In this document: positions 1 to 64,000 of the stretch, piece after piece
Layout: every line of letters starts with the position of its first letter
How positions within the stretch are numbered: position 1 is the stretch's first letter
Notes under the pieces: model-generated
Told to the model about the DNA's origin: nothing
Databases searched by the model: none
What the model saw: the letters and a program-made list of their open reading frames with translations, nothing else
Assembly (NCBI RefSeq): GCF_037892605.1
Contig: NZ_JBBKTU010000001.1
Coordinates: forward strand, 2,480,001-2,544,000
DNA from: Lacibacter sp. H407
Lineage (GTDB): Bacteria; Bacteroidota; Bacteroidia; Chitinophagales; Chitinophagaceae
Length of the DNA stretch: 64,000 bases
Direction of reading: 5' to 3'
Position numbers and translations under genes: made by a program

Positions 1-1452
1 TACTTGATGCTTGGCTGAAAGTTCCTTGAGCAGGATACCAACCTGTTTCGCTGCTTCACCACTGATGCCCGTATCGATCTCATCAAACAACATCGTTGGC
101 AATGCAATACTTTTTGCAACCAACGATTTAATGCACAACATCAATCGACTAAGTTCACCACCACTGGCCACTTTGCTGATAGGTTCAAATCGATTACTCT
201 TATTGGCATCAAACAAAAAGCTGATCTCATCTTTCCCGAATTGATTGAGCGATGTTGTAGTCAGTTCAACTTGTAAACGTGCATTGGGCATACCGATCTG
301 TTGCAGCAATGCATTTACCTGTTTGGTAAAACTGCCCGATTGTTTCATACGCTTTGTATGGATCAGTTCAGCTTCTACTTCCATCTGTTGTTGTAATTGT
401 GTTTTTTCTTTTTCTTTTGTTGTAATGGATTGTTCCATATTCAACACCACTTGTACTTGCTCTTCCAGTTGTTGCTGTATAGTCAGCAGTTCATTGGTTG
501 ATTGTACATTGTGTTTCTTCTGTAATTTATAGCCGATCTCTAACCGGTCATTGATGAGTTGCATCCTTGCTTCATCAATATTGATACTGCTTTGTAAGTG
601 ATCAAGGTCGGCGGCAATATCTGTTAACTCTATTTGTGTCGATTGCAAGCGTTCGGTTATACTTGTAAGATCCGCATGAACATTTTTGAATTGTTGCAAC
701 CGTTGCAACAATGATTTTAATTGTTGTACAAGCGGCGTTTCGCCATCTTTCAACAACTGAACAGCATCGGTAAGAACGGTTGCAATAGAACCGGCATTAC
801 TCAGAAGTTGTAATTCCTGGTCCAGCTCTTCCAGTTCATTTTCTTTGAACGAAGCCTGATCGAGTTCATCCAGCAAAAACAATTTGTAATCCTGTTCACG
901 CTGCAGTTGCTGTTGTTTATCTTTTAACTGTTGCAGTTCTTTTTGCAGCCTGGCAAATTGGATGTAACGCTGGCGGTATTGTTCTACCTCTTTATCACAA
1001 CCGGCCAATGCATCCAGCACTTCACGTTGAAAATCTTCATCACCCAATTCAAGTGTATCGAATTGTTGATGCAAGTCAACGAGCATCGACGTCAATACTT
1101 TCAGTTGCGTTAAATTGACAGGCGTATCATTAATAAAAGCTCTTGATTTTCCATTCGCAGTGATCTCTCTTCGCAAAATGAGTTCCGGTTCTTCATCAAT
1201 TTCATTCTCTTTCAACCACGCATTTACTTTTTTATGCGTTGCTGTTGAAAACACTGCTTCAACGATGCATTTTTTTTCACTGTTTTGTAAACTGCTGCTA
1301 TCGGCACGGTTGCCCAATACCAATCCCAACGCACCTAATAAAATTGACTTTCCTGCACCGGTCTCGCCGGTAATGGTATTGAGCTGAGGTTGAAAATCAA
1401 CTTTCAGCTCATCAATAATGGCAAAGTTTTGTATGGATAATTGTTGCAGCAT
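1..1452 (-). CDS. recN: DNA repair protein RecN (3' end outside window)
   Basis: SMC-like ATPase that acts in recombinational repair of double-strand breaks. Translated from the ATG at 1452, the protein begins MLQQLSIQNFAIIDEL and has a Walker A motif GETGAGKS at residues 29-36. A long coiled-coil middle follows, and the Walker B/D-loop LFDEIDTGIS lies near residues 455-464. About 484 residues are present against roughly 550 for the family, so only the extreme C-terminus is missing beyond the left edge. A zinc-ribbon gene lies upstream on the same strand, separated by an intrinsic terminator, so recN probably has its own promoter. No frameshift was seen. Confidence 0.95.
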   Translation of the reverse strand, partial: MLQQLSIQNFAIIDELKVDFQPQLNTITGETGAGKSILLGALGLVLGNRADSSSLQNSEKKCIVEAVFSTATHKKVNAWLKENEIDEEPELILRREITANGKSRAFINDTPVNLTQLKVLTSMLVDLHQQFDTLELGDEDFQREVLDALAGCDKEVEQYRQRYIQFARLQKELQQLKDKQQQLQREQDYKLFLLDELDQASFKENELEELDQELQLLSNAGSIATVLTDAVQLLKDGETPLVQQLKSLLQRLQQFKNVHADLTSITERLQSTQIELTDIAADLDHLQSSINIDEARMQLINDRLEIGYKLQKKHNVQSTNELLTIQQQLEEQVQVVLNMEQSITTKEKEKTQLQQQMEVEAELIHTKRMKQSGSFTKQVNALLQQIGMPNARLQVELTTTSLNQFGKDEISFLFDANKSNRFEPISKVASGGELSRLMLCIKSLVAKSIALPTMLFDEIDTGISGEAAKQVGILLKELSAKHQV

Positions 1453-1514
1453 TCAGAATTTCAAAACTAAATCAAATGAAGGATAAAGAAAGAAGCCGTT
1501 GAAAAAAATCAGCA

Positions 1515-1542
1515 ATAAAAAAAGGGCGCTGAAAGCGCCCTT
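1515..1542 (-). terminator. Intrinsic terminator after the zinc-ribbon gene
   Basis: A perfect 9-bp stem (AAGGGCGCT / AGCGCCCTT, loop of 3) at 1522-1542. Read on the minus strand it is followed by TTTTTTAT. It lies between the zinc-ribbon gene and recN and would separate their transcripts. Confidence 0.85.
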
Positions 1543-1562
1543 CTCAATATCTATCCGATCAA

Positions 1563-2315
1563 TTAAGGTTCAACTGTATCGTTGAGGTCAGCATCAACGA
1601 GAATGCGACCACAGTTTTCACACACAATGATTTTTTTGTGTTGTTTGATCTCACTTTGGCGTTGCGGAGGAATGGTATTGAAACAACCACCACAGCTTTC
1701 ACGCTCAATAGGAACTACTGATAAGCCGTTACGGTAGCTTGTACGAATACGATCGAAACTTGCCAACAGGCGATCTTCTACTGCTTCTCTGGCAGTATCA
1801 ACCAAGCCACGCAATTGCGTTTCTTCTTTTTCTGTATCAGCAACAATTTTATCCAGCTCACCTTTCTTGTGCTCCAGGTTCTTTTCTTTTACAGCAATTG
1901 CTTTTTTTGCTTTTTCAAGCACTTCGCTTTTTTCAATCAACTCTTCGTTAGCATCTTTAATATGCTTCTCTGCAAGTTTGATTTCCAAACCCTGCATTTC
2001 GATTTCTTTGTTGATCGCTTCAAACTCACGGTTATTCTTTACATTCTCACTTTGCTTCTCGTATTTTTTCTCCAGGGCTTGTGCTTCTTTGATCGCTTCT
2101 TTTTTGCTTTCAATAAATTCCTGAATACCGTTGATCTCTTCTTCAATACGGTTCTTCCGTGCATTCAAACCTTCAATTTCATCTTCAAGGTCTTTTACTT
2201 CCATTGGTAATTCACCTTTCAGGATCTGGATCTCATCCAGTTTGCTTTCAATTTTCTGCACACGAATCAGTGCCTTCAGTTTTTCTTCTACAGAATACTC
2301 TTTTGTAGTAGCCAT
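1563..2315 (-). CDS. C4-type zinc-ribbon coiled-coil protein
   Basis: A 250-residue protein of the CT398/DUF164-like family: a long charged helical coiled coil (about residues 10-190) followed by a C-terminal zinc ribbon with two pairs of cysteines, SCGGCFN and VCENCGR, near residues 208-233. Members are proposed to bind nucleic acid or act in trafficking; the exact role is not established. It lies directly downstream of the Nif3 gene on the same strand (about 90 bp apart), a pairing often seen in Bacteroidota that suggests a shared transcript. The start is ATG at 2315. The family call is firm and the function is open. Confidence 0.85.
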   Translation of the reverse strand: MATTKEYSVEEKLKALIRVQKIESKLDEIQILKGELPMEVKDLEDEIEGLNARKNRIEEEINGIQEFIESKKEAIKEAQALEKKYEKQSENVKNNREFEAINKEIEMQGLEIKLAEKHIKDANEELIEKSEVLEKAKKAIAVKEKNLEHKKGELDKIVADTEKEETQLRGLVDTAREAVEDRLLASFDRIRTSYRNGLSVVPIERESCGGCFNTIPPQRQSEIKQHKKIIVCENCGRILVDADLNDTVEP

Positions 2316-2373
2316 ATTTGTGTTTGAAGTTTTTTGTTTTTGATACCGGCGGTAAAGCCTTGCTCAACATTGG

Positions 2374-2390
2374 TTGTGTCACTCACTTGT
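2374..2390. repeat. 17-mer shared with the metY-metX intergenic region
   Basis: TTGTGTCACTCACTTGT occurs here, in the gap between the Nif3 and zinc-ribbon genes, and again exactly at 24047-24063. The inverse of its first 14 bases is at 24107-24120. This is too long to be expected by chance in 64 kb, so it may be a piece of a dispersed palindromic repeat. Confidence 0.5.
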
Positions 2391-2406
2391 TCATCCGTCA
2401 CATCAA

Positions 2407-3501
2407 TCATCTAAAATACTCGACAGGGTTCGTTTTCACACCAGTTTTGAGGACGGCAAAGGTAGGGAATTTCCCGCTCAAATGTTCCGCCAATAAATCG
2501 ATTGTAAACTGTTCGCTTTCCCAATGCCCGATGTCCGCCAACAGCAGCCGGTTTTCGGCATCAAAGAATTCATGATATTTCACATCACCCGTAACATATG
2601 CATCAGCACTTGCCGCCAGCGCCGCCTTGGTTAAAAAGCTGCCAGCACCGCCGCAAAGTGCCACTTTGTGGATCGGTTTTTCCCGTTTTGTATGCCGGAT
2701 TACCTGTAAATGAAACTGGTTTTGAAGTAATTGTAAAAATTGATTGGGTGAAATGCTGTTTGGCAAATCACCAATGATACCAGCACCTGTAGATTGATAA
2801 TTGTTATCGAGCCGCACCACATCATAAGCTACTTCCTCATACGGATGTGCTTTGATCATAGCAGAAAGAATCCCTTGCTCCAGCCAGGCAGGAAAGGTCA
2901 CTTCTATTTTTATTTCTTCTTCTTCATGCCTGTGGCCAATCTCACCCACAAATGGCTTACTCCCTTCCGATGCTTTGAAGGTTCCTTTTCCGCTGGCATT
3001 AAAACTGCATTCGCTGTACTTACCAATATGTCCACCGCCTGCTTCAAATATAGCTGCCCTCACAAATTCGGCATGTGTAATGGGTACAAAGCTGAACAAC
3101 TTTTTGAGCAAACCCGTTTTTGGTTGCAGAATTCGGCAATTGACCAATCCTAATTTCTCAGCCATCCGTCCATTTACGCCATTCATTATATTATCCAGAT
3201 TAGTATGGATGGCATAAATGGCAATATCATGTTTAATGGATGCGATCACTGCCCGTTCTACATAGTTTTTTCCATTAATTCGTTTGAGTCCGCTGAAAAC
3301 AATGGGATGGTGCGCCACGATCAGGTTAACTCCGTTGGTTTTTGCTTCCATCACCACTTCTTCTGTAGCGTCCAAACTTACCAATACTCCGGTACACTCC
3401 CAGCCAGGTGAACCAGTGAGCAATCCGGCATTATCATAACCTTCCTGAAGAGAAGGAGGGGCCAATGTTTCTAAAAAGCGGATGATATCAGCAATTTGCA
3501 T
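2407..3501 (-). CDS. Nif3-like dinuclear metal centre protein (DUF34/YqfO type)
   Basis: A 364-residue member of the Nif3/DUF34 family. The N-terminal half has the metal-site histidines in LIVAHHPIVFSG and the IYAIHTNLDN motif. The C-terminal half carries HWESEQF and VKYHEFF-type metal ligands. Between them is the insertion typical of the long YqfO-like form, a CutA1-like piece with AHPYEEVAYDVVRL. Family members are annotated as GTP cyclohydrolase I type 2 homologues, but the physiological reaction is unsettled. ATG at 3501 gives a normal N-terminus (MQIADIIRFLETLAPPSLQEGYDNAGL). Probably co-transcribed with the zinc-ribbon gene downstream. Confidence 0.9.
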   Translation of the reverse strand: MQIADIIRFLETLAPPSLQEGYDNAGLLTGSPGWECTGVLVSLDATEEVVMEAKTNGVNLIVAHHPIVFSGLKRINGKNYVERAVIASIKHDIAIYAIHTNLDNIMNGVNGRMAEKLGLVNCRILQPKTGLLKKLFSFVPITHAEFVRAAIFEAGGGHIGKYSECSFNASGKGTFKASEGSKPFVGEIGHRHEEEEIKIEVTFPAWLEQGILSAMIKAHPYEEVAYDVVRLDNNYQSTGAGIIGDLPNSISPNQFLQLLQNQFHLQVIRHTKREKPIHKVALCGGAGSFLTKAALAASADAYVTGDVKYHEFFDAENRLLLADIGHWESEQFTIDLLAEHLSGKFPTFAVLKTGVKTNPVEYFR

Positions 3502-3643
3502 ACAGTAAAAATAAGATAATTCAACAGGAAGCGTTTACAGAACCAGATAAGTGCCTGAAAACCTGTTTAGTGTCTTTTTACGTACTTCTACTTTAGTCGT
3601 TCACAAAACAAATTGTAGTTTTATACTCCGTTAATTGAAATCT

Positions 3644-4069
3644 ATGAAGCAGTTATTTATTCTTACTCTCTCAGTTGTGTTGCTTGCGGGCTGCAAAAAA
3701 GCCATCAAACGAACGCAGGAACAAATTGCCGAAACGCTGATCGTAAAAGCGATTACCGATGGTCGTTGGTTGGTAAGTGTTTACAAAGAAGGAGCCAATG
3801 ATTATAAGCCTGAGTTTGATGGATATGAGTTTCAGTTCAAAACCGATCGCAAAGTGGATGCTGTAAAAAATTCATCTGTTGAAGCAACCGGCACCTGGAA
3901 TGAAGACCGTGTGAACATTGCAATTATGGCCGACTATCCAACAACGGCTTCCACAACCCTCCAGCGGTTAGATGGAGTATGGAAACTAAAAGACAGTGAG
4001 TGGACGTGGGTAAAAGCAGAACAAATCATTGATGGCAAACTTGTGACCCTTGAGTTGCGAAAAAAATAA
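3644..4069 (+). CDS. Small lipoprotein of unknown function
   Basis: A 141-residue protein starting at ATG 3644, with a lipoprotein signal MKQLFILTLSVVLLAGCKK (lipobox LLAGC, lipidated Cys about residue 17). The mature part is mostly beta (ITDGRWLVSVYKEGANDYKPEFDGYEFQFK), resembling small lipocalin-like Bacteroidota lipoproteins; that resemblance is only an impression. An upstream in-frame TTG at 3635 is less likely because the ATG gives a standard signal peptide. It is a single-gene unit closed by a strong terminator. No function can be assigned. Confidence 0.75.
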   Translation: MKQLFILTLSVVLLAGCKKAIKRTQEQIAETLIVKAITDGRWLVSVYKEGANDYKPEFDGYEFQFKTDRKVDAVKNSSVEATGTWNEDRVNIAIMADYPTTASTTLQRLDGVWKLKDSEWTWVKAEQIIDGKLVTLELRKK

Positions 4070-4090
4070 GTTGATTTAATACTGATAACC

Positions 4091-4126
4091 AAAAGAGCGC
4101 TTCAAACATTGAAGCGCTCTTTTGCT
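4091..4126 (+). terminator. Intrinsic terminator after the lipoprotein gene
   Basis: A 15-bp perfect stem (AAAAGAGCGCTTCAA / TTGAAGCGCTCTTTT, loop ACA) at 4091-4123, ending in its own T run. It closes the lipoprotein gene and could also stop transcription from the other direction. Confidence 0.85.
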
Positions 4127-4226
4127 TTAGATAAACACGTCACTGATCATTTTAAAAAAAAACTCTTTAACCTTTTTCAGATTGTTTTGTTTAATTGCGA
4201 ACTGAACATTTAAATAATCATTTTTT

Positions 4227-4697
4227 ATGCAAATTAAAGTTGGACAAGCAGCTCCGGAATTTTCATTGTACGATAGTGAAAGAAATAAAGTAAGCCTCGC
4301 TGATTTTAAAGGAAAGAATGTGCTGATCTTGTTTTACCCGCAGGCATTTTCAAGTACCTGCACAGAAGAACTGTGTACGGTGAGGGATGATATTGCCCGC
4401 TACAACAGTGCCAATGCTGTGGTTCTCGGAATAAGTGTCGATTCTGTATTTACCCTGAAGCGTTACAGAGATGAGCAGGGCTATAACTTTCCTTTATTGA
4501 GTGATTTCAATAAAGAAGTATCACGTGCCTACGACTCGTTATTTGAAAACTGGATCTTTGATATGAAGGGAGTTTCGAAAAGAAGCGCCTTTATTGTTGA
4601 CAAAGAAGGGGTTGTTCAATACACAGAATTAGTGGAAAGCAAAGACGGAGTACCTGATTTTGAGGCGATTAACAAGCGATTAGCTGAGTTGAACTAA
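4227..4697 (+). CDS. Peroxiredoxin, Bcp/AhpC-TSA type
   Basis: A 156-residue thiol peroxidase that reduces hydroperoxides using thioredoxin-like donors in the cytoplasm. The active site is STCTEELCTVRD: peroxidatic Cys45 in the PxxxT/SxxC context, with a second Cys at position 50, the spacing of Bcp (PrxQ) enzymes. No signal peptide. The N-terminus MQIKVGQAAPEFSLYDSERN is the standard thioredoxin-fold start. It is monocistronic, bracketed by terminators at 4091-4126 and 4713-4755. Confidence 0.92.
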   Translation: MQIKVGQAAPEFSLYDSERNKVSLADFKGKNVLILFYPQAFSSTCTEELCTVRDDIARYNSANAVVLGISVDSVFTLKRYRDEQGYNFPLLSDFNKEVSRAYDSLFENWIFDMKGVSKRSAFIVDKEGVVQYTELVESKDGVPDFEAINKRLAELN

Positions 4698-4712
4698 GTT
4701 TCTTAGATATAT

Positions 4713-4755
4713 AATGAGCGGGTGGAAATTCAGAAATCAACCCGCTCATTTTCAA
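4713..4755 (+). terminator. Terminator after the peroxiredoxin gene
   Basis: Inverted repeat AATGAGCGGGT (4713-4723) and ACCCGCTCATT (4740-4750), loop of 16, followed by TTTTC. Confidence 0.65.
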
Positions 4756-4795
4756 GAAATGTGAGAAAAAGCTTGTAAATTGCAGATAATAAAAC

Positions 4796-4803
4796 TAAGT
4801 TTG
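4796..4803 (+). promoter_or_regulatory. TAnnTTTG -7 box directly before a TTG start
   Basis: TAAGTTTG matches the Bacteroidota -7 consensus and a TTG lies 20 bases further upstream. The box ends only 5 bases before the TTG start codon of the sorting-domain protein, implying a leader of almost zero length if used. Confidence 0.4.
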
Positions 4804-4808
4804 TTTCG

Positions 4809-5156
4809 TTGAAACGGATTATTACCATAATTGCCTGTATCCTTTTGATAACCACAGCAACCACGGCCCAGTCCAATAGAACTCCGGCTGGAAACGCTGA
4901 AAATGTGGTTAAGGTGGTTCGTTTTTTCCCCAATCCAGCTTCTTCCTTCATCAATTTTGAATTCAAAGACATTACACTCTCTGAGTACTCTTTTAAAGTA
5001 TTCAACTTTATTGGCAAGAAAGTTTTAGAGATCAATAACCTCACTCCACGTACTGTTGTAAATCTCAACGATTATTTCCGTGGTGTTTACATCTTCCAGT
5101 TAACTGACCGTAACGGTAAAATTGTTGAAAGCGGTAAGTTTCAGGTGGTGAAATAA
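4809..5156 (+). CDS. Secreted protein consisting almost only of a T9SS type A sorting domain
   Basis: A 115-residue protein: signal peptide MKRIITIIACILLITTATTAQ, then about 15 linker residues, then a complete C-terminal sorting domain (FFPNPASSFINFEF ... VFNFIGKKVLEI ... LNDYFRGVYIFQLTDRNGKIVESGKFQVVK). Such domains normally sit at the end of large cargo proteins sent through the type IX secretion system. Here there is no cargo. The start is TTG at 4809: no ATG exists between the upstream in-frame stop (4776-4778) and the signal peptide. It could be a remnant of a larger gene or a genuine small surface protein. Confidence 0.8.
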   Translation: MKRIITIIACILLITTATTAQSNRTPAGNAENVVKVVRFFPNPASSFINFEFKDITLSEYSFKVFNFIGKKVLEINNLTPRTVVNLNDYFRGVYIFQLTDRNGKIVESGKFQVVK

Positions 5157-5312
5157 TTTTCCCGTTTTGTTCAACCAAATGGTGAGGCTCGAGAGAGTCT
5201 TTTTTTATTTAAATAATTCCCCAAATCGCATACGATTTTTTCCGCTTCAATTGCCGTCAGGGTTGCAGCCATGGAAGGGGTTTCGTACTTCCAACTTTAT
5301 ACATGTACTTCA

Positions 5313-6485
5313 TTAAAGCACCTGCACAATCAAAAACTTCAAGTAATGTGTATTCTCCCAACCCCAAATGATCGGATGGTCGGAGCTCTGTGTTTGAAAG
5401 GTTACTTGTCGTAGCTGTCTTTTGGCATCTTTTGCTGCCATTTGAATGATCTCAAGAAACAATTGTGGCTGTACAAGATTGGTACAGGAAGAGGTAACTA
5501 AAAATCCACCCGGTTTTACCAATTTCATACCACGCAGATTTATTTCTTTGTAACCGGTGATCGCTTTTTGAATGGTTGCTCTGGATTTTGAAAACGAAGG
5601 AGGATCAAGCATCACCACATCATATTGCCGGCCATCTTTTACCCATGTTTTCAGCACATCAAATGCATTCACACATTCAAATTTGCAGATGTCGCTTACA
5701 TTGTTCAGTACTGCATTTTTATTACACATTTCAATTGCACTTTCAGAAATATCAAGGCCATGCACACTCTTTGCACCATAATGCGCAGCATGAATTTCAA
5801 ATGTACCCGTGTAGGTAAACGCACCTAATACATCAGCACCTTTTACGATATGCTGAATAGCTCTTCGGTTATCCTGCTGATCAAGGAAGTAACCGGTCTT
5901 TTGCCCGTTGGCAATATCTACATGAAATTGTAATCCGTTTTCGTTGATGATGATATTGGTGTCGAACGGCTCGCTTAAAAATCCTTTCTTCTGTTCCATC
6001 CCTTCCAGCTCACGAATCGGCACATCGTTCCGTTCATAAATTCCTTTCGGTTGAAAAATTTGATTGATTGCTTTTACGATCGCATCTTTCCAAACATCAA
6101 TACCAAGAGCAAGTGTTTGCAAAACAAAATAATCATTGAACTTATCAATGATAAGTTGGGGTAATCCGTCTGCTTCACCAAATATCAAACGGCAGTTTTC
6201 GGAATAGCCCATTTGTTGCCTCTGCTTCCATGCTTCGCTCAATTTTTTAAGAAAAAACGCTTCGTTGATCTCTTCGTTTTTATTCCTTGTGAGAATACGG
6301 GCCAATATCTGCGATTTAGGATTGGAGTAACCTCTTCCTAAAAATTTATCATCATGCGTATGCACATCTACAATGGCACCAGCCTCTGCATTTCCTTCAA
6401 CACGGTTTACTTCGTTTGCAAATACCCATGGATGTCCGTTTGCAACACGTTGAGAGATCTTTCTGTTGAGCGTCACTTTTGTCAT
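5313..6485 (-). CDS. Class I SAM-dependent rRNA methyltransferase, RlmI family (PUA domain)
   Basis: A 390-residue protein of the RlmI/COG1092 family, which methylates a cytosine (m5C) of 23S rRNA. An N-terminal PUA domain (KISQRVANGHPWVFANEV) is followed by the EEHxxD-like segment and a Rossmann methyltransferase (DVLGAFTYTGTFEIHAAHYGAKSVHGLDIS) with the catalytic motif VMLDPPSFSKS. The ATG at 6485 is preferred over the longer reading from 6524 because a -7 promoter box lies at 6492-6499, inside the longer version. The exact base modified is inferred from the family only. Confidence 0.88.
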   Translation of the reverse strand: MTKVTLNRKISQRVANGHPWVFANEVNRVEGNAEAGAIVDVHTHDDKFLGRGYSNPKSQILARILTRNKNEEINEAFFLKKLSEAWKQRQQMGYSENCRLIFGEADGLPQLIIDKFNDYFVLQTLALGIDVWKDAIVKAINQIFQPKGIYERNDVPIRELEGMEQKKGFLSEPFDTNIIINENGLQFHVDIANGQKTGYFLDQQDNRRAIQHIVKGADVLGAFTYTGTFEIHAAHYGAKSVHGLDISESAIEMCNKNAVLNNVSDICKFECVNAFDVLKTWVKDGRQYDVVMLDPPSFSKSRATIQKAITGYKEINLRGMKLVKPGGFLVTSSCTNLVQPQLFLEIIQMAAKDAKRQLRQVTFQTQSSDHPIIWGWENTHYLKFLIVQVL

Positions 6486-6491
6486 AGCCGG

Positions 6492-6499
6492 CAAAGGTA
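6492..6499 (-). promoter_or_regulatory. -7 box TACCTTTG of the methyltransferase gene
   Basis: The minus strand reads TACCTTTG and then 6 bases to the ATG at 6485. It matches TAnnTTTG and decides the start codon. Confidence 0.55.
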
Positions 6500-6564
6500 T
6501 TTTTAAAAAACCAGTTTCGTGCAACGAAATAAAACTGAATGTAGTCAGGTTCTAAAATGACGTT

Positions 6565-6927
6565 ATGAAACTATATCGGTTTTATTTCATTGCTGTTGTG
6601 TTTTTGTTACAAGCCTGTGATAAGGAATCTCTTCCGAAAGGAATCTTCAAAGCCAGGCTGGTTGATTCGTTTTGCTCTTTTTACATTGTGCAGATTGTGG
6701 ATGCAAAAGGAAATGCGAAAGCGATGGATTGGACTAATTCGGCAGGAATTCATTATCAAAATGTTTTCACGGTAAAGAATTTTTGTGAGTTTGGTGCAGC
6801 CGGTGTTACAGAAGGCGAACTATTTACAGCAGAAATTGCGGGTGAAACAGAAGGGCCCGGATGTGGCGTATGCATGGGATTTATGGAAACGCCGCCCCTC
6901 CAATGGAATATCAAAGTGATCGATTAA
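6565..6927 (+). CDS. Small cysteine-containing lipoprotein, unknown function
   Basis: A 120-residue protein with a lipoprotein signal MKLYRFYFIAVVFLLQACDKE (lipobox LLQAC). The mature part has conserved-looking cysteines (SFCSFYIVQ, KNFCEFGAAG, PGCGVCMGF) that could form disulfides or bind metal. It is divergent from the RlmI-type gene, with the two starts about 80 bp apart, and ends before a strong terminator. I do not recognise a family. Confidence 0.7.
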   Translation: MKLYRFYFIAVVFLLQACDKESLPKGIFKARLVDSFCSFYIVQIVDAKGNAKAMDWTNSAGIHYQNVFTVKNFCEFGAAGVTEGELFTAEIAGETEGPGCGVCMGFMETPPLQWNIKVID

Positions 6928-6951
6928 AATTTTATGTTTTATGTTTAGGTA

Positions 6952-6977
6952 GGCATCCGGAAACGGGTGCTTTTTTA
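6952..6977 (+). terminator. Terminator after the small lipoprotein gene
   Basis: GCATCCG / CGGGTGC stem with GAAA tetraloop (6953-6970), followed by TTTTTT. Confidence 0.8.
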
Positions 6978-7026
6978 TTTGAACGATAGAATAGTAATAA
7001 GCGGACATTTTGTCCCAATTAAGCCA

Positions 7027-7056
7027 TTGGCAATATTCTTGACCAGCTTACCTTTG
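7027..7056 (+). promoter_or_regulatory. Promoter of grpE-dnaJ
   Basis: TTG at 7027-7029 and TACCTTTG at 7049-7056 with a 19-base spacer fit the Bacteroidota -33/-7 pattern. The predicted leader is about 30 bases. No CIRCE inverted repeat or hrcA gene is present nearby. Confidence 0.55.
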
Positions 7057-7095
7057 CCGACAATTTTACGTTTTACAGTACAAAAGACGAACGAA

Positions 7096-7647
7096 ATGAC
7101 AGAACAAAACGCAAACGAAGTAAATAACACCGCTTTCAGCGCCGATATCAACACCGATGAAAATATTGCGGGGGTAAATCACCTCAACGAACAGATCGCT
7201 GAAGAAAGTGAGTTAGAAAAGCTTAAGGAAGCATTGGAAGAGGAAAAAAAGAAATATCTCTACCTGATGGCGGAGTTTGATAATTACCGCCGCCGTACAG
7301 CCAAAGAAAGAGTTGAGCAAATGCAAACAGCTGGTAAGGAAGTGATCATTTCTTTACTGGAAGTATTGGATGATTCCGACCGTGCAGAAGCTGAACTGGC
7401 AAAAACCGGTGCGGTAGATGAAGGTGTAAAACTGGTGTTTCATAAGCTTCGCACCTTAATGCAGGGTCGGGGATTAAAACCAATGGAAACAAAAGGCCAG
7501 TCTTTCGATGCAGACAAGCACGAAGCCATTACCGAAATCCCTGTTCCCACAGACGAATTGAAAGGAAAGGTGATTGACGAAATTGAAAAAGGATATTTAC
7601 TCAACGATAAGATCATCCGCTTTGCAAAAGTGGTTGTCGGAAAATAA
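7096..7647 (+). CDS. grpE: Nucleotide exchange factor GrpE
   Basis: A 183-residue co-chaperone that releases ADP from DnaK during protein folding and heat-shock recovery. An acidic disordered N-terminus (MTEQNANEVNNTAFSADINTDEN) leads into a coiled coil (residues about 45-95, LAEFDNYRRRTAKER) and the beta-domain ending (ITEIPVPTDELKGKVIDEIEKGYLLNDKIIRFAKVVVGK). ATG at 7096 is preferred because the promoter box lies at 7049-7056, downstream of the longer possible start. It is 76 bp upstream of dnaJ and probably in one transcript with it. Confidence 0.95.
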   Translation: MTEQNANEVNNTAFSADINTDENIAGVNHLNEQIAEESELEKLKEALEEEKKKYLYLMAEFDNYRRRTAKERVEQMQTAGKEVIISLLEVLDDSDRAEAELAKTGAVDEGVKLVFHKLRTLMQGRGLKPMETKGQSFDADKHEAITEIPVPTDELKGKVIDEIEKGYLLNDKIIRFAKVVVGK

Positions 7648-7723
7648 TTTGACAATTAATTCAATTTGACAATTTGAAAATTCTATGCATTAGCACATCT
7701 TCAAATTCTCAAATTTCCACATT

Positions 7724-8887
7724 ATGAAGAGAGATTTTTACGAAATACTGGGCGTAGGCAAAACTGCATCTGCGGACGAAATTAAAAAAGCGTACCGCAA
7801 GGTAGCGATGCAATTTCACCCCGACCGTAACCCTGGAAATAAAGAAGCCGAAGAAAAATTTAAGGAAGCGGCTGAAGCCTACGAAGTGTTAAGCGATGCT
7901 GATAAAAAAGCACAATATGATCGTTACGGACATGCGGGCGTTAGTGGCAACGGCCGTGGTGGATATGGTGGCGGACAGAACATGAACATGGACGACATCT
8001 TCAGCCAGTTTGGAGATATTTTCGGCGATGATGTGTTCGGCAGTTTCTTTGGCGGTGGCCAACGCAGAGGGGGTGGTGGCGGAAGAGGACGAGGTGTGAG
8101 AGGAAGTAACCTTCGTGTACGAATCAAACTTAACTACGAAGAAATTGCAAAAGGCGCCAGCAAAACCATCAAAGTAAAAAAACATGTTAGCTGTAACACA
8201 TGTGGTGGCAGCGGAGCAAAAGATAAGGCGAGCATGCAAACCTGCGGAAGCTGCGGTGGCAGTGGACAGGTGCGCAGAGTGCAGAATACATTTCTTGGCC
8301 AGATGCAGACGGTAACAACTTGCCCGGCTTGTAACGGCGAAGGAACAACCATTGCTCATAAATGCGCTTCCTGCAAAGGTGAAGGCAGAGTTTATGGCGA
8401 AGAAAATATTACGATCGATATTCCGGCGGGTGTACAGGAAGGCATGCAGTTAAGTGTGTCAGGCAAAGGAAATATGGGTGAGCGTGGCGGATCGCCGGGC
8501 GATTTAATTGTGTTGATTGAGGAAGAAGCGCATCCACAGTTACACAGAGATGGGCTGAATGTGGCGTATGATCTGCATATCTCATTCCCTGATGCTGTGT
8601 TCGGAATCCAGGCGGAAGTACCAACCATCGATGGACGGGCGAAGATCAAAATACCGCCGGGTACACAGAGTGGAAAAGTGTTTCGCTTAAAAGGAAAAGG
8701 ATTCCCGGCCTTGCAGAGTTATGAAAAAGGGGATCAGCTCATTTATGTAAATGTGTGGACACCGCAACATCTTACATCCGACGAAAAAGCGATGCTGGAA
8801 AAAATGCAGCAGGCCCAGAACTTTCAACCCAAACCTGAAAAGGGCGACAAAGGATTCTTTGAGCGGGTGAAAGAAATGTTTAGCTAA
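7724..8887 (+). CDS. dnaJ: Chaperone protein DnaJ
   Basis: A 387-residue Hsp40 that delivers substrates to DnaK and stimulates its ATPase. J domain with HPD at residues 32-34, then a Gly/Phe-rich linker ([15 protein letters not shown] ... [15 protein letters not shown]). Four CxxCxGxG zinc motifs follow ([32 protein letters not shown]), then the C-terminal substrate-binding region. This is the full-length type I layout. The gene is followed by a strong terminator. Confidence 0.98.
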
Positions 8888-8908
8888 GTAATGCAAATTG
8901 AAAATAGT

Positions 8909-8941
8909 AAGTGGCGAGTGATTAACTCGCCACTTTTTTTA
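8909..8941 (+). terminator. Terminator after dnaJ
   Basis: AAGTGGCGAGT / ACTCGCCACTT stem (8909-8919 with 8925-8935), loop of 5, followed by a T run. Confidence 0.9.
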
Positions 8942-9067
8942 TGACCCGGTTATACGCCCCGTCGAACGGGAAAGTTGAGTTTTCCGTTGTCATTTTAAGT
9001 GGGGCAAGTTCGCTCAACGCTTCGTTCGATTCCTTATTTTTACGGCTTTTTTAAATGCTTCGCAAAC

Positions 9068-9514
9068 ATGAGTAATAACCTGATCTATTCCATTCCTGCA
9101 AGGTTTCGACGTATAGAAAATCTGCACATTCTTTTCTGGCTTATTAAAGATGCGTGTTGGGCGCTGAACCTTCATATACCGGCGTTGATCATGATCGTTC
9201 CAACTATGTTGGCAGCGTTAATTATTACCTGGCAAACAAGAAAAATATTCTCTGAACTGGTACATAACCTGGCCGTGGTTTTCTGGATCACAGCCAACTG
9301 TACCTGGATGATCGGTGAATTCTATGGTTGGGACGAAGGGAAGTTTGGACTTCGTAATATGTCGCTGATCCCTTTTAGTATCGGCTTATTAATTCTCTTC
9401 GTGTATTACTTCTTGTATTTCGTGAACCGAAAATTCAGGGAGAAAGTAATTGTTCAAACAGAAGAGGCATTGAAAGAGGAACTGAGCCATCAGGCAGAAC
9501 GAAAAACAGCCTGA
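9068..9514 (+). CDS. Integral membrane protein, unknown function
   Basis: A 148-residue protein with three or four predicted membrane helices (HIPALIMIVPTMLAALIITWQ, LAVVFWITANCTWMIGEF, LIPFSIGLLILFVYYFLYF) and a charged C-terminal tail. ATG at 9068 (MSNNLIYSIPARFRRIENLH) is a better start than the upstream in-frame codon, which would add a non-homologous-looking stretch. Stand-alone gene between dnaJ and aspS. No family recognised. Confidence 0.7.
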   Translation: MSNNLIYSIPARFRRIENLHILFWLIKDACWALNLHIPALIMIVPTMLAALIITWQTRKIFSELVHNLAVVFWITANCTWMIGEFYGWDEGKFGLRNMSLIPFSIGLLILFVYYFLYFVNRKFREKVIVQTEEALKEELSHQAERKTA

Positions 9515-9544
9515 AACTGCTTCGGAAGGTTACCGCTCAATAGT

Positions 9545-9552
9545 TATCTTTG
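9545..9552 (+). promoter_or_regulatory. -7 box of aspS
   Basis: TATCTTTG, a perfect TAnnTTTG, about 90 bases before the aspS ATG at 9640. It supports the downstream start. Confidence 0.45.
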
Positions 9553-9639
9553 CGCTCCTTAGCAAACCTTTCTGTTGAAGCTGTTAAGTTTCGGTATAGC
9601 CTTACTTTTCACTTTCGACTTTCAACTTTAAATTTTACT

Positions 9640-11778
9640 ATGTATCGTTCTCATACCTGTGGCGAATTAAGAAGTAATCATGTCGGCAGCACCGTAACCC
9701 TCGCCGGCTGGGTGCAAACCGTTCGCAAGTTCGGCAGCATCACGTTTGTTGATTTGCGTGACCGTTACGGCATTACGCAGTTGTTGTTTGGTGAAGAACT
9801 GAATAAAGTACTGGATGAAAATCCGCTTGGCCGTGAGTTTGTATTGCAGGCAACCGGCACCGTTAGTGAGCGTAGTAATAAGAACCCCAATATTGCAACT
9901 GGTGATGTTGAGATTCTTATCACTGAATTTAAGGTGCTGAATAAATCAGCAGTTCCGCCTTTTACTATCCAGGACGATACAGATGGTGGTGATGATCTGC
10001 GGATGAAATACCGTTTCCTCGATCTTCGTCGCAATGCAGTGAAACGAAATATTGAACTGCGTTATGCAGTGAACCGTGCTGCAAGAAATTATTTGCATGG
10101 CAATGGTTTTATGGATATTGAAACACCATTCCTAATTAAATCGACTCCCGAAGGAGCAAGAGATTTTGTGGTGCCGAGCCGCATGAATCCCGGACAGTTT
10201 TATGCGTTGCCGCAAAGCCCGCAAACATTCAAACAATTGTTGATGGTGAGTGGATACGATCGATACTACCAGGTAGTGAAATGTTTTCGTGATGAAGATC
10301 TGCGTGCTGACCGTCAACCGGAGTTTACACAGATCGACTGTGAAATGGCATTTGTTGAACAGGAAGATATTCTCAACATGTTTGAAGGAATGATCAAATC
10401 GATCTTCAAAGATGTAAAGAATATTGATTACACAGAAGCAGTTGAACGCATGACATGGGAAGAAGCCATGTGGCAATACGGAAACGACAAGCCGGATATT
10501 CGTTTTGAAATGAATATCTGCAATCTCAAATTTCCTGCGCATACATTTCCAACTAAACAAAGTCAATCGGCGTTGATTGATGGTGCAGATTTTAAAGTAT
10601 TTGATGAAGCTGAAACAGTAGTTGCAATAGCGGCTCCCGGTTGCAGTGAATATACACGGAAGCAAACTGATGAATTAACAGAGTGGGTGAAACGTCCGCA
10701 GGTTGGTATGAAGGGGTTGGTGTTCATCAAGTGTAATGCTGACGGAACTTACAAAAGCAGTGTAGATAAATTCTATAGCGAAGAAAAATTAAAAGCAATA
10801 GCTGAAGCAACTAATGCAAAAGCAGGTGATTTGATTTTGATTTTAGCTGGTGCTGAAGAACGCACACGTAAAGCCATCAGCGATCTGCGGATGTACATGG
10901 CCGATAAGCTTGGCTTACGTAAAGCGGATGATTTTAAATTATTGTGGGTGCTCGACTTTCCATTGTTTGAATTTGCATTGGAAGACCAGGATGGAGGCGG
11001 AGCCGGTCGTTGGGTAGCAAGGCATCATCCGTTCACCAGTCCAAAGCCATCGCATATTGAAACAATGATCAACAACAGTCCGAAAGTGGATGATCTGGAT
11101 AAATATCTGGAGCACCCGTATGCAGGCATCAAAGCCAATGCATACGATATGGTGTTGAATGGAAACGAAATTGGTGGTGGTTCTATCCGTATTTACCAAC
11201 GTGAGCTGCAGGAAAAAATGTTTGCTGCATTGGGTATGAATGCAGAGGAACAACAACACAAATTTGGTTTCTTATTGGGTGCGTTTGAATATGGTGCACC
11301 GCCGCATGGTGGTATTGCCTTTGGTTTTGATCGTTTGTGTGCCATCCTCGGCGGCAGCGAAAGCATCCGTGATTTCATTGCCTTCCCGAAAAATAATTCA
11401 GGAAGAGATGTGATGCTGGATGCACCAAGTGCGATTGATACCAAGCAGTTTGATGAATTAAGTATTGAATTCACAAATGACTTTGTTCTTGAGCTTTTTG
11501 CAAATGAAAAATTGGACGATGCTGCTTTTAGTAGACTAGCAGATAAATTATTTAAAGTAGGTTTTGTGGGAGTTAGGGGCAACTTTATAGGGGAAGGCAT
11601 TGGTGGATATATTCATCATATTTGGATTGAACAAGTTTATCCTTCTGCAAAAAACATTCTAAATAGGAAAGAGGAACTTAGTTTGATATTTAAAGAATCA
11701 TTAGCTAATCCAGAAAATTTCAACAACGTCAATGTTTTAATGAAAGGTAAGTTGACAAAGTTGTGGGGTGCGTATTAA
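9640..11778 (+). CDS. aspS: Aspartate-tRNA ligase with an extra C-terminal segment
   Basis: Class II aminoacyl-tRNA synthetase charging tRNA-Asp. N-terminal OB-fold anticodon domain ([30 protein letters not shown]), motif 1 ([17 protein letters not shown]), motif 2 ([23 protein letters not shown]), a GAD insertion, and motif 3 ([15 protein letters not shown]). Bacterial AspRS normally ends about 30 residues after the conserved GRDxMLDAPS (here near residue 588). This protein continues to 712 residues, adding about 100 residues from [15 protein letters not shown] to KLTKLWGAY. That tail is visibly richer in A+T than the body and matches no domain I know. The ATG at 9640 is preferred because the promoter is at 9545. 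Confidence 0.95.
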
Positions 11779-11789
11779 TCACAAATTCT

Positions 11790-12311
11790 ATGATGACTTT
11801 CTACCGCATCTTCTCTTATTTCCTTCTTGTAATTGCTGTAATCTTAGGCATTGCCGCTCTTTTCGCATTATTAATTGCATTGTCGAACCCTGCATTATTG
11901 CTGAGTGTGTTTGTGATTGTGGCAGTTGTGATTTATACTGTAGCCAGTTTTTTGTTTATGCTCAACGGTATCGATGGCAAACGTCAGCAACAAACAAAGT
12001 TGCGTGATTGGGTCAAAGTGAATGCATATGTATCCATTGTATTTGTGGTGATGAATCTGGTGCAGTCGATTGCTGTACTGCAGGATCCCACTGTATTTGC
12101 AGATGCTGTAAAGCAGGTGTCAACCATGCAGCAAACAAAATCGCCCTTGTCAACAACACTCATGATGAACGTTATGAAGGCGGTTGTTTGGTTTCTTCTT
12201 TTCTATGCATTGATACTGGGCGCACATATTGCATTGACCTTTCGTTATCTGAAAGAGTATGCATATCTGTTTGGCGATAAGCCCAATTCTACCTCCAACA
12301 GCCCATTTTAA
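11790..12311 (+). CDS. Four-helix membrane protein, unknown function
   Basis: A 173-residue protein with four predicted membrane helices (IFSYFLLVIAVILGIAALFA, LLLSVFVIVAVVIYTVASFLF, VNAYVSIVFVVMNLVQSIAV, AVVWFLLFYALILGAHIALTF). It starts at ATG 11790, 11 bases after the aspS stop, so it is probably translated from the aspS transcript. No family recognised. Confidence 0.65.
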   Translation: MMTFYRIFSYFLLVIAVILGIAALFALLIALSNPALLLSVFVIVAVVIYTVASFLFMLNGIDGKRQQQTKLRDWVKVNAYVSIVFVVMNLVQSIAVLQDPTVFADAVKQVSTMQQTKSPLSTTLMMNVMKAVVWFLLFYALILGAHIALTFRYLKEYAYLFGDKPNSTSNSPF

Positions 12312-12348
12312 CACAATTCATTTCCCGCTTCTTCGTTTCTTTATACAA

Positions 12349-13203
12349 ATGAAGTGTATGCGCATTATTATTATTTGCCTTCTTTCAACAATCAGTTTTT
12401 TTTCCTGCAAGAAAAAGGACAAGGATGCCATAACAGCACAAACACTGTTGAATGTAAAATACGGTACAGATATAAAGCAGTCGATGGATGTGTATCTTCC
12501 GTCTGGTCGAAGTGCTGCATCAACACCCGTGTTGATTCTCATTCATGGTGGAGGCTGGGTGGAAGGAAACAGAACCGATCTCAATGCGTTTGTTGATACA
12601 CTAAAGCGTCGGGCTCCGCAATATGCCATTTTCAACATCAGTTACCGATTGGTAGCAAACGGACAAAATCTTTTTCCATCACAAGAGATGGATGTAAAAG
12701 CTGCCGTTGAATTTATTTTCAGTAAACGTGACGAATATAAAATATCCGATCGTTTTGGATTAATGGGAGCAAGTGCCGGCGCACACCTGGCTTTGTTGCA
12801 TGCTTACAAATACATTACACCGGTAAAAGCGAAAGCGGTTGTTTCATTCTTTGGTCCAACAGAATTGGTGCAGATGTATAACAATCCGCCCAATCCACTA
12901 ATCCCATTGCTGTTAACATCTGTAACCGGCGGAACACCAAGTTCAAATCCAGGCATCTATCAGCAATCCTCGCCCTTTAATTTTGTAACCAACACAAGCA
13001 CACCAACATTGCTGTTGCATGGGGGACTTGATATTGTAGTTGCGCCTTCGCAATCAACAATACTGCAAAACAAGTTGAATACAGTTGCTGTTCCCAATCA
13101 ATTTGTATTGTACCCGGGAGGCGGACATGGTGATTGGGATGCGGCTACTTATCATGATGCATTTAATAAAGTAGATGCTTTTTTAAAAATTCATCATCCA
13201 TAA
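12349..13203 (+). CDS. Alpha/beta hydrolase lipoprotein (esterase/BD-FAE type)
   Basis: A 284-residue cell-envelope hydrolase. Lipoprotein signal MKCMRIIIICLLSTISFFSCKKK. Oxyanion segment LIHGGGWVEGNRTDL, nucleophile elbow GASAGAHLALL, acid LLHGGLDIVVAPSQS, and catalytic His in PGGGHGDWD. This is the layout of carboxylesterase/feruloyl-esterase-like enzymes; the substrate is unknown. ATG at 12349 or 12358 gives the lipoprotein signal, while longer reading frames overlap the preceding gene and add no useful N-terminus. Confidence 0.85.
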   Translation: MKCMRIIIICLLSTISFFSCKKKDKDAITAQTLLNVKYGTDIKQSMDVYLPSGRSAASTPVLILIHGGGWVEGNRTDLNAFVDTLKRRAPQYAIFNISYRLVANGQNLFPSQEMDVKAAVEFIFSKRDEYKISDRFGLMGASAGAHLALLHAYKYITPVKAKAVVSFFGPTELVQMYNNPPNPLIPLLLTSVTGGTPSSNPGIYQQSSPFNFVTNTSTPTLLLHGGLDIVVAPSQSTILQNKLNTVAVPNQFVLYPGGGHGDWDAATYHDAFNKVDAFLKIHHP

Positions 13204-13276
13204 AAAGTAAAATTCATACGTTTACCACTGCTCATTTCCTGTGAAAAAATTTCTATAATTACTCTAACTTGCCTGC

Positions 13277-14533
13277 ATGCAGGCTCCTTTAGCAGAACGT
13301 TTACGGCCAAAGCAATTGAATGATCTTGTAGGTCAACAGCATCTTACAGGACAAGGCGGTATTTTGCAAAAAGCGATTGCCAGTGGCAATATTCCCAGTA
13401 TGATCTTGTGGGGACCTCCCGGTGTTGGGAAAACAACCATCGCCAACATCATTGCACACAATGTGAGTGCAACTTATTATCAGTTAAGTGCCATCAGCAG
13501 TGGTGTGAAAGATGTACGTGAAGTTATTGAACAGGCAAAGCAGGAAACAAAAGCCATTTTATTTATTGATGAGATTCATCGTTTCAATAAAGGTCAGCAG
13601 GATGCCTTGTTAGGTGCTGTTGAAAAAGGGATCATTACATTGATTGGCGCTACAACGGAGAACCCTTCGTTTGAAGTGAACAGCGCCTTGCTCAGCCGTT
13701 GCCAGGTATTTGTGTTGAAAGCATTGGATGAAAACGATCTTGTTCAGTTATTGCAAAAAGCAATTACGGATGATGTTGTATTGAAAGAAAAGAAGATTGA
13801 GTTAAAAGAAACTGAAGCACTCATTCGATTAAGTGGTGGTGATGCACGGAAATTATTAAACCTGTTAGAAATTGTTGCTGATAGTTCAGGGAATGAAATG
13901 CTGATAACAGATGAATCCGTGTTGCAAACCGTTCAGCAAAAAATGGCCTTGTATGATAAAAGCGGTGAGCAGCATTACGATATTATTTCTGCGTTTATCA
14001 AATCCATTCGTGGCAGCGATCCCAATGCAGCTGTGTATTGGTTAGCAAGAATGATCGAAGGTGGTGAAGATGTAAAATTTATTGCCCGTCGTTTATTGAT
14101 CCTTGCCAGTGAAGATATCGGCAATGCAAATCCCAATGCATTGTTACTTGCAAACGCAACGTTTGATGCTGTGAATAAGATCGGTTATCCTGAGTCGCAG
14201 CTTATTTTATCGCAATGTGTCATCTATCTCGCCTCCAGTGCAAAAAGTAATACTGCAACAGTTGCAATTGGAAATGCAATGGCTGCGGTTAAACAATTTG
14301 GCGATCTGTCTGTTCCGCTACATATCCGTAACGCTCCAACTAAGCTGATGAAGAACATGGACTACGGGAAAGGGTATCAGTATTCGCACAGTTATGAAAA
14401 CAATTTTTCTTCACAGGAGTATCTTCCGGAGAAAATTGTTGGAACAAAATTTTATGAACCGGGTAAAAATATAAGAGAAGAAGAGTTGAGAAGGTTTCTG
14501 AAACAACTCTGGAAAGAAAAATATAATTATTAA
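13277..14533 (+). CDS. rarA: Replication-associated recombination protein A
   Basis: A 418-residue AAA+ ATPase of the RarA/MgsA/WRNIP1 family that acts at stalled replication forks. Walker A GPPGVGKT at residues 46-53, Walker B LFIDEIHRF, sensor segment GATTENPSFEVNSALLSRC, and the C-terminal tetramerisation domain with GSDPNAAVYWLARM and ASEDIGNANP. Full length. It is followed 12 bp later by a peptidase gene and probably shares its transcript. Confidence 0.95.
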   Translation: MQAPLAERLRPKQLNDLVGQQHLTGQGGILQKAIASGNIPSMILWGPPGVGKTTIANIIAHNVSATYYQLSAISSGVKDVREVIEQAKQETKAILFIDEIHRFNKGQQDALLGAVEKGIITLIGATTENPSFEVNSALLSRCQVFVLKALDENDLVQLLQKAITDDVVLKEKKIELKETEALIRLSGGDARKLLNLLEIVADSSGNEMLITDESVLQTVQQKMALYDKSGEQHYDIISAFIKSIRGSDPNAAVYWLARMIEGGEDVKFIARRLLILASEDIGNANPNALLLANATFDAVNKIGYPESQLILSQCVIYLASSAKSNTATVAIGNAMAAVKQFGDLSVPLHIRNAPTKLMKNMDYGKGYQYSHSYENNFSSQEYLPEKIVGTKFYEPGKNIREEELRRFLKQLWKEKYNY

Positions 14534-14545
14534 TCAATCAACTTT

Positions 14546-15898
14546 ATGAAACAAGTTTCGTTGTTCGTTTTTGTTTGTCTGTTCCTGTTAAGTGGAATCA
14601 ATGCTCAAACCACTATTCAGCGTGATCCTGAAATTGAAAAGATGGTCACAGCTATCTCTTCCGATTCACTCAAAGCCTACATTTTGAAAATGGTGAGTTT
14701 TGGCACACGCCATACGATGAGTACGGTTACAGATCCCAAGCAAGGCATCGGTGCAGCACGTGAATGGGTGGTAGCGAAATTTAAAGAGTTTGCCAAACAA
14801 TCAAACGGGAGAATGACGGCCTTTGTTGATACAACAACATTGCAACCCGATGGAAGACGCATCAGCAAACCGGTAAATCTCGGTAATGCAATGGCGATCT
14901 TGAAAGGAACTAATCCAGCTGACCAACGCATATTTGTGATCAGTGGTCATTTAGATAGTCGTGTAACGGATGTAATGAATGCAACAAGTGAAGCGCCGGG
15001 TGCAAATGATGATGCAAGTGGTGTGGCTGCGGTACTTGAATGTGCACGCATCATGAGCAAGTATGAATTTTCCGCAACCATCATTTTTGTTGCAGTGAGC
15101 GGCGAAGAGCAAGGTTTGTTAGGCGCCAATTTTATGGCAGGAAAAGCAAAAGATCAAAACTGGATCATTGAAGCCGTGTTGAACAATGATATCATGGGTT
15201 CAAACAACAGCAATGAAACAAACATCATCAACAATACAAAAGTGCGTGTATTCAGTGAAGGATTGCCGGCTTATGAATTAGATAAAGCTGCTGCAAATAT
15301 CCGTAATCTTGGTTTGGAGAATGATGGCAAGTCGAGACAGCTGGCACGGTATGTAAAAGAAATCGGCGAACGTTATGTTGATAATCTGGAAGTGGTAATG
15401 GTATATCGCAATGATCGGTTTTTACGTGGAGGAGATCATACACCTTTCATCCAAAAAGGATTTGCAGCCGTACGTATTACTGAAATGAATGAAAACTTCA
15501 ATCATCAACACCAGGATCTGCGAACAGATAAAGGAATTCAATATGGCGACTTACCCGAGTTCATGGACTTCGTGTATTTGGCAAAGAACACAGGGATCAA
15601 TCTTGCATCATTAGCAAATCTTGCAAAAGCTCCTTCGATGCCATTGGAAGTAAAGATCGAGACAAGAAGTTTGACGAACTATTCACTCATCAATTGGAAG
15701 CAACCAGCAGTTGGAAAAGTAAAAGGTTATTATGTGTTGCTGCGTGAAACAACAAGTGCCGTTTGGCAAAAGAAAATTTTCACGACTGAAACCAATGTGA
15801 AACTACCTTACTCAAAAGACAATTATTTTTTTGCAGTGCAATCGGTAAATGAAAACGGCAACGAAAGTTTACCTGTTGTACCAACACCCGGACGATAA
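14546..15898 (+). CDS. Secreted M28-family zinc metallopeptidase
   Basis: A 450-residue exported aminopeptidase-like enzyme. Signal peptide MKQVSLFVFVCLFLLSGINAQ. Zinc ligands are visible in VISGHLDSR, GANDDASGVAAVLE and VSGEEQGLLGA, with a late His in RGGDHTPF. The last 90 residues form an FN3-like domain (SLTNYSLINWKQPAVGKVKGYYVLLR). Its stop shares a base with the start of the following GNAT gene (TAATG), so the two are translationally coupled. Confidence 0.9.
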   Translation: MKQVSLFVFVCLFLLSGINAQTTIQRDPEIEKMVTAISSDSLKAYILKMVSFGTRHTMSTVTDPKQGIGAAREWVVAKFKEFAKQSNGRMTAFVDTTTLQPDGRRISKPVNLGNAMAILKGTNPADQRIFVISGHLDSRVTDVMNATSEAPGANDDASGVAAVLECARIMSKYEFSATIIFVAVSGEEQGLLGANFMAGKAKDQNWIIEAVLNNDIMGSNNSNETNIINNTKVRVFSEGLPAYELDKAAANIRNLGLENDGKSRQLARYVKEIGERYVDNLEVVMVYRNDRFLRGGDHTPFIQKGFAAVRITEMNENFNHQHQDLRTDKGIQYGDLPEFMDFVYLAKNTGINLASLANLAKAPSMPLEVKIETRSLTNYSLINWKQPAVGKVKGYYVLLRETTSAVWQKKIFTTETNVKLPYSKDNYFFAVQSVNENGNESLPVVPTPGR

Positions 15899-16362
15899 TG
15901 AAACTGAATTGGATCGTAAAAAAATTTGAAGCATTAACGCCATACGAGTTATACAATATCATGTGGCTACGTAATGAAGTATTTGTTGTGGAACAAAACT
16001 GTGTGTACCAGGATGCTGATTATAAAGATCAGAAAGGTTGGCATTTAATGGGAGTTGATGAAGAAGGCAAGCTGATGGCTTATGTTCGATTGTTGCCCGT
16101 GGGTGTTTCGTATGAAAGCGAACCTTCCATAGGGAGGGTCGTTACAAATCCGGTGGCAAGAGGAACAGGAGTTGGGAGAGAGTTGATGCAGATCGCTATT
16201 GAGCAATGCAAAGAATTATTTGGCAAGAAAGCCATCAAAATCGGAGCACAGTATTATCTGTTGAAATTCTATTCTTCACTCGGCTTTGAACAAACAAGTG
16301 AAATATATCTGGAAGATAATATCGAGCATATAGAAATGATTCGGAATTGTGAAAAGGAATAG
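15898..16362 (+). CDS. GNAT-family N-acetyltransferase (ElaA-like)
   Basis: A 154-residue acyl-CoA-dependent acetyltransferase. The N-terminus LTPYELYNIMWLRNEVFVVEQNCVYQDADYKD is characteristic of the ElaA subgroup. The acetyl-CoA loop is seen in RVVTNPVARGTGVGRELM. The substrate is unknown. It overlaps the peptidase stop codon by one base. Confidence 0.88.
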   Translation: MKLNWIVKKFEALTPYELYNIMWLRNEVFVVEQNCVYQDADYKDQKGWHLMGVDEEGKLMAYVRLLPVGVSYESEPSIGRVVTNPVARGTGVGRELMQIAIEQCKELFGKKAIKIGAQYYLLKFYSSLGFEQTSEIYLEDNIEHIEMIRNCEKE

Positions 16363-16518
16363 GTAATTTTACTTAACACCACAAGTAAAACTGCTTAAAA
16401 GCCTATGCCAGTAAGGGTTTCCACCGATTTCATCAAAGAAAAAATTTTGAAGTTCAAGATTTGTTTTCTAATATTGCCTTGTCGTATCCAATACAAGAGA
16501 AACCAAATATCCAATTCT

Positions 16519-17514
16519 ATGAAAGTACGTACATTACTTCTTCCTCTGTACGCATTACTGCTTCTACTAGTCAACACTCATGATCTGAGTGCACAGGTTG
16601 GATTATCAACTGCAAATTCCCGTTTTGAAATCGGATTGAATATTGGCCCCATGAATTTCCTTGGTGATCTCGGTGGTAACCGTGGTAAAGGAGGATATGG
16701 CCCAAAAGATAATAACATACCTGTTACCAATATGATTGCCGGTATTTCTGCATCCTATTATCCATCTGAATGGTTGGGTTTTCGTTTAGCAGGCAATATT
16801 GGTCAAATGGAAGGTGATGATCGTTTAGTTAAGCAAAAGCAACCGGCCGATACCTACGAAGGCTCACGGAAATACAGAAACATTACATTCCGTTCTCCTT
16901 TATACGAAGCTTATGTTGGAGTTGAAGTTTTCCCTACAGCATTTATTGGTTTGAAAAACGGCTCAGGCTTACCACGTTTTCGTCCTTACGGTATTCTCGG
17001 TATTGGTGTGTTTAAATTCAAACCACAGGGACTTTATAAAGATCCTGCCGGTAATGAATCGTGGGTTGATCTGAAACCATTACGTCTTGAAGGACAAGGA
17101 ATGGTTGAAACAGGAATTCCTGAATACAGTCTTATTAATTACAACATTCCAATGGGTGTTGGTATTAAATACGATATCACGGAACGAATTACGTTTGCAA
17201 TTGAATTGATTCATCGTAAAACCGGAAGTGATTATATTGATGATGTGAGTAACAAGTTTATTGATCCGGCTTTGTTTGATCAGTATCTTACGCCAAGCCA
17301 GGCGGTGATGGCGAAGTACCTTTCAAATCCAAGCTCGTTTTATCCAAACTCTAATCCGGCCTATACACCGTATCGGGTTGGCAAGAAGAGAGGTAACCCG
17401 AACAGAAACGATTCTTATTTCTCCAGTACATTCAGATTAACGTGGAAGATTGGTGATGTGTACGCAGACTGGTTCCGAAATAAGAATTCGATGAAATGTC
17501 CGCAGTATTTTTAG
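16519..17514 (+). CDS. DUF6089-like outer-membrane beta-barrel protein
   Basis: A 331-residue exported protein with signal peptide MKVRTLLLPLYALLLLLVNTHDLSAQ and a mature start RFEIGLNIGPMNFLGDLGGNRG, typical of the Bacteroidota DUF6089 family of small beta-barrels. Alternating aromatic strands run to the end (DSYFSSTFRLTWKIGDVYADWF). ATG at 16519 gives the signal peptide. It is followed by a 43-residue membrane peptide and then the RNA repeat array on the same strand. Confidence 0.8.
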   Translation: MKVRTLLLPLYALLLLLVNTHDLSAQVGLSTANSRFEIGLNIGPMNFLGDLGGNRGKGGYGPKDNNIPVTNMIAGISASYYPSEWLGFRLAGNIGQMEGDDRLVKQKQPADTYEGSRKYRNITFRSPLYEAYVGVEVFPTAFIGLKNGSGLPRFRPYGILGIGVFKFKPQGLYKDPAGNESWVDLKPLRLEGQGMVETGIPEYSLINYNIPMGVGIKYDITERITFAIELIHRKTGSDYIDDVSNKFIDPALFDQYLTPSQAVMAKYLSNPSSFYPNSNPAYTPYRVGKKRGNPNRNDSYFSSTFRLTWKIGDVYADWFRNKNSMKCPQYF

Positions 17515-17547
17515 ATTATATTTTTTATCCATACCCAAACCCAAAAC

Positions 17548-17679
17548 ATGAAAACCGAAATCCCGAAAACAAGGGCCAGAGTATTGGCCAGTCCTGAAAC
17601 CACCATCTGGTTACTTCGTATTGGCTTAATAACGTTGTACGTTATCCTTTACATTTTCAAGAAAAAATTATACCTGTAA
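17548..17679 (+). CDS. 43-residue single-pass membrane peptide
   Basis: A short frame starting at ATG 17548 encodes a basic N-terminus (MKTEIPKTRARVLASPET) followed by one hydrophobic helix (IWLLRIGLITLYVILYIF) and a KKKLYL tail. The composition is that of a real small membrane protein. It lies 33 bp after the DUF6089 gene and ends 6 bp before the first RNA unit. Function unknown. Confidence 0.55.
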   Translation: MKTEIPKTRARVLASPETTIWLLRIGLITLYVILYIFKKKLYL

Positions 17680-17685
17680 ATTTAT

Positions 17686-17797
17686 AAGCAAAGTATGCAA
17701 TAAACGTTAGTCCGTACCCTTTCTCATAGTTTTCCAATCCTGTGAAAATCTAAATAAGAGAACCAGTGACCGATATTTATTTCACCATGCTTTGCTT
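17686..17797 (+). ncRNA. Structured RNA-like repeat, unit 1
   Basis: Outer stem AAGCAAAGTATG (17686-17697) with CATGCTTTGCTT (17786-17797). Second stem AATAAA with TTTATT. Conserved internal strands GTTAGTCCGTACC and CCAGTGACCGATA face each other, with GTC able to pair with GAC. The apical hairpin is specific to this unit: TTCTC/GAGAA plus GTTTTC/GAAAATC with one bulge. A T run follows the outer stem (TTTTTT from 17796). Copy-specific changes preserve pairing. The plus strand is favoured as the RNA strand because every unit except the last is followed by T residues. Confidence 0.7.
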
Positions 17798-17840
17798 TTT
17801 TCCTATTACTAATTAAATATAGTAGTAGCATTAACTCTTT

Positions 17841-17953
17841 GAACAAAGTATGCAATAAACGTTAATCCGTACCCCTTTTTCCGATATTGTTTAATATTGG
17901 TTAAAGCGAAAAAGAGAACCAACGATCGATATTTATTTCACCATGCTTTGTTC
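17841..17953 (+). ncRNA. Structured RNA-like repeat, unit 2
   Basis: Outer stem GAACAAAGTATG with CATGCTTTGTTC (17942-17953), second stem AATAAA/TTTATT, internal strands GTTAATCCGTACC and CCAACGATCGATA (ATC pairs with GAT where unit 1 has GTC/GAC). Apical helix CTTTTTC/GAAAAAG is capped by CGATATT/AATATTG. Followed by ATTTTTTTC. Confidence 0.7.
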
Positions 17954-17999
17954 ATTTTTTTCTTTACTTATTAAACCTGATAATAACATTCAACTCTTT

Positions 18000-18112
18000 G
18001 AGCAAAGTATGTAATAAACGTTAATCCGTACCCCTTTTTCCGATGTTGTCTAATATTGGTTAAAGCGAAAAAGAGAACCAACGATCGATATTTATTTCAC
18101 CATGCTTTGCTC
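18000..18112 (+). ncRNA. Structured RNA-like repeat, unit 3
   Basis: Outer stem GAGCAAAGTATG with CATGCTTTGCTC (18101-18112): the A-to-G change on the left arm is matched by T-to-C on the right arm relative to unit 2. The apical hairpin carries CGATGTT/AATATTG with G-U pairs. Followed by AATTTTTTC. Confidence 0.7.
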
Positions 18113-18157
18113 AATTTTTTCTTTACTTATCAAACTAAAAATAATATTCAACTCTTT

Positions 18158-18272
18158 GAACAAAGTATGCAATAAACGTTAATCCGTACCCCTTTTTCCG
18201 ATGTTGTCTAATATTGGTAAAAGCGAAAAAAAGAGAACCAACGATCGATATTTATTTCACCATGCTTTGTTC
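18158..18272 (+). ncRNA. Structured RNA-like repeat, unit 4
   Basis: Outer stem GAACAAAGTATG with CATGCTTTGTTC (18261-18272). The rest is nearly identical to unit 3, with two extra A residues in the right arm of the apical helix. Followed by AATTTTTTA. Confidence 0.7.
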
Positions 18273-18317
18273 AATTTTTTATTCCATGTGTAAACCAAGA
18301 CTGATCAATTATGATTT

Positions 18318-18422
18318 TGGCAACGTATGCAGTAAATGTTAGTCCGTACCTACTCAAAAGCTTTCTTGTTTGGAAGAGAGCCTGATACCAGTGACCGATA
18401 TTTATTTTACCATGCATTGCTG
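18318..18422 (+). ncRNA. Structured RNA-like repeat, unit 5 (diverged)
   Basis: Outer stem TGGCAACGTATG with CATGCATTGCTG (18411-18422), one C-A mismatch and several G-U pairs. AGTAAA/TTTATT second stem. Internal strands GTTAGTCCGTACC and CCAGTGACCGATA as in unit 1. The apical hairpin is entirely different in sequence, GCTTTCTT (18360-18367) with AAGAGAGC (18374-18381), yet still pairs. No T run follows; instead the array terminator is 30 bp downstream. Confidence 0.65.
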
Positions 18423-18452
18423 TGTTTCTCTTGGTCCGTACTCTATCCTGTT

Positions 18453-18482
18453 GCCCCCCTTGGTCGGGGGGCTATTTTTTTA
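18453..18482 (+). terminator. Strong terminator closing the RNA array
   Basis: GCCCCCC / GGGGGGC stem (18453-18459 with 18466-18472), loop TTGGTC, then TATTTTTTTA. The T tail is only on the plus strand, so it ends plus-strand transcription of the array, not uvrA. Confidence 0.9.
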
Positions 18483-18488
18483 TAGATG

Positions 18489-21323
18489 TTATAACTCTGC
18501 TTTGAGAAACTGACCGGTATAACTTTCTTTACACATTACAAGTCCTTCAGGCGTTCCTTCAAATAGAATTTGTCCGCCACCATCACCACCTTCCGGTCCA
18601 AGATCAATAATGTGATCGGCCACTTTAATTACATCCATGTTGTGTTCAATTACCAACACTGTATTTCCTCTGTCAGTTAATTTATTCAGCACATCCAACA
18701 AATGTTGAATATCCTGGAAGTGTAAACCTGTTGTAGGTTCATCGAGAATGTAAAATGTTTTACCCGTATCTTTTTTTGCAAGTTCGGTTGATAGCTTTAC
18801 ACGTTGTGCTTCACCACCACTTAGTGTAACGGCACTTTGGCCGAGTGTGATATAACCCAGCCCCACATCTTCCAGCACTTTTATTTTGCGATAGAGATAA
18901 GGAACTGGTTGAAAAAACTCAACGGCTTCTTCCACCGTCATATCTAATACATCGGCAATTGATTTTCCTTTGTATCGAATTTCTAAAGTTTCACGGTTAT
19001 AGCGCTTGCCATTACATTTTTCACAATGCACATACACATCGGGTAAAAAGTTCATTTCGATTACACGCATACCACCGCCTTCACACACATCGCAACGCCC
19101 TGTTTTTACATTGAATGAAAAACGCCCTGCATTGTAACCTCTGATCTTTGCTTCGGGTACTGCAGAGAACAATGTTCTGATCTCCGTAAAGAAACCACAG
19201 TACGTTGCAGGATTGCTTCGTGGTGTACGGCCAATCGGCGACTGATCAATTTCAATCACCTTATCAATATGTTCCAATCCTTTGATGCTTTTGTAAGGCA
19301 TTGGATTAGCTTTTGAATCGTAGCAATATTTACTGAGAATAGGGTAAAGTGTTTCGTTGATGAGTGTACTCTTACCACTTCCGCTTACACCGGTAACAAC
19401 GATGAGTTTTCCCAATGGAAATTTGGTATTTACATTTCGAAGGTTATTACCTGTTGCACCTTTCAGCTCTATAAATTTTCCATTTCCTTTTCTGCGTTCG
19501 CCGGGAACAGGAATTGATTTTTCACCATTGAGATATTTCGCAGTATCACTGTGCGAAAGCAATACATCTTTTGGTGAACCTGCTGACACAATTGTACCAC
19601 CATGTTTACCGGCTTGCGGCCCCACGTCGATCAAATGATCGGCTGCCAGCATAATATCTTTGTCGTGCTCCACTACTAACACACTATTGCCAACATCACG
19701 CAGGTTTTTTAATGCTTCGATCAAACGATGATTGTCCCGCTGATGTAAACCAATGCTTGGCTCATCTAAAATATAAGTGATGCCTTGCAGTTGCGATCCG
19801 ATCTGCGTAGCCAATCTTATACGTTGACTTTCACCACCGCTCAATGTTCGGCTGGGACGGTTTAGTGTGAGATAGGTTAAACCAACATTCAATAAAAACT
19901 GAAGTCGTTCCCTGATCTCTTTCAACACATCTTTTGCAATGGCCGCTTGTTTGTTGCTGATGCGTAGTTCCAGTCCATCAAACCAGGCGGCAAGATTATC
20001 AAGATTCAAGTCACTTAATTCAGAGATGTTCCGGTCTTCAACTTTAAACCAAAGACTTTCTTTTTTTAATCTTGCTCCGTTGCAACTGCCACATGTTTTG
20101 AGCGTCATAAATTGCGTTACCCAGTCACGCAGGCCTTCGGTACTTTGCGGCGACGCAAACCAACGCTTTAACATGGGAATAATGCCTTCGTAACTACCGG
20201 TATATTCCAATGGAAGTGTTTCGTCATTTACATCTACTTCCAAAGTGGGACTGATATTTTTATCGCCAAACAACAGCAAGTCGAGTTGCTCCTGTGGAAT
20301 ATTTTTTACAGGTACATCTAATTTGATCTTGTATTTTTTTGCAAATGCAATTACCTGTTGAAACACACTTGCATCACGCTCTGCACCTAATGGTGCAATA
20401 CCACCTTCTTTCACAGTTAATGTTTGATCAGGAAGTACAAGTTCCATGTCAATAGTGTACACATTGCCCAATCCTTTACAGGTAGGGCATGCACCATAAG
20501 GAGAGTTGAATGAAAATGCATTGGGCGATGGTTCTTCGTAACTCAGCCCGGTATCTTCACACATCAATTGTTTGGAGTAAGAAATAACGCCGTTTTTTTC
20601 TGTTTCAATCAGCATGAGGTCTTTCCCCAATTTCAACGTTTGTTGTACGCTTTGGCTAATGCGAAGTTTAAAATCATCACTTGCTTTTAACCGGTCAACC
20701 ACCACTTCAATATCATGGATCTTGTAACGGTCGAGCTGCATCTTTGGAGCAATATCTTTGATCTCCCCATCGATCCGCACTTTTACAAATCCTTTCTTTC
20801 GGATATCTTCAAACAATTCACGGTAATGTCCTTTTCGTCCTCTTACCAATGGGGCGAGTAAAGAAATTTTTTGTCCATCAAAACGATCGAGGATATTACT
20901 TACAATTTCTTCTTCGCTCCACTTCACCATTTTCTTCCCTGTGTTGTACGAATAAGCTTCGCTGGCTCTTGCATAAAGCAATCGCAAAAAATCATACACC
21001 TCAGTAATGGTTCCAACTGTTGAACGTGGATTTTTATTGGTCGTTTTCTGTTCGATTGAAATAACAGGAGAGAGGCCGGTGATCTTATCTACGTCGGGCC
21101 GCTCCATATCGCCCACAAACTGGCGGGCATAAGCGCCGAATGTTTCCATATAGCGTCGCTGTCCTTCAGCATAAATGGTATCGAATGCAAGAGATGATTT
21201 GCCGCTGCCGCTGATACCGGTAATTACTACCAGTTTGTTTTTCGGAATACTTACATCAATATTTTTCAGGTTATGTACCCGTGCCCCTGAAACTTCTATT
21301 TGATCATTCACTGTATCGCTCAT
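18489..21323 (-). CDS. uvrA: Excinuclease ABC subunit A
   Basis: A 944-residue damage sensor of nucleotide excision repair that loads UvrB. Two ABC ATPase cassettes: Walker A GISGSGKSS (Lys42) with signature LSGGESQRIRLA in the first, GVSGSGKSTL with LSGGEAQRVKLS in the second. Zinc modules are visible at CGSCNGARL and CDVCEGGGMRVIEMNF...CEKCNGKRYN. Full length. It converges with the RNA array terminator, whose T tail points the other way, so uvrA has no obvious terminator of its own there. Confidence 0.98.
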   Translation of the reverse strand: MSDTVNDQIEVSGARVHNLKNIDVSIPKNKLVVITGISGSGKSSLAFDTIYAEGQRRYMETFGAYARQFVGDMERPDVDKITGLSPVISIEQKTTNKNPRSTVGTITEVYDFLRLLYARASEAYSYNTGKKMVKWSEEEIVSNILDRFDGQKISLLAPLVRGRKGHYRELFEDIRKKGFVKVRIDGEIKDIAPKMQLDRYKIHDIEVVVDRLKASDDFKLRISQSVQQTLKLGKDLMLIETEKNGVISYSKQLMCEDTGLSYEEPSPNAFSFNSPYGACPTCKGLGNVYTIDMELVLPDQTLTVKEGGIAPLGAERDASVFQQVIAFAKKYKIKLDVPVKNIPQEQLDLLLFGDKNISPTLEVDVNDETLPLEYTGSYEGIIPMLKRWFASPQSTEGLRDWVTQFMTLKTCGSCNGARLKKESLWFKVEDRNISELSDLNLDNLAAWFDGLELRISNKQAAIAKDVLKEIRERLQFLLNVGLTYLTLNRPSRTLSGGESQRIRLATQIGSQLQGITYILDEPSIGLHQRDNHRLIEALKNLRDVGNSVLVVEHDKDIMLAADHLIDVGPQAGKHGGTIVSAGSPKDVLLSHSDTAKYLNGEKSIPVPGERRKGNGKFIELKGATGNNLRNVNTKFPLGKLIVVTGVSGSGKSTLINETLYPILSKYCYDSKANPMPYKSIKGLEHIDKVIEIDQSPIGRTPRSNPATYCGFFTEIRTLFSAVPEAKIRGYNAGRFSFNVKTGRCDVCEGGGMRVIEMNFLPDVYVHCEKCNGKRYNRETLEIRYKGKSIADVLDMTVEEAVEFFQPVPYLYRKIKVLEDVGLGYITLGQSAVTLSGGEAQRVKLSTELAKKDTGKTFYILDEPTTGLHFQDIQHLLDVLNKLTDRGNTVLVIEHNMDVIKVADHIIDLGPEGGDGGGQILFEGTPEGLVMCKESYTGQFLKAEL

Positions 21324-21608
21324 ATTTTTTCTCTTTTGGCATGTAAACTGCCGGGAAGCGAATTTACCGTGAAATCCTTTACTAAAGTTATTAGGTTTCA
21401 GGAATCGTCAATAGATGGTTTTCAATCGATTGTCTGTGGAGGCGAGCTTGTTGCAAATACGCTGATGCTTCCACAGTCTGGAAAATTCTCAATATTAAGT
21501 TTTTGTTATGTGGAAAACTCAAGGCCATTTCTGTTTTGAATTGCAGCTGTTCACACTAACTTTTACGTGGTTTTTGAGCCAACCAACGATTACAAAACTT
21601 ATACAGTT

Positions 21609-22082
21609 ATGAGCATTACAGTTTACAACGCAGTTCCCATGATCCTTCATGATGGACAGGCGGAACATCGCTTTACGTTGAAATTGAGTCCCGCCACTGA
21701 AAGCTTTCGTTTAGAAAGCGGTCACATCAAACGCAGTATTTTCATTGGGAAACGAATGTTTAATAAGCTGTTTCAGTTTATACGAAACGAGTATGGATAC
21801 ACGCTTGGGCGAATCCAATACGATGATGATGATATGCGAAAAGGCTCAGCAGTTACAGAAGAACATGATGAGTTTCGTTTTACGATAAGTGAGCAAAACG
21901 GCATTGAAGTGATGCTGGAAAATGAAGCAACACCTTCAAAAAAAGTGAGTGCAACCATTCCTGCATATTATCATACTGATACGGAGCGGAAGGCACAACT
22001 CAGGGCGTTGATTCCATCTGTATTAGCCGCTTTGATACTTACACGTGAATTGCATACAGCCGTTAAAACGGTTGTTAGCTAA
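21609..22082 (+). CDS. Protein of unknown function
   Basis: A 157-residue soluble protein (MSITVYNAVPMILHDGQAEHRFTLKLSPATESFRLESGHIKRSIFIGKRMFNKLFQFIRNEYGYTLG and on), with an acidic patch DDDDM and a hydrophobic C-terminal helix SVLAALILTREL. ATG at 21609 is chosen over an upstream GTG. It lies directly before the sulfur region but is separated from it by a riboswitch-terminator, so it is probably not part of it. No family recognised. Confidence 0.6.
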   Translation: MSITVYNAVPMILHDGQAEHRFTLKLSPATESFRLESGHIKRSIFIGKRMFNKLFQFIRNEYGYTLGRIQYDDDDMRKGSAVTEEHDEFRFTISEQNGIEVMLENEATPSKKVSATIPAYYHTDTERKAQLRALIPSVLAALILTRELHTAVKTVVS

Positions 22083-22112
22083 AGAAATTTGGTTGTTTGG
22101 ATGATTTGCTGC

Positions 22113-22120
22113 TAATTTTG
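22113..22120 (+). promoter_or_regulatory. -7 box driving the SAM riboswitch leader
   Basis: TAATTTTG fits TAnnTTTG. A TTG 17 bases upstream (22093-22095) could be the -33 element. The predicted transcript would begin about 10 bases before the riboswitch. Confidence 0.45.
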
Positions 22121-22137
22121 CAACAGTTCTTTACATC

Positions 22138-22254
22138 ACTTATCAAGAAAGGCAGAGGGTAATGGCCCAATGAAGCCTTGGCAACCTCTCTCATTCAGCA
22201 ATGCTGAATCTGGAGAAAAGGTGCCAATTCCATCCCCACAAGGGGAAGATAAGT
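22138..22254 (+). promoter_or_regulatory. SAM-I riboswitch (S box)
   Basis: P1 stem ACTTATC (22138-22144) with GATAAGT (22248-22254). The core carries the S-box hallmarks: AAGAAAGGCAGAGGG, AATGGCCC, AATGAAGCC, TTGGCAACC, then the P3 hairpin ATTCAGCAATGCTGAAT and GGTGCCAATTCC. It binds S-adenosylmethionine and is expected to switch off downstream methionine genes when SAM is plentiful, through the terminator at 22290. Position immediately before metY-metX-hom agrees with this. Confidence 0.95.
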
Positions 22255-22289
22255 CAGATAGCACGCTCAATGTTTTTATCAAAATACTG

Positions 22290-22326
22290 AAGCTCATCTG
22301 ATTGTATCGGATGAGCTTTTTTGTTT
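22290..22326 (+). terminator. Riboswitch-controlled terminator
   Basis: A 13-bp stem (AAGCTCATCTGAT / ATCGGATGAGCTT with one G-U, loop TGT) followed by TTTTTTG. It lies 36 bases after the riboswitch aptamer, so it is the likely expression platform. Confidence 0.85.
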
Positions 22327-22466
22327 TCTACAGTTGTGTAGCTGAAGCAAAAAGCCGCCGGTAAATTTTCTTTGATAGGTGTTGCAAGGGCATCATATAA
22401 AGGCACAAGCAGATGAAACAAACAATTGTTATTTCGCACATTGACAAAACTTTTGCAAATGAGAAT

Positions 22467-22497
22467 TTGTATAAATCAGTAAAGCCGACTACTTTTG
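22467..22497 (+). promoter_or_regulatory. Second promoter of the sulfur operon
   Basis: TTG at 22467-22469 and TACTTTTG at 22490-22497, 20-base spacer. It lies downstream of the riboswitch terminator, so metY has an additional transcription start not governed by SAM. The -7 box lies inside an inverted repeat (22485-22501). Confidence 0.5.
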
Positions 22498-22501
22498 TCG
22501 G
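22485..22501. promoter_or_regulatory. Operator-like dyad CCGAC-N7-GTCGG
   Basis: CCGAC at 22485-22489 and GTCGG at 22497-22501, centred on the -7 box. It has the same geometry as three CCTAC-N7-GTAGG sites further along the sulfur region, with the central T/A pair replaced by G/C on both arms. Binding there would block RNA polymerase. The half sites resemble what I recall for Rrf2-family (IscR/CymR) regulators; the regulator itself is not in the window. Confidence 0.55.
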
Positions 22502-22514
22502 GTATACAAACTTC

Positions 22515-22592
22515 ATGTACAACAGCAACAACAATACAAACATTTCTTTAACTGCAGCCATGCAGTGTTGTTGTATTTGTTGTATGCCGTAA
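22515..22592 (+). CDS. Poly-cysteine leader peptide (25 codons) before metY
   Basis: ATG at 22515 starts a 25-codon frame rich in Asn and Thr that ends AMQCCCICCMP then TAA. Five Cys codons occur within six codons, just before a hairpin and the metY gene. Poly-Cys leader peptides that sense charged tRNA-Cys are known from other phyla (mycobacteria). Placement in front of a sulfur-assimilation operon makes the same role likely here. It lies 18 bases after the second promoter's -7 box. No clear ribosome-binding site is visible. Confidence 0.65.
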   Translation: MYNSNNNTNISLTAAMQCCCICCMP

Positions 22593-22599
22593 GGCATAC
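22518..22599 (+). promoter_or_regulatory. Alternative RNA structures over the leader ORF
   Basis: The cysteine-codon strand can pair back on the start of the ORF: TACAACAG (22518-22525) with TTGTTGTA (22577-22584), CAACAACA (22526-22533) with TGTTGTTG (22566-22573), and CTGCA/TGCAG at the tip (22552-22565). A second hairpin GTATGCC-GTAA-GGCATAC (22582-22599) overlaps the stop codon and shares bases 22582-22584 with the first, so the two compete. This is the arrangement expected of a translation-dependent attenuator. No T tract follows, so control may be at translation or through Rho. Confidence 0.5.
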
Positions 22600-22673
22600 A
22601 TATCTTTTCCGACCCTGCCTGTCAGGGAGGTAACACACACTTCTTCTTTTTTACTTCATTCTTCAATCATTAA

Positions 22674-24008
<1,335 letters not shown>

Positions 24009-24019
24009 ATTTTTGTGAC

Positions 24020-24120
24020 CAACGCAGGTGCTTCTATGTGCCTGCGTTGTGTCACTCACTTGTACGCTTTGTTCTTTCTTCAGCTGAATGAAATACAGAA
24101 CGATGCAGTGAGTGACACAA
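24020..24120 (+). repeat. Nested inverted repeats between metY and metX
   Basis: CAACGCAGG (24020-24028) pairs with CCTGCGTTG (24041-24049). TTGTGTCACTCACT (24047-24060) pairs with AGTGAGTGACACAA (24107-24120), a perfect 14-bp stem. The two stems share three bases and exclude each other at their junction. There is no T tract. It could stabilise mRNA ends, act as a processing site, or be a dispersed repeat: its 17-base left arm recurs at 2374-2390. Confidence 0.6.
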
Positions 24121-24159
24121 CAAGAGCTGATCCAGTATTCAAAATGATGATAACAAAAA

Positions 24160-25212
24160 ATGTCGATACAAATTTTTACATACAATAAACCATTCAGACT
24201 TGAGTCGGGAGCTTTGCTCAATCAATATCATTTGGCATACACAACGCTGGGTGAATTGAATGAAACAAAAGATAATGCCGTTTGGATCTTTCATGCATTA
24301 ACAGCCAACAGCGATCCATCAGAATGGTGGAGTGGGTTAGTTGGCCAAGGAAAACTATTTGATCCTGCAAAACATTTTATTGTATGTGTGAACATGCCCG
24401 GCAGTGCATATGGCAGCATTGGTCCGTTGGATATTAATCCGTTAACTGATGAGCCATACTACCACGATTTCCCCTGGTTTACTACAAGGGATATGATCCG
24501 TGCTTATGATCCGTTACGCAAGTTTTTAGGTATTGAAAAAATATACATTGGTATTGGTGGAAGCATGGGCGGACAACAATTATTGGAGTGGGCTATTGAA
24601 GAGCCGCAGTTGTTCGAACATATTATTCCTATAGCAACGAATGCTTATCATTCAGCCTGGGGTATTGCGTTCAATGCATCGCAACGTTTAGCAATAGAAG
24701 CTGATTCAACATGGAAGAATAAAGCTGAAGATGCTGGCACTGAAGGATTGAAAGCTGCAAGAAGTATTGCATTGCTATCTTATCGTCATTATGATGCGTA
24801 TGGCATCAGCCAGATCGAAGAAAGTAATGATGTGCTGGAATCATTCAAAAGTGAATCTTATCAGCGTTACCAGGGAGATAAATTAGTGAAACGCTACAAT
24901 GCGTTCAGTTATTATTTTCTCAGCAAAGGAATGGACTCACACAATGTGGGCCGTAGCCGGGTTTCTATTGAAGGAGCGTTAAAAGAAATTACCGCCAAAA
25001 CATTGGTGATCGGTATCAGCAATGATGTGTTGTTCCCTGTTAGTGAGCAGCAATTTCTGGCAAATATCATCAGCGGAGCAAGCTTTAAAAGTATTGAATC
25101 GTTTTATGGTCATGATGGATTCTTGTTAGAGTACGATCAGATCAGTAAAGCCATCAATAATTTTTTACAGCAAACGCAGAAAACAGATTTAAAAAAACAA
25201 TTAACGAATTAA
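24160..25212 (+). CDS. metX: Homoserine O-acetyltransferase
   Basis: A 350-residue alpha/beta-hydrolase-fold enzyme that acylates homoserine as the first committed step of methionine synthesis. The signature NMPGSAYGSIGPLDINP and nucleophile GGSMGG (Ser135) are present, with the catalytic Asp/His in NDVLFPVSEQQ and FYGHDGFLLEYDQ. The final choice of acetyl rather than succinyl donor is inferred from the family. It ends 1 base before the hom start, indicating coupling. Confidence 0.95.
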   Translation: MSIQIFTYNKPFRLESGALLNQYHLAYTTLGELNETKDNAVWIFHALTANSDPSEWWSGLVGQGKLFDPAKHFIVCVNMPGSAYGSIGPLDINPLTDEPYYHDFPWFTTRDMIRAYDPLRKFLGIEKIYIGIGGSMGGQQLLEWAIEEPQLFEHIIPIATNAYHSAWGIAFNASQRLAIEADSTWKNKAEDAGTEGLKAARSIALLSYRHYDAYGISQIEESNDVLESFKSESYQRYQGDKLVKRYNAFSYYFLSKGMDSHNVGRSRVSIEGALKEITAKTLVIGISNDVLFPVSEQQFLANIISGASFKSIESFYGHDGFLLEYDQISKAINNFLQQTQKTDLKKQLTN

Positions 25213-25213
25213 T

Positions 25214-26476
25214 ATGTCATCAGATAAACAATTGGTCATAGGACTGTTTGGGTTTGGAGTAGTAGGAGAAGGTTTGTACAAAGTATTGCAACAAACGCCA
25301 TCATTGAATGCACGCATTAAAAAAGTGTGTATCAAGAATCCGAATAAGAAACGTAATGCTCCCGAAGAATTATTTACAACCGACAGAGATGTATTGCTGA
25401 ACGATCCTGAAATTAATGTGATTGTAGAGGTGATCAACGAAAGCGAACCGGCATTTTACATCGTCTCAACAGCATTAAAGAGCGGAAAAGAAGTTGTGAG
25501 CGCCAGCAAGAAAATGATCGCTGAGCATTTACCTGAACTCCTTCGTTTGCAAACTGAAACAGGTATTTCATTCCTGTACGAAGCATCAGCTTGTGCATCG
25601 ATTCCTGTGATCCGTAACCTCGAAGAGTATTACGATAATGATCTTCTGCACGGTATACGTGGTATTGTAAACGGCAGCACCAACTACATTCTCACAAAAA
25701 TGTTTGAAGAGAAACTTGATTTCAAGCAAGCGTTGTTACAGGCACAGCAATTAGGTTTTGCAGAAGCAGATCCTACATTGGATGTAGATGGTTGGGATGC
25801 AGTAAACAAATGGGTGATATTGTTATTACATGCATACGGCATCGTATCGCATCCCAATGATATATTGTTTACAGGTATTCAGAACATCCAGGGTTCAGAT
25901 GCTACCGTTGGCCGTGAGAAAAATTTAGAGATCCGTTTGGTGGGCCAGGCTAAGAAATTACAGAATGGTAAAGTAGCTGCGTTTTTACTACCGCAGTTTG
26001 TAAAGCATGATGATCATTTGAGTTTTGTGAAGAACGAATATAACGGAGCTGTGGTTGAAAGTTCTTTTTCTGATAAGCAATTCTTCTATGGTAAAGGTGC
26101 CGGTTCATTCCCAACAGCATCGGCTGTGTTGAGTGATATTTCTGCTTTGCGTTACGATTATAAATACGAGTACAAGAAATTGTATTATCATCAACCAAAT
26201 GAACTTACCAACGATTACTATCTGAAAGTATACCTGAGCTTTGACGATTGGAATTATATTCCAAAAGAAAAGTTTGAGTGGATCGAAGAGTGGCATGCAG
26301 AAAGTGATCGTAAGTATTTAGTGGGTGTGTTGCATGCAACGGAGCTGAAAGAAAATAACTGGTGGAGAGAAAACGGAACATCACTTATTCTTTCTCCTGA
26401 ACCTATCATTGAAGATGTAGAGGTTCGTAAGCTGAAGAAAAAGAGTCTTGAATTAGCAGGTTTAAACTTTAATTGA
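25214..26476 (+). CDS. hom: Homoserine dehydrogenase
   Basis: A 420-residue NAD(P)H-dependent enzyme that reduces aspartate semialdehyde to homoserine. Rossmann motif LFGFGVVGEGLYKVL, the catalytic region VNGSTNYILTKMFEE, and GFAEADPTLDVDGWDAVNK. No ACT domain, so it is probably not threonine-regulated in the usual way. Having a dedicated copy in the methionine/sulfur operon suggests homoserine supply for MetX; a second, aspartokinase-fused copy may exist elsewhere in the genome. Confidence 0.95.
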   Translation: MSSDKQLVIGLFGFGVVGEGLYKVLQQTPSLNARIKKVCIKNPNKKRNAPEELFTTDRDVLLNDPEINVIVEVINESEPAFYIVSTALKSGKEVVSASKKMIAEHLPELLRLQTETGISFLYEASACASIPVIRNLEEYYDNDLLHGIRGIVNGSTNYILTKMFEEKLDFKQALLQAQQLGFAEADPTLDVDGWDAVNKWVILLLHAYGIVSHPNDILFTGIQNIQGSDATVGREKNLEIRLVGQAKKLQNGKVAAFLLPQFVKHDDHLSFVKNEYNGAVVESSFSDKQFFYGKGAGSFPTASAVLSDISALRYDYKYEYKKLYYHQPNELTNDYYLKVYLSFDDWNYIPKEKFEWIEEWHAESDRKYLVGVLHATELKENNWWRENGTSLILSPEPIIEDVEVRKLKKKSLELAGLNFN

Positions 26477-26478
26477 TC

Positions 26479-27213
26479 ATGAGTTTACAACAACAAATAA
26501 CTGAACTGGAAAGCCTTTTGCAGGATAAAAGTCCTGCAGCGGCTCTTCAGTTGTTAAGCGAACGTTTTAAAGGCAATATCGTTTTTTCAACCAGCTTTGG
26601 TTTGGAAGATCAGGCCATCAGCCATTTGATCTTTTCTGAAAAATTGCCGATTGATGTGTTTACACTCGACACCGGTCGTATGTTCACCGAAACATACAGC
26701 ACCTGGCGTTCAACATTGGAAGCATACAATCAACCTATTCACGCTTATTATCCCAACGCAGAAAAGCTGCAGTCTTTTGTGACGGAGAAAGGTCCGAATT
26801 CTTTCTACGAATCAACTGATAACCGGAAAGAATGTTGCGGTATCCGTAAAGTGGAGCCATTAAAACGTGCATTGAAAGGCAAGCAGGTTTGGATCACAGG
26901 TTTAAGGGCTGAACAAAGTCCTGATCGTCAGTCCACTTCTCAGCTAGAGTGGGATGAAGGTAACCAGATCATCAAATTTCACCCCATCCTGCATTGGACA
27001 TGGGAAGAGCTGAACCAGTTCATTCGTGAAAATCATGTTCCATACAATTCTTTACACGATAAAGGTTTTGTAAGCATTGGTTGCGCTCCCTGTACAAGAG
27101 CCATCCGCCCCGGCGAAGATTTTCGAGCCGGCCGTTGGTGGTGGGAGGATAAAAGCAACAAGGAATGTGGGTTACATGTGCATACAGATGTAAGCCAAAC
27201 GTCAAATTCCTGA
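26479..27213 (+). CDS. cysH: Adenylyl-sulfate (APS/PAPS) reductase, Fe-S type
   Basis: A 244-residue enzyme that reduces activated sulfate to sulfite with thioredoxin as donor. The catalytic cysteine lies in the C-terminal KECGLHVH. The two cysteine pairs ECCGIRKVEPL and GCAPCTRAIRPGED bind a [4Fe-4S] cluster, which marks the form that prefers APS over PAPS; this agrees with the absence of an APS kinase gene or domain here. ATG at 26479 lies 2 bases after the hom stop. Confidence 0.93.
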   Translation: MSLQQQITELESLLQDKSPAAALQLLSERFKGNIVFSTSFGLEDQAISHLIFSEKLPIDVFTLDTGRMFTETYSTWRSTLEAYNQPIHAYYPNAEKLQSFVTEKGPNSFYESTDNRKECCGIRKVEPLKRALKGKQVWITGLRAEQSPDRQSTSQLEWDEGNQIIKFHPILHWTWEELNQFIRENHVPYNSLHDKGFVSIGCAPCTRAIRPGEDFRAGRWWWEDKSNKECGLHVHTDVSQTSNS

Positions 27214-27264
27214 ATTACGCAAACGTTTACACAAGAATAAACAAATGTTAGGCACTTTGAGCCT

Positions 27265-27272
27265 TATATTTG
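27265..27272 (+). promoter_or_regulatory. -7 box before cysD
   Basis: TATATTTG, a perfect TAnnTTTG; the -33 element is weak. The operator-like dyad begins 12 bases downstream, near the predicted transcription start. Confidence 0.45.
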
Positions 27273-27284
27273 CAGTCATACAAC

Positions 27285-27301
27285 CCTACTCAGTAAGTAG
27301 G
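27285..27301. promoter_or_regulatory. Operator-like dyad CCTAC-N7-GTAGG (cysD)
   Basis: CCTAC at 27285-27289 and GTAGG at 27297-27301, in the wider context AACCCTACTCAG...GTAGGATAAT. Same spacing as the sites at 22485, 29569 and 36059. It lies 14 bases before the cysD start, near +5 of the predicted promoter. Confidence 0.55.
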
Positions 27302-27315
27302 ATAATAAGCAGATC

Positions 27316-28224
27316 ATGAGTCAATATCATTTAAATTATTTAGAGCAGTTGGAAGCGGAGAGTATTCAGATCTTCCGTGAGGTTGCGGCGCAGTTTGAAA
27401 AACCGGCCCTTTTATTCAGTGGTGGAAAGGATTCTATCGTGATGGTTCATTTGGCAAAGAAGGCATTTGCCCCCGGCAAAATTCCTTTTCCTTTGGTACA
27501 TGTTGATACCGGACATAATTTCCCCGAAGCATTGGAATTCCGTGATTGGTTAGCAAACCAGGTAGGTGCTACACTCGTTGTGCGTAAGGTAGAAGATACC
27601 ATCAAGCAGCGCAGCTTAACCGAGCCAAAAGGAAAGTTTCCAAGCCGTAACTGGTTACAGACATATACATTGCTCGATACCATTGAAGAATTTGCATTTG
27701 ATGCATGTATTGGTGGTGCCCGCAGAGATGAAGAAAAGGCCCGTGCAAAAGAACGCATCTTTTCTGTGCGTGATGAATTTGGACAATGGAACCCTAAACT
27801 GCAACGTCCTGAATTGTGGAATATCTACAACGGCCGTATTCATAAAGGTGAAAACGTTCGTGTGTTCCCGATCAGTAACTGGACTGAATTAGATATCTGG
27901 AATTATATCCGCAGTGAAAAAATTGATCTGCCTTCTATTTATTTCGCACACGATCGTGAAGTGATTTTACATGAAGGTCAGTTGGTAGCAATGAGTGAGC
28001 ATGTGCAGCCATCAGAAGAAGATCAAATCATCACAAAGCGTGTTCGTTACCGCACTGTTGGTGATATGACCTGTACTGCAGCTGTTGAATCAAATGCTTC
28101 AAACTTAGATGAAGTAATTGAAGAGATCATTGCAACACGCATCAGCGAACGTGGTGAAACACGTATTGATGACAAGGTAACAGAAGCTGCAATGGAAGAC
28201 AGAAAGAAGAATGGGTATTTCTAA
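27316..28224 (+). CDS. cysD: Sulfate adenylyltransferase subunit 2
   Basis: A 302-residue ATP pyrophosphatase-fold subunit that forms APS from sulfate and ATP together with the CysN GTPase. PP-loop LLFSGGKDSIVM near residue 35, VDTGHNFPEALEFRD, and GGARRDEEKARAKER are all diagnostic. Full length. Followed 71 bp later by cysN. Confidence 0.97.
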   Translation: MSQYHLNYLEQLEAESIQIFREVAAQFEKPALLFSGGKDSIVMVHLAKKAFAPGKIPFPLVHVDTGHNFPEALEFRDWLANQVGATLVVRKVEDTIKQRSLTEPKGKFPSRNWLQTYTLLDTIEEFAFDACIGGARRDEEKARAKERIFSVRDEFGQWNPKLQRPELWNIYNGRIHKGENVRVFPISNWTELDIWNYIRSEKIDLPSIYFAHDREVILHEGQLVAMSEHVQPSEEDQIITKRVRYRTVGDMTCTAAVESNASNLDEVIEEIIATRISERGETRIDDKVTEAAMEDRKKNGYF

Positions 28225-28295
28225 AGAAGTAAGTGGTGACTAGAGAGTGGCCAGTATTCATTCACAATTATTGATTTTTAATTTTTTAAGATAAC

Positions 28296-29537
28296 ATGGA
28301 CTTATTACGTTTTATAACCGCAGGTAGTGTAGATGATGGCAAAAGCACATTGATCGGTCGTTTGTTGTACGATAGCAAGAATATCCTTATCGATCAATTG
28401 GAAGCATTGGAAAAATCAACTAAGAACCGGACTGATGGTTCTGTTGATCTTGCGTTGTTAACCGATGGCTTACGTGCAGAAAGAGAACAAGGAATTACCA
28501 TTGATGTGGCGTATCGTTATTTCACTACACCAAAGCGTAAGTTTATTATTGCTGATGCTCCCGGTCATGTGCAGTACACAAGGAACATGATCACCGGTGC
28601 AAGTAATGCCAACCTCATTATTATTTTGGTTGATGCAAGACAAGGTGTGGTTGAGCAAACTCGTCGTCATTCGATCATTGCTTCTCTACTGAAGATCAAG
28701 CACGTGGTAGTAGCCATCAACAAAATGGATTTGGTTGAATACTCGCAGGATGTGTACAACAATATTGTAATTGATTATGCTGATGTAGCAAATCAATTAG
28801 GATTGAAAGATGTGACTTATATTCCGATCAGCGCATTGAATGGCGATAACATCGTTGATAAATCTGAAACAATTACCTGGTACGATGGCAAACCATTGCT
28901 TGAGTTCCTTGAAGCTGTTGAAATTGACAACGATATTAATTTAACTGATCCACGTTTCCAGGTACAGTTGGTGATCCGTCCGCAAACAGAAGATCTGCAC
29001 GATTACCGTGGCTATGCCGGACAGGTAAGCAGTGGTATTTACAAAGTAGGCGATAAGGTAACAGTATTGCCTGCAGGCATTGAAACAACTATAAGCACTT
29101 TGGAAGTTGGTGGCAAATCGGTTAATGAAGTATTTGCACCGCAGAGTGTAACTATTCAGTTGGCCGATGATATTGATATAAGTCGTGGCGATTCAATTGT
29201 AAAATCAGATAATCAACCACAGGTGAGCAATGAGCTTGATGTGATCCTTTGCTGGATGGATGATAAGCCATTGATTCCCGGTAACAAATATTACCTGCAG
29301 CATGGCAGCCGTCTCGTACGTTCTGTGGTAAAGCAGGTAGAATATAAATTGGATGTAAACAGTTTACAGCAACAACCCATTGAAGGAAATGTAAAATTGA
29401 ACGAAGTGGTAAAAGCTGTGATCAAAACGGCTTCACCGATTGTGTTTGATTCTTACGGTAAGCTTAGTGAAAACGGAAACGCTGTCCTGATTGATGAAAC
29501 AAGTAACAGCACTGTTGCTGCAGTTTTAATACAATAA
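28296..29537 (+). CDS. cysN: Sulfate adenylyltransferase subunit 1 (GTPase)
   Basis: A 413-residue EF-Tu-like GTPase that drives APS synthesis by CysD. G1 TAGSVDDGKSTLIGRLL, G2/G3 QGITIDVAYRYF and DAPGHVQYTRNM, G4 NKMD. The length and ending show there is no fused APS kinase (CysC) domain, so the pathway proceeds directly from APS, matching the Fe-S CysH. A terminator follows. Confidence 0.97.
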   Translation: MDLLRFITAGSVDDGKSTLIGRLLYDSKNILIDQLEALEKSTKNRTDGSVDLALLTDGLRAEREQGITIDVAYRYFTTPKRKFIIADAPGHVQYTRNMITGASNANLIIILVDARQGVVEQTRRHSIIASLLKIKHVVVAINKMDLVEYSQDVYNNIVIDYADVANQLGLKDVTYIPISALNGDNIVDKSETITWYDGKPLLEFLEAVEIDNDINLTDPRFQVQLVIRPQTEDLHDYRGYAGQVSSGIYKVGDKVTVLPAGIETTISTLEVGGKSVNEVFAPQSVTIQLADDIDISRGDSIVKSDNQPQVSNELDVILCWMDDKPLIPGNKYYLQHGSRLVRSVVKQVEYKLDVNSLQQQPIEGNVKLNEVVKAVIKTASPIVFDSYGKLSENGNAVLIDETSNSTVAAVLIQ

Positions 29538-29556
29538 AAACCGAAAGGTTTTTTTT
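29536..29556 (+). terminator. Terminator after cysN
   Basis: AAAAACC / GGTTTTT stem with GAAA tetraloop and a T run to 29556. Confidence 0.65.
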
Positions 29557-29568
29557 ATGATCAAAAAC

Positions 29569-29585
29569 CCTACTCACAGAGTAGA
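29569..29585. promoter_or_regulatory. Operator-like dyad CCTAC-N7-GTAGA (cobA)
   Basis: CCTAC at 29569-29573 and GTAGA at 29581-29585; the last base differs from the other sites. It lies just after the cysN terminator and 21 bases before cobA, suggesting a new regulated transcript for cobA-cysJ-cysI. No good -7 box was seen upstream. Confidence 0.5.
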
Positions 29586-29606
29586 ATAGTAAAGAGAAGA
29601 AAAGAC

Positions 29607-30416
29607 ATGTCAAACCAACCTCATACAACAAGCGGCAAAGTGATTCTTGCAGGAGCGGGACCCGGCGATGCCGACCTTATTACTGTAAAACTGCAACAGC
29701 GTTTGGCAGAAGCAGATGTAATTATTGTTGATCGACTGGTAAACCCGAAGATCACTGATTTATATGCACGCCCTGATGCGTTGGTATTGATGACAGGTAA
29801 ACAAGGTTATCACGATGGATCCGTTGCACAGGAAGATATCAATAAGCTCTTGGTTGGTCATGCAAAGAATGGTAAAACTGTTTTACGTTTAAAAGGTGGT
29901 GATGTTGCTTTCTTCAGCAATGTCCTCGATGAATTACAAAGTTTGCAGGAAGAAAATATTCCATTTGAAATTATTCCGGGTATTACTGCTGCATCAGGCG
30001 CATCGGCTTATGCAGGTATTCCATTAACAGCAAGAGGTTATGCCAAGGCTGTTCAGTTCATTACATTTAACCCATGCAGTTTTTACAGCCGTGAGCAATG
30101 GAAAGCGTGGGCAACATCAACCGATACGTTGGTGTTTTATATGGCTGCACGCAATCTTGATGGTTTAACAGAGTTGCTGTTGCGTCATTCTAAAAAACCA
30201 AACACGCCGCTTGCAGTGATTGAGCAGGCCACAACAAAATTTCAACAGGTCCATATAACAACAGTTAGCGATTGCGCCATCGATTTTGCAACGAAGAAAT
30301 TCAGTTCACCTTCATTGGTCATCATTGGTGATGTGGTGAAACTGCATGAGCAATTCAGCTGGTACAAAGCCAGTAAAGCAGGTTCTGTTTTTCATGAATT
30401 AGTGACTGTTAAATAA
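29607..30416 (+). CDS. cobA: Uroporphyrinogen-III C-methyltransferase
   Basis: A 269-residue SUMT that makes precorrin-2, the first step from uroporphyrinogen III toward siroheme. SAM-binding loop VILAGAGPGDADLITVK, the LRLKGGDVAFF motif and GITAASGASAYAGIPLTARG are all present. Single-domain form, with no CysG fusion. The next siroheme step is supplied by the Met8-like domain of the fusion protein at 34524. Siroheme is the cofactor of the CysI protein made from the same cluster. Confidence 0.95.
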   Translation: MSNQPHTTSGKVILAGAGPGDADLITVKLQQRLAEADVIIVDRLVNPKITDLYARPDALVLMTGKQGYHDGSVAQEDINKLLVGHAKNGKTVLRLKGGDVAFFSNVLDELQSLQEENIPFEIIPGITAASGASAYAGIPLTARGYAKAVQFITFNPCSFYSREQWKAWATSTDTLVFYMAARNLDGLTELLLRHSKKPNTPLAVIEQATTKFQQVHITTVSDCAIDFATKKFSSPSLVIIGDVVKLHEQFSWYKASKAGSVFHELVTVK

Positions 30417-30424
30417 AGCATTTT

Positions 30425-32143
30425 ATGATTGGCGATTTACGATTAAAAAAATTACATGAGTTTTTCGAAGGCTATTCCAAAGAAGAATTGATTTGGGTGA
30501 ATGGTTATTTGTCAGGGCTTGTAAGCAATGGCAAAGCGAATGGTACTGCTGATGCAAATGGACAGGATCATAAAGCCGTGTCAACAAAAAAAATCACACT
30601 TGCTTTTGGTACTGAAACAGGCAACTCAAAAAAGCTCGCAACACAATTAGCTGCTGCCGGTAAGAAACACGGTATGAATGTAAAGCTTACTGATCTGAGT
30701 CAATACCGTATTACTGATCTTCAAAAGGAGGAATTCTTTTTTGTGGTGATCAGCACTCAGGGAGAAGGTGAACCACCAATTCCTGCAAAGAAATTTTACG
30801 ATTATATTCATGAGAATGAATTGTCACTTCCCAATTTAAAATTCAGTGTGTTGGCGTTGGGCGATACTTCTTACCCGATGTTTTGCAAAACAGGTGAAGA
30901 TGTAGATGCACGTTTCAAAGCCTTTGGTGCAAAAGAAGTAGTGCCTATTCAAAAATGTGATGTAGATTATGAAGAAGATGCGCAGGCATGGTTTACTAAA
31001 GTATTGCAGGTTGTAGAAAATCAAACTGCAGTTGCTCCGGCTGCTGCTGAACCTGCACCTGTTGCCAAAAAGCCAACGGGTAAAAAGCATTACCACGGTA
31101 CGATTTTGACCAATATCAACTTAAACGATCGTGGATCGAAGAAAGCAACTTATCATATTGAAATAGGAACGGATGAGCCGATTGCCTATGAACCCGGCGA
31201 TACAATTGGTATTGTTCCTAACAACAGAGCCGATGTAGTGGATCGTATTTTATCACTCACAGGAATAGCTGCTGATAAAGTAATTGTAACGGCTAAAGCA
31301 GAAGGCACAGTGAAAGAACTGTTGTCGCATAATCTGAACATCTGCTACCTGTTAACTTCAACCATAAAAAAATACGCAATACTTACACAACAGGAAATTC
31401 CTGATACAAGGATGGATCTTGTTGATCTCTTGCGTATCTATCCCGTAAAAGATGCTGATCAGTTTGAAGATGTGATTAAGATATTAATGCCGATTGCACC
31501 TCGTTTGTACTCGGTATCATCCTCACCTGCAGCGCATGGCGAAAATGAAATTCATATCACGGTAGCGAAGAATGCATTTTTATCGCAGGATGAACAGCGT
31601 TATGGTTTGTGCAGTGAGTTCCTTGGTGATTTGCCGGTAGGTTCATCAATTACCTTCTATGTGCACAAGGATAAAAATTTCAAATTACCTGCTGCTGATA
31701 AAGATGTGATCATGATCGGTCCCGGTACTGGTGTTGCTCCGTTCCGTTCATTTCTTGCCGAAAGAGATGCAACAGGTGCAAATGGTCGTAACTGGTTCTT
31801 CTTTGGTGAACAACATTTCACAACAGATTTTCTCTATCAAGCAGAAATACAGAATTACGTAGAGACAGGTGTGTTAACGAATATTGATCTTGCTTTCTCC
31901 AGAGATCAGCAGGAGAAAATATATGTGCAACATCGCATCAAAGAAAAAGCAGGTGAGTTTTTTCAATGGATCGATGGCGGTGCTTCTGTTTACATCAGCG
32001 GAACAAAAGATCCAATGAGTAAAGATGTGGAGCATACATTATTGCAGATCATTGAAGAGCACGGAAAGAAAACAAGTGAAGAAGCACATCAATATCTGGA
32101 GCAGCTGAAGAAAGAAGGCAGGTATGAAAAGGATGTTTATTGA
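30425..32143 (+). CDS. cysJ: Sulfite reductase flavoprotein subunit (CysJ type)
   Basis: A 572-residue electron-transfer protein passing NADPH electrons through FAD and FMN to the siroheme subunit. Flavodoxin domain (LAFGTETGNSKKLATQLA, STQGEGEPPIPAKKF). After an Ala/Pro linker around residue 205 come the FAD-binding part (PRLYSVSSSP, YGLCSEFLG) and the NADPH-binding part (MIGPGTGVAPFRSFLAERD), ending GRYEKDVY. Full length. It overlaps no gene and is 29 bp before cysI. Confidence 0.95.
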   Translation: MIGDLRLKKLHEFFEGYSKEELIWVNGYLSGLVSNGKANGTADANGQDHKAVSTKKITLAFGTETGNSKKLATQLAAAGKKHGMNVKLTDLSQYRITDLQKEEFFFVVISTQGEGEPPIPAKKFYDYIHENELSLPNLKFSVLALGDTSYPMFCKTGEDVDARFKAFGAKEVVPIQKCDVDYEEDAQAWFTKVLQVVENQTAVAPAAAEPAPVAKKPTGKKHYHGTILTNINLNDRGSKKATYHIEIGTDEPIAYEPGDTIGIVPNNRADVVDRILSLTGIAADKVIVTAKAEGTVKELLSHNLNICYLLTSTIKKYAILTQQEIPDTRMDLVDLLRIYPVKDADQFEDVIKILMPIAPRLYSVSSSPAAHGENEIHITVAKNAFLSQDEQRYGLCSEFLGDLPVGSSITFYVHKDKNFKLPAADKDVIMIGPGTGVAPFRSFLAERDATGANGRNWFFFGEQHFTTDFLYQAEIQNYVETGVLTNIDLAFSRDQQEKIYVQHRIKEKAGEFFQWIDGGASVYISGTKDPMSKDVEHTLLQIIEEHGKKTSEEAHQYLEQLKKEGRYEKDVY

Positions 32144-32172
32144 TAAATAATCGAACTAAGTTATATACTGAA

Positions 32173-33855
32173 ATGGCGGAGCAAGTAAAAAATAAAGAGA
32201 AGGTGGCCTTATCACCAGTTGAGCGGATCAAAACTGCAAGTGAAGGTTTAAGAGGAACGTTGAAGGAAAGTTTAACGAACCAACTCACAGGTGCATTGTA
32301 TGAAGATGATCAATCGTTGATCAAGTTTCATGGTATGTACCAGCAAGATGACCGTGACAGGAGAGAAGAGCGTACAGCCAAAAAATTAGAATGGCTGTTT
32401 TCTTATATGATCCGTTTGCGTTTACCTGGTGGTTTTTTATCACCTAAACAATGGGTGGCTCTGCACGAAGTGGCTGGCGAACATTCTACCGGTACCATCA
32501 AGATCACTACAAGACAAACAGTGCAGTTGCATGGTATATTGAAATCACACATCAAACCAACGATCTCTGATTTTAATTTAGCTAAGCTTGATTCTATTGC
32601 AGCTTGTGGTGATGTGAATCGTAATGTTACCTGCAGTGCACATCCGAACGAATCAGAAATTCATGAGCAAGTATTTGCATTTGCTGATAAGATCAGTGTA
32701 ATGGCGTTGCCAAAAACAAGATCGTATTACGAAATATGGCTTGACGAAGAAAAACTGGCAGAGAAAACAGAAGATGATCCATTATACCAGGATCGCTACC
32801 TGCCACGTAAATTTAAGATTGGTATTGCTATTCCTCCTAACAACGATGTGGATGTGTTGACGAATGATGTAGGATTGATCGCTGTGATTGAAAATAATAA
32901 ACTCATTGGTTTCAATATTGCTGCGGGTGGTGGTTTAAGTTCAACACACGGTAACCCGAATACCTATGCACGTTTGGCAACTGTATTGGGTTTTGTTACT
33001 GTTGAGCAAACATTGAAAGCGGTATATGAAGTGATCACTATTCAACGTGACTATGGAAATAGAAGTGATCGTAAACTGGCCCGTTTGAAATATACAATCG
33101 ATCGTTTAACCGTTGAAGGTTTAAAAGAAGAACTGGAAAAGCGTTGTGGTTTTGAGCTTGGTGAAATAAAACCTTACAACTTTACTTCACGTAAAGATCA
33201 TTATGGCTGGAAAAAGAATCATCAGGGAAAATGGTATTTCACACTTTTTGTAGAAAATGGCCGTGTGTTAGATGATGAACAGGTAGCAATGAAAACAGCA
33301 TTGCTGGAAATTGCAAAAACAGGAAAAGCAAATTTCCGGTTTACCGGCAACCAGAATGTGATCGTTGCAGATGTGCTGGAAGCAGATAAACCTGCAATCG
33401 AAAAATTATTGAAAGAATTTAAACTGGATGAACATACTGCAAATGCCGGCGCACTTCGTAAGAATGCAATAGCATGTGTGGCGTTCAATACCTGTCCCTT
33501 AGCATTGGCAGAAGCACAACGTTATTTGCCAACGTTGATCGACAAGATCGAACCAATACTCACCAAACATGGTTTGCAGGATGATGAAATTATTCTGCGT
33601 ATGACCGGTTGTCCAAATGGTTGCGGTCGTTCTCCTGCAGCAGAGATCGGGTTTGTAGGTACGGCGTATGGTCAATACAACTTACATATTGGTGGTGACA
33701 GGGAAGGAGAGCGTTTGAATACAAAATATAAAGACAGCTTAAACGAAGAAGAAATTCTAACAACACTCGATGAGTTATTTGGAGTTTATTCCAAAGAACG
33801 TAACAGTGGCGAAACGTTTGGCGATTTTTCACAGCGTAAATGGATATTGAATTAA
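32173..33855 (+). CDS. cysI: Sulfite reductase hemoprotein subunit
   Basis: A 560-residue siroheme/[4Fe-4S] enzyme that reduces sulfite to sulfide with six electrons. Siroheme-binding arginines are seen in TIKITTRQTVQLHGI. The cluster cysteines are in AFNTCPLALAEAQ and MTGCPNGCGRSPAAEIGF. ATG at 32173 (MAEQVKNKEKVALSPVERIK) is preferred to the upstream TTG that overlaps cysJ. Partnered with CysJ immediately upstream. Confidence 0.96.
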   Translation: MAEQVKNKEKVALSPVERIKTASEGLRGTLKESLTNQLTGALYEDDQSLIKFHGMYQQDDRDRREERTAKKLEWLFSYMIRLRLPGGFLSPKQWVALHEVAGEHSTGTIKITTRQTVQLHGILKSHIKPTISDFNLAKLDSIAACGDVNRNVTCSAHPNESEIHEQVFAFADKISVMALPKTRSYYEIWLDEEKLAEKTEDDPLYQDRYLPRKFKIGIAIPPNNDVDVLTNDVGLIAVIENNKLIGFNIAAGGGLSSTHGNPNTYARLATVLGFVTVEQTLKAVYEVITIQRDYGNRSDRKLARLKYTIDRLTVEGLKEELEKRCGFELGEIKPYNFTSRKDHYGWKKNHQGKWYFTLFVENGRVLDDEQVAMKTALLEIAKTGKANFRFTGNQNVIVADVLEADKPAIEKLLKEFKLDEHTANAGALRKNAIACVAFNTCPLALAEAQRYLPTLIDKIEPILTKHGLQDDEIILRMTGCPNGCGRSPAAEIGFVGTAYGQYNLHIGGDREGERLNTKYKDSLNEEEILTTLDELFGVYSKERNSGETFGDFSQRKWILN

Positions 33856-33859
33856 TCGC

Positions 33860-34540
33860 TTGAACAAATTGCTTACGATAGGATTAGTTGCACTTTCAGC
33901 AAGGGCTTATACACAAACGCCGCCTGCTGAATTGTGGATTGGTGCAAATGTTACCGTTGCATTTCAAAATAATTGGCAATGGCATAATGATGCTGGCTAC
34001 AGAACCAACGGTGTAAATCTTGTGCCGCATCAATATCTTTATCGCACAGGTATCCGTAAGATATTTTCAACGAAATGGAACGCAGCTGCCGGTGCTGCAT
34101 TTTTTTCAACCAGGATATCGTACAACAAAGACGATCATGAATTCGGAAATGAATACCGGGCCTGGCAGGAAGTAAATCACCAGCATGAATGGAAAAATGG
34201 TTTCAGCTTACAGAACCGGTTCAGGACTGAAGAGCGTTTTTTTGAAGAGGTGAGTATCAGGGATGCTTACAAAGCATTACGGTTACGTTACCGTGTTGGT
34301 CTTACAAAACGGTTTGCAGAAAAATGGACAGTTCAGGTGGCAGATGAGTATATGCGCCAGTTGCAGCAGAAGCAATTTTTATATAATCAAAACAGAACCT
34401 TGGTTTCGTTGGGGCATGATTTGAAAAAACACGTACAATTGCAGGCCGTTTATATCTGGCAGCAACGTTCAACGGGATCACAACATATTTTGGCACTCTT
34501 ATTTCAAAAAACAATAACAGCAGATGGAAACAAGAACTGA
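33860..34540 (+). CDS. DUF2490 outer-membrane protein (first copy)
   Basis: A 226-residue exported protein with a short signal (MNKLLTIGLVALSARAYTQ) and the DUF2490 pattern: LWIGANVTVAFQNNWQWHNDAGYR, LQNRFRTEERFF and a run of beta strands ending ILALLFQKT. The start appears to be TTG at 33860, 4 bases after the cysI stop; no ATG fits. It overlaps the following fusion gene by 17 bases, so it is translationally locked into the sulfur operon. DUF2490 has no assigned function; a second copy lies at 39009. Confidence 0.78.
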   Translation: MNKLLTIGLVALSARAYTQTPPAELWIGANVTVAFQNNWQWHNDAGYRTNGVNLVPHQYLYRTGIRKIFSTKWNAAAGAAFFSTRISYNKDDHEFGNEYRAWQEVNHQHEWKNGFSLQNRFRTEERFFEEVSIRDAYKALRLRYRVGLTKRFAEKWTVQVADEYMRQLQQKQFLYNQNRTLVSLGHDLKKHVQLQAVYIWQQRSTGSQHILALLFQKTITADGNKN

Positions 34541-36011
34541 GGCAGATAAAAAAAACAGGCTTTATCCTGTTTTCCTGAAGCTGGAGGAATTACGCATCCT
34601 GCTGGTTGGTGCAAGGAATGTTGGTTTAGAGAAACTACATTCGTTGCTTGCAAACTCACCGGAAGCAAGTATTACAATCGTTGCTCCCGTTGTGAAAGAT
34701 GAAGTAAGGAAATTAGTATTTAAACATCCTGCATCTGTTATCGTTCAACGTGAATTTGAAGCGGCTGATCTTGAAAATAAAGACATTGTTATTCTTGCTA
34801 CTGATAACCGGAAACTGCATGAGGAAATAAGATTACTGGCAAAAGAGAAGGGTTTGTTGGTGAACGTAGCAGACACACCTGACCTCTGCGATTTTTATTT
34901 GGGCAGTATCGTACAAAAAGGAAACCTGAAAGTAGCCATTTCAACAAATGGGAAATCACCCACCGTTGCGAAACGTATCAAGGAAGTATTGAATGATGCA
35001 TTGCCGGGTGAACTGGATGAAGTGATCGAGAACCTCCACCATGTAAGAAACAAGTTGAATGGAAATTTTGAGTACAAGGTTAAGAAGCTTAATTCAATCA
35101 CAAAGGTATTAGTTGAAAAAGATCGTGTGGGTACAGAACGGCAATGGAAAAAGATCGCTACGTATTCACTGATCGCTTTTGCCTTTATGTTGATCGGTCA
35201 TTTTATTTTCTCCTACATTCCATTCGGACAAATAGCAACAGATACAGTTGCCTGGTATAAAACGCTTGATAAAAATTTCCATTGGCTGGTATTAGCTGGT
35301 TTTCTTGCACAGTTGGTTGATGGTGCATTAGGTATGGGTTATGGTGTTACGAGTGCAACGGTATTATTATCTGCAGGTGTTAGTCCGGCAACGATCAGTG
35401 GTGCTGTGCACACAGCAGAAGTATTTTCAAGTGCAGCATCGGGTTACAGTCACTACAAATTTGGAAACGTCAATAAAAAATTATTTAAAGCCCTGGTAAT
35501 ACCGGGAGTTATTGGTGCTATACTCGGCGCTATTTTGCTTACATGGTTAGGAAACGCAGATGCTGTTTGGTTACGGGCAGTACTTGCCTGTTATACCATG
35601 TTCCTTGGTATCAAGTTTTTGATCAATGCATTTCGTGAACAACGTCAGCAAAAGAAATTCAAACATTACAGTGCTCTCGCAGGTGCCGGTGGTTTCCTCG
35701 ATTCATTCGGCGGCGGCGGTTGGGGTCCTTTGGTTACTACTACACTCATCAATAAAGGACGAAGCCCCAAGTATGTGATTGGTTCTGTAAGTTTAACGGA
35801 GTTCTTTGTAACACTTGCAAGTGCCTTTACTTTTTTTACATTATTGGGCGTAAGCCATTGGCAGGTAATTGCAGCATTATTGATAGGCGGTTTTGTTGCT
35901 GCTCCCATTGCAGCAAAGCTTACCGGTAAAATGCCAAAGAAAACCGCTTATATCCTTTTAGGTATTCTTGTAATTATCTGGAGTCTACGGATCTTGCTAA
36001 AAGCCTTCTAG
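34524..36011 (+). CDS. Precorrin-2 dehydrogenase/ferrochelatase fused to a TSUP sulfite exporter
   Basis: A 495-residue two-part protein. Residues about 13-205 are a Met8/CysG-N domain with NAD-binding VGARNVG (29-34) and the conserved NVADTPDLCDFYLGSIV holding the catalytic Asp, which converts precorrin-2 to siroheme. Residues about 215-495 are a TauE/SafE (TSUP) transporter with about eight membrane helices and the glycine-rich GAGGFLDSFGGGGWGPLVTT. The first half serves CysI directly; the second may move sulfite, sulfonate or sulfate across the membrane. The transport direction is not known from sequence. The fusion is continuous with no stop or frameshift. Confidence 0.9.
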   Translation: METRTEADKKNRLYPVFLKLEELRILLVGARNVGLEKLHSLLANSPEASITIVAPVVKDEVRKLVFKHPASVIVQREFEAADLENKDIVILATDNRKLHEEIRLLAKEKGLLVNVADTPDLCDFYLGSIVQKGNLKVAISTNGKSPTVAKRIKEVLNDALPGELDEVIENLHHVRNKLNGNFEYKVKKLNSITKVLVEKDRVGTERQWKKIATYSLIAFAFMLIGHFIFSYIPFGQIATDTVAWYKTLDKNFHWLVLAGFLAQLVDGALGMGYGVTSATVLLSAGVSPATISGAVHTAEVFSSAASGYSHYKFGNVNKKLFKALVIPGVIGAILGAILLTWLGNADAVWLRAVLACYTMFLGIKFLINAFREQRQQKKFKHYSALAGAGGFLDSFGGGGWGPLVTTTLINKGRSPKYVIGSVSLTEFFVTLASAFTFFTLLGVSHWQVIAALLIGGFVAAPIAAKLTGKMPKKTAYILLGILVIIWSLRILLKAF

Positions 36012-36020
36012 GCTTTTTTT
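35999..36020 (+). terminator. Terminator overlapping the fusion gene's stop
   Basis: AAAAGCC (35999-36005) with GGCTTTT (36011-36017), loop TTCTA, then more T. The stop codon TAG (36009-36011) lies in the loop and stem. Confidence 0.75.
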
Positions 36021-36033
36021 TAAAATATAAGTC

Positions 36034-36041
36034 TATCTTTT
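36034..36041 (+). promoter_or_regulatory. Likely -7 box before the second cysteine leader
   Basis: TATCTTTT, one base from TAnnTTTG, 17 bases before the operator-like dyad. Confidence 0.35.
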
Positions 36042-36058
36042 TGGTAGATTAATAATAC

Positions 36059-36075
36059 CCTACTAAATTTGTAGG
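36059..36075. promoter_or_regulatory. Operator-like dyad CCTAC-N7-GTAGG (receptor unit)
   Basis: CCTAC at 36059-36063 and GTAGG at 36071-36075, in the context TACCCTACTAAATTTGTAGG followed by ATAA. It directly precedes the leader ORF start at 36080. This is the best-formed of the four sites. Confidence 0.6.
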
Positions 36076-36079
36076 ATAA

Positions 36080-36160
36080 ATGAAAAAAATCAATCATCTC
36101 AACATTCACCTGATCATGCGATTTGCATCGGCTACACGATGTTGTATGTGTAACTGTTGA
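36080..36160 (+). CDS. Cysteine-rich leader peptide (26 codons) before the TonB receptor
   Basis: ATG at 36080 starts a 26-codon frame ending FASATRCCMCNC then TGA, with four Cys codons in the last six. An internal ATG at 36116 is in frame. It begins 4 bases after the operator dyad and ends 76 bases before the receptor. Two pairings are possible over it: CATCG/CGATG (36126-36130 with 36137-36141), and TGATCA (36111) with TGATCA (36158) spanning the Cys codons. The segment RFASATRC looks to me like leader peptides annotated before actinobacterial sulfur genes (R-x-A-S-A-x-C); that is recollection, not a computed match. Confidence 0.65.
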   Translation: MKKINHLNIHLIMRFASATRCCMCNC

Positions 36161-36236
36161 TCATTTGCTCCTCCATATAACTATCATTCTTTTCGCTCTT
36201 AATAGCGATCTATCTATTTATTTCTAAAAACTAATC

Positions 36237-38822
36237 ATGATGGGAAGGCGTTTTCTTTTTGTTTTATTCCTGAGTGTACTTACACAGTTTTCGTTTGCAC
36301 AGAGTGCATTAAAAGGAATTATTAAAGATGGTAAGGGACAGCCGGTTGAGGCTGCCAGTATCAAGGTAAAAGGAACAGCTATTAATGCTGTTGCTGATGG
36401 TAAAGGACAGTTTAGTATTCCTGCTCCAAAGGAATTACCTTTTACATTGCTTATTTCTTCGGCTGGATATTACCCAAGCGAAGTTGAGATCACTGAGTTA
36501 AAAGAGGCTGAATTAAATATTGTTTTAATTGACAATAATCAATTGTCGGAAGTAGTGATTACTTCACGTCGTCGTATTGAAACGGCACAGAATGTTCCTA
36601 TTGCTATTTCTGTAGTTGGTGGTGCACAAATTGAAAATGCGGGTGTGTTTAACGTAAACCGTTTGAAAGAGTTAATACCAAGTGTACAACTTTATACATC
36701 AAATCCACGTAACACCGGTATCAATATCCGTGGTCTTGGTTCACCATTCGGACTTACAAATGATGGTCTTGATCCGGGTGTAGGTTTTTATGTTGATGGT
36801 GTATATTTTGCACGCCCTGCAGCAGCAACACTTGATTTTATTGATATTGAACAGATCGAAGTATTGCGTGGTCCGCAGGGAACACTGTTTGGTAAGAACA
36901 CCACTTCAGGTGCATTCAACATCACAACACGTAAACCAAGTTTTAACCCGGGTGCAAATTTTGAAGTGAGTTATGGTAACTATGGATACATACAAGCCAA
37001 AAGCTCAATAACAGGAGCATTAACAAAGAAAATAGCCGGACGTCTGTCTTTCTCAGGTACACAACGCAATGGTTTAATTGAAAACGTTAAAACAGGAAAG
37101 TATACGAATGATATCAATAACCTTGGCCTACGTGGCCAGTTATTATTCAAGCCTTCAGTGAATACTTCTATCACAGTTGCAGGTGATCTATCACGTCAAC
37201 GTCCTGATGGTTATGCGCAAGTAGTGGCAGGAGTTGTGCAAACAAAACGTGCAGCATACCGTCAGTTCAATGCAATCATTGCTGATCTTAATTATTCACT
37301 GCCAAGCCAAAATGCTTTCGATCGTAAAATTGATCATGATGTTCCCTGGAATTCTGGTAATGATCTAGGTGGGGCATCATTGAATATTGAACAAAAATTA
37401 GGACTTGGTACACTCACTGCAACTACAGCATGGCGTTATTGGAATTGGGATCCATCCAATGACAGAGACTTTACAGGTTTACAGGCATTGGCTAAATCTC
37501 AAAATCCGGCTAAGCATCAAAACTGGTCACAAGAAATTCGTTATGCAGGTCAGTTGTCTTCACGCTTAAGTGGTGTTATTGGTTTGTTTTATATTGACCA
37601 GGAAGTGAAAATCAATGGTACAGAAGAATCTGGTTCTGCTCAGTGGCGTTTTTCACAAAGCTCCACCAGTAATCTTTGGCAAACACCCGGTCTTTTTGAA
37701 GGCTTTGGAATTTATACAAAAGCTTCAATCAAATCGCAGAGTGCGGCTGTATTCACAAACATTGATTGGGAAGTTGCAGAGGGTTTTCACATCTTACCAG
37801 GGTTGCGTTACAACTATGATAAGAAAGATGTTGTTTACAATCGCTTGGCAGCAGGTGGTTTAGATACTGCAACATATAATGGTACAACCGCTCAAAAAAT
37901 AACCTTACAAGGATTTAAGAACGGAGTTTATACCAGCCAGTCCTATGTTGCAAATGCTGATGAGAATAATCTTACTTATCAACTTACACTATCGTACCGA
38001 GCAAATAAGCATATCAATGCGTTTGCAACTTATTCTACCAGCTTTAAACCTGTTGGTGTTAACGTTGCAGGTTTGCCAACTGTAAACGGTCAGGCAGCAA
38101 CTGATCTTGCAGTAATAAAACCAGAGGATGTAAGACATTATGAAGTGGGAGTTAAGACAAATCCAACCGACAATTTTATTTTTAATGTGATATACCATAA
38201 CACGAATATTAAAAACTATCAAACGAATGTTCAATCAGCAGAGTTAGGTGTTAACCGTGGTTACATTGCAAATGCTGAAGAAGTAAATGTAAACGGCGTT
38301 GAAGTTGATGTAAACTATAAAGTAAATAGTCACTTCCTGTTCTATGGAGCGTTGGCTTATACTGATGCGAAGTATGTGAAGTTTACAAATGCACCGCTTC
38401 CGCTTGAGGAAACAGGCTTAACAGAAAATGGCGTGCAGAAAGCATTTAAAGATATTTCTGGCGGTCGGCTTCCCGGTATTTCGAAATGGTCAGGATCATT
38501 GGGTGGTGAGTTTACTACACCCGCTGCATTCTTAAGTAAACCCGCAAAATTCTTTATTGCGTTGGAAAGTTTTTATCGGTCATCGTTTTCTTCAAGCCCA
38601 TCTCCATCAGCGAATCTGAATATTGATGCTTATACGCTGGTGAATGGAAGACTAGGCTTTCGTGCAGCAAATACCGGGTTCTCTGCTTTTGTCTGGGGTA
38701 GAAATATTTTCAATAAAAATTATTACGAACAACTCTTACCTGCAGGTGGTAATGCAGGACATTATGGAGCTGTTCTGGGAGATCAGGCTACGTACGGTGT
38801 AACATTGCGTTACTCACTTTAA
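36237..38822 (+). CDS. TonB-dependent outer-membrane receptor
   Basis: An 861-residue receptor with signal peptide MMGRRFLFVLFLSVLTQFSFAQ, an N-terminal carboxypeptidase-regulatory-like domain (LKGIIKDGKGQPVEAASIKVKGT), a plug (TSRRRIETAQNVPIAISVVGG ... LRGPQGTLFGKNTTSGAFNI) and a 22-strand-type barrel ending VTLRYSL. No SusD partner follows, so it belongs to the non-polysaccharide class. Position inside the sulfur region, behind a cysteine-rich leader ORF, suggests it imports a sulfur-containing compound or a metal needed for sulfur enzymes; the ligand is unknown. Confidence 0.93.
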   Translation: MMGRRFLFVLFLSVLTQFSFAQSALKGIIKDGKGQPVEAASIKVKGTAINAVADGKGQFSIPAPKELPFTLLISSAGYYPSEVEITELKEAELNIVLIDNNQLSEVVITSRRRIETAQNVPIAISVVGGAQIENAGVFNVNRLKELIPSVQLYTSNPRNTGINIRGLGSPFGLTNDGLDPGVGFYVDGVYFARPAAATLDFIDIEQIEVLRGPQGTLFGKNTTSGAFNITTRKPSFNPGANFEVSYGNYGYIQAKSSITGALTKKIAGRLSFSGTQRNGLIENVKTGKYTNDINNLGLRGQLLFKPSVNTSITVAGDLSRQRPDGYAQVVAGVVQTKRAAYRQFNAIIADLNYSLPSQNAFDRKIDHDVPWNSGNDLGGASLNIEQKLGLGTLTATTAWRYWNWDPSNDRDFTGLQALAKSQNPAKHQNWSQEIRYAGQLSSRLSGVIGLFYIDQEVKINGTEESGSAQWRFSQSSTSNLWQTPGLFEGFGIYTKASIKSQSAAVFTNIDWEVAEGFHILPGLRYNYDKKDVVYNRLAAGGLDTATYNGTTAQKITLQGFKNGVYTSQSYVANADENNLTYQLTLSYRANKHINAFATYSTSFKPVGVNVAGLPTVNGQAATDLAVIKPEDVRHYEVGVKTNPTDNFIFNVIYHNTNIKNYQTNVQSAELGVNRGYIANAEEVNVNGVEVDVNYKVNSHFLFYGALAYTDAKYVKFTNAPLPLEETGLTENGVQKAFKDISGGRLPGISKWSGSLGGEFTTPAAFLSKPAKFFIALESFYRSSFSSSPSPSANLNIDAYTLVNGRLGFRAANTGFSAFVWGRNIFNKNYYEQLLPAGGNAGHYGAVLGDQATYGVTLRYSL

Positions 38823-38886
38823 TAAAGTATGATAACAGATTTTGAATTTAGTTTTCCCTATAGCAAGCAATCGTAAAGAAAGCGAG

Positions 38887-38914
38887 GCATCCCGATTCTT
38901 CGGGATGCATTTTT
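38887..38914 (+). terminator. Terminator between the receptor and the tRNA
   Basis: GCATCCCGA (38887-38895) with TCGGGATGC (38900-38908), loop TTCT, then ATTTTT. It ends only 5 bases before the tRNA, so the tRNA depends on read-through or on a promoter I cannot identify. Confidence 0.8.
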
Positions 38915-38918
38915 AAAA

Positions 38919-38989
38919 AGCTGTATGGCCGAGTGGTGAGGTGAAAGTCTGCAAAACTTTTTACGTCGGTTCGAATCCGACTGCAGCGT
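38919..38989 (+). tRNA. tRNA-Cys (GCA), diverged
   Basis: A 71-nt cloverleaf. Acceptor arm AGCTGTA with TGCAGCG, D arm GCC-GAGTGGTGA-GGT, anticodon arm AAAGT-CTGCAAA-ACTTT with anticodon GCA at 38951-38953, variable loop TTAC, T arm GTCGG-TTCGAAT-CCGAC, and discriminator T at 38989, the usual cysteine identity base. CCA is not encoded. Odd points: an A1-G72 mismatch, a U-G pair at 6-67, a G-U at 10-25 and an A/T-rich anticodon stem. All are weaker than the standard G/C-rich Bacteroidota tRNA-Cys. Located inside the sulfur gene cluster, it may be a second, specialised copy. Confidence 0.9.
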
Positions 38990-39008
38990 CTATATAAAGT
39001 ATTGTAAT

Positions 39009-39767
39009 ATGAAATATGTTTTTTTAACAAGCAGTTTAGTGTTATTACTTTTATCATCAACCAATGCCCAAACAAAAACCACAGTTGATGTGCGACAGTT
39101 ATGGACAGGTTATTTTAATCAAACCCGTTTAACTGATAAATGGGGTTTTTGGACAGATGTACACTTGCGGACAAAGGATAATTATTTCAATAATCTTTCG
39201 CAAGGCATTATACGTTTAGGGCTAACCTATTATCTGAGTGATGATGCAAAGCTTACTGCCGGGTATGCATATGTGAATCATTTCCCTTCCGATAATCATA
39301 AAAACATTTCACAGCCTGAACATCGTCCATGGCAACAAATTCAATGGCATACAAAATATCCCAGGCTGAAGCTGATGCAGTGGTTCCGGTTAGAAGAACG
39401 TTACCGCAGGAAAATTAAAAATGATGATGAATTAGCTGATGGATACAATTTTAACTTCAGGCTTCGATATAATATTCTGTCGCAGTTTCCACTGAGCAAG
39501 AAACGCTTTCAGCCAAATACGTTTTCATTTGTGTTAAGCAATGAAGTATTTGTAAATTTTGGAAAACAGATCGTTTATAATGTGTACGATCAAAACAGGT
39601 TCTTCGCAGGGTTTCATTACCATGTAAACAAACACGATAATCTGCAATTCGGCTATATGAACATTTACCAACAGTTGGCTGCGGGTAATCAATACCGAAG
39701 TACACATGCGGCCCGGGTCTTCTATTTCCATAATCTTGATTTAAGAAAAAAAGCGAAACATGAATAA
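39009..39767 (+). CDS. DUF2490 outer-membrane protein (second copy)
   Basis: A 252-residue exported protein with signal MKYVFLTSSLVLLLLSSTNAQ and the DUF2490 pattern (LWTGYFNQTRLTDKWGFWTDVHLRTKDNYF ... KLMQWFRLEERYRR ... FRLRYNIL). It begins 20 bases after the tRNA-Cys and overlaps the next gene by 8 bases. Related in layout to the protein at 33860 but clearly diverged. Function unknown; it may be an outer-membrane partner for uptake or export of the sulfur compound handled by this region. Confidence 0.8.
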   Translation: MKYVFLTSSLVLLLLSSTNAQTKTTVDVRQLWTGYFNQTRLTDKWGFWTDVHLRTKDNYFNNLSQGIIRLGLTYYLSDDAKLTAGYAYVNHFPSDNHKNISQPEHRPWQQIQWHTKYPRLKLMQWFRLEERYRRKIKNDDELADGYNFNFRLRYNILSQFPLSKKRFQPNTFSFVLSNEVFVNFGKQIVYNVYDQNRFFAGFHYHVNKHDNLQFGYMNIYQQLAAGNQYRSTHAARVFYFHNLDLRKKAKHE

Positions 39768-40644
39768 AATTTATCTTAGCGATTCAGGCCCCAAAGTATC
39801 ACCTGCCATCTATGGCTTTTACAGGTGGAGAGAAGAAGAAGTTACTATAGCTAATGTTGAACGAATTGTGAACCTTAGTTTGGAGTTAGGGATTAATACA
39901 TTTGATCATGCAGATGTTTATGGAGGATACCAGGCTGAAAAAATATTTGGAAAGGTAATTAAAGATTCGTCTGTTAAACGGGAAGATATTGTGATCTTCA
40001 GTAAATGCGGTTATAATGTACCACATCCGTCAAAGCCGCAGATCAGGGTAGCACATCACAATACTTCCAGCAAGCATATTGTTGAAAGTATTGATCAGTC
40101 ATTGAAAAACCTGCAGACAGATTACATTGATGTATTTCTGTTAAATGGTCTTGATCCTTTATCTGATCTTGAAGAAACTGCACTTACACTTCGTCGCCTG
40201 AAAGATGCAGGTAAAATAAAAAATATTGGTGTAGTGAATTTTTCTGTATTTCAGCATCAGTTACTCAGTTCCTATCTGCATGTGCCGATTGTAACCAATC
40301 ATATTGAATTGAACCTGTTGAACACAACAGCGTTTGATAATGGACAGATCGATTACATTAAGCAGAAGTATATCCGGCCTTTGGCAACAGCTCCCTTGGC
40401 AGAGGGCAGAATTGCAGAAAGCGCAGAACGAACACCTTTGCGTGTAAGAGGAAAACTGGAGGAACTTTCAAAAAAGTACAATGTACATTTTGAATCAATA
40501 GCTATTGCATGGCTAACAAAGTTGGGTGCATTGCCATTGATCGGCTCAAGCAATGAACAGCGCATACGCAATATTGCTAAAGCATTTGAAATTGATCTTG
40601 ATCACCAGGATTGGTATGAATTGTATCAGGCATCGAAAGAATAA
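39760..40644 (+). CDS. Aldo/keto reductase, YdhF-like
   Basis: A 294-residue NAD(P)H-dependent oxidoreductase with a TIM barrel. Catalytic Asp and Tyr are in NTFDHADVYGGYQAEKIFG, Lys in IVIFSKCGYN. The cofactor-phosphate site is near PLIGSSNEQRIRNIAKAFEI. Cytoplasmic, no signal peptide. The substrate is unknown. It overlaps the DUF2490 gene upstream, so it is part of the same transcript. Confidence 0.9.
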   Translation: MNKIYLSDSGPKVSPAIYGFYRWREEEVTIANVERIVNLSLELGINTFDHADVYGGYQAEKIFGKVIKDSSVKREDIVIFSKCGYNVPHPSKPQIRVAHHNTSSKHIVESIDQSLKNLQTDYIDVFLLNGLDPLSDLEETALTLRRLKDAGKIKNIGVVNFSVFQHQLLSSYLHVPIVTNHIELNLLNTTAFDNGQIDYIKQKYIRPLATAPLAEGRIAESAERTPLRVRGKLEELSKKYNVHFESIAIAWLTKLGALPLIGSSNEQRIRNIAKAFEIDLDHQDWYELYQASKE

Positions 40645-40654
40645 ACTTTGGCTT

Positions 40655-40978
40655 ATGCGAATGCGAAAATTGGTATTAACCATGTTTACAGTTTTGATTA
40701 TGATTTTTTCTTCAGCCGAGATCGTTAATTTTTTACCAGCCACAGTAAAAGGAAGAGTGGTTGATAATCGCTCTGGAAAACCTGTGCAGGCTGCTCATAT
40801 CTTTATTACAAAAGGTGAAGAAGAAATATTCAGCAACAGTAAAGGGGAGTTTGTATTGAAAACATGGCATCAGTTGCCGGTAATAATTACTGTTGAGCAT
40901 AAAGATTATAAACAACAGACCATTCGCATCACAAGCGAAACAGATCAGCTGACTATTTCGCTTGTACCAATTCATTAA
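40655..40978 (+). CDS. Secreted carboxypeptidase-regulatory-like domain protein
   Basis: A 107-residue exported protein: signal peptide MRMRKLVLTMFTVLIMIFSSAE followed by a single CarboxypepD_reg-like beta-sandwich (TVKGRVVDNRSGKPVQAAHIFITKGEEEIFSNSKGEFVLKTW). Such domains usually sit at the N-terminus of TonB receptors; here it stands alone. ATG at 40655 or 40661. Ten bases after the aldo/keto reductase. Confidence 0.8.
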   Translation: MRMRKLVLTMFTVLIMIFSSAEIVNFLPATVKGRVVDNRSGKPVQAAHIFITKGEEEIFSNSKGEFVLKTWHQLPVIITVEHKDYKQQTIRITSETDQLTISLVPIH

Positions 40979-40988
40979 ACAATTCTTC

Positions 40989-42209
40989 ATGCAGTTAAAT
41001 TACCTGGCATTTGCAGTCCCCTTATTCACCGGCTTAATGTTGTTGGAATATTATGCGGGTGTGAAACAAAAGAAACAACACTATTTTTCTTTCGATGAGG
41101 CAGTTGCTAACGTTAATGTGGGAATTGGTGAACGTCTTACTGATCTTTTTACAACAGGGTTGTTTTATTATTTTTTTGCATGGATCTATCAAAACTTTGC
41201 TTTGTTTGATGTAAAGCCGAATGCTATTACATGGGTGCTGCTTTTTCTGCTCACAGATTTTATGTGGTACTGGTATCATCGTTTTGGTCACGAGGTGAAT
41301 TTGTTCTGGAGTGTGCATGTAGTACATCATCAAAGTGATGATTTTAATTATACGGTATCGGCCCGCATAACAGTATTTCAATCAGCAGCACGTTGTTTGT
41401 TTTGGGCTGTATTGCCTTTGTTTGGTTTTCCTCCTGAGATGATCACCACGTTGCTGTTGATCCACGGTGCGTATCCTTTCTTCACACATACACAGTTGAT
41501 CGGTAAACTGGGTTGGGTTGAATATTTATTTGTTACGCCTTCACATCATCGTGTGCATCATAGCTCGAATCCGCAATACCTCGATAAGAATTATGGCGAT
41601 GTGCTTATTGTCTGGGATAAACTCTTCGGCACATTTGCAAAAGAAGTGGAACAACCGGTTTACGGTTTAACCAAACCATTGAATAGTCATAGCTTTTTAT
41701 GGCAGCATTTTCACTTCATTATGGAAATATTCGTTTCGTTTAAACGTGCCACAACAATCAAAGGAAAATGGAAAAGCATTTTTGGCAAACCGGATGATAT
41801 TGATCCGAGGATACGTTCCGGTCTTGAACGAAAGTTTTCACGAAAGGAATATGATCTCACACAAACCAATGCGCTACGTAATTATATCAAGCTGCAAACC
41901 GTAGTATCGTTACTGTTACTTTTCCTGGTGATTTTATTTGAACATTATCTTAATACAGCTCAATTGATCACAAGTGCACTTTTCATCATCCTCAGTGTGG
42001 TTACAACAGGTGCCATGCTGGAGCAACGTCGATGGATCGTATATCTTGAGTTTTTCAGGTTGGGTCTCATGGGTATTTTTATTTATCTCTGTTATCCTTC
42101 TTACAGCATCAGTCTGTTTATTCTGCTTGTATTGGGAGGGCTGTTGTTGTTTTGCCGCACACTCAGTGAGCGATACAACGGCTACCTATATACTTCCATT
42201 CGTTCGTAA
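40989..42209 (+). CDS. Sterol desaturase/fatty acid hydroxylase superfamily membrane protein
   Basis: A 406-residue membrane protein. The di-iron histidine motifs are present: WYHRFGHEVN, WSVHVVHHQSDDFN and SHHRVHHSSNPQ. Several N-terminal helices precede them, and an extra C-terminal membrane domain of about 120 residues (VVSLLLLFLVILFEHYL ... LVLGGLLLFCRTL) follows. The start ATG at 40989 is preferred over an upstream TTG. The substrate is likely a lipid or a hydrophobic compound; its role in a sulfur region is unclear (Bacteroidota sulfonolipids are one possibility, which is speculation). Confidence 0.85.
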   Translation: MQLNYLAFAVPLFTGLMLLEYYAGVKQKKQHYFSFDEAVANVNVGIGERLTDLFTTGLFYYFFAWIYQNFALFDVKPNAITWVLLFLLTDFMWYWYHRFGHEVNLFWSVHVVHHQSDDFNYTVSARITVFQSAARCLFWAVLPLFGFPPEMITTLLLIHGAYPFFTHTQLIGKLGWVEYLFVTPSHHRVHHSSNPQYLDKNYGDVLIVWDKLFGTFAKEVEQPVYGLTKPLNSHSFLWQHFHFIMEIFVSFKRATTIKGKWKSIFGKPDDIDPRIRSGLERKFSRKEYDLTQTNALRNYIKLQTVVSLLLLFLVILFEHYLNTAQLITSALFIILSVVTTGAMLEQRRWIVYLEFFRLGLMGIFIYLCYPSYSISLFILLVLGGLLLFCRTLSERYNGYLYTSIRS

Positions 42210-42306
42210 GAAAATGGTAAAACCATTGCGCAGAATGTCATCTTTCTGATGTCTCAAAAACGGTTTCCCCGTAACTTCGCAGCTCATTCAGAAGAACAAT
42301 AAAGAT

Positions 42307-43482
42307 ATGAGTAAGTATCATCCACAAACGGACGCCATCCGGTTACAAATGAATCGTACCAACGAGAAAGAACATAGTACTCCTTTGTTTTTAACCAGCA
42401 GTTTTGTGTACGATAGTGCAGAAGATATGGCAGCTGCTTTTTCGGATGACAGTCTTGATGTAAATATCTATTCCCGTTTTTCAAATCCAACCGTTGATGA
42501 GTTTATTGATAAGATAGCAGCCCTTGAAGGTGCAGAAGCTGGTATTGGTACCGGCACGGGTATGGCTGCAGTGTTTTCAACTTTCATGACCTTTCTCAGC
42601 AAAGGCGATCATATCATTTCTGCATCAGCAGTATTTGGTTCAACACATACCATTCTTACAAAGTATTTACCGAAGTGGGGTTTTGAATCGAGCTACTTTG
42701 ATATGAATGCACCGGAATCAATTGAAGCGTTGATCAAACCCAACACCAAGTTGTTGTATGTTGAAACGCCATCAAATCCCGGACTTGATATTATCGATCT
42801 TGAATATGTAGCAACAATTTGTAAGAAGCATAATATTCTGTTTGTAGTTGATAACTGTTTTGCAACACCTGCTGTTCAACAACCAATAAAATTCGGTGCT
42901 GATCTTGTGTTACATTCAGCAACAAAATTTATTGACGGGCAAGGAAGAGTATTAGGTGGAGTAGTGGTAGGCAGAAAGGAACTGGTGCATGAAATGTATT
43001 TGTTTGTGCGTAACACCGGTCCATCTCTCAGTCCGTTTAACGCATGGGTTTTGACGAAGAGTTTAGAAACATTATTCATTCGAATGGATAAACATGCTGA
43101 TAATGCGTTGAAGCTTGCACAACGATTGGAAGGAAACGCAAAACTCAACTCGGTAAAATATCCGTTTCTCACATCGCATCCGCAATACGAAATTGCAAAA
43201 AAGCAAATGAGTAACGGCGGTGGTATTGTTACGTTTGAATTAAAAGGAGGCATTGAAAGCGGTCGCAAGTTTTTAAATGCATTAGAAATGTTATCGATGA
43301 CCAATAATCTGGGCGACAGCAGAAGCATCGCTTCTCATCCTGCCTCAACAACGCATTCCAAATTATCTGTTGATGAAAAGAAAGCAGTAGGTATAACGGA
43401 TGGCTTGGTGCGTATCTCTGTTGGACTGGAACATATTGATGATATTATTGCAGATATTGAACAGGCATTGGAAAAATGCTGA
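42307..43482 (+). CDS. metZ: O-succinylhomoserine/O-acetylhomoserine sulfhydrylase-like PLP enzyme
   Basis: A 391-residue Cys/Met-metabolism PLP enzyme. PLP Lys207 lies in LHSATKFIDGQGRVLGGVVVG; the DGQGRVLGG string is typical of MetZ rather than cystathionine gamma-synthase. Substrate assignment between MetZ, cystathionine gamma-synthase and methionine gamma-lyase cannot be settled from sequence by eye. It is distinct from MetY at 22683, so the region holds two sulfhydrylase-type enzymes. Last gene of the sulfur region; a hairpin follows. Confidence 0.82.
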   Translation: MSKYHPQTDAIRLQMNRTNEKEHSTPLFLTSSFVYDSAEDMAAAFSDDSLDVNIYSRFSNPTVDEFIDKIAALEGAEAGIGTGTGMAAVFSTFMTFLSKGDHIISASAVFGSTHTILTKYLPKWGFESSYFDMNAPESIEALIKPNTKLLYVETPSNPGLDIIDLEYVATICKKHNILFVVDNCFATPAVQQPIKFGADLVLHSATKFIDGQGRVLGGVVVGRKELVHEMYLFVRNTGPSLSPFNAWVLTKSLETLFIRMDKHADNALKLAQRLEGNAKLNSVKYPFLTSHPQYEIAKKQMSNGGGIVTFELKGGIESGRKFLNALEMLSMTNNLGDSRSIASHPASTTHSKLSVDEKKAVGITDGLVRISVGLEHIDDIIADIEQALEKC

Positions 43483-43505
43483 TTCAATAAACCTGATAGT
43501 AAAGG

Positions 43506-43538
43506 AAAGGAGCCACGCTTTGCGTGGCTCCTTTATTT
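43506..43538 (+). terminator. Terminator after metZ
   Basis: AAAGGAGCCACGC / GCGTGGCTCCTTT, 13-bp perfect stem with a TTT loop, followed by ATTTG. The short T tract makes it moderate. Confidence 0.7.
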
Positions 43539-43555
43539 GTGGATACAACAGTCTT

Positions 43556-43586
43556 AAAATAAAAAGCCCCGCCACAGGGACGGGAC
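43556..43586 (-). terminator. Terminator of the minus-strand secreted-protein gene
   Basis: On the minus strand GTCCCGTC pairs with GGCGGGGC (two U-G pairs, loop CCTGT), followed by TTTTTATTTT. Confidence 0.75.
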
Positions 43587-43615
43587 ATTATTACCTGATA
43601 AAACCAAAACACTCT

Positions 43616-44104
43616 TTAGCGTGTGGGCATAGTTTCGTTTGTGCCTTTTACCTTTTTCAGGAGTAAAATATAACCGCAACATTCTTTATTCTTTTTGTTC
43701 ACCTGCACGGGTTTGATCATGTGCCACTCACTGATCTTTGGCATATAACCGTAGCTGATAATATTGCCATCCAATTCAGGTTTTAATTTTTTGTAATACA
43801 CCTGCTTCTCATCATAATCGTACATGCGTACTTCCTGGATCTTGCTGCTTGGGTCGCCAATAAAAACAATATGATACCAAGCTCCTTGTGTCATGGGGAC
43901 AACCACCGGCATTTCAAACTCACTTTCCATGGTCATGCTGGCTTCTTTCAATACCATAAACCCACTCTGTTCGAATGATTTCTTTAAACTGTCGACTTGT
44001 AAACTGATGGATTGATTTGTGCAACTGCGTTGGCGGATAACATCCTGTGCGGAAGCAAATGTGCACAGTAACGCAAATGTGCAGATGAAAAATAAGTTTT
44101 TCAT
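43616..44104 (-). CDS. Secreted protein of unknown function
   Basis: A 162-residue protein with signal peptide MKNLFFICTFALLCTFASAQ; ATG at 44104. The mature part (SLQVDSLKKSFEQSGFMVLKEASMTMESEFEMPVVVPMTQGAWYHIVFIGDPSSKIQEVRMYDYDEKQVYYKK) looks like a single beta domain. Not recognised as a named family. Monocistronic, convergent with metZ. Confidence 0.72.
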   Translation of the reverse strand: MKNLFFICTFALLCTFASAQDVIRQRSCTNQSISLQVDSLKKSFEQSGFMVLKEASMTMESEFEMPVVVPMTQGAWYHIVFIGDPSSKIQEVRMYDYDEKQVYYKKLKPELDGNIISYGYMPKISEWHMIKPVQVNKKNKECCGYILLLKKVKGTNETMPTR

Positions 44105-44294
44105 ACTAGTACGGATTATTAGGGTTTTAATGCTGTTTTTCAGCAGGATTTGGTACGATTTACAGTACAAGATACTGTATATATTATGATATTGAAGCCT
44201 TTTCAATGCTATGTTTTACTACTACGTAGTTCCCCTTATGTTGATTTATGATTTTTACCTGATGAATATACCAAGAATTGTGCCTCGATGAACC

Positions 44295-45056
44295 TTACGA
44301 CCCCTTATAGGTATAAAAAGAATTGGCCTGGGCTGTACAGGTGAGAACAAGGTCGTTAATGCACACATGCGCAGGCAGGCTGGCCGCATAAAAAATAACA
44401 TCGGCCACATCCTTTGCAGAAAGGGGAGTGTAGCCGGCATATACCGATGCTGCCTTGTCTTCATCACCCTTAAAGCGGACCATTGAAAACTCTGTTTCAG
44501 CTGCTCCGGGGTGAATGGCCGTTACCTTTATTTTATGTTTTAAGAGGTCAATACGCATGCCTTTGCTGATGCTGTCAACAGCTGCCTTACTTGCACAATA
44601 CACATTGCCGTTTTCATACGCTTCTTTACCTGCAGTTGATCCAAGATTTATTACATGGCCTCCATTTCGTTTGATCATATACGGTAGTACTGCACGGCTC
44701 ACATACAACAGCCCTTTCAGGTTTGTATCGATCATGATTTCCCAATCTTCCAGATCAGCTTCATCAAAATGATCACGACCCAATGCAAGGCCTGCATTGT
44801 TCACCAATAAATCAATGCCCTGCCATTCCTCAGGTAAACTGTTGATGGCCACAAACACTTCATCTTTCTGCTGCACATCAAATGGCAACAAAAAAATGTT
44901 AACACCATACTGTTCTTCTAACTGCGTTTTGATTTCCTGCAAGCGATTGAGCCTGCGACCATTTAAAATAATATTCCAGTTGTTGGCTGCAAATACTTCA
45001 GCACAGGCTTTTCCAAAACCTGATGTGGCACCGGTAATAAAAACAAGTTTGCTCAT
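44295..45056 (-). CDS. SDR-family NAD(P)-dependent oxidoreductase (YdfG-like)
   Basis: A 253-residue classical short-chain dehydrogenase. Cofactor motif GATSGFG (9-15), NNAGLALG, catalytic Ser in NLGSTAG, and YxxxK in VYCASKAA. The sequence LNGRRLNRLQEIKTQLE after the second strand and overall length resemble YdfG (serine/3-hydroxy acid dehydrogenase), but substrate is uncertain. ATG at 45056 gives the canonical MSKLVFITGAT start. It lies 52 bp downstream of the Gfo/Idh/MocA gene on the same strand. Confidence 0.92.
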   Translation of the reverse strand: MSKLVFITGATSGFGKACAEVFAANNWNIILNGRRLNRLQEIKTQLEEQYGVNIFLLPFDVQQKDEVFVAINSLPEEWQGIDLLVNNAGLALGRDHFDEADLEDWEIMIDTNLKGLLYVSRAVLPYMIKRNGGHVINLGSTAGKEAYENGNVYCASKAAVDSISKGMRIDLLKHKIKVTAIHPGAAETEFSMVRFKGDEDKAASVYAGYTPLSAKDVADVIFYAASLPAHVCINDLVLTCTAQANSFYTYKGS

Positions 45057-45108
45057 GCCGTGAATGTACAGAGAAACTGAATTGAGCGAACGGGATATGA
45101 ATGATTTT

Positions 45109-46485
45109 TTAAAGCTTAATATCTTCGATGGTCCTGTTCTGGCGGCTGCGTTCGGCACCAAAAGCCATGAGATGACTTTCAACCGAAACTTCAATGGAAG
45201 AACTGAGTAAGTCTTTGTTTTGTTGATATACAGCCTGCACCCAATCTTTCACCAGGCGATGATCGCCACCGCCATGTGCATCTGTTTTTAAACTCCAGGA
45301 AGTTTGTTTGCGGGTTTTAAAATCGGTGAGTACAAAGCTTTCCATGTCACCTATAATATCACCCTTCGACCCCATGATCCTTGTCTTTCTTCCTTCATAC
45401 GATACATGTGCTTCCATAGAGAAAGCGGCAGTAGTTCCGTTTTCAAACAACATGTTCACCGTGAGATGATCAGGCTGATCATTATCCATCCTGTACACAC
45501 ATCTTCCGTAGTCACTCGTTTTTAATTGCTCTAAAATAAACGGTCCTTGCTCATCTTCATCTTCCGGCAAATCGAACACATAGGTTCGTTTACGATCACG
45601 GTAATAGATCTGCAATGCAGAATAAGCACAACTGTCTTCCACTTTACAACCGTCGGTGCAACGTTCTGTGCTGCCTTCCGGTGCATTCGCATTTTTAAAC
45701 CAGCGAAGATTACCAAAGCAATGCACATCGTGTACGGGACTGTTCACCAACCAACGGATAATATCTGTATCGTGTGATGATTTTGCAAGGATGATGGGAG
45801 CCGCCATTTTACTGTTACGCCATTTACCACGCACATACGAATGACTCATGTGCACATGTTCAATGGGCTCCATATGTTGTATGCTGATGATCTCACCGAT
45901 CAATCCTGCATTGATCACTTCTTTCAATTCACGGAAATAAGGTGAATAGCGTAAAACATGACATACACCTACGATGCGACCGGTTTCTCTTGCCTTTTGC
46001 AAGATCAATCTGCATTCTTCTTCTGTTGGAGCAATTGGTTTTTCCAATAAAATATCATAACCTGCTTCCAATGCTGCAAGACATGGTGCTGTGTGCAATT
46101 GATCAGGCGTAGCAATAATTACAGCATCCGCCATTTTCTCTTTTACAAATACTTCCTTCCAATCTTTAAAGCAATGATCGGCCGGTATTTTGTGTAATCG
46201 TCCGGTTTTTTTTCTGCGTTCGGGGTTGCTGTCGGCTACAGCTACAATTTGTAATTCATCTTCATTTTTGATAGCATAATCGGCATAAATACTTCCCCGA
46301 TGTCCGGCGCCGATAAGAATAGCCGTAACCGGCTTTTCAATTTTCTTATGCAGCGGATTGAAGAAAATATCATCCTGTAAACCAAATAAACCGGCTACTT
46401 CCTTCCAGCCGAGTGTGGCAAGGCTGGTGAACGATTCAATATGACGTAATAATTTTCGTGATGCAATAAATTGACGTAGCGACAT
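45109..46485 (-). CDS. Gfo/Idh/MocA-family oxidoreductase
   Basis: A 458-residue NAD(P)-dependent dehydrogenase. Rossmann motif AILIGAGHRGSIYADYA, the EKP motif in DILLEKPIAPTEEEC, and a catalytic His region (LAKSSHDTDIIRW). About 60 N-terminal residues precede the Rossmann fold, longer than usual, and a cysteine cluster CTDGCKVEDSC is present in the middle. The substrate is probably a sugar derivative. Probably an operon with the SDR gene. Confidence 0.9.
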   Translation of the reverse strand: MSLRQFIASRKLLRHIESFTSLATLGWKEVAGLFGLQDDIFFNPLHKKIEKPVTAILIGAGHRGSIYADYAIKNEDELQIVAVADSNPERRKKTGRLHKIPADHCFKDWKEVFVKEKMADAVIIATPDQLHTAPCLAALEAGYDILLEKPIAPTEEECRLILQKARETGRIVGVCHVLRYSPYFRELKEVINAGLIGEIISIQHMEPIEHVHMSHSYVRGKWRNSKMAAPIILAKSSHDTDIIRWLVNSPVHDVHCFGNLRWFKNANAPEGSTERCTDGCKVEDSCAYSALQIYYRDRKRTYVFDLPEDEDEQGPFILEQLKTSDYGRCVYRMDNDQPDHLTVNMLFENGTTAAFSMEAHVSYEGRKTRIMGSKGDIIGDMESFVLTDFKTRKQTSWSLKTDAHGGGDHRLVKDWVQAVYQQNKDLLSSSIEVSVESHLMAFGAERSRQNRTIEDIKL

Positions 46486-46654
46486 AACTTACACAATTCT
46501 CCTGTTAAACGAATAATTCCTTGTCAGCCAATTTGCTGATTTGTTATGAGACGAATTGTAACAAAGATCGGTGGCAAGTGAGTTTTATTTATTCTCAACA
46601 ACTGTTTGCACCGGTATCACAATCCTGTACATTAAAGTTAACGGAAGATTTTTT

Positions 46655-47956
46655 TTAATCCAGCAGAACAGTGATAATATCCATCACATTTGTTTGTGTG
46701 GCACCTGTTTTTAGTAAACCATTTACATTTTCAAAGAAATGATATGCATCGTTTTGCTGAATTGCCTCAAGTAGAAGGTTTTTATTCTCGTTGATTGCTT
46801 TTGCACTTGCAGCATCTGCAAAAGCACCCGCTGCATCGGTTGGGCCATCGGTACCATCGGTGCCTGCAGCAAGCAATGTGATCTTGTCATCAGGCAACAG
46901 ATGTTTCAATGCACATAAGGCAAGATGTTGATTACGGCCCCCCTTGCCATTACCGGTAACCGTTACGGTTGTTTCACCACCAAACAATAAACAGGCAGGT
47001 TTTAGCCCCCTGTATTGCTTCGCCTGTTGTACAATTGCTTCAGCCGTTGCAGCAGCGTCACCAGTGAGTAGTTCCTGTTGCAACAGTACAGTATAACCAA
47101 GCTCTTCGGCTTTAGCAGCAGCTGCGGTTAATGCAACGTTGTTGCTGCCGATGATCTGGTTCTGCACCTGTTGCAATAACGGATCATTTGGTTTTATTGT
47201 TTCAGCAACAATTCCCTTCAATCCGTTTTGCAAATGGTTGATCACGGTGGCGGGTAAGCGCTGTTGCAGTTGATATTGTTCAACAACGGTCCATGCATCT
47301 GCAAAGGTTGAAGGATCGGCTGTGGTGGGTCCGCTGGCAATCGCTTCGGCTTTATCGCCTGGTACATCTGATATCATGAGTGTAAACCATGTTGCCTTTG
47401 GCGCATAACGCAACAGTTGACCGCCCTTGATGGAAGAAAGATGGCGGCGAATACAATTCATTTCATCAATGGCGGCACCACTTTTTAACAACAGCTGAAA
47501 TGTTTCCTGTAGTTCCTGTAATGTACAACCGTGCGGCACATCGGCCCAGAGCGACGATGCACCGCCGCTGATCAAACAGAGAACAATGTCGCCGGGTTTT
47601 GTTTGTTGCAGCAGTTGAATGGTTTGTTGAATGGCTTCCAGACTTTTTTCATCGGGAACTGGGTGTGCTGCTTCCATGCAGTGAATCGTTTGCAATGGCA
47701 ATGCATGCTCGTATTTTGTACTGATGATCCCTGCTTTGATGTAACTGCCAAGAATTGTTTCTGTTGTTTGTGCCATGGCTGCTGCAGCTTTGCCTGCACC
47801 GATCACCACAACAGATTTTATGGGAATATTGAATTGTTGCGTGCCGATGCATATACCTGTAGCCGTTACTGCCAGGTGCTGCCGCAGCAATAAAGCAGGT
47901 TGTACAGCAGCGACTGCAGCTTCGTATATTTTTTTTGCATTGTTCCGTTGTTGCAT
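46655..47956 (-). CDS. Glycerate kinase type 2 (DUF4147/MOFRL)
   Basis: A 433-residue D-glycerate 2-kinase of the GckA/TtuD family, which feeds glycerate into glycolysis. N-terminal DUF4147 (VVVIGAGKAAAAMAQ, AHPVPDEKSL, LCLISGGASSLWADV) and C-terminal MOFRL domain (LLFGGETTVTVTGNGKGGRNQHLALCAL, AAGTDGTDGPTDAAGAF). Full length. It stands alone; the Gfo/SDR pair upstream in sequence may act in related sugar-acid metabolism. Confidence 0.93.
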   Translation of the reverse strand: MQQRNNAKKIYEAAVAAVQPALLLRQHLAVTATGICIGTQQFNIPIKSVVVIGAGKAAAAMAQTTETILGSYIKAGIISTKYEHALPLQTIHCMEAAHPVPDEKSLEAIQQTIQLLQQTKPGDIVLCLISGGASSLWADVPHGCTLQELQETFQLLLKSGAAIDEMNCIRRHLSSIKGGQLLRYAPKATWFTLMISDVPGDKAEAIASGPTTADPSTFADAWTVVEQYQLQQRLPATVINHLQNGLKGIVAETIKPNDPLLQQVQNQIIGSNNVALTAAAAKAEELGYTVLLQQELLTGDAAATAEAIVQQAKQYRGLKPACLLFGGETTVTVTGNGKGGRNQHLALCALKHLLPDDKITLLAAGTDGTDGPTDAAGAFADAASAKAINENKNLLLEAIQQNDAYHFFENVNGLLKTGATQTNVMDIITVLLD

Positions 47957-48059
47957 GGTTGTACGACGATAAGATTGAAACGATCGTTGGCTGCAATGAT
48001 CAATTAGTTTGCATGAACCGTTTTGTTCAGATGTACTTCTGTTCTAAAGATACAGCTTC

Positions 48060-48452
48060 TCAGGAACGGCTTTTTGAGAGAACCTTGTATTCGAGTAGAA
48101 TCAAAAACAGTATCACTACTATCTCAGCAATAAAATAAAATAAGCCCAAGCGGGTGATGCTGCTGTAGAAATTATAAACAAGCCCGGTTGTTACCACAGC
48201 ATAAAAGGCATTTGCGATCATGATGGCCATTAAATACCCTCGCCAACGGGCCGGCATGAAATAAGAACAACAGAACGAATAAACAGCGAACGTAAACGCA
48301 ATAGCTGATAAAATAAAAACTATGTGTGGAGGTATTCCAAAAAAAGTGGGGAAGCCAATCGCAATGCTGCAGAGTATGGAAGCAGTCAGCATTGCACCAA
48401 TACTGTCTGTCAGAAAGATTTGCTTTGGGTTGTTGATTAGCTGGTTGAGCAT
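48060..48452 (-). CDS. Four-helix membrane protein, unknown function
   Basis: A 130-residue protein with four predicted membrane helices (AMLTASILCSIAIGFPTFFG, IVFILSAIAFTFAVYSFCCSYF, YLMAIMIANAFYAVVTTGLVYNF, LGLFYFIAEIVVILFLILLEY). ATG at 48452 is chosen; an upstream in-frame start at 48488 is possible. No family recognised. Confidence 0.6.
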   Translation of the reverse strand: MLNQLINNPKQIFLTDSIGAMLTASILCSIAIGFPTFFGIPPHIVFILSAIAFTFAVYSFCCSYFMPARWRGYLMAIMIANAFYAVVTTGLVYNFYSSITRLGLFYFIAEIVVILFLILLEYKVLSKSRS

Positions 48453-48704
48453 ACGTTGAAATGATTGTGCTGATATGCGAATATACAATAGAGCTTTCAG
48501 GCTTACGGAGAAGAAGTATTACAATTATTCAACCTCTTACACGTCATGTCGACGGCAGGAGACATCTCTCCGATATCAATCTGTTTCGTTTTGTGGGAGA
48601 TTTCAGTGAAACAGAGAAAGTAGTTCAAGTGGTTGGTCAGGCGACGCAACCACGGCGTATTTTTGATGGTGGGCATACTAACAGTAGAGAAATTAGCATT
48701 CTTT

Positions 48705-49289
48705 TTATCCGGTTTCGTAGCGACCAAAGTTTGAAATTTTGTTACTCCTTATTTGAAAGACATAAGTTACAGTCGACTCTTGGCACCCCTCGGCAAAAAA
48801 CTCATTAAAAATTGTAATACGAAAGTCACAAGTTATGTTGTCGAATGTAAGTGATATTTTGTCTCTGCATTCTTTTGAGTCTTTATAATGAGGAGGAGAA
48901 ATATTAAAGTTGTACTCTTTTTCAAATTCACCTGTGTTCGTTAATTGCTCCTTATTTAAATCTTTTAGAAACCTGTCAACTAATATTGGCGTAAGGTCTA
49001 CAAAAATTGCCGTGTCTTGGTCGTTGTTGGGATACTGAATTTTTCGTATTGAGTCTAGCTGATGAAAAAAATCAGCTTGAATTGTTGCGTCTCTAAGTTT
49101 TTGAATATCCGTCGCAGCGATGTTGCATGCTGTCGTTTCACTTTTTAAGCCTTGGTTTGATTTTATATTGTCTGTTAGGAGAGTACTGTCATGTTCGGGA
49201 TCAGGTAAATCAGTTGAGGTTTCATTTTCTTTATTGTTAATACAACTAAGAAAAAACAGAACTGTAAATATTGTAATTAGTGTTTTCAT
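48705..49289 (-). CDS. Lipoprotein of unknown function
   Basis: A 194-residue protein with lipoprotein signal MKTLITIFTVLFFLSCINNKENE (lipobox LFFLSC) and an Asn/Asp/Thr-rich mature part. Four later cysteines (TTACNIAA, SKECRDK, ITCDFR, EGCQEST) suggest disulfides. GC content is clearly lower than in the flanking housekeeping genes. Not recognised. Confidence 0.65.
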   Translation of the reverse strand: MKTLITIFTVLFFLSCINNKENETSTDLPDPEHDSTLLTDNIKSNQGLKSETTACNIAATDIQKLRDATIQADFFHQLDSIRKIQYPNNDQDTAIFVDLTPILVDRFLKDLNKEQLTNTGEFEKEYNFNISPPHYKDSKECRDKISLTFDNITCDFRITIFNEFFAEGCQESTVTYVFQIRSNKISNFGRYETG

Positions 49290-49363
49290 TAAAAAGAATA
49301 CCAGCTTCTCATAACGTAAGTATTTTGCTTGTGCAATATATCGAAATCATTTGTTTGTTAATG

Positions 49364-49386
49364 GGCACAAGCGAGACGCTTGCGCC
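49364..49386 (-). repeat. Palindromic hairpin GGCGCAAGCG-TCT-CGCTTGTGCC
   Basis: A 10-bp near-perfect stem on the minus strand (one G-U) in the 240-bp gap between the lipoprotein and the TonB-C gene. No T tract. It may be a dispersed palindrome. Confidence 0.4.
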
Positions 49387-49532
49387 AACGTGTGAAGATA
49401 TTTAAAACAAATCTTTTACTGAAGCAGTGTGGGTGTGCAGAGATTTCTTATCCCTTCTTAACCACTACAAGTTAAGTTCTAATGATAATGTGATTCGAAA
49501 TGACGCACCCTTGGTTTCTAGTCGTTATTACT

Positions 49533-49934
49533 TCAGTCAATAAAAGTCACCGAAAGTGATTTCCAAGTTGGAACTGGCCGGTTGTTTTGTGTGGCGGGGG
49601 TCCACAAAGGCATAGCTTGGACCATTTCGATCACTTTTAGATTGAAAGTTTCATTAATTCCACTTTTAATTTCTGCATATGCTACTTTGCCTGTTTTGTC
49701 GATGATAATTTCTACCGTTACCGTTCTTGCCAATGTATTTGCTCTTTTATTCTGCGGTGCCTTTAAATGTTTTGCAACGAAAGTGTAGAATCCGCTGAGT
49801 CCGCCAGGGAACATAGGAGGAATTTCTGTTGCATAAAAAATGGGATCTGATTTCAGAGTGCTGTCGCCCCACGTCTGTGAAAAGCAATTGTGGTAGATAG
49901 AAAAAAATAGGATCGTTATTAGGATGTGTCTCAT
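49533..49934 (-). CDS. Exported TonB C-terminal-domain protein
   Basis: A 133-residue protein with signal peptide MRHILITILFFSIYHNCFSQ and a single TonB-C-like domain (PPMFPGGLSGFYTFVAKHLKAP ... RTVTVEIIIDKTGKVAYAEIKSGINETFNLKVIEMVQAMPLWTPATQNNRPVPTWKSLSVTF). It lacks the membrane anchor and Pro-rich spacer of true TonB, so it is probably a periplasmic relative and not an energy transducer. Low-GC neighbourhood. Confidence 0.8.
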   Translation of the reverse strand: MRHILITILFFSIYHNCFSQTWGDSTLKSDPIFYATEIPPMFPGGLSGFYTFVAKHLKAPQNKRANTLARTVTVEIIIDKTGKVAYAEIKSGINETFNLKVIEMVQAMPLWTPATQNNRPVPTWKSLSVTFID

Positions 49935-49984
49935 TAGTTAAGATTTATTGTTGAATGCAATGTTAGCGGCTGGCAAATTTTTTG

Positions 49985-50695
49985 TTATGCTGTTGTTGTG
50001 CTTAATTGTCGTGCTTGTTTTGTCAAATTAGATAATGTTATAAGTCCGCCACTTGCGATAACTGCACCACCTAAAAATGGGAAACCTGCACCAACTAAGT
50101 CAGCGATATTGTTTGAAAATAAGAATGGCAAACAAAATAACATTCCAAAAGTCCCAAGAATTATCGCTGTGTAAGCACCAAATTTTATAAGTGATTTCAT
50201 ATTGAATTCTGTTTGTTGCTGCGTCGAATAGTTTAAAACAATTTGTTTTAAAGTTGAAGTTTGACAATGTGCATATTCCTCAATTGTCCAAGTTTTGATT
50301 GGTTTTGAGTTTAATCCGTTCTTAAAGTCTTTAAAAAAAGTCGCCCATAAGTCAGGTAAAAGCAAAGCACCAAAAAGAAAAATCGCAAAACTCGGAATAG
50401 AGTAGTTGCCATTTCCCAACATAAATGCCTGCATTCTTATTTCGTCAACAGGTGTCATTTTAAAGTCAAGTAAAACGTGTTTTAAATCGTGGCTTTCGAA
50501 GTTTGCAACAAGTCTTAGTTTGTTTTTTTCTAAACAGTCTGCAATGTCTTTCCCAAGTGTTCCGTCTGGAAGTTCTTGAAGTTCCCTCGCCTTTTGTTCA
50601 TAGATTGCAATGTCGTGAAATTGTTCAATTGTCCAAACCGATAAATGAAACGACTTCTTAATAATTGTCCGAGCTATAATTTGAAGAATATTCAT
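49985..50695 (-). CDS. Coq4-like protein with C-terminal membrane helices
   Basis: A 236-residue protein. Residues about 30-110 match the Coq4 pattern: LPDGTLGKDIADCL, then SHDLKHVLLDFKMTPVDEIRMQAFMLGNG, with the HDxxH-type metal site and a downstream Glu. Coq4 proteins act in ubiquinone synthesis in proteobacteria and mitochondria, but Bacteroidota make menaquinone, so the role here must differ. Two hydrophobic helices near the C-terminus (YTAIILGTFGMLFCLPFLF, GAGFPFLGGAVIASGGLI) are unusual. Low GC relative to neighbours. Confidence 0.7.
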   Translation of the reverse strand: MNILQIIARTIIKKSFHLSVWTIEQFHDIAIYEQKARELQELPDGTLGKDIADCLEKNKLRLVANFESHDLKHVLLDFKMTPVDEIRMQAFMLGNGNYSIPSFAIFLFGALLLPDLWATFFKDFKNGLNSKPIKTWTIEEYAHCQTSTLKQIVLNYSTQQQTEFNMKSLIKFGAYTAIILGTFGMLFCLPFLFSNNIADLVGAGFPFLGGAVIASGGLITLSNLTKQARQLSTTTA

Positions 50696-50850
50696 TGTCT
50701 TTAATTTCTGTCTGATAGGATATGGCCTCCCTTGCTTATTGCTAGCGCTATAATTTATGATATAAATATGTGATATTGATTAAAAACGATAAATTGAAAT
50801 ACAAGGCCTTAGTGTTATATATTTTGTATTGTCATTAGTACAATCCTTCC

Positions 50851-53496
50851 TCATCGTATCAACACCACTGTCCCCTTCTTCAATATTCGTCTTCCAAGAA
50901 AATCAATACCGCTCACCATCCAAGCATAAGTGCCGGGGTCTTGTTGAATACTTTTAAATGTTCCATCCCATCCGTTCTCTAAGGAAGTGGTGGCAAATAC
51001 TTCCTGTCCCCAACGGTTGAACACACGGAAATAATCAAACTGTGCAATACCTACGGCAAAGGGTCGCAATACATCGTTGAGTCCATTCCCATCGGGTGTA
51101 AAACCGGTGGGTACAAAAATATCCGGTGCTGTTTTAAAAATGCGGATGTTGATGGTATCGTATGCAAAACATCCTTCGGGTGTTTCGGTGCGCATGATAT
51201 AGCTGAAGTTTTCACGTGATGCATCAAATATGGCAACGGGATTCGGAATACCGGTATTATTTAGAAAATCAGGAGGCGTCCATTGATAAATCGTTCCGCC
51301 GCTTCCGTTCAATTGCAACGGTTGGCCTACCACCACCAATGTATCGTTTCCTGCAAAGGCAGGTACCGGTGGCACTACCTGCACCAGCACTGTATCAAAC
51401 ACAGGCTTTGGACAACCTAACGTAGACGTACCCCTCAGAATATAATTTGTTGTAGATAATGGAAAGGCGGTTGTAACAGCATTTGTGGGAGTGCCCAATG
51501 TTGCTGCCGGCGACCATAACCAATTTTCTGCATCACCATTGGCCGTGAGCAACGTGGTATCACCAAAACAAATCGCATCATCCGGTCCAGCATTTACCAG
51601 TGGATAGGGAACTGTATTTACGGTTACTGTTCTTGTTTGATTACATTTTCCAATGGTTGATACAACCGTAAACACCGTTGATGGATCGGTTGGATAAGCT
51701 ACTGCATCACGCACATTCGGATTTGAAAACAAATTGGGCGGGCTCCAGGTATATTGCAAGCCATCGGTACTAGGTTTCAGTACAACCGAATCTCCTCTGC
51801 AAATGGTTGTATCGTTTGGTGCAAGCAGTGTAACAAAGTCGACCACATTTACCAACACCGAATCGGTATTAAAACAACCCGGTGCCAATGTAACGGTTAC
51901 ATAATATTTTGTTGGCACATCAGGACTCACCAAAGGATTGCCAATTGTTTGATTGTTGATATTGTAAGAGGGCGACCATTGAAAAGTTCCTTGTCCTACT
52001 GCATTTAATTGCAACGTATCAATGGAGCAGATCAATGTATCGTTCGTTAATTGCAACGCCGGTTTATCGGTGATGTTGATCGGTTTTGTAATGGTATCCA
52101 AACAACCTTTGTTACTTCCCGTTATTAACTGTACGTTATAACTTCCATTTGCAGGATACGTGTACAAGGGATTTCGAAGTCGGGATGTATCGGCAGTGGT
52201 GGCGGGGTTTCCGAAATTCCATTTCCAACTGTTGGGGAAACCATAGTTGGATGTTGTTTGATCGGTGAATTGAATGGGTACATCTTTACATCCATCATAC
52301 GAATCAAATGCAGGAAAGAAACCGGGATATACATAAATATCAGAATAGGAAGTATCGGTACAAATATCACCACGGTTAACGATCAGCATCACTTTGTAAA
52401 CACCTGTATCGGCATATACAAATGTTGGAATGCTTTGTGTTGACGTATCAGTAGTGGAGGAGGGCACGCCAAAATCCCAATACCAGCTTTTAATTTCAGT
52501 ACTCGGTGTAAGATTGTTGAATGTTTGTGTAAAGCCATCGCAGCTTCTGTTTTCCAATGGAAGTTCTGCATCTGCAAAATCACAATCAGAAATACGGATG
52601 GTAAAATCTTTTCGATGTGTTGAAATGGCAACACCTCTGCGCCATTCGGTAATACACACATTTACTACAAAGAACGATGCACCACTTGGGTTTACAACAC
52701 CCGTTGGAGCAATACCTGAAATTACACCCGTAATCGGGTTGATAGTTACATTGGCACCAAGTGGTGAGCTGCCGCTATATCCCGGATTGTAGGGAACAGA
52801 TGGATAGGTGGGGTTATTTGGTTTTACTGTGGCAGAGTTGGTGGGCCCGGTGCTGGTGTAGGCATCACAAAAACTATAACTCAACGAATCGCCTGCGTCG
52901 GGATCTTTCGCACTGAAGGGAAGTACAAAACGTTTGTTGCGGCAAACAAGTGCGGTATCATTTACATCAAACACGGGACTGCTGTTGGTTTCATTTCCAA
53001 GAATAGCTGTGCCGGGAATATTGGTAACATAAGTTGCACCAGTGGTTCCACCACTTACATTGGATAAACCGTTAATACGGCAACAGGTTTGAAAAGCAGC
53101 TGTGTAACCTTGTGTATTGATGGGCAATTGAACTTCTACAGTATATAATCCTACTTCGTAACAAACTGGCGGGGCATTGATGATACAACTGAATGGATTT
53201 TGCAATGTGATGGTTCTGAAATCGGTTCGTTGTACCAATATACTGTCGATCACTGTTGCATTGGTTCCTCTGTTGAAAAAACCCACTGCTACGTTTCCGG
53301 GCAGTGGTGCAATTTGAGCACCGCCGGTATTGATAGGATTACAATCACGAAACAAACGGAGTGTTACACGGTAGATACTGTTGCCCGCTGTACCCGGACC
53401 AACATACACATAATACATTTCTCCTCCTGATATATGCCCGGCTTTGGTTTCCTGCAGCAGCAATAAAATAGATAAGACCAATAAAATTCGTTTCAT
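50851..53496 (-). CDS. Large secreted PKD-domain protein with T9SS type B sorting domain
   Basis: An 881-residue surface protein. Signal peptide MKRILLVLSILLLLQETKAG, then a conserved N-terminal domain (HISGGEMYYVYVGPGTAGNSIYRVTLRLFRDC). At least two PKD-type domains follow (IKSWYWDFGVPSSTTDTSTQSIPTFVYADTGVYKVML and SWKWNFGNPATTADTS...YTYPANGSYNVQLI), then several Ig-like repeats with the Q[WY]xP core. The gliding-motility-associated C-terminal domain (FVPTGFTPDGNGLNDVLRPF ... FNRWGQEVFATT ... GWDGTFKSIQQDPGTYAWMV) directs type IX export. Likely an adhesin or gliding-related protein. Confidence 0.92.
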   Translation of the reverse strand: MKRILLVLSILLLLQETKAGHISGGEMYYVYVGPGTAGNSIYRVTLRLFRDCNPINTGGAQIAPLPGNVAVGFFNRGTNATVIDSILVQRTDFRTITLQNPFSCIINAPPVCYEVGLYTVEVQLPINTQGYTAAFQTCCRINGLSNVSGGTTGATYVTNIPGTAILGNETNSSPVFDVNDTALVCRNKRFVLPFSAKDPDAGDSLSYSFCDAYTSTGPTNSATVKPNNPTYPSVPYNPGYSGSSPLGANVTINPITGVISGIAPTGVVNPSGASFFVVNVCITEWRRGVAISTHRKDFTIRISDCDFADAELPLENRSCDGFTQTFNNLTPSTEIKSWYWDFGVPSSTTDTSTQSIPTFVYADTGVYKVMLIVNRGDICTDTSYSDIYVYPGFFPAFDSYDGCKDVPIQFTDQTTSNYGFPNSWKWNFGNPATTADTSRLRNPLYTYPANGSYNVQLITGSNKGCLDTITKPINITDKPALQLTNDTLICSIDTLQLNAVGQGTFQWSPSYNINNQTIGNPLVSPDVPTKYYVTVTLAPGCFNTDSVLVNVVDFVTLLAPNDTTICRGDSVVLKPSTDGLQYTWSPPNLFSNPNVRDAVAYPTDPSTVFTVVSTIGKCNQTRTVTVNTVPYPLVNAGPDDAICFGDTTLLTANGDAENWLWSPAATLGTPTNAVTTAFPLSTTNYILRGTSTLGCPKPVFDTVLVQVVPPVPAFAGNDTLVVVGQPLQLNGSGGTIYQWTPPDFLNNTGIPNPVAIFDASRENFSYIMRTETPEGCFAYDTINIRIFKTAPDIFVPTGFTPDGNGLNDVLRPFAVGIAQFDYFRVFNRWGQEVFATTSLENGWDGTFKSIQQDPGTYAWMVSGIDFLGRRILKKGTVVLIR

Positions 53497-53506
53497 GCAA
53501 TTGTGG

Positions 53507-54304
53507 TTACAGTGATTGTTCCTTTACTGTTGTACAAAATTCTCCGATGGTTCTGTTTAATTCATCTGTTGCTTCCAACATACCCATATGTGCAATACCC
53601 GGCACCAATTTTACCATGCACACAGCAGGTAATGCGGTTTGTTCCAAGGCATCGGTGGGACTTACGGCTTTGTCTTCTTCACCAATAAAAAATAAAACAG
53701 GTACAGTTGTTTTTTGCAGGATATGGGATCGGTTGGGCCGGTTGATCATGGCCGTATAATAAGCTATTAACGTTTCGGCAGTAAATTGATTGCCTTGTTC
53801 GATGAGTTCATCTACGAGCGGCTTCTGTTCTTCATTGAATTTTTTTGCAAATAAATTAGGGATGGTGGTTTTCATAAATTCCGCTGCACCATGTTCCTTA
53901 ATGAAGCCGATCGACTTTTGCCGTGCTTCTTTTTTTTCATTGCCGTCTGCATATGCAGTTGAATGGATCAATCCGAATGCCTGTAAACGTTCGGGATATT
54001 TTTCTGCAAATGCTAACGTTACATATCCGCCCATGGAATGCCCGAGCATGATACATCGATCGATCTTTTCTTGATCCAGCATTTGTTTGATGCCGGTGGC
54101 CATTGACTCCACTGATAATTCGCTGTTGCCGATTGCTGATTGTCCGGTGCCGGGTAAATTCGGAATGAGTAAGTGATAATTGTTTTGCAGAAATGCAACC
54201 TGATGATTCCAGATGCGGTTATCTTCTCCAAAGCCGTGGATGAGCACAATTGTATCGCCGGTTCCGGTGTTTGAGTAGGATAGCGAATGAGTGCCTTCTG
54301 ACAT
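53507..54304 (-). CDS. Alpha/beta-fold hydrolase
   Basis: A 265-residue cytoplasmic hydrolase: oxyanion HGFGED, nucleophile elbow GHSMGGYVTLAF, Asp in FIGEEDKAVSP, and His in PGIAHMGMLEATDELN. The layout is that of the broad MhpC-like hydrolases; substrate unknown. ATG at 54304 (MSEGTHSLSY) or 54316. It lies between the PKD-protein gene and lnt, all on the minus strand. Confidence 0.88.
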   Translation of the reverse strand: MSEGTHSLSYSNTGTGDTIVLIHGFGEDNRIWNHQVAFLQNNYHLLIPNLPGTGQSAIGNSELSVESMATGIKQMLDQEKIDRCIMLGHSMGGYVTLAFAEKYPERLQAFGLIHSTAYADGNEKKEARQKSIGFIKEHGAAEFMKTTIPNLFAKKFNEEQKPLVDELIEQGNQFTAETLIAYYTAMINRPNRSHILQKTTVPVLFFIGEEDKAVSPTDALEQTALPAVCMVKLVPGIAHMGMLEATDELNRTIGEFCTTVKEQSL

Positions 54305-54388
54305 CTTATGTTGCATGTGGGGAAATTACAAAAAAATAAAGGCTGGCAATGCCGTTTGTGTAACAAATCGATGAATTTTACCAGATGT

Positions 54389-56017
54389 TTACAACTGTTT
54401 GCTGCGGTTGCCTGTAAACTTGTGATAGAGCGCAAATAATAACAGCAATGCAGTAAGGATCAGTGCCAGTTTGCTGAACAGATCGCCAAAACGGACAAAG
54501 AATGTTTGCTGTTTGTTGACGGGTATATTCATTTTAATGGCGGCTTCGGTCCACCAGGGTTGTGATTGATAATCGTTCCCTGTTGGATCAATAAAACAAC
54601 TGATGCCTGTATTGGCGCTGCGTAACACCCATTTCCGTGTTTCAATGGCTCGCAGTTTTCCATACAACATGTGATGTTTGTAGCCGGGCGTGTTGCCCCA
54701 CCATCCATCGTTGGTGATCACCGCAATAATGTTGGCGCCGGCTTTTACATAACGACTCATGTATTCGCCATAAATACTTTCGTAACAAATAGCGGGTGCA
54801 ATTACATAACCATTGTTGGTAGGAAGTGGGGTGCGTTCTTCCTGCCTTGCATAACCGCCTGCTGTGCCGCCGAGTTTTTCAAATACAGGTCCGAGGAATA
54901 ATAAAAAGCGTGGCAATGTTTCTACACCGGGTACCAGCATCGATTTATGATAGAGTTGAATTGCGCCGCTGCTGTCGAGTACGGCGCTGCCGTTATATAC
55001 TTCGTAAAAATCGGAAGTGCCGTCAATAGGTCGTGCAGATGCGGATACACGTTCCGGATACACACGATAACTTTCAATACCCGTAAACAGATTTATTTTT
55101 GGATGACGTCGTAAAAAATCAAAGAGTGGATTGAGAAAGAAATTTTGTTTGAGATTTACTTCATCAAAACCATTGGGTGAGTACAAAGCTGTTTCGGGCC
55201 AAACCAACAACGTAGTGTTGCTGTCAATTTTTGATTCGCTTAAGCGGATGAGTTTTTGTAGTTGTGCTTCAAATGTTCCGGTTGAAAGTTTTTCGTATGG
55301 ATCGATGTTGGGTTGAATAACTACTATGTTGGGAGATGTAGGATTGATGATGTCGGATGTCGGATGTTTTGACGTTTGGTTTTTGTTGATGAATAGTGAC
55401 AGAATGATGGGCAACGCCAATACCGCTGAAATTAGCAGGAGTGATGACATTCGTACATCGTACATCGTACCTCGTACATCATCTTTCTTACTTCGTACAC
55501 GAATCAGTTGGAACAACATCACATTCACCAACAACACCCACAAGGTTCCACCACTTGTTCCTGTATATTCATACCACTGAATCCAGTTGATGCGACCGGC
55601 AAATACATTGCCCAGTGTGAGCCAGGGCCAACTGAGTCCCCAATCCTGCAAGTGTAAATATTCAAAGCTCATCCAGAAAATGATGAAGGATGTATAGCCG
55701 ATCAGAGAACCAAAACGATTCTTCATGTATCGAAAGCCCATCAACGGAATACTCATGAGCAAACTGTTGACAAAAATGGCCAGCCATGCTCCTACCATGG
55801 ACGCATTCCAGATCCACCACGTTGTGCTGATGTTCCAGATGAAGAGAGCAAGATAGATGAGTCCGAAAAATTTCAGCCTTGAATAGTTCTGCTGTTCAAG
55901 AACGAGCAAGGGAATAAATGCAAAGAAGATAGCAACAGTGATGTTGATCATCGGCCATGCAAGAAAAAACAATAAGCCCGACAGTAATGAAAGCAGAATA
56001 GGTTGGAACTTTTTCAA
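54389..56017 (-). CDS. lnt: Apolipoprotein N-acyltransferase
   Basis: About 542 residues. Inner-membrane enzyme that adds the third acyl chain to lipoproteins. About six N-terminal membrane helices precede a nitrilase-like periplasmic domain: Glu in LVWPETALY, Lys in LYHKSMLVPGVETLP, Cys in APAICYESIYGE. A final helix LALILTALLLLFALYHKF follows. The start is uncertain. ATG at 56059 lies inside the guaB terminator hairpin, whereas TTG at 56017 follows a TATTTTTA box at 56032-56039 and gives a normal positively charged N-terminus (KKFQPILLSLLSG). Confidence 0.9.
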   Translation of the reverse strand: MKKFQPILLSLLSGLLFFLAWPMINITVAIFFAFIPLLVLEQQNYSRLKFFGLIYLALFIWNISTTWWIWNASMVGAWLAIFVNSLLMSIPLMGFRYMKNRFGSLIGYTSFIIFWMSFEYLHLQDWGLSWPWLTLGNVFAGRINWIQWYEYTGTSGGTLWVLLVNVMLFQLIRVRSKKDDVRGTMYDVRMSSLLLISAVLALPIILSLFINKNQTSKHPTSDIINPTSPNIVVIQPNIDPYEKLSTGTFEAQLQKLIRLSESKIDSNTTLLVWPETALYSPNGFDEVNLKQNFFLNPLFDFLRRHPKINLFTGIESYRVYPERVSASARPIDGTSDFYEVYNGSAVLDSSGAIQLYHKSMLVPGVETLPRFLLFLGPVFEKLGGTAGGYARQEERTPLPTNNGYVIAPAICYESIYGEYMSRYVKAGANIIAVITNDGWWGNTPGYKHHMLYGKLRAIETRKWVLRSANTGISCFIDPTGNDYQSQPWWTEAAIKMNIPVNKQQTFFVRFGDLFSKLALILTALLLLFALYHKFTGNRSKQL

Positions 56018-56034
56018 GTAACTGATTTTTGTAA

Positions 56035-56069
56035 AAATAGGAATGCCGGACGAATACATCCGGCATTTT
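56035..56069 (-). terminator. Terminator after guaB
   Basis: On the minus strand AATGCCGGA pairs with TCCGGCATT (9 bp, loop of 8), then CCTATTTTTA. It overlaps the longest possible lnt reading frame. Confidence 0.6.
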
Positions 56070-56128
56070 GTATGTTAAAAGATTTCGATCCTGAGCGAAG
56101 TCGAAGGACGCTCGTGCTAATTGAACTA

Positions 56129-57625
56129 TTATCTTGAATAATTCGGACTTTCTTTGGTAATGATCACATCATGTGCATGACTTTCTTTCATACCTGCATT
56201 ACTGATCTTGATGAATTGTGCGCCTTGTAAGTCTTTGATGGTTTGTGCACCACAATAACCCATACCGGCACGAAGCCCACCGGTGAACTGATGAACGATC
56301 TCACTAACGTTTCCTTTAAACGGAACACGGCCTTCAATTCCTTCGGGTACTAATTTCTTGATGCCATCTTCCACATCCTGGAAATAACGGTCACCACTTC
56401 CTTGCTGCATGGCACCGATCGATCCCATACCACGGTATTGTTTGAATTTCCGTCCTTCGTAAATAATGGTTTCGCCGGGGCTTTCTTCTGTACCTGCAAA
56501 CACACTACCCATCATTACAGTGGATGCACCTGCAGCCAATGCTTTTACCATATCACCTGTATAACGGATACCACCATCCGCAATTACTGGAATGCCTTTT
56601 CCTTTTACTGCATGTGCCGCTTCCATAATTGCGGTTAACTGCGGAACGCCTGTGCCCGCAACGATACGTGTGGTACAAATAGAACCGGGACCAATACCAA
56701 TTTTCACAGCATCTGCACCGGCATCTGCCAATGCTTTTGCTCCGGCACCTGTACCAGCATTGCCGGCAATCACTTGTAATTTTTTGAAATTCTTTTTCAA
56801 TAGTTTCAATGAATCAATTACGCCTTTGCTGTGACCATGTGCACTATCAAGCGTAACAATATCAACGCCTACGGTTTGTAAAGCGGCAGCTCTGTCGAGC
56901 ATATCAGCCGTAATGCCGAGGGCAGCGCCTACTAATAATCTTCCAAATGAATCTTTTACTGCACTGGGATGACTTTGCACCTGCAGCATATCACGGTATG
57001 TAATTAAGCCTGCAAGTGTGCCGTCTTTTTTTACAACAGGCAGCTTTTCAATTTTATGGTGACTGAGTATCGTTTGTGCTTTTTTTAGATCTGTTCCTTC
57101 CGGTGCAGTAATGAGGTTGGTGGAAGTCATTACTTCACTCACCTTCTTTTTGTAATTGGTTTCAAATCGCAGATCACGATTGGTGAGAATTCCCACCAGT
57201 TTATTTTTTTGATCAACAATTGGAATACCGCCGATCTTATTTTCTTTCATTAATTGTAACGCATCGGCCAGTGTAGCTTCGATATGTAAGGTGATGGGGT
57301 CGAGAATGAGTCCGCTCTCACTACGTTTTACTTTACGTACCTGTGCGGCCTGTTCTTCAATGCTCATATTCTTATGAAGTATACCAATGCCGCCCTCTCT
57401 TGCGAGGGCTATTGCCAATGTAGCTTCGGTAACAGTATCCATTGCTGCCGACAGCATGGGAATGTTGAGCCGTACTGATTTTGTGAGTTGTGTGCTGATG
57501 TTGGTTTCTCTTGGAAGTACCTGTGAATAGGCCGGCATTAGTAGTACATCGTCAAACGTGTAACCTTCGCCAAAAAATTTGTTGAGAACCGCTTTGCTTA
57601 GTGTGGAATTATTTCTTGATGCCAT
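56129..57625 (-). CDS. guaB: Inosine-5'-monophosphate dehydrogenase
   Basis: A 498-residue enzyme that oxidises IMP to XMP, the committed step to GMP. Barrel domain with tandem CBS domains inserted at about residues 100-215. Catalytic Cys in [20 protein letters not shown] site VIAGNAGTG, and flap [16 protein letters not shown] at 57625 is chosen because the -7 box lies at 57629-57636. Full length. Confidence 0.97.
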
Positions 57626-57628
57626 GTG

Positions 57629-57636
57629 CAAAGGTA
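57629..57636 (-). promoter_or_regulatory. -7 box of guaB
   Basis: TACCTTTG on the minus strand, 3 bases before the ATG at 57625. It implies a very short leader. Confidence 0.55.
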
Positions 57637-57806
57637 AGGGGAGGATAGTATTGCTTCCAAATCGACTCTTTTAAACGAACATCAAGACAATTTATACCCG
57701 CAAAGTTGTATGCTGATTACCCAATTGTGGTATTGCTGAACATATTTTTAAAAAATAGTTTTGTCCTGTTAATCAAATATTAATCATTAAATCAAAATCA
57801 TTCATC

Positions 57807-58352
57807 ATGAAAATTTTATTTTCAGCTGCGATCTTATTTCTTTCGGTTTCTTTTTTAAGTTCATGTAAAGGGGATGCGGGTCCTGCCGGTCCAGCAGGTC
57901 CTGCCGGCCCTGCTGGTGCTACTGGTGCCACAGGTGCTGCCGGTCCTGCAGGTGCCACGGGTGCTACCGGTGCAACAGGTTCTGCAAATGTTACCCAATA
58001 CAGTTTTCCGGGATTTACTCATTCCGGTGTTGAGATCAGCAGGGATTTTGCTGTTACGCAAGCGAACCTCGATAAAAGTATTGTACACGCCTATGTAAAA
58101 ACAGCAGGAGGCTTTTGGTATCCTATTCCGGGGTCGGTTACAAGCACATTTGAATACAGAGCGTATTACGGTAGCCCCACTACAACTACTTCCCGCTTTT
58201 ATATGACCCGTTTAACCGGTACTGGTGACCAGGCTTTTACGGCGCTTCGTATTGTAGTAATTCCCGCAGCAACTGTTGTTAATGGCCGCTATAGTATTGA
58301 CTATAAGAATTATTTACAGGTAGCACAAACATTCAGCTTACCTGTTCATTAA
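57807..58352 (+). CDS. Collagen-like lipoprotein
   Basis: A 181-residue lipoprotein: signal MKILFSAAILFLSVSFLSSCKGD (lipobox LSSC), then about 12 uninterrupted Gly-X-Y triplets (GDA, four GPA, then GAT, GAA and GPA triplets) at residues about 22-60, then a C-terminal globular domain (NVTQYSFPGFTHSGVEISRDFAVTQANL ... SIDYKNYLQVAQTF). The triplets probably form a short triple helix that displays the C-terminal domain from the cell surface. The DNA repeats of the triplet region are prone to length change. Function unknown. Confidence 0.88.
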   Translation: MKILFSAAILFLSVSFLSSCKGDAGPAGPAGPAGPAGATGATGAAGPAGATGATGATGSANVTQYSFPGFTHSGVEISRDFAVTQANLDKSIVHAYVKTAGGFWYPIPGSVTSTFEYRAYYGSPTTTTSRFYMTRLTGTGDQAFTALRIVVIPAATVVNGRYSIDYKNYLQVAQTFSLPVH

Positions 58353-58372
58353 ATTTTTAGAAAGAATAATTG

Positions 58373-58416
58373 ATGACCGTTGCTGTAAAAGTGATTATAC
58401 AGTAACGGTCATTTTA
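58373..58416 (+). terminator. Terminator after the collagen-like gene
   Basis: ATGACCGTT (58373-58381) with AACGGTCAT (58404-58412), extended by CTGT/ACAG, then TTTAG. It overlaps the dprA stop codon on the other strand. Confidence 0.6.
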
Positions 58417-59509
58417 GTTTGTAGAGTTTTCCCGGCAATGAATCAACAATATTTTTTAATTCAAGTTGTAATACGGCTGCTGCTACCAAACTGCTGTTGA
58501 TATTGCTTAAAATATTTAACTCATCAATGTGCATGTGTTCTTTTTGCTGCAGGAGTTGAATGATTGTTTTCTCATTCTCATCCAGATCAACAAAAAGTTG
58601 TTGCTGAATATTTTTTTTCTTTTGCTTTTCTTCCCAGCCCATCTGTTCAATTACATCGTCTCCGTTTCGGATGAGCACTGCTTTATTACTTTGAATTAAA
58701 TAGTTGCAGCCTTCACTTTTACTATCGGTTGTTTTGCCGGGCACGGCAAATACATCCCTGTTGTAACTGTATGCAAGATTAGCAGTGATCATACTGCCAC
58801 CTTTGGATCCTGTTTCTATTACAATTGTTGCGTCGCACATGCCGGCAACAATTCTGTTTCTTGTAGGAAAATTATGTCGGTCGGGTTTCGTTTCTTTTCT
58901 GAATTCAGTTAAGATGCCGCCACCTTCTGCAATCATTTCTTTTGCAAGTGCTGTGTGTTGCGATGGATAGATTTTATCAAGCCCATGTGCTAATACCGCA
59001 ACAGTTGGCAATTGTTGTTTTACTGAATACTTGTGGGCAATTGCATCAATACCATAGGCAAGTCCGCTTACGACCAATGGTTGATGGGGAACAAGGGTAT
59101 CAAGAATTTTTTCGGTGATCATTTTTCCATAATCTGTATTGCTGCGTGTGCCGATGATGGATATGATCTTTGATGTGTTGAGATTTGCAGTTCCTCTGTA
59201 AAATAAAACTGTTGGCGGATCGTAACAATGCAATAAACGTTTGGGGTAATCATCGTCTGTGAGAAACAATGGTTTGATCTTATACTTCTCAATGAATTTG
59301 ATTTCGTCTTCCTGATTTGCAAAGCCATCAAATTTTTTAATACTGTTGGCACGCACTTCGCCAATGCCTTCAATTTTTTCGAGTGATGATTTTTTTGCTT
59401 TGAAAATCGCTTCTGCAGAGCCGAGTTCTTCGGCCAGCAGTTTTGCCTGCACATTTCCGATATGTGGTACCTGGGTTAAGGCGAGTTGATAGATCAGTTC
59501 GGTGTTCAT
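58409..59509 (-). CDS. dprA: DNA-processing protein DprA
   Basis: A 366-residue protein that binds incoming single-stranded DNA and loads RecA during transformation. N-terminal helix-hairpin-helix-like SAM region (LIYQLALTQVPHIGNVQAKLLAEELGSAEAI), the Rossmann-like LOG domain (ISIIGTRSNTDYGKMITEKI, VSGLAYGIDAIAHKYSV, GGGILTEFRKETKPDRHNFPTRNRIVAGM, GSKGGSMITANLA) and a C-terminal winged-helix segment. ATG at 59509 (MNTELIYQLAL) is preferred; a TATCTTAG box lies 7 bases upstream. Its presence is compatible with natural competence but does not prove it. Confidence 0.95.
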   Translation of the reverse strand: MNTELIYQLALTQVPHIGNVQAKLLAEELGSAEAIFKAKKSSLEKIEGIGEVRANSIKKFDGFANQEDEIKFIEKYKIKPLFLTDDDYPKRLLHCYDPPTVLFYRGTANLNTSKIISIIGTRSNTDYGKMITEKILDTLVPHQPLVVSGLAYGIDAIAHKYSVKQQLPTVAVLAHGLDKIYPSQHTALAKEMIAEGGGILTEFRKETKPDRHNFPTRNRIVAGMCDATIVIETGSKGGSMITANLAYSYNRDVFAVPGKTTDSKSEGCNYLIQSNKAVLIRNGDDVIEQMGWEEKQKKKNIQQQLFVDLDENEKTIIQLLQQKEHMHIDELNILSNINSSLVAAAVLQLELKNIVDSLPGKLYKLK

Positions 59510-59533
59510 CTTATTTCTAAGATAACACAAAAT

Positions 59534-61438
59534 TTATTTCGCCACTACCCGCAATTCTGTGCGCCTGTTTTTTGCACGGCCCGCTTCACTTGTATTTTCT
59601 GCAACCGGTTTTGTTTCACCAAATCCTTTCGACGAAATACGATCGGCCGGTATGCCTTTGTACAAGAAGTAATTGATCACAGACTTTGCACGGTTATTCG
59701 ACAACACTAAATTATCGGCCGGTTTGCCAACATTATCAGTATGTCCGCCAATTTCAATTTTTACAGCCGGGTTCTCTTTCAAGAGTTGTATCACTCTGTC
59801 TAATTCAATCATCGATTCCTGTTTCAGCTCAGCTTTGTTTACATCAAAGAAAATATTCTTCAGTACAATGCTTGCATTGATTTCAATAGGCGTAAGTGGA
59901 ATATCGATCGTGTAGGTTGTATCGGTGCTGGATTGTTTCAGAAAAAAGTTTTCCGAATAAAACAAATAACCTTTTCGGTTTACATTGAATGCATAATCAT
60001 TTCCGATCGGTAATGTGATCAGGTAATTTCCTTCTTCATCGGTTTGTACTTTGCTGATGGTTTGTGCGGTTGCTAAATTGATCAACTCAACAGCCGACGG
60101 CAAGCCTTGTTTTGTTTTTTCATCAAACACATTTCCTTTTACCCACAATGTTTTAAACGGACGCACCTGATTGGGTAATTGAAAACTGTAAATATCCAAG
60201 CCGCCCCTGCTATCGGCACCATCACTTGCATAGTACGCTGTTTTACCATCACTGGCAATAATGAGCGAACCTTCATCGTCAATCGTGTTGACAGGATAAC
60301 CTAAGTTTTGCGGCTTGCCCCATTTTCCATCGGGCTGTTGACGCATGAAATAAAGATCTGTGCCACCATAACCGGGATGTCCGTTGCTGGTAAAATAAAA
60401 TGTTTGATTATCTGCATGAATGAACGGACAACTTTCATCGCCACTGGTATTGATTTCCGGCCCCATATTACGTGGTGTTCCCCATTGTCCATTTGCTTGC
60501 AGATAGCACACAAATAAATCGCTGCCGCCAAAGCCTGACGGATCACGAGCCGCAAAGTATAAGGTGCGTTTATCGGGTGATAAACTTGGTTGGCTTTCCC
60601 AATATTCTGTATTGATAATGCGGCCCATATTGATACGTTCGCCCCAACCATTTTTGGTGAGATAAGAAAAATAAAGATCACAACTGCCTTGTCCATCTTC
60701 CATATTACAACCGGTGAAAATGAGCATGCGGCCATCTTGCGAAATGGTTTGTGCACCTTCGTTTTCTTCCGTATTTAAATTGCCGGGTAATGAAACCGCC
60801 GTACTCCACACACCATTCTTCTTTTCGCTTACAAAAAAATCTTCCTGTCCAATACGGCGTGTAAATACCAACGTGTTACCATCAATTGTTACAGATGGAA
60901 AATATTCCAGTAGTTTGGAATTGATGCTGTCGCCTAAATTTTCAGGTGTAAATACATAATCGCCGATCGGAACATCTGCCTGTTGCTTTACAGCAAATTC
61001 ATAACTGCGTTTCCGGTACTCTGCTGATTTTGTAATGCGTTCGTTGAGATTTGGTTTTTGCAAAAAACGGTTGATGGCAGTTAATGCATCAGTAAAATCG
61101 CCATTGCCTGCTAACGCAATGGAGTAAGGAAGCAGATAGGTAGAAAAATAAACTGAATCAAGTGCCCGTCCTTTGTTGTAAAATTCAACAGCCGGCTTGT
61201 ATTTCTTTTGTTCAGAAAAAACGCCTGCTTTGCTTAAATAGGCATCAACAAATTTTGCATCTGTTGCAATACATTCATCTAATAATTGAATAGCTTTTGT
61301 GTAATTTCTGCTGCGTGCTTCATTGATCGCTTCTGCATATTTATAGCCCAGCTTTGTATTTACTTTGGTTGGATCGTACCACTGTGCCGAGGAAAAAAAA
61401 CAAATGAATATAGTGATACAGGTGAAGATCGTTTTCAT
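59534..61438 (-). CDS. PorE-like OmpA-family protein (TPR, beta-propeller, CRD, OmpA)
   Basis: A 634-residue periplasmic/outer-membrane protein. Signal peptide MKTIFTCITIFICFFSSAQ. TPR-like repeats at about 30-140 (YAEAINEARSRNYTKAIQLLDECIATD). A WD40-like PD40 propeller at about 170-430 has repeated SPDKRTLYFAARDPSGFGGSDLF-type blades. A carboxypeptidase-regulatory domain follows (KGNVFDEKTKQGLPSAVELINLA), then an OmpA peptidoglycan-binding domain (IEIGGHTDNVGKPADNLVLSNNRA). This domain order is that of PorE, the peptidoglycan anchor of the type IX secretion system; paralogues are common in Bacteroidota, so PorE itself is inferred. Confidence 0.88.
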   Translation of the reverse strand: MKTIFTCITIFICFFSSAQWYDPTKVNTKLGYKYAEAINEARSRNYTKAIQLLDECIATDAKFVDAYLSKAGVFSEQKKYKPAVEFYNKGRALDSVYFSTYLLPYSIALAGNGDFTDALTAINRFLQKPNLNERITKSAEYRKRSYEFAVKQQADVPIGDYVFTPENLGDSINSKLLEYFPSVTIDGNTLVFTRRIGQEDFFVSEKKNGVWSTAVSLPGNLNTEENEGAQTISQDGRMLIFTGCNMEDGQGSCDLYFSYLTKNGWGERINMGRIINTEYWESQPSLSPDKRTLYFAARDPSGFGGSDLFVCYLQANGQWGTPRNMGPEINTSGDESCPFIHADNQTFYFTSNGHPGYGGTDLYFMRQQPDGKWGKPQNLGYPVNTIDDEGSLIIASDGKTAYYASDGADSRGGLDIYSFQLPNQVRPFKTLWVKGNVFDEKTKQGLPSAVELINLATAQTISKVQTDEEGNYLITLPIGNDYAFNVNRKGYLFYSENFFLKQSSTDTTYTIDIPLTPIEINASIVLKNIFFDVNKAELKQESMIELDRVIQLLKENPAVKIEIGGHTDNVGKPADNLVLSNNRAKSVINYFLYKGIPADRISSKGFGETKPVAENTSEAGRAKNRRTELRVVAK

Positions 61439-61525
61439 GCACATTGAATTTGTGGTTCAATATACAAATGAATCAACAAAGCGAACGTTTCTGAAGCTAT
61501 AAATTGCTGCTAAAGTGTGTTACGT

Positions 61526-62179
61526 TTACGGCACATTGATGTATTTATGCAACTGCAGACTCAATTCCCACTGTGGATGTGCTTTGATGTAGTCGATAAT
61601 GAGTGGTGTCATTTCTGCTGCTTTGTCCCACTCCGGTTGCAGATATAATTTACAGCTGGGCAATACTTGTGCTGCGTATTCTTCGGCCCACTTAAAATCA
61701 GATTTATTGAAGATCACCACTTTTAATTCATTGGCATGTGGCACAACTTCCGGCAATGGTGCTTTAAATTTTTTGGGCGATAAACAGATCCAGTCCCATT
61801 CACCACTTAATGGATGTGCTCCCGACGTTTCAATATTTGTTTGAAAACCCGCTGCATGAATAGCTTTTGTGAGTTCTGTTAAATCATGCATTAATGGTTC
61901 TCCACCGGTAATAACAACAATGGGTTTATGGCTTGTTGCATGTTGCTTATTGCCTGTTTCTTCAACAAGTGTTTCTACAATCTCATCAACACGAAACTTT
62001 GGATGTTTCTCTGCATCCCAACTGTCTTTCACATCACACCACACACAACCAACATCACATCCGCCTAGGCGAATAAAATACGCAGCACGGCCTTGATGAA
62101 ATCCTTCACCCTGTAAAGTGTAGAACGATTCCATTACAGGCAATACCTGTTGTGTTGTTTCAATTATTGTTTCATTCAT
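61526..62179 (-). CDS. queE: 7-carboxy-7-deazaguanine synthase
   Basis: A 217-residue radical SAM enzyme of queuosine synthesis that forms 7-carboxy-7-deazaguanine from 6-carboxytetrahydropterin. Cluster cysteines 41, 45 and 48 in LGGCDVGCVWCDVKDSW (CX3CX2C). VITGGEPLMHDL and the NIETSGAHPL segment bind SAM. ATG at 62179 is chosen because a TATCTTTG box lies at 62186-62193. It lies 22 bp after folD on the same strand. Confidence 0.93.
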   Translation of the reverse strand: MNETIIETTQQVLPVMESFYTLQGEGFHQGRAAYFIRLGGCDVGCVWCDVKDSWDAEKHPKFRVDEIVETLVEETGNKQHATSHKPIVVITGGEPLMHDLTELTKAIHAAGFQTNIETSGAHPLSGEWDWICLSPKKFKAPLPEVVPHANELKVVIFNKSDFKWAEEYAAQVLPSCKLYLQPEWDKAAEMTPLIIDYIKAHPQWELSLQLHKYINVP

Positions 62180-62185
62180 GAAATG

Positions 62186-62193
62186 CAAAGATA
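62186..62193 (-). promoter_or_regulatory. -7 box of queE
   Basis: TATCTTTG on the minus strand, 6 bases before the ATG at 62179. Confidence 0.5.
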
Positions 62194-62201
62194 ACAAAGG
62201 C

Positions 62202-63077
62202 TTACTGCTTCTTCATGTAAGCATTGTAGGTATTCATCAATAAACCGGCGATGGTCATTGGCCCAACACCACCGGGAACAGGAGTAATAGCGCTGCTTTT
62301 AGGAGCTACTTCATCAAACTTTACATCTCCTTTTAAAGCAAAGCCACTTTTCTTTGATGCATCGGCCACACGTGTAATACCTACATCAATGATGACAGCA
62401 CCGTCTTTCACCATATCAGCCGTTAAGAATTCAGCCTGACCCAATGCAGCTACAATAATATCGCCCTGCAAACAAATTTCTTTGAGATTGGTGGTGGCAG
62501 AGTGGCAAATGGTAACCGTACAGTTGCCGGGGTATGCTTTGCGGCTCAGCAAAATACTCATGGGGGTGCCAACTATATGGCTGCGGCCAATTACAACCGC
62601 ATGCTTTCCTTTTGTTTCAACTTTGAAATGTTCCAACAGCAACAAAATGCCATAAGGAGTTGCGGGTATGAACGTAGGCGTACCACTTACCATGTTGCCC
62701 ACACTTACGGGATGAAAACCATCTACGTCTTTTGACGGGTTGATAGCATTGATCACTTTGTCGTCGCTGATATGTTTTGGTAACGGAAGCTGCACCAAAA
62801 TGCCGTCGATCTCTTCTGTTTGATTGAGCTCTTCAATTTCACGTAACAACTCTTCCTCCGTAATGGTAGATGGAAAACGTTTCAGAGTAGATTCAAACCC
62901 GATCTCTGCACAGGTTTTTACTTTTGATGCCACATAAGTTTCACTGGCACCATCGGTTCCCACTAAAATAGCTGCCAGGTGTGGCGATCGTTTTCCTTTT
63001 TCCTGTAATGCGGCTGTTTTTAATTTGAGGTCTTCTTTAATGGCCTGGGCAGCCAGCTTTCCGTCGAGTAGTTGCAT
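62202..63077 (-). CDS. folD: Methylenetetrahydrofolate dehydrogenase/cyclohydrolase
   Basis: A 291-residue bifunctional enzyme interconverting methylene-, methenyl- and formyl-tetrahydrofolate. Signatures: [22 protein letters not shown] (with catalytic Lys), [27 protein letters not shown] and the closing [21 protein letters not shown] at 63077 ([16 protein letters not shown]) is preferred; the -7 box TATTTTTG at 63082-63089 falls within any longer reading. Confidence 0.97.
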
Positions 63078-63081
63078 GCTG

Positions 63082-63089
63082 CAAAAATA
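63082..63089 (-). promoter_or_regulatory. -7 box of folD
   Basis: TATTTTTG on the minus strand, 4 bases before the ATG at 63077. Confidence 0.5.
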
Positions 63090-63188
63090 ACGCAGCAGGC
63101 AATTGCTTTTGAAGCACACAAAAAATAAAATCAATTCCCTTCGGCTATACAACCGAAACGCTTAAATTTCAGTTTCAAAACTTTCTGC

Positions 63189-64000
63189 TTGAGAACATTT
63201 CTATTACTTATAGTGTGTGTGATTGGTAGTGAGCTTACAGCTCAAACAGTGCGTCAGCCTTTGATGAGCAGCTACCCGGGTTTAGGGGCCTATAGCAAAA
63301 ACGAAGCAGATGCATTTTCGTTTATTGTAAATCCTGCTGCTTTAGCAAATCTAAAAAATGGTGGCGCAGGTGTTTACAGCGAACGCAGGTTTCTACTCAA
63401 CGCCTTCAGTCAATACACAGCAGTTGCAGGCTTTCAAACCAATTCGGGATCATTTGGATTGCAGGCTGATTATTTTGGCTATTCCAATTACAACGAAACC
63501 CAGATCGGTCTCGGTTATGCACGGTCGTTAGGAAGCAAGGTGGATGTTGGGGCAAAGTTTAATTATTACAATCTCCGCATTCCTGCTTATACCTCGGCTT
63601 CTGCCTTTCATTTTGAAGCAGGTGTGTTGCTGCATCTCAGTGAAAAGCTTCATGCAGGTTTTAGTGTATTTAATCCGGTTGGCGGCGAATTGAATAAATC
63701 GGCTAATGAAAAAATTGCCTCGGTGTACAGAGGCGGGCTTGGATATGAAGTATCAGATCGTTTTTTCATCAGTGCAGAAATTATTAAAGAAGAAAATAAG
63801 AATGCAGGTGTAAATGCAGTGCTGCAATATGAACTGGTGAAACAATTTTTGTTACGTGCAGGGATCAATACTGTAAGTAAGCAACCATTTGCCGGGGTGG
63901 GATTGAAGTTTGGACAATTCAGAGTTGATGTGGCCACGGCATATCATCCGCAGTTAGGTGTTTCACCTGCGGTAATGTTGTTGTTTGATTTGAAAAAGAA
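63189..64000 (+). CDS. PorV/PorQ-like outer-membrane beta-barrel protein (3' end outside window)
   Basis: An open frame of about 270 codons to the right edge. It begins at TTG 63189 with a signal-like segment (RTFLLLIVCVIGSELTAQ), then SSYPGLGAYSKNEADAFSFIVNPAALANLKNGGAGVYSERRFLLNAFSQYTAVAGF, a pattern of FadL/PorV-type barrels in Bacteroidota, followed by regularly alternating strands. No ATG fits the signal peptide, so TTG is the likely start. It is divergent from folD, about 110 bp apart. Membership of PorV, PorQ or a general barrel family cannot be settled here. Confidence 0.7.
   Translation, partial: MRTFLLLIVCVIGSELTAQTVRQPLMSSYPGLGAYSKNEADAFSFIVNPAALANLKNGGAGVYSERRFLLNAFSQYTAVAGFQTNSGSFGLQADYFGYSNYNETQIGLGYARSLGSKVDVGAKFNYYNLRIPAYTSASAFHFEAGVLLHLSEKLHAGFSVFNPVGGELNKSANEKIASVYRGGLGYEVSDRFFISAEIIKEENKNAGVNAVLQYELVKQFLLRAGINTVSKQPFAGVGLKFGQFRVDVATAYHPQLGVSPAVMLLFDLKK

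Follow-up and report, generated by a model that had tools for sequence, protein, structure and literature searches.

A tandem array of structured RNA units at the 3' end of a porG-like operon in Lacibacter and a probably related RNA in other Chitinophagaceae

The 64,000-nucleotide stretch of Lacibacter sp. H407 DNA analyzed here (the window) contains five RNA units with like folds that span positions 17681-18429, downstream of a porG-like gene. We tentatively propose that these units belong to a new structured-RNA family at the 3' end of the Chitinophagaceae porG-like operon that was amplified in Lacibacter, and that the units would be released and act in trans through a conserved core, with copies raising the dose. 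The porG-3' RNA is a real, apparently undescribed RNA family, and the Lacibacter array looks like an expanded form of an RNA that occupies the same spot in many relatives. To our knowledge, few structured noncoding RNAs have been described in Bacteroidota outside of Bacteroides. Here an RNA that is not in Rfam 15 lies beside a porG-like gene in 24 of the 86 genera sampled from the family, with covariation in two divergent forms and with tandem amplification.

The array and its surroundings

The window occupies positions 2480001-2544000 of contig C1 in a genome of 4.87 Mb in 4 contigs (completeness 100). The upstream partner of the array is a gene for a PorG/DUF6089-like outer-membrane protein (16405-17514, plus strand, with an uncertain ORF start), the product of which scores 23.4 bits against Pfam DUF6089, where the cut-off is 23.2, and 93.4 bits against NCBIfam T9SS_PorG, which is under the cut-off of 130. 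This gene is followed by a 43-aa small ORF (17548-17679, plus strand) with one likely membrane span, as judged by eye, and a C-terminal KKKLYL; no match to it was found in Pfam or NCBIfam. The units, each 117-127 nt long, are arranged in tandem at this one locus, and on their far side lies a convergent neighbor, a 944-aa ORF on the minus strand (18489-21323) that we take, from its sequence, to be uvrA.

Repeat finding returned the 5' arms of the units as five direct repeats with spacings of 155, 159, 158 and 160 between their starts, and the 3' arm was also found in five copies in the window. All features of the array are on the plus strand. Scored with R1, a covariance model built from the window's five units, unit 1 (17681-17804) has 132 bits and a folding z-score of -4.26; it carries the core GTCCGTACC and an outer stem of AAGCAAAGTATG and CATGCTTTGCTT that is followed by a T run. 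Units 2 (17836-17960; 151.2 bits, z -4.39), 3 (17995-18119; 152 bits, z -4.50) and 4 (18153-18279; 155.2 bits, z -4.32) have the core ATCCGTACC, and T runs are present 3' of these units as well. Unit 5 (18313-18429; 106.5 bits, z -3.11) is of a 'terminal' type and has the core GTCCGTACC. In the predicted structure, each of units 1-5 would form a long hairpin composed of an outer stem, an asymmetric loop and an A/U stem, which would expose a conserved open core, TCCGTACC. Adjoining unit 5 is an invariant tail, TCTTGGTCCGTACTCTAT (18429-18446), most of which the predicted fold leaves unpaired. An intrinsic terminator (18453-18482), made of a 7-bp G-C stem at 18453-18472 and a T run, closes the array.

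A preliminary description of this DNA had reported a five-copy tandem array of like folds, T runs after units 1-4 and a strong plus-strand terminator, all of which are borne out by the repeat spacings, by the z-scores of -3.11 to -4.50, by the T runs themselves and by the stem at 18453-18472. The description needs correcting in that a conserved 43-aa ORF ends a few bases before unit 1. Likewise the element does comprise the five units, but the invariant 18-nt tail that leads from unit 5 to the terminator belongs to it as well. Finally, uvrA faces the array from the opposite strand both here and in the 11 further Lacibacter loci compared, which agrees with the earlier views that the element is not a cis-regulator of a downstream gene and that it represents an array of small RNAs or a 3'-UTR structure.

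Fold, covariation and strand

Each unit folds into the stems of the preliminary description and does so better than 200 shuffles of its own sequence, with 0 or 1 of the shuffles being as good. Among the window's five units 97.6% of the cells are paired and three pairs are changed on both sides, and the compensations quoted in the preliminary description are present. However, this count of both-side changes is reached by 117 of 500 shuffles, so covariation from the window's five units alone is suggestive only. When 27 units from 11 genomes are aligned to the model, 96.0% of 671 cells are paired and 10 of 25 pairs are changed on both sides, in 28 cells. None of 500 shuffles attains this paired share, this number of both-side pairs or this number of both-side cells, and slid partners pair in just 35-46%. 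A plain MAFFT alignment analyzed with RNAalifold gives the same stems, with 24 pairs of which 9 have both sides changed. Covariation thus extends beyond the five copies from which the element was originally recognized. Three loci, L057 (from genome G008), L067 (G006) and L112, were left out of these Lacibacter unit alignments (A4 and A5). The most divergent members, L056 and L057, retain the outer stem with different letters, with L057 having a z-score of only -1.80.

All or nearly all units preserve a U-G pair of the outer stem, together with one G-U and one U-G pair further in. This argues for a plus-strand reading because these pairs would be C-A mismatches on the other strand. The minus-strand R1 score is also far lower (27.8 versus 155 bits), and the T runs and the terminator belong to the plus strand. 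Overall, this comparison demonstrates that the predicted plus-strand RNA structure is under selection and conserved by compensation, and the identity of the putative units as RNA is well supported.

Distribution and copy number within Lacibacter

A search of the source genome with R1 returned the five units and, on the minus strand, a weak match to unit 4 (E 0.001). Three further matches have E values of 2.3 to 6.4, and none outside the array falls below E 1. Over 99 genomes, this Infernal search, a check that the preliminary description had proposed, found the element in 12 of 14 Lacibacter genomes with best E values of 1.3e-40 to 7.1e-5. Other genera match at E 0.028 to 1, and two of the Lacibacter genomes have a few additional matches at E 0.16 to 0.53. 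Note that for any search covering over 40 genomes the filters were set more strictly, at the cost of weak matches, and that L112 is absent from the 99-genome R1 result. G006, which R1 missed, has the tail with one mismatch and, by eye, a small ORF followed by a hairpin with a z-score of -2.19. Counting this genome with the 12 found by R1 places the element in 13 of 14 Lacibacter genomes, with G005 being the sole genome of the 14 that has no match to either R1 or the tail pattern.

The number of copies is five in G000, four in G007, three in G003, G012 and G013, two in G001, G004 and G010, and one in G002, G008, G009 and G011. The 11 other Lacibacter loci compared share the window's order of features, namely a PorG/DUF6089-like gene, an ORF of 37-44 aa, one or more units, the tail, the terminator and a convergent uvrA that is 79-94% identical to that of the window. 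The contig of G004 ends within uvrA, and in G013 about 600 nt separate the terminator from uvrA; both G013 and G009, where uvrA is more distant, retain the units and the tail core. The occupation of one fixed locus in the genus by one to five copies, the invariant tail and the probably related RNA found elsewhere all go beyond the preliminary description.

The small ORF is present in 13 Lacibacter genomes at a length of 37-44 aa, with its stop codon a few bases 5' of the first unit. It is under purifying selection, as its final 30 codons, compared across 10 genomes, have a pN/pS of 0.17. Occurrence of this ORF outside of the genus was rejected, as the profile matches at E up to 0.1, seen in 11 non-Lacibacter genomes out of 107, are incomplete, contain stops or lie in longer frames, and were judged to be due to chance. 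In other genera its place is taken by a longer ORF (128-140 aa in the three that were read).

A tree of the units broadly groups the first, middle and last units of different species, with support that is partly low. Unit 5 falls on the side of the last units from other multi-copy genomes (internal support low), and units 2-4 of the window genome cluster together. This grouping indicates that some unit duplications predate the species and that units 2-4 are later copies. A further array elsewhere in the genome was rejected, as GTTARTCCGTACC with up to one mismatch occurs at 15 places, of which five are the array, compared with 14 for the reversed control. Separately, at approximately 2.153 Mb of the source genome (L094, C1:2151000-2155500, positions 1897-2295) there are three direct repeats of approximately 72 nt with T runs, which have TTTGTCCGTACCAAGAGACCAAT or a sequence near it. 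This triple repeat shares GTCCGTACC with array units 1 and 5, and no inverted repeat was found in it. With up to two mismatches allowed, the 18-mer GTCCGTACCAAGAGACCA from these repeats also has three copies in G003 and one in G007.

The invariant tail and the core

The tail consists of 18 identical columns across 12 aligned genomes, with one change in a 13th genome, G006. The stem 5' of the tail and the terminator loop 3' of it vary between the aligned Lacibacter genomes, and in a fold of 18424-18490 the last few bases of the tail pair with the 3' flank. Contained in the tail is TCCGTACTCTAT (18435-18446), the sole match in the window of the core pattern TCCGTWCYCTAT, for which 0.02 matches are expected. 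The TCCGTAC of the tail repeats the TCCGTACC of the unit loops, and TCCGTACYC has five matches in the window (units 1-4 and the tail) versus 0.27 expected. Among 13 Lacibacter loci the core TCCGTWCYCTAT is present in the tail of 12, with G006 having an A at the Y. It also occurs within units of G010, G001, G009 and G008, in each of which TCCGTACCCTAT is complete within a unit, and the units of the window hold only TCCGTACC. The null expectation for TCCGTWCYCTAT, 0.00018 per 400 nt, applies to a Y relaxed to A, C or T and to a motif picked after it had been seen. The core is altered in the terminal units of several multi-copy genomes. Overall, few stretches of either the Lacibacter or the family type are as conserved as the core, which is not part of any consensus stem and is found in the units as well as in the tail.

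Several candidate partners of the tail or core were considered. An antisense partner was rejected, as the 14-mer ATAGAGTACGGACC, searched in 14 Lacibacter genomes with up to one mismatch, was found at the tail (13 genomes) and at two other places compared with seven for the reversed control. Apart from the tail, the genus is thus regarded as offering no near match to the complementary 14-mer, so the RNA does not act through extended base pairing. Pairing of the core with rRNA would be weak, with 2, 0 and 4 of 40 shuffled cores pairing as well for Lacibacter, G017 and G042, respectively, in a comparison of these three genomes only. G017 and G042 share one 23S site, at an offset of 2741-2742 from the 16S start, and the best site of the Lacibacter tail is a different one. 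Pairing of the tail with the 3' strand of the units (UUGGUC/GACCGA) was rejected as well, since by eye it is not kept in some terminal units. The tail pattern beyond the genus was likewise dismissed, as it occurs in two of 394 family genomes (G165 and G359), with one mismatch each, without a terminator and apparently inside coding sequence.

A probably related RNA at the same junction in other Chitinophagaceae

PorG homologues (E up to 1e-20) are present in 40 of 60 family genomes, and 29 non-Lacibacter loci were read. In 15 of these TCCGTTCYCTAT lies within a hairpin. The other 14 are without the core pattern, and some of them may be PorG paralogues; L116 is cut short, L112 carries a unit of the R1 type, the hairpin of L118 was recognized only by eye and by folding, and in the rest nothing was seen. 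An alignment of 14 of the core-bearing loci (A6, from which L115 was left out with its core present and its stem ends unclear) has 96.0% of its cells paired and 9 of 25 pairs with both sides changed, with 0 of 500 shuffles attaining either value. However, sliding the structure by one column on this alignment leaves seven both-side pairs versus nine (48.9% of cells paired), so the family covariation is less clear-cut. RNAalifold analysis of A5 and A6 gives the family RNA the layout of the Lacibacter unit, which is an outer stem, a small loop that is larger on the 3' side, an A/U-rich stem and an open core.

When 107 family genomes sampled from 86 genera were searched with R2, a covariance model of the family RNA, 30 genomes from 24 genera were matched, with Lacibacter absent from the matches. 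A class sample of 149 genomes yielded a single matched genome, itself a member of the family. All 30 R2 loci are on the same strand and 3' of the same genes, with a PorG-like gene in 29 and a second ORF in 28; L158, at a contig end, is without a visible PorG-like gene. A convergent uvrA is within reach in 23 of the 30 loci. The core TCCGTTCYCTAT, of which TCCGTACTCTAT is the counterpart in the Lacibacter tail, is present in all 30, and a run of at least five Ts occurs near the 3' end of 17 (the interval scanned being approximate). Three R2 genomes (G103, G137 and G146) have a second downstream copy, so tandem copies also occur outside of Lacibacter. As a side observation, a shorter second hairpin RNA was noted downstream of the family RNA in L139, L143 and L162, and by eye in L154. 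In L139, L143 and L154 this second hairpin is preceded by a boxA-like stretch and by CATAACTAAG or TATAACTAAG.

Are the Lacibacter array and the R2 RNA one family? The best R2 score on the window array is 6.7 bits (E 0.42), which does not place the array in the R2 family by covariance model. Over 10 Lacibacter sources R2 reported only L056, at 16.7 bits (E 0.13) with the stems out of register; on the L056 intergenic stretch alone the E value is 0.0004, and L057 scores 3.7 bits. R1 in turn matches beyond the genus at L112 (genus g46), where a single unit between a PorG-like gene and uvrA scores 41.1 bits (E 2e-9) and has the stems without the TCCGTAC core. The link between the R1 and R2 types is thus drawn from position, core and layout and not from covariance-model scores, and on these features it is highly probable that the Lacibacter array and the R2 RNA share descent.

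A further copy of the core, ATCCGTWCCC, is present upstream of the RNA on the same strand in 10 of the 30 family loci (ATCCGTACCC in nine and ATCCGTTCCC in one). In the loci that were read, it follows the PorG-like gene and comes before the second ORF, where the gene that precedes the RNA begins. The idea that this leader motif is a general 5'-UTR feature was rejected, as none of 18 window matches to NTCCN[TA]ACC has an ORF of more than 47 codons within the next 70 nt.

The sequence boxA is a NusB/S10 site. A boxA-like AGTTCTTT or a relative of it precedes 13 of the 30 family RNAs, where it is 18.6 times denser than elsewhere in those loci, and AGTTCTTT occurs three times in the 16S leader of L168 (three leaders were read). 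By eye, no boxA-like stretch was seen in the Lacibacter array. The occurrence of boxA outside of rRNA is treated in PMC5725501.

Comparison with known families and described systems

None of the 4227 models of Rfam release 15 reaches its gathering cut-off in the array, and the earlier designation of a probably new RNA element therefore stands. In the array region (17500-18520) there are 11 Rfam matches at E up to 10 (E 1.4 to 9.5) with scores far below cut-off, and these look like chance. The only matches over cut-off in the window are a SAM riboswitch and a tRNA, both of which are elsewhere. The SAM riboswitch (22137-22255, plus strand, 76.7 bits with the Rfam covariance model) has 3' of it a gene at 22683 that, by eye, presumably encodes a PLP-dependent sulfhydrylase-like protein. 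Among 10 family loci no Rfam model scored over cut-off, and at the RNAs themselves there were only repeat-driven sub-threshold matches, which overlap one end in L120. Sub-threshold DUF805b (RF02914) matches were also noted close to these loci in other genera, at positions 570-602 of L108, 593-624 of L121, 3461-3493 of L123 and 2899-2930 of L125. The array resembles Rfam families generally in being a structured bacterial RNA with covariation.

A literature search covering titles and abstract openings found no account of a porG-3' RNA. Of the systems described so far, FopS/GibS of Bacteroides thetaiotaomicron comes closest; this family consists of multicopy paralogous RNAs that act on mRNA starts (PMC11697453). 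FopS RNAs are approximately 65-70 nt long and have dispersed loci, their own promoters and a 5' seed, with FopS-14 being derived from a 3'-UTR (PMC11697453). The likeness lies in a multicopy noncoding RNA of Bacteroidota with a 3'-UTR origin (FopS-14), and the use of a conserved stretch as binding site is what we propose here. In contrast, the array units are 117-127 nt long, are in tandem at one fixed locus, have the core in a hairpin and tail, and show no promoter. Tandem structured RNA motifs are also represented by STAXI and pan, which are near DNA-binding or pantothenate genes and fold as a pseudoknot and as a stem with two bulged A residues, respectively (PMC2864571). The array is like these in having a structured motif head to tail, and unlike them in its position 3' of a porG-like gene and in its fold.

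Discussion

The best reading of these results is that the porG-3' RNA is a vertically inherited family that presents a single-stranded core to a trans partner. This is supported by the constancy of its position, which is shared by 13 of the 14 Lacibacter genomes and by every one of the 30 R2 loci. As a mechanism we infer co-transcription, unit release, trans action and dosage. No TAnnTTTG box was found on either strand of 17300-18520, for which reason the array probably shares a transcript with the porG-like gene and with the small ORF; a scan for sigma-70-type promoters also found none on the plus strand. The units would then be released as stable RNAs, and their core may bind a trans partner that is either an RNA-binding protein or short mRNA target sites. 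Partners of this kind are likelier given that there is no near-perfect antisense partner and that rRNA pairing is weak. Additional copies would raise the dose, and the array ends with a further copy of the core beside the strong terminator. L. luteus and L. cauensis offer a small test case for the in-place copying of an RNA gene and for what the core binds.

An alternative is that the array acts in cis as a 3'-UTR, with hairpins that shield the mRNA of the porG-like gene and small ORF from 3' exonucleases and that, together with the terminator, block run-through into uvrA, in which case extra copies would be harmless or protective. The location directly 3' of the porG-like operon is congruent with this, as are a uvrA that is convergent where within reach, the T runs after units 1-4, the strong terminator and, among the 30 family RNAs, the 17 that have a run of at least five Ts close to the 3' end. 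However, a protective stem needs neither an invariant and mostly unpaired 18-nt tail nor a core that is exact in 30 of 30 family loci, and G013 and G009 keep both units and tail core though uvrA is further off. We consider this alternative somewhat unlikely.

The core copy upstream of the RNA in 10 of 30 family loci, a minority, suggests one shared ligand, and one factor could read the upstream copy and the RNA core alike. Extending this, the RNA would be a regulator derived from the 3' end of a porG-like operon that possibly serves type IX secretion; its core may mimic a leader motif of the operon's last gene and titrate the factor that would read this leader, with Lacibacter having a multi-site sponge of six TCCGTAC per array in the window. 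This version of events seems unlikely to us.

Another alternative, which we regard as distinctly improbable, views the units as independent tandem sRNA genes, each with its own promoter and terminator, that use short seed pairing like that of paralogous sRNA families. The T run that closes each of units 1-4, the copy number differences among species and the presence of boxA or a comparable conserved sequence 5' of 13 of the 30 family RNAs would fit such genes. Evidence to the contrary is the lack of a TAnnTTTG box on either strand of 17300-18520, or of a sigma-70-type promoter on the plus strand, together with spacers that vary between species and the lack of a long antisense site.

A small membrane peptide and an RNA could also constitute parts of a toxin-antitoxin system of type I or III, as a likely membrane peptide of 43 aa is encoded directly 5' of the RNA repeats, but this is very improbable given that the locus is fixed in the genus, that blastn found no phage or plasmid match, and that in other genera the RNA comes directly after the porG-like gene or after an ORF that is longer (128-140 aa in the three cases read). 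There is next to no likelihood that the repeats, although tandem and palindromic, function at the DNA level as a recombination or protein-binding site and not as RNA, since the U-G pairs form on one strand only, the T runs are strand-specific and the minus-strand scores are weak.

We attach equally slight credence to a 6S-like RNA that binds RNA polymerase. The 6S-Flavo RNA (RF01685) is, like the array unit, a Bacteroidota RNA of approximately 110 positions, and a long hairpin with an internal open region would suit this function. However, none of the 11 Rfam matches that 17500-18520 yields at E up to 10 is to RF01685, so that there is no covariance-model match, and no promoter-like bubble was seen. 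Tandem copies and a position 3' of an operon are also unlike 6S RNA. The one further point in favor is that 6S-Flavo scored over cut-off in 0 of 10 Lacibacter genomes, with one weak match in G011 (E 0.245). As an observation in its own right, this result raises the prospect that Lacibacter may have a divergent 6S RNA.
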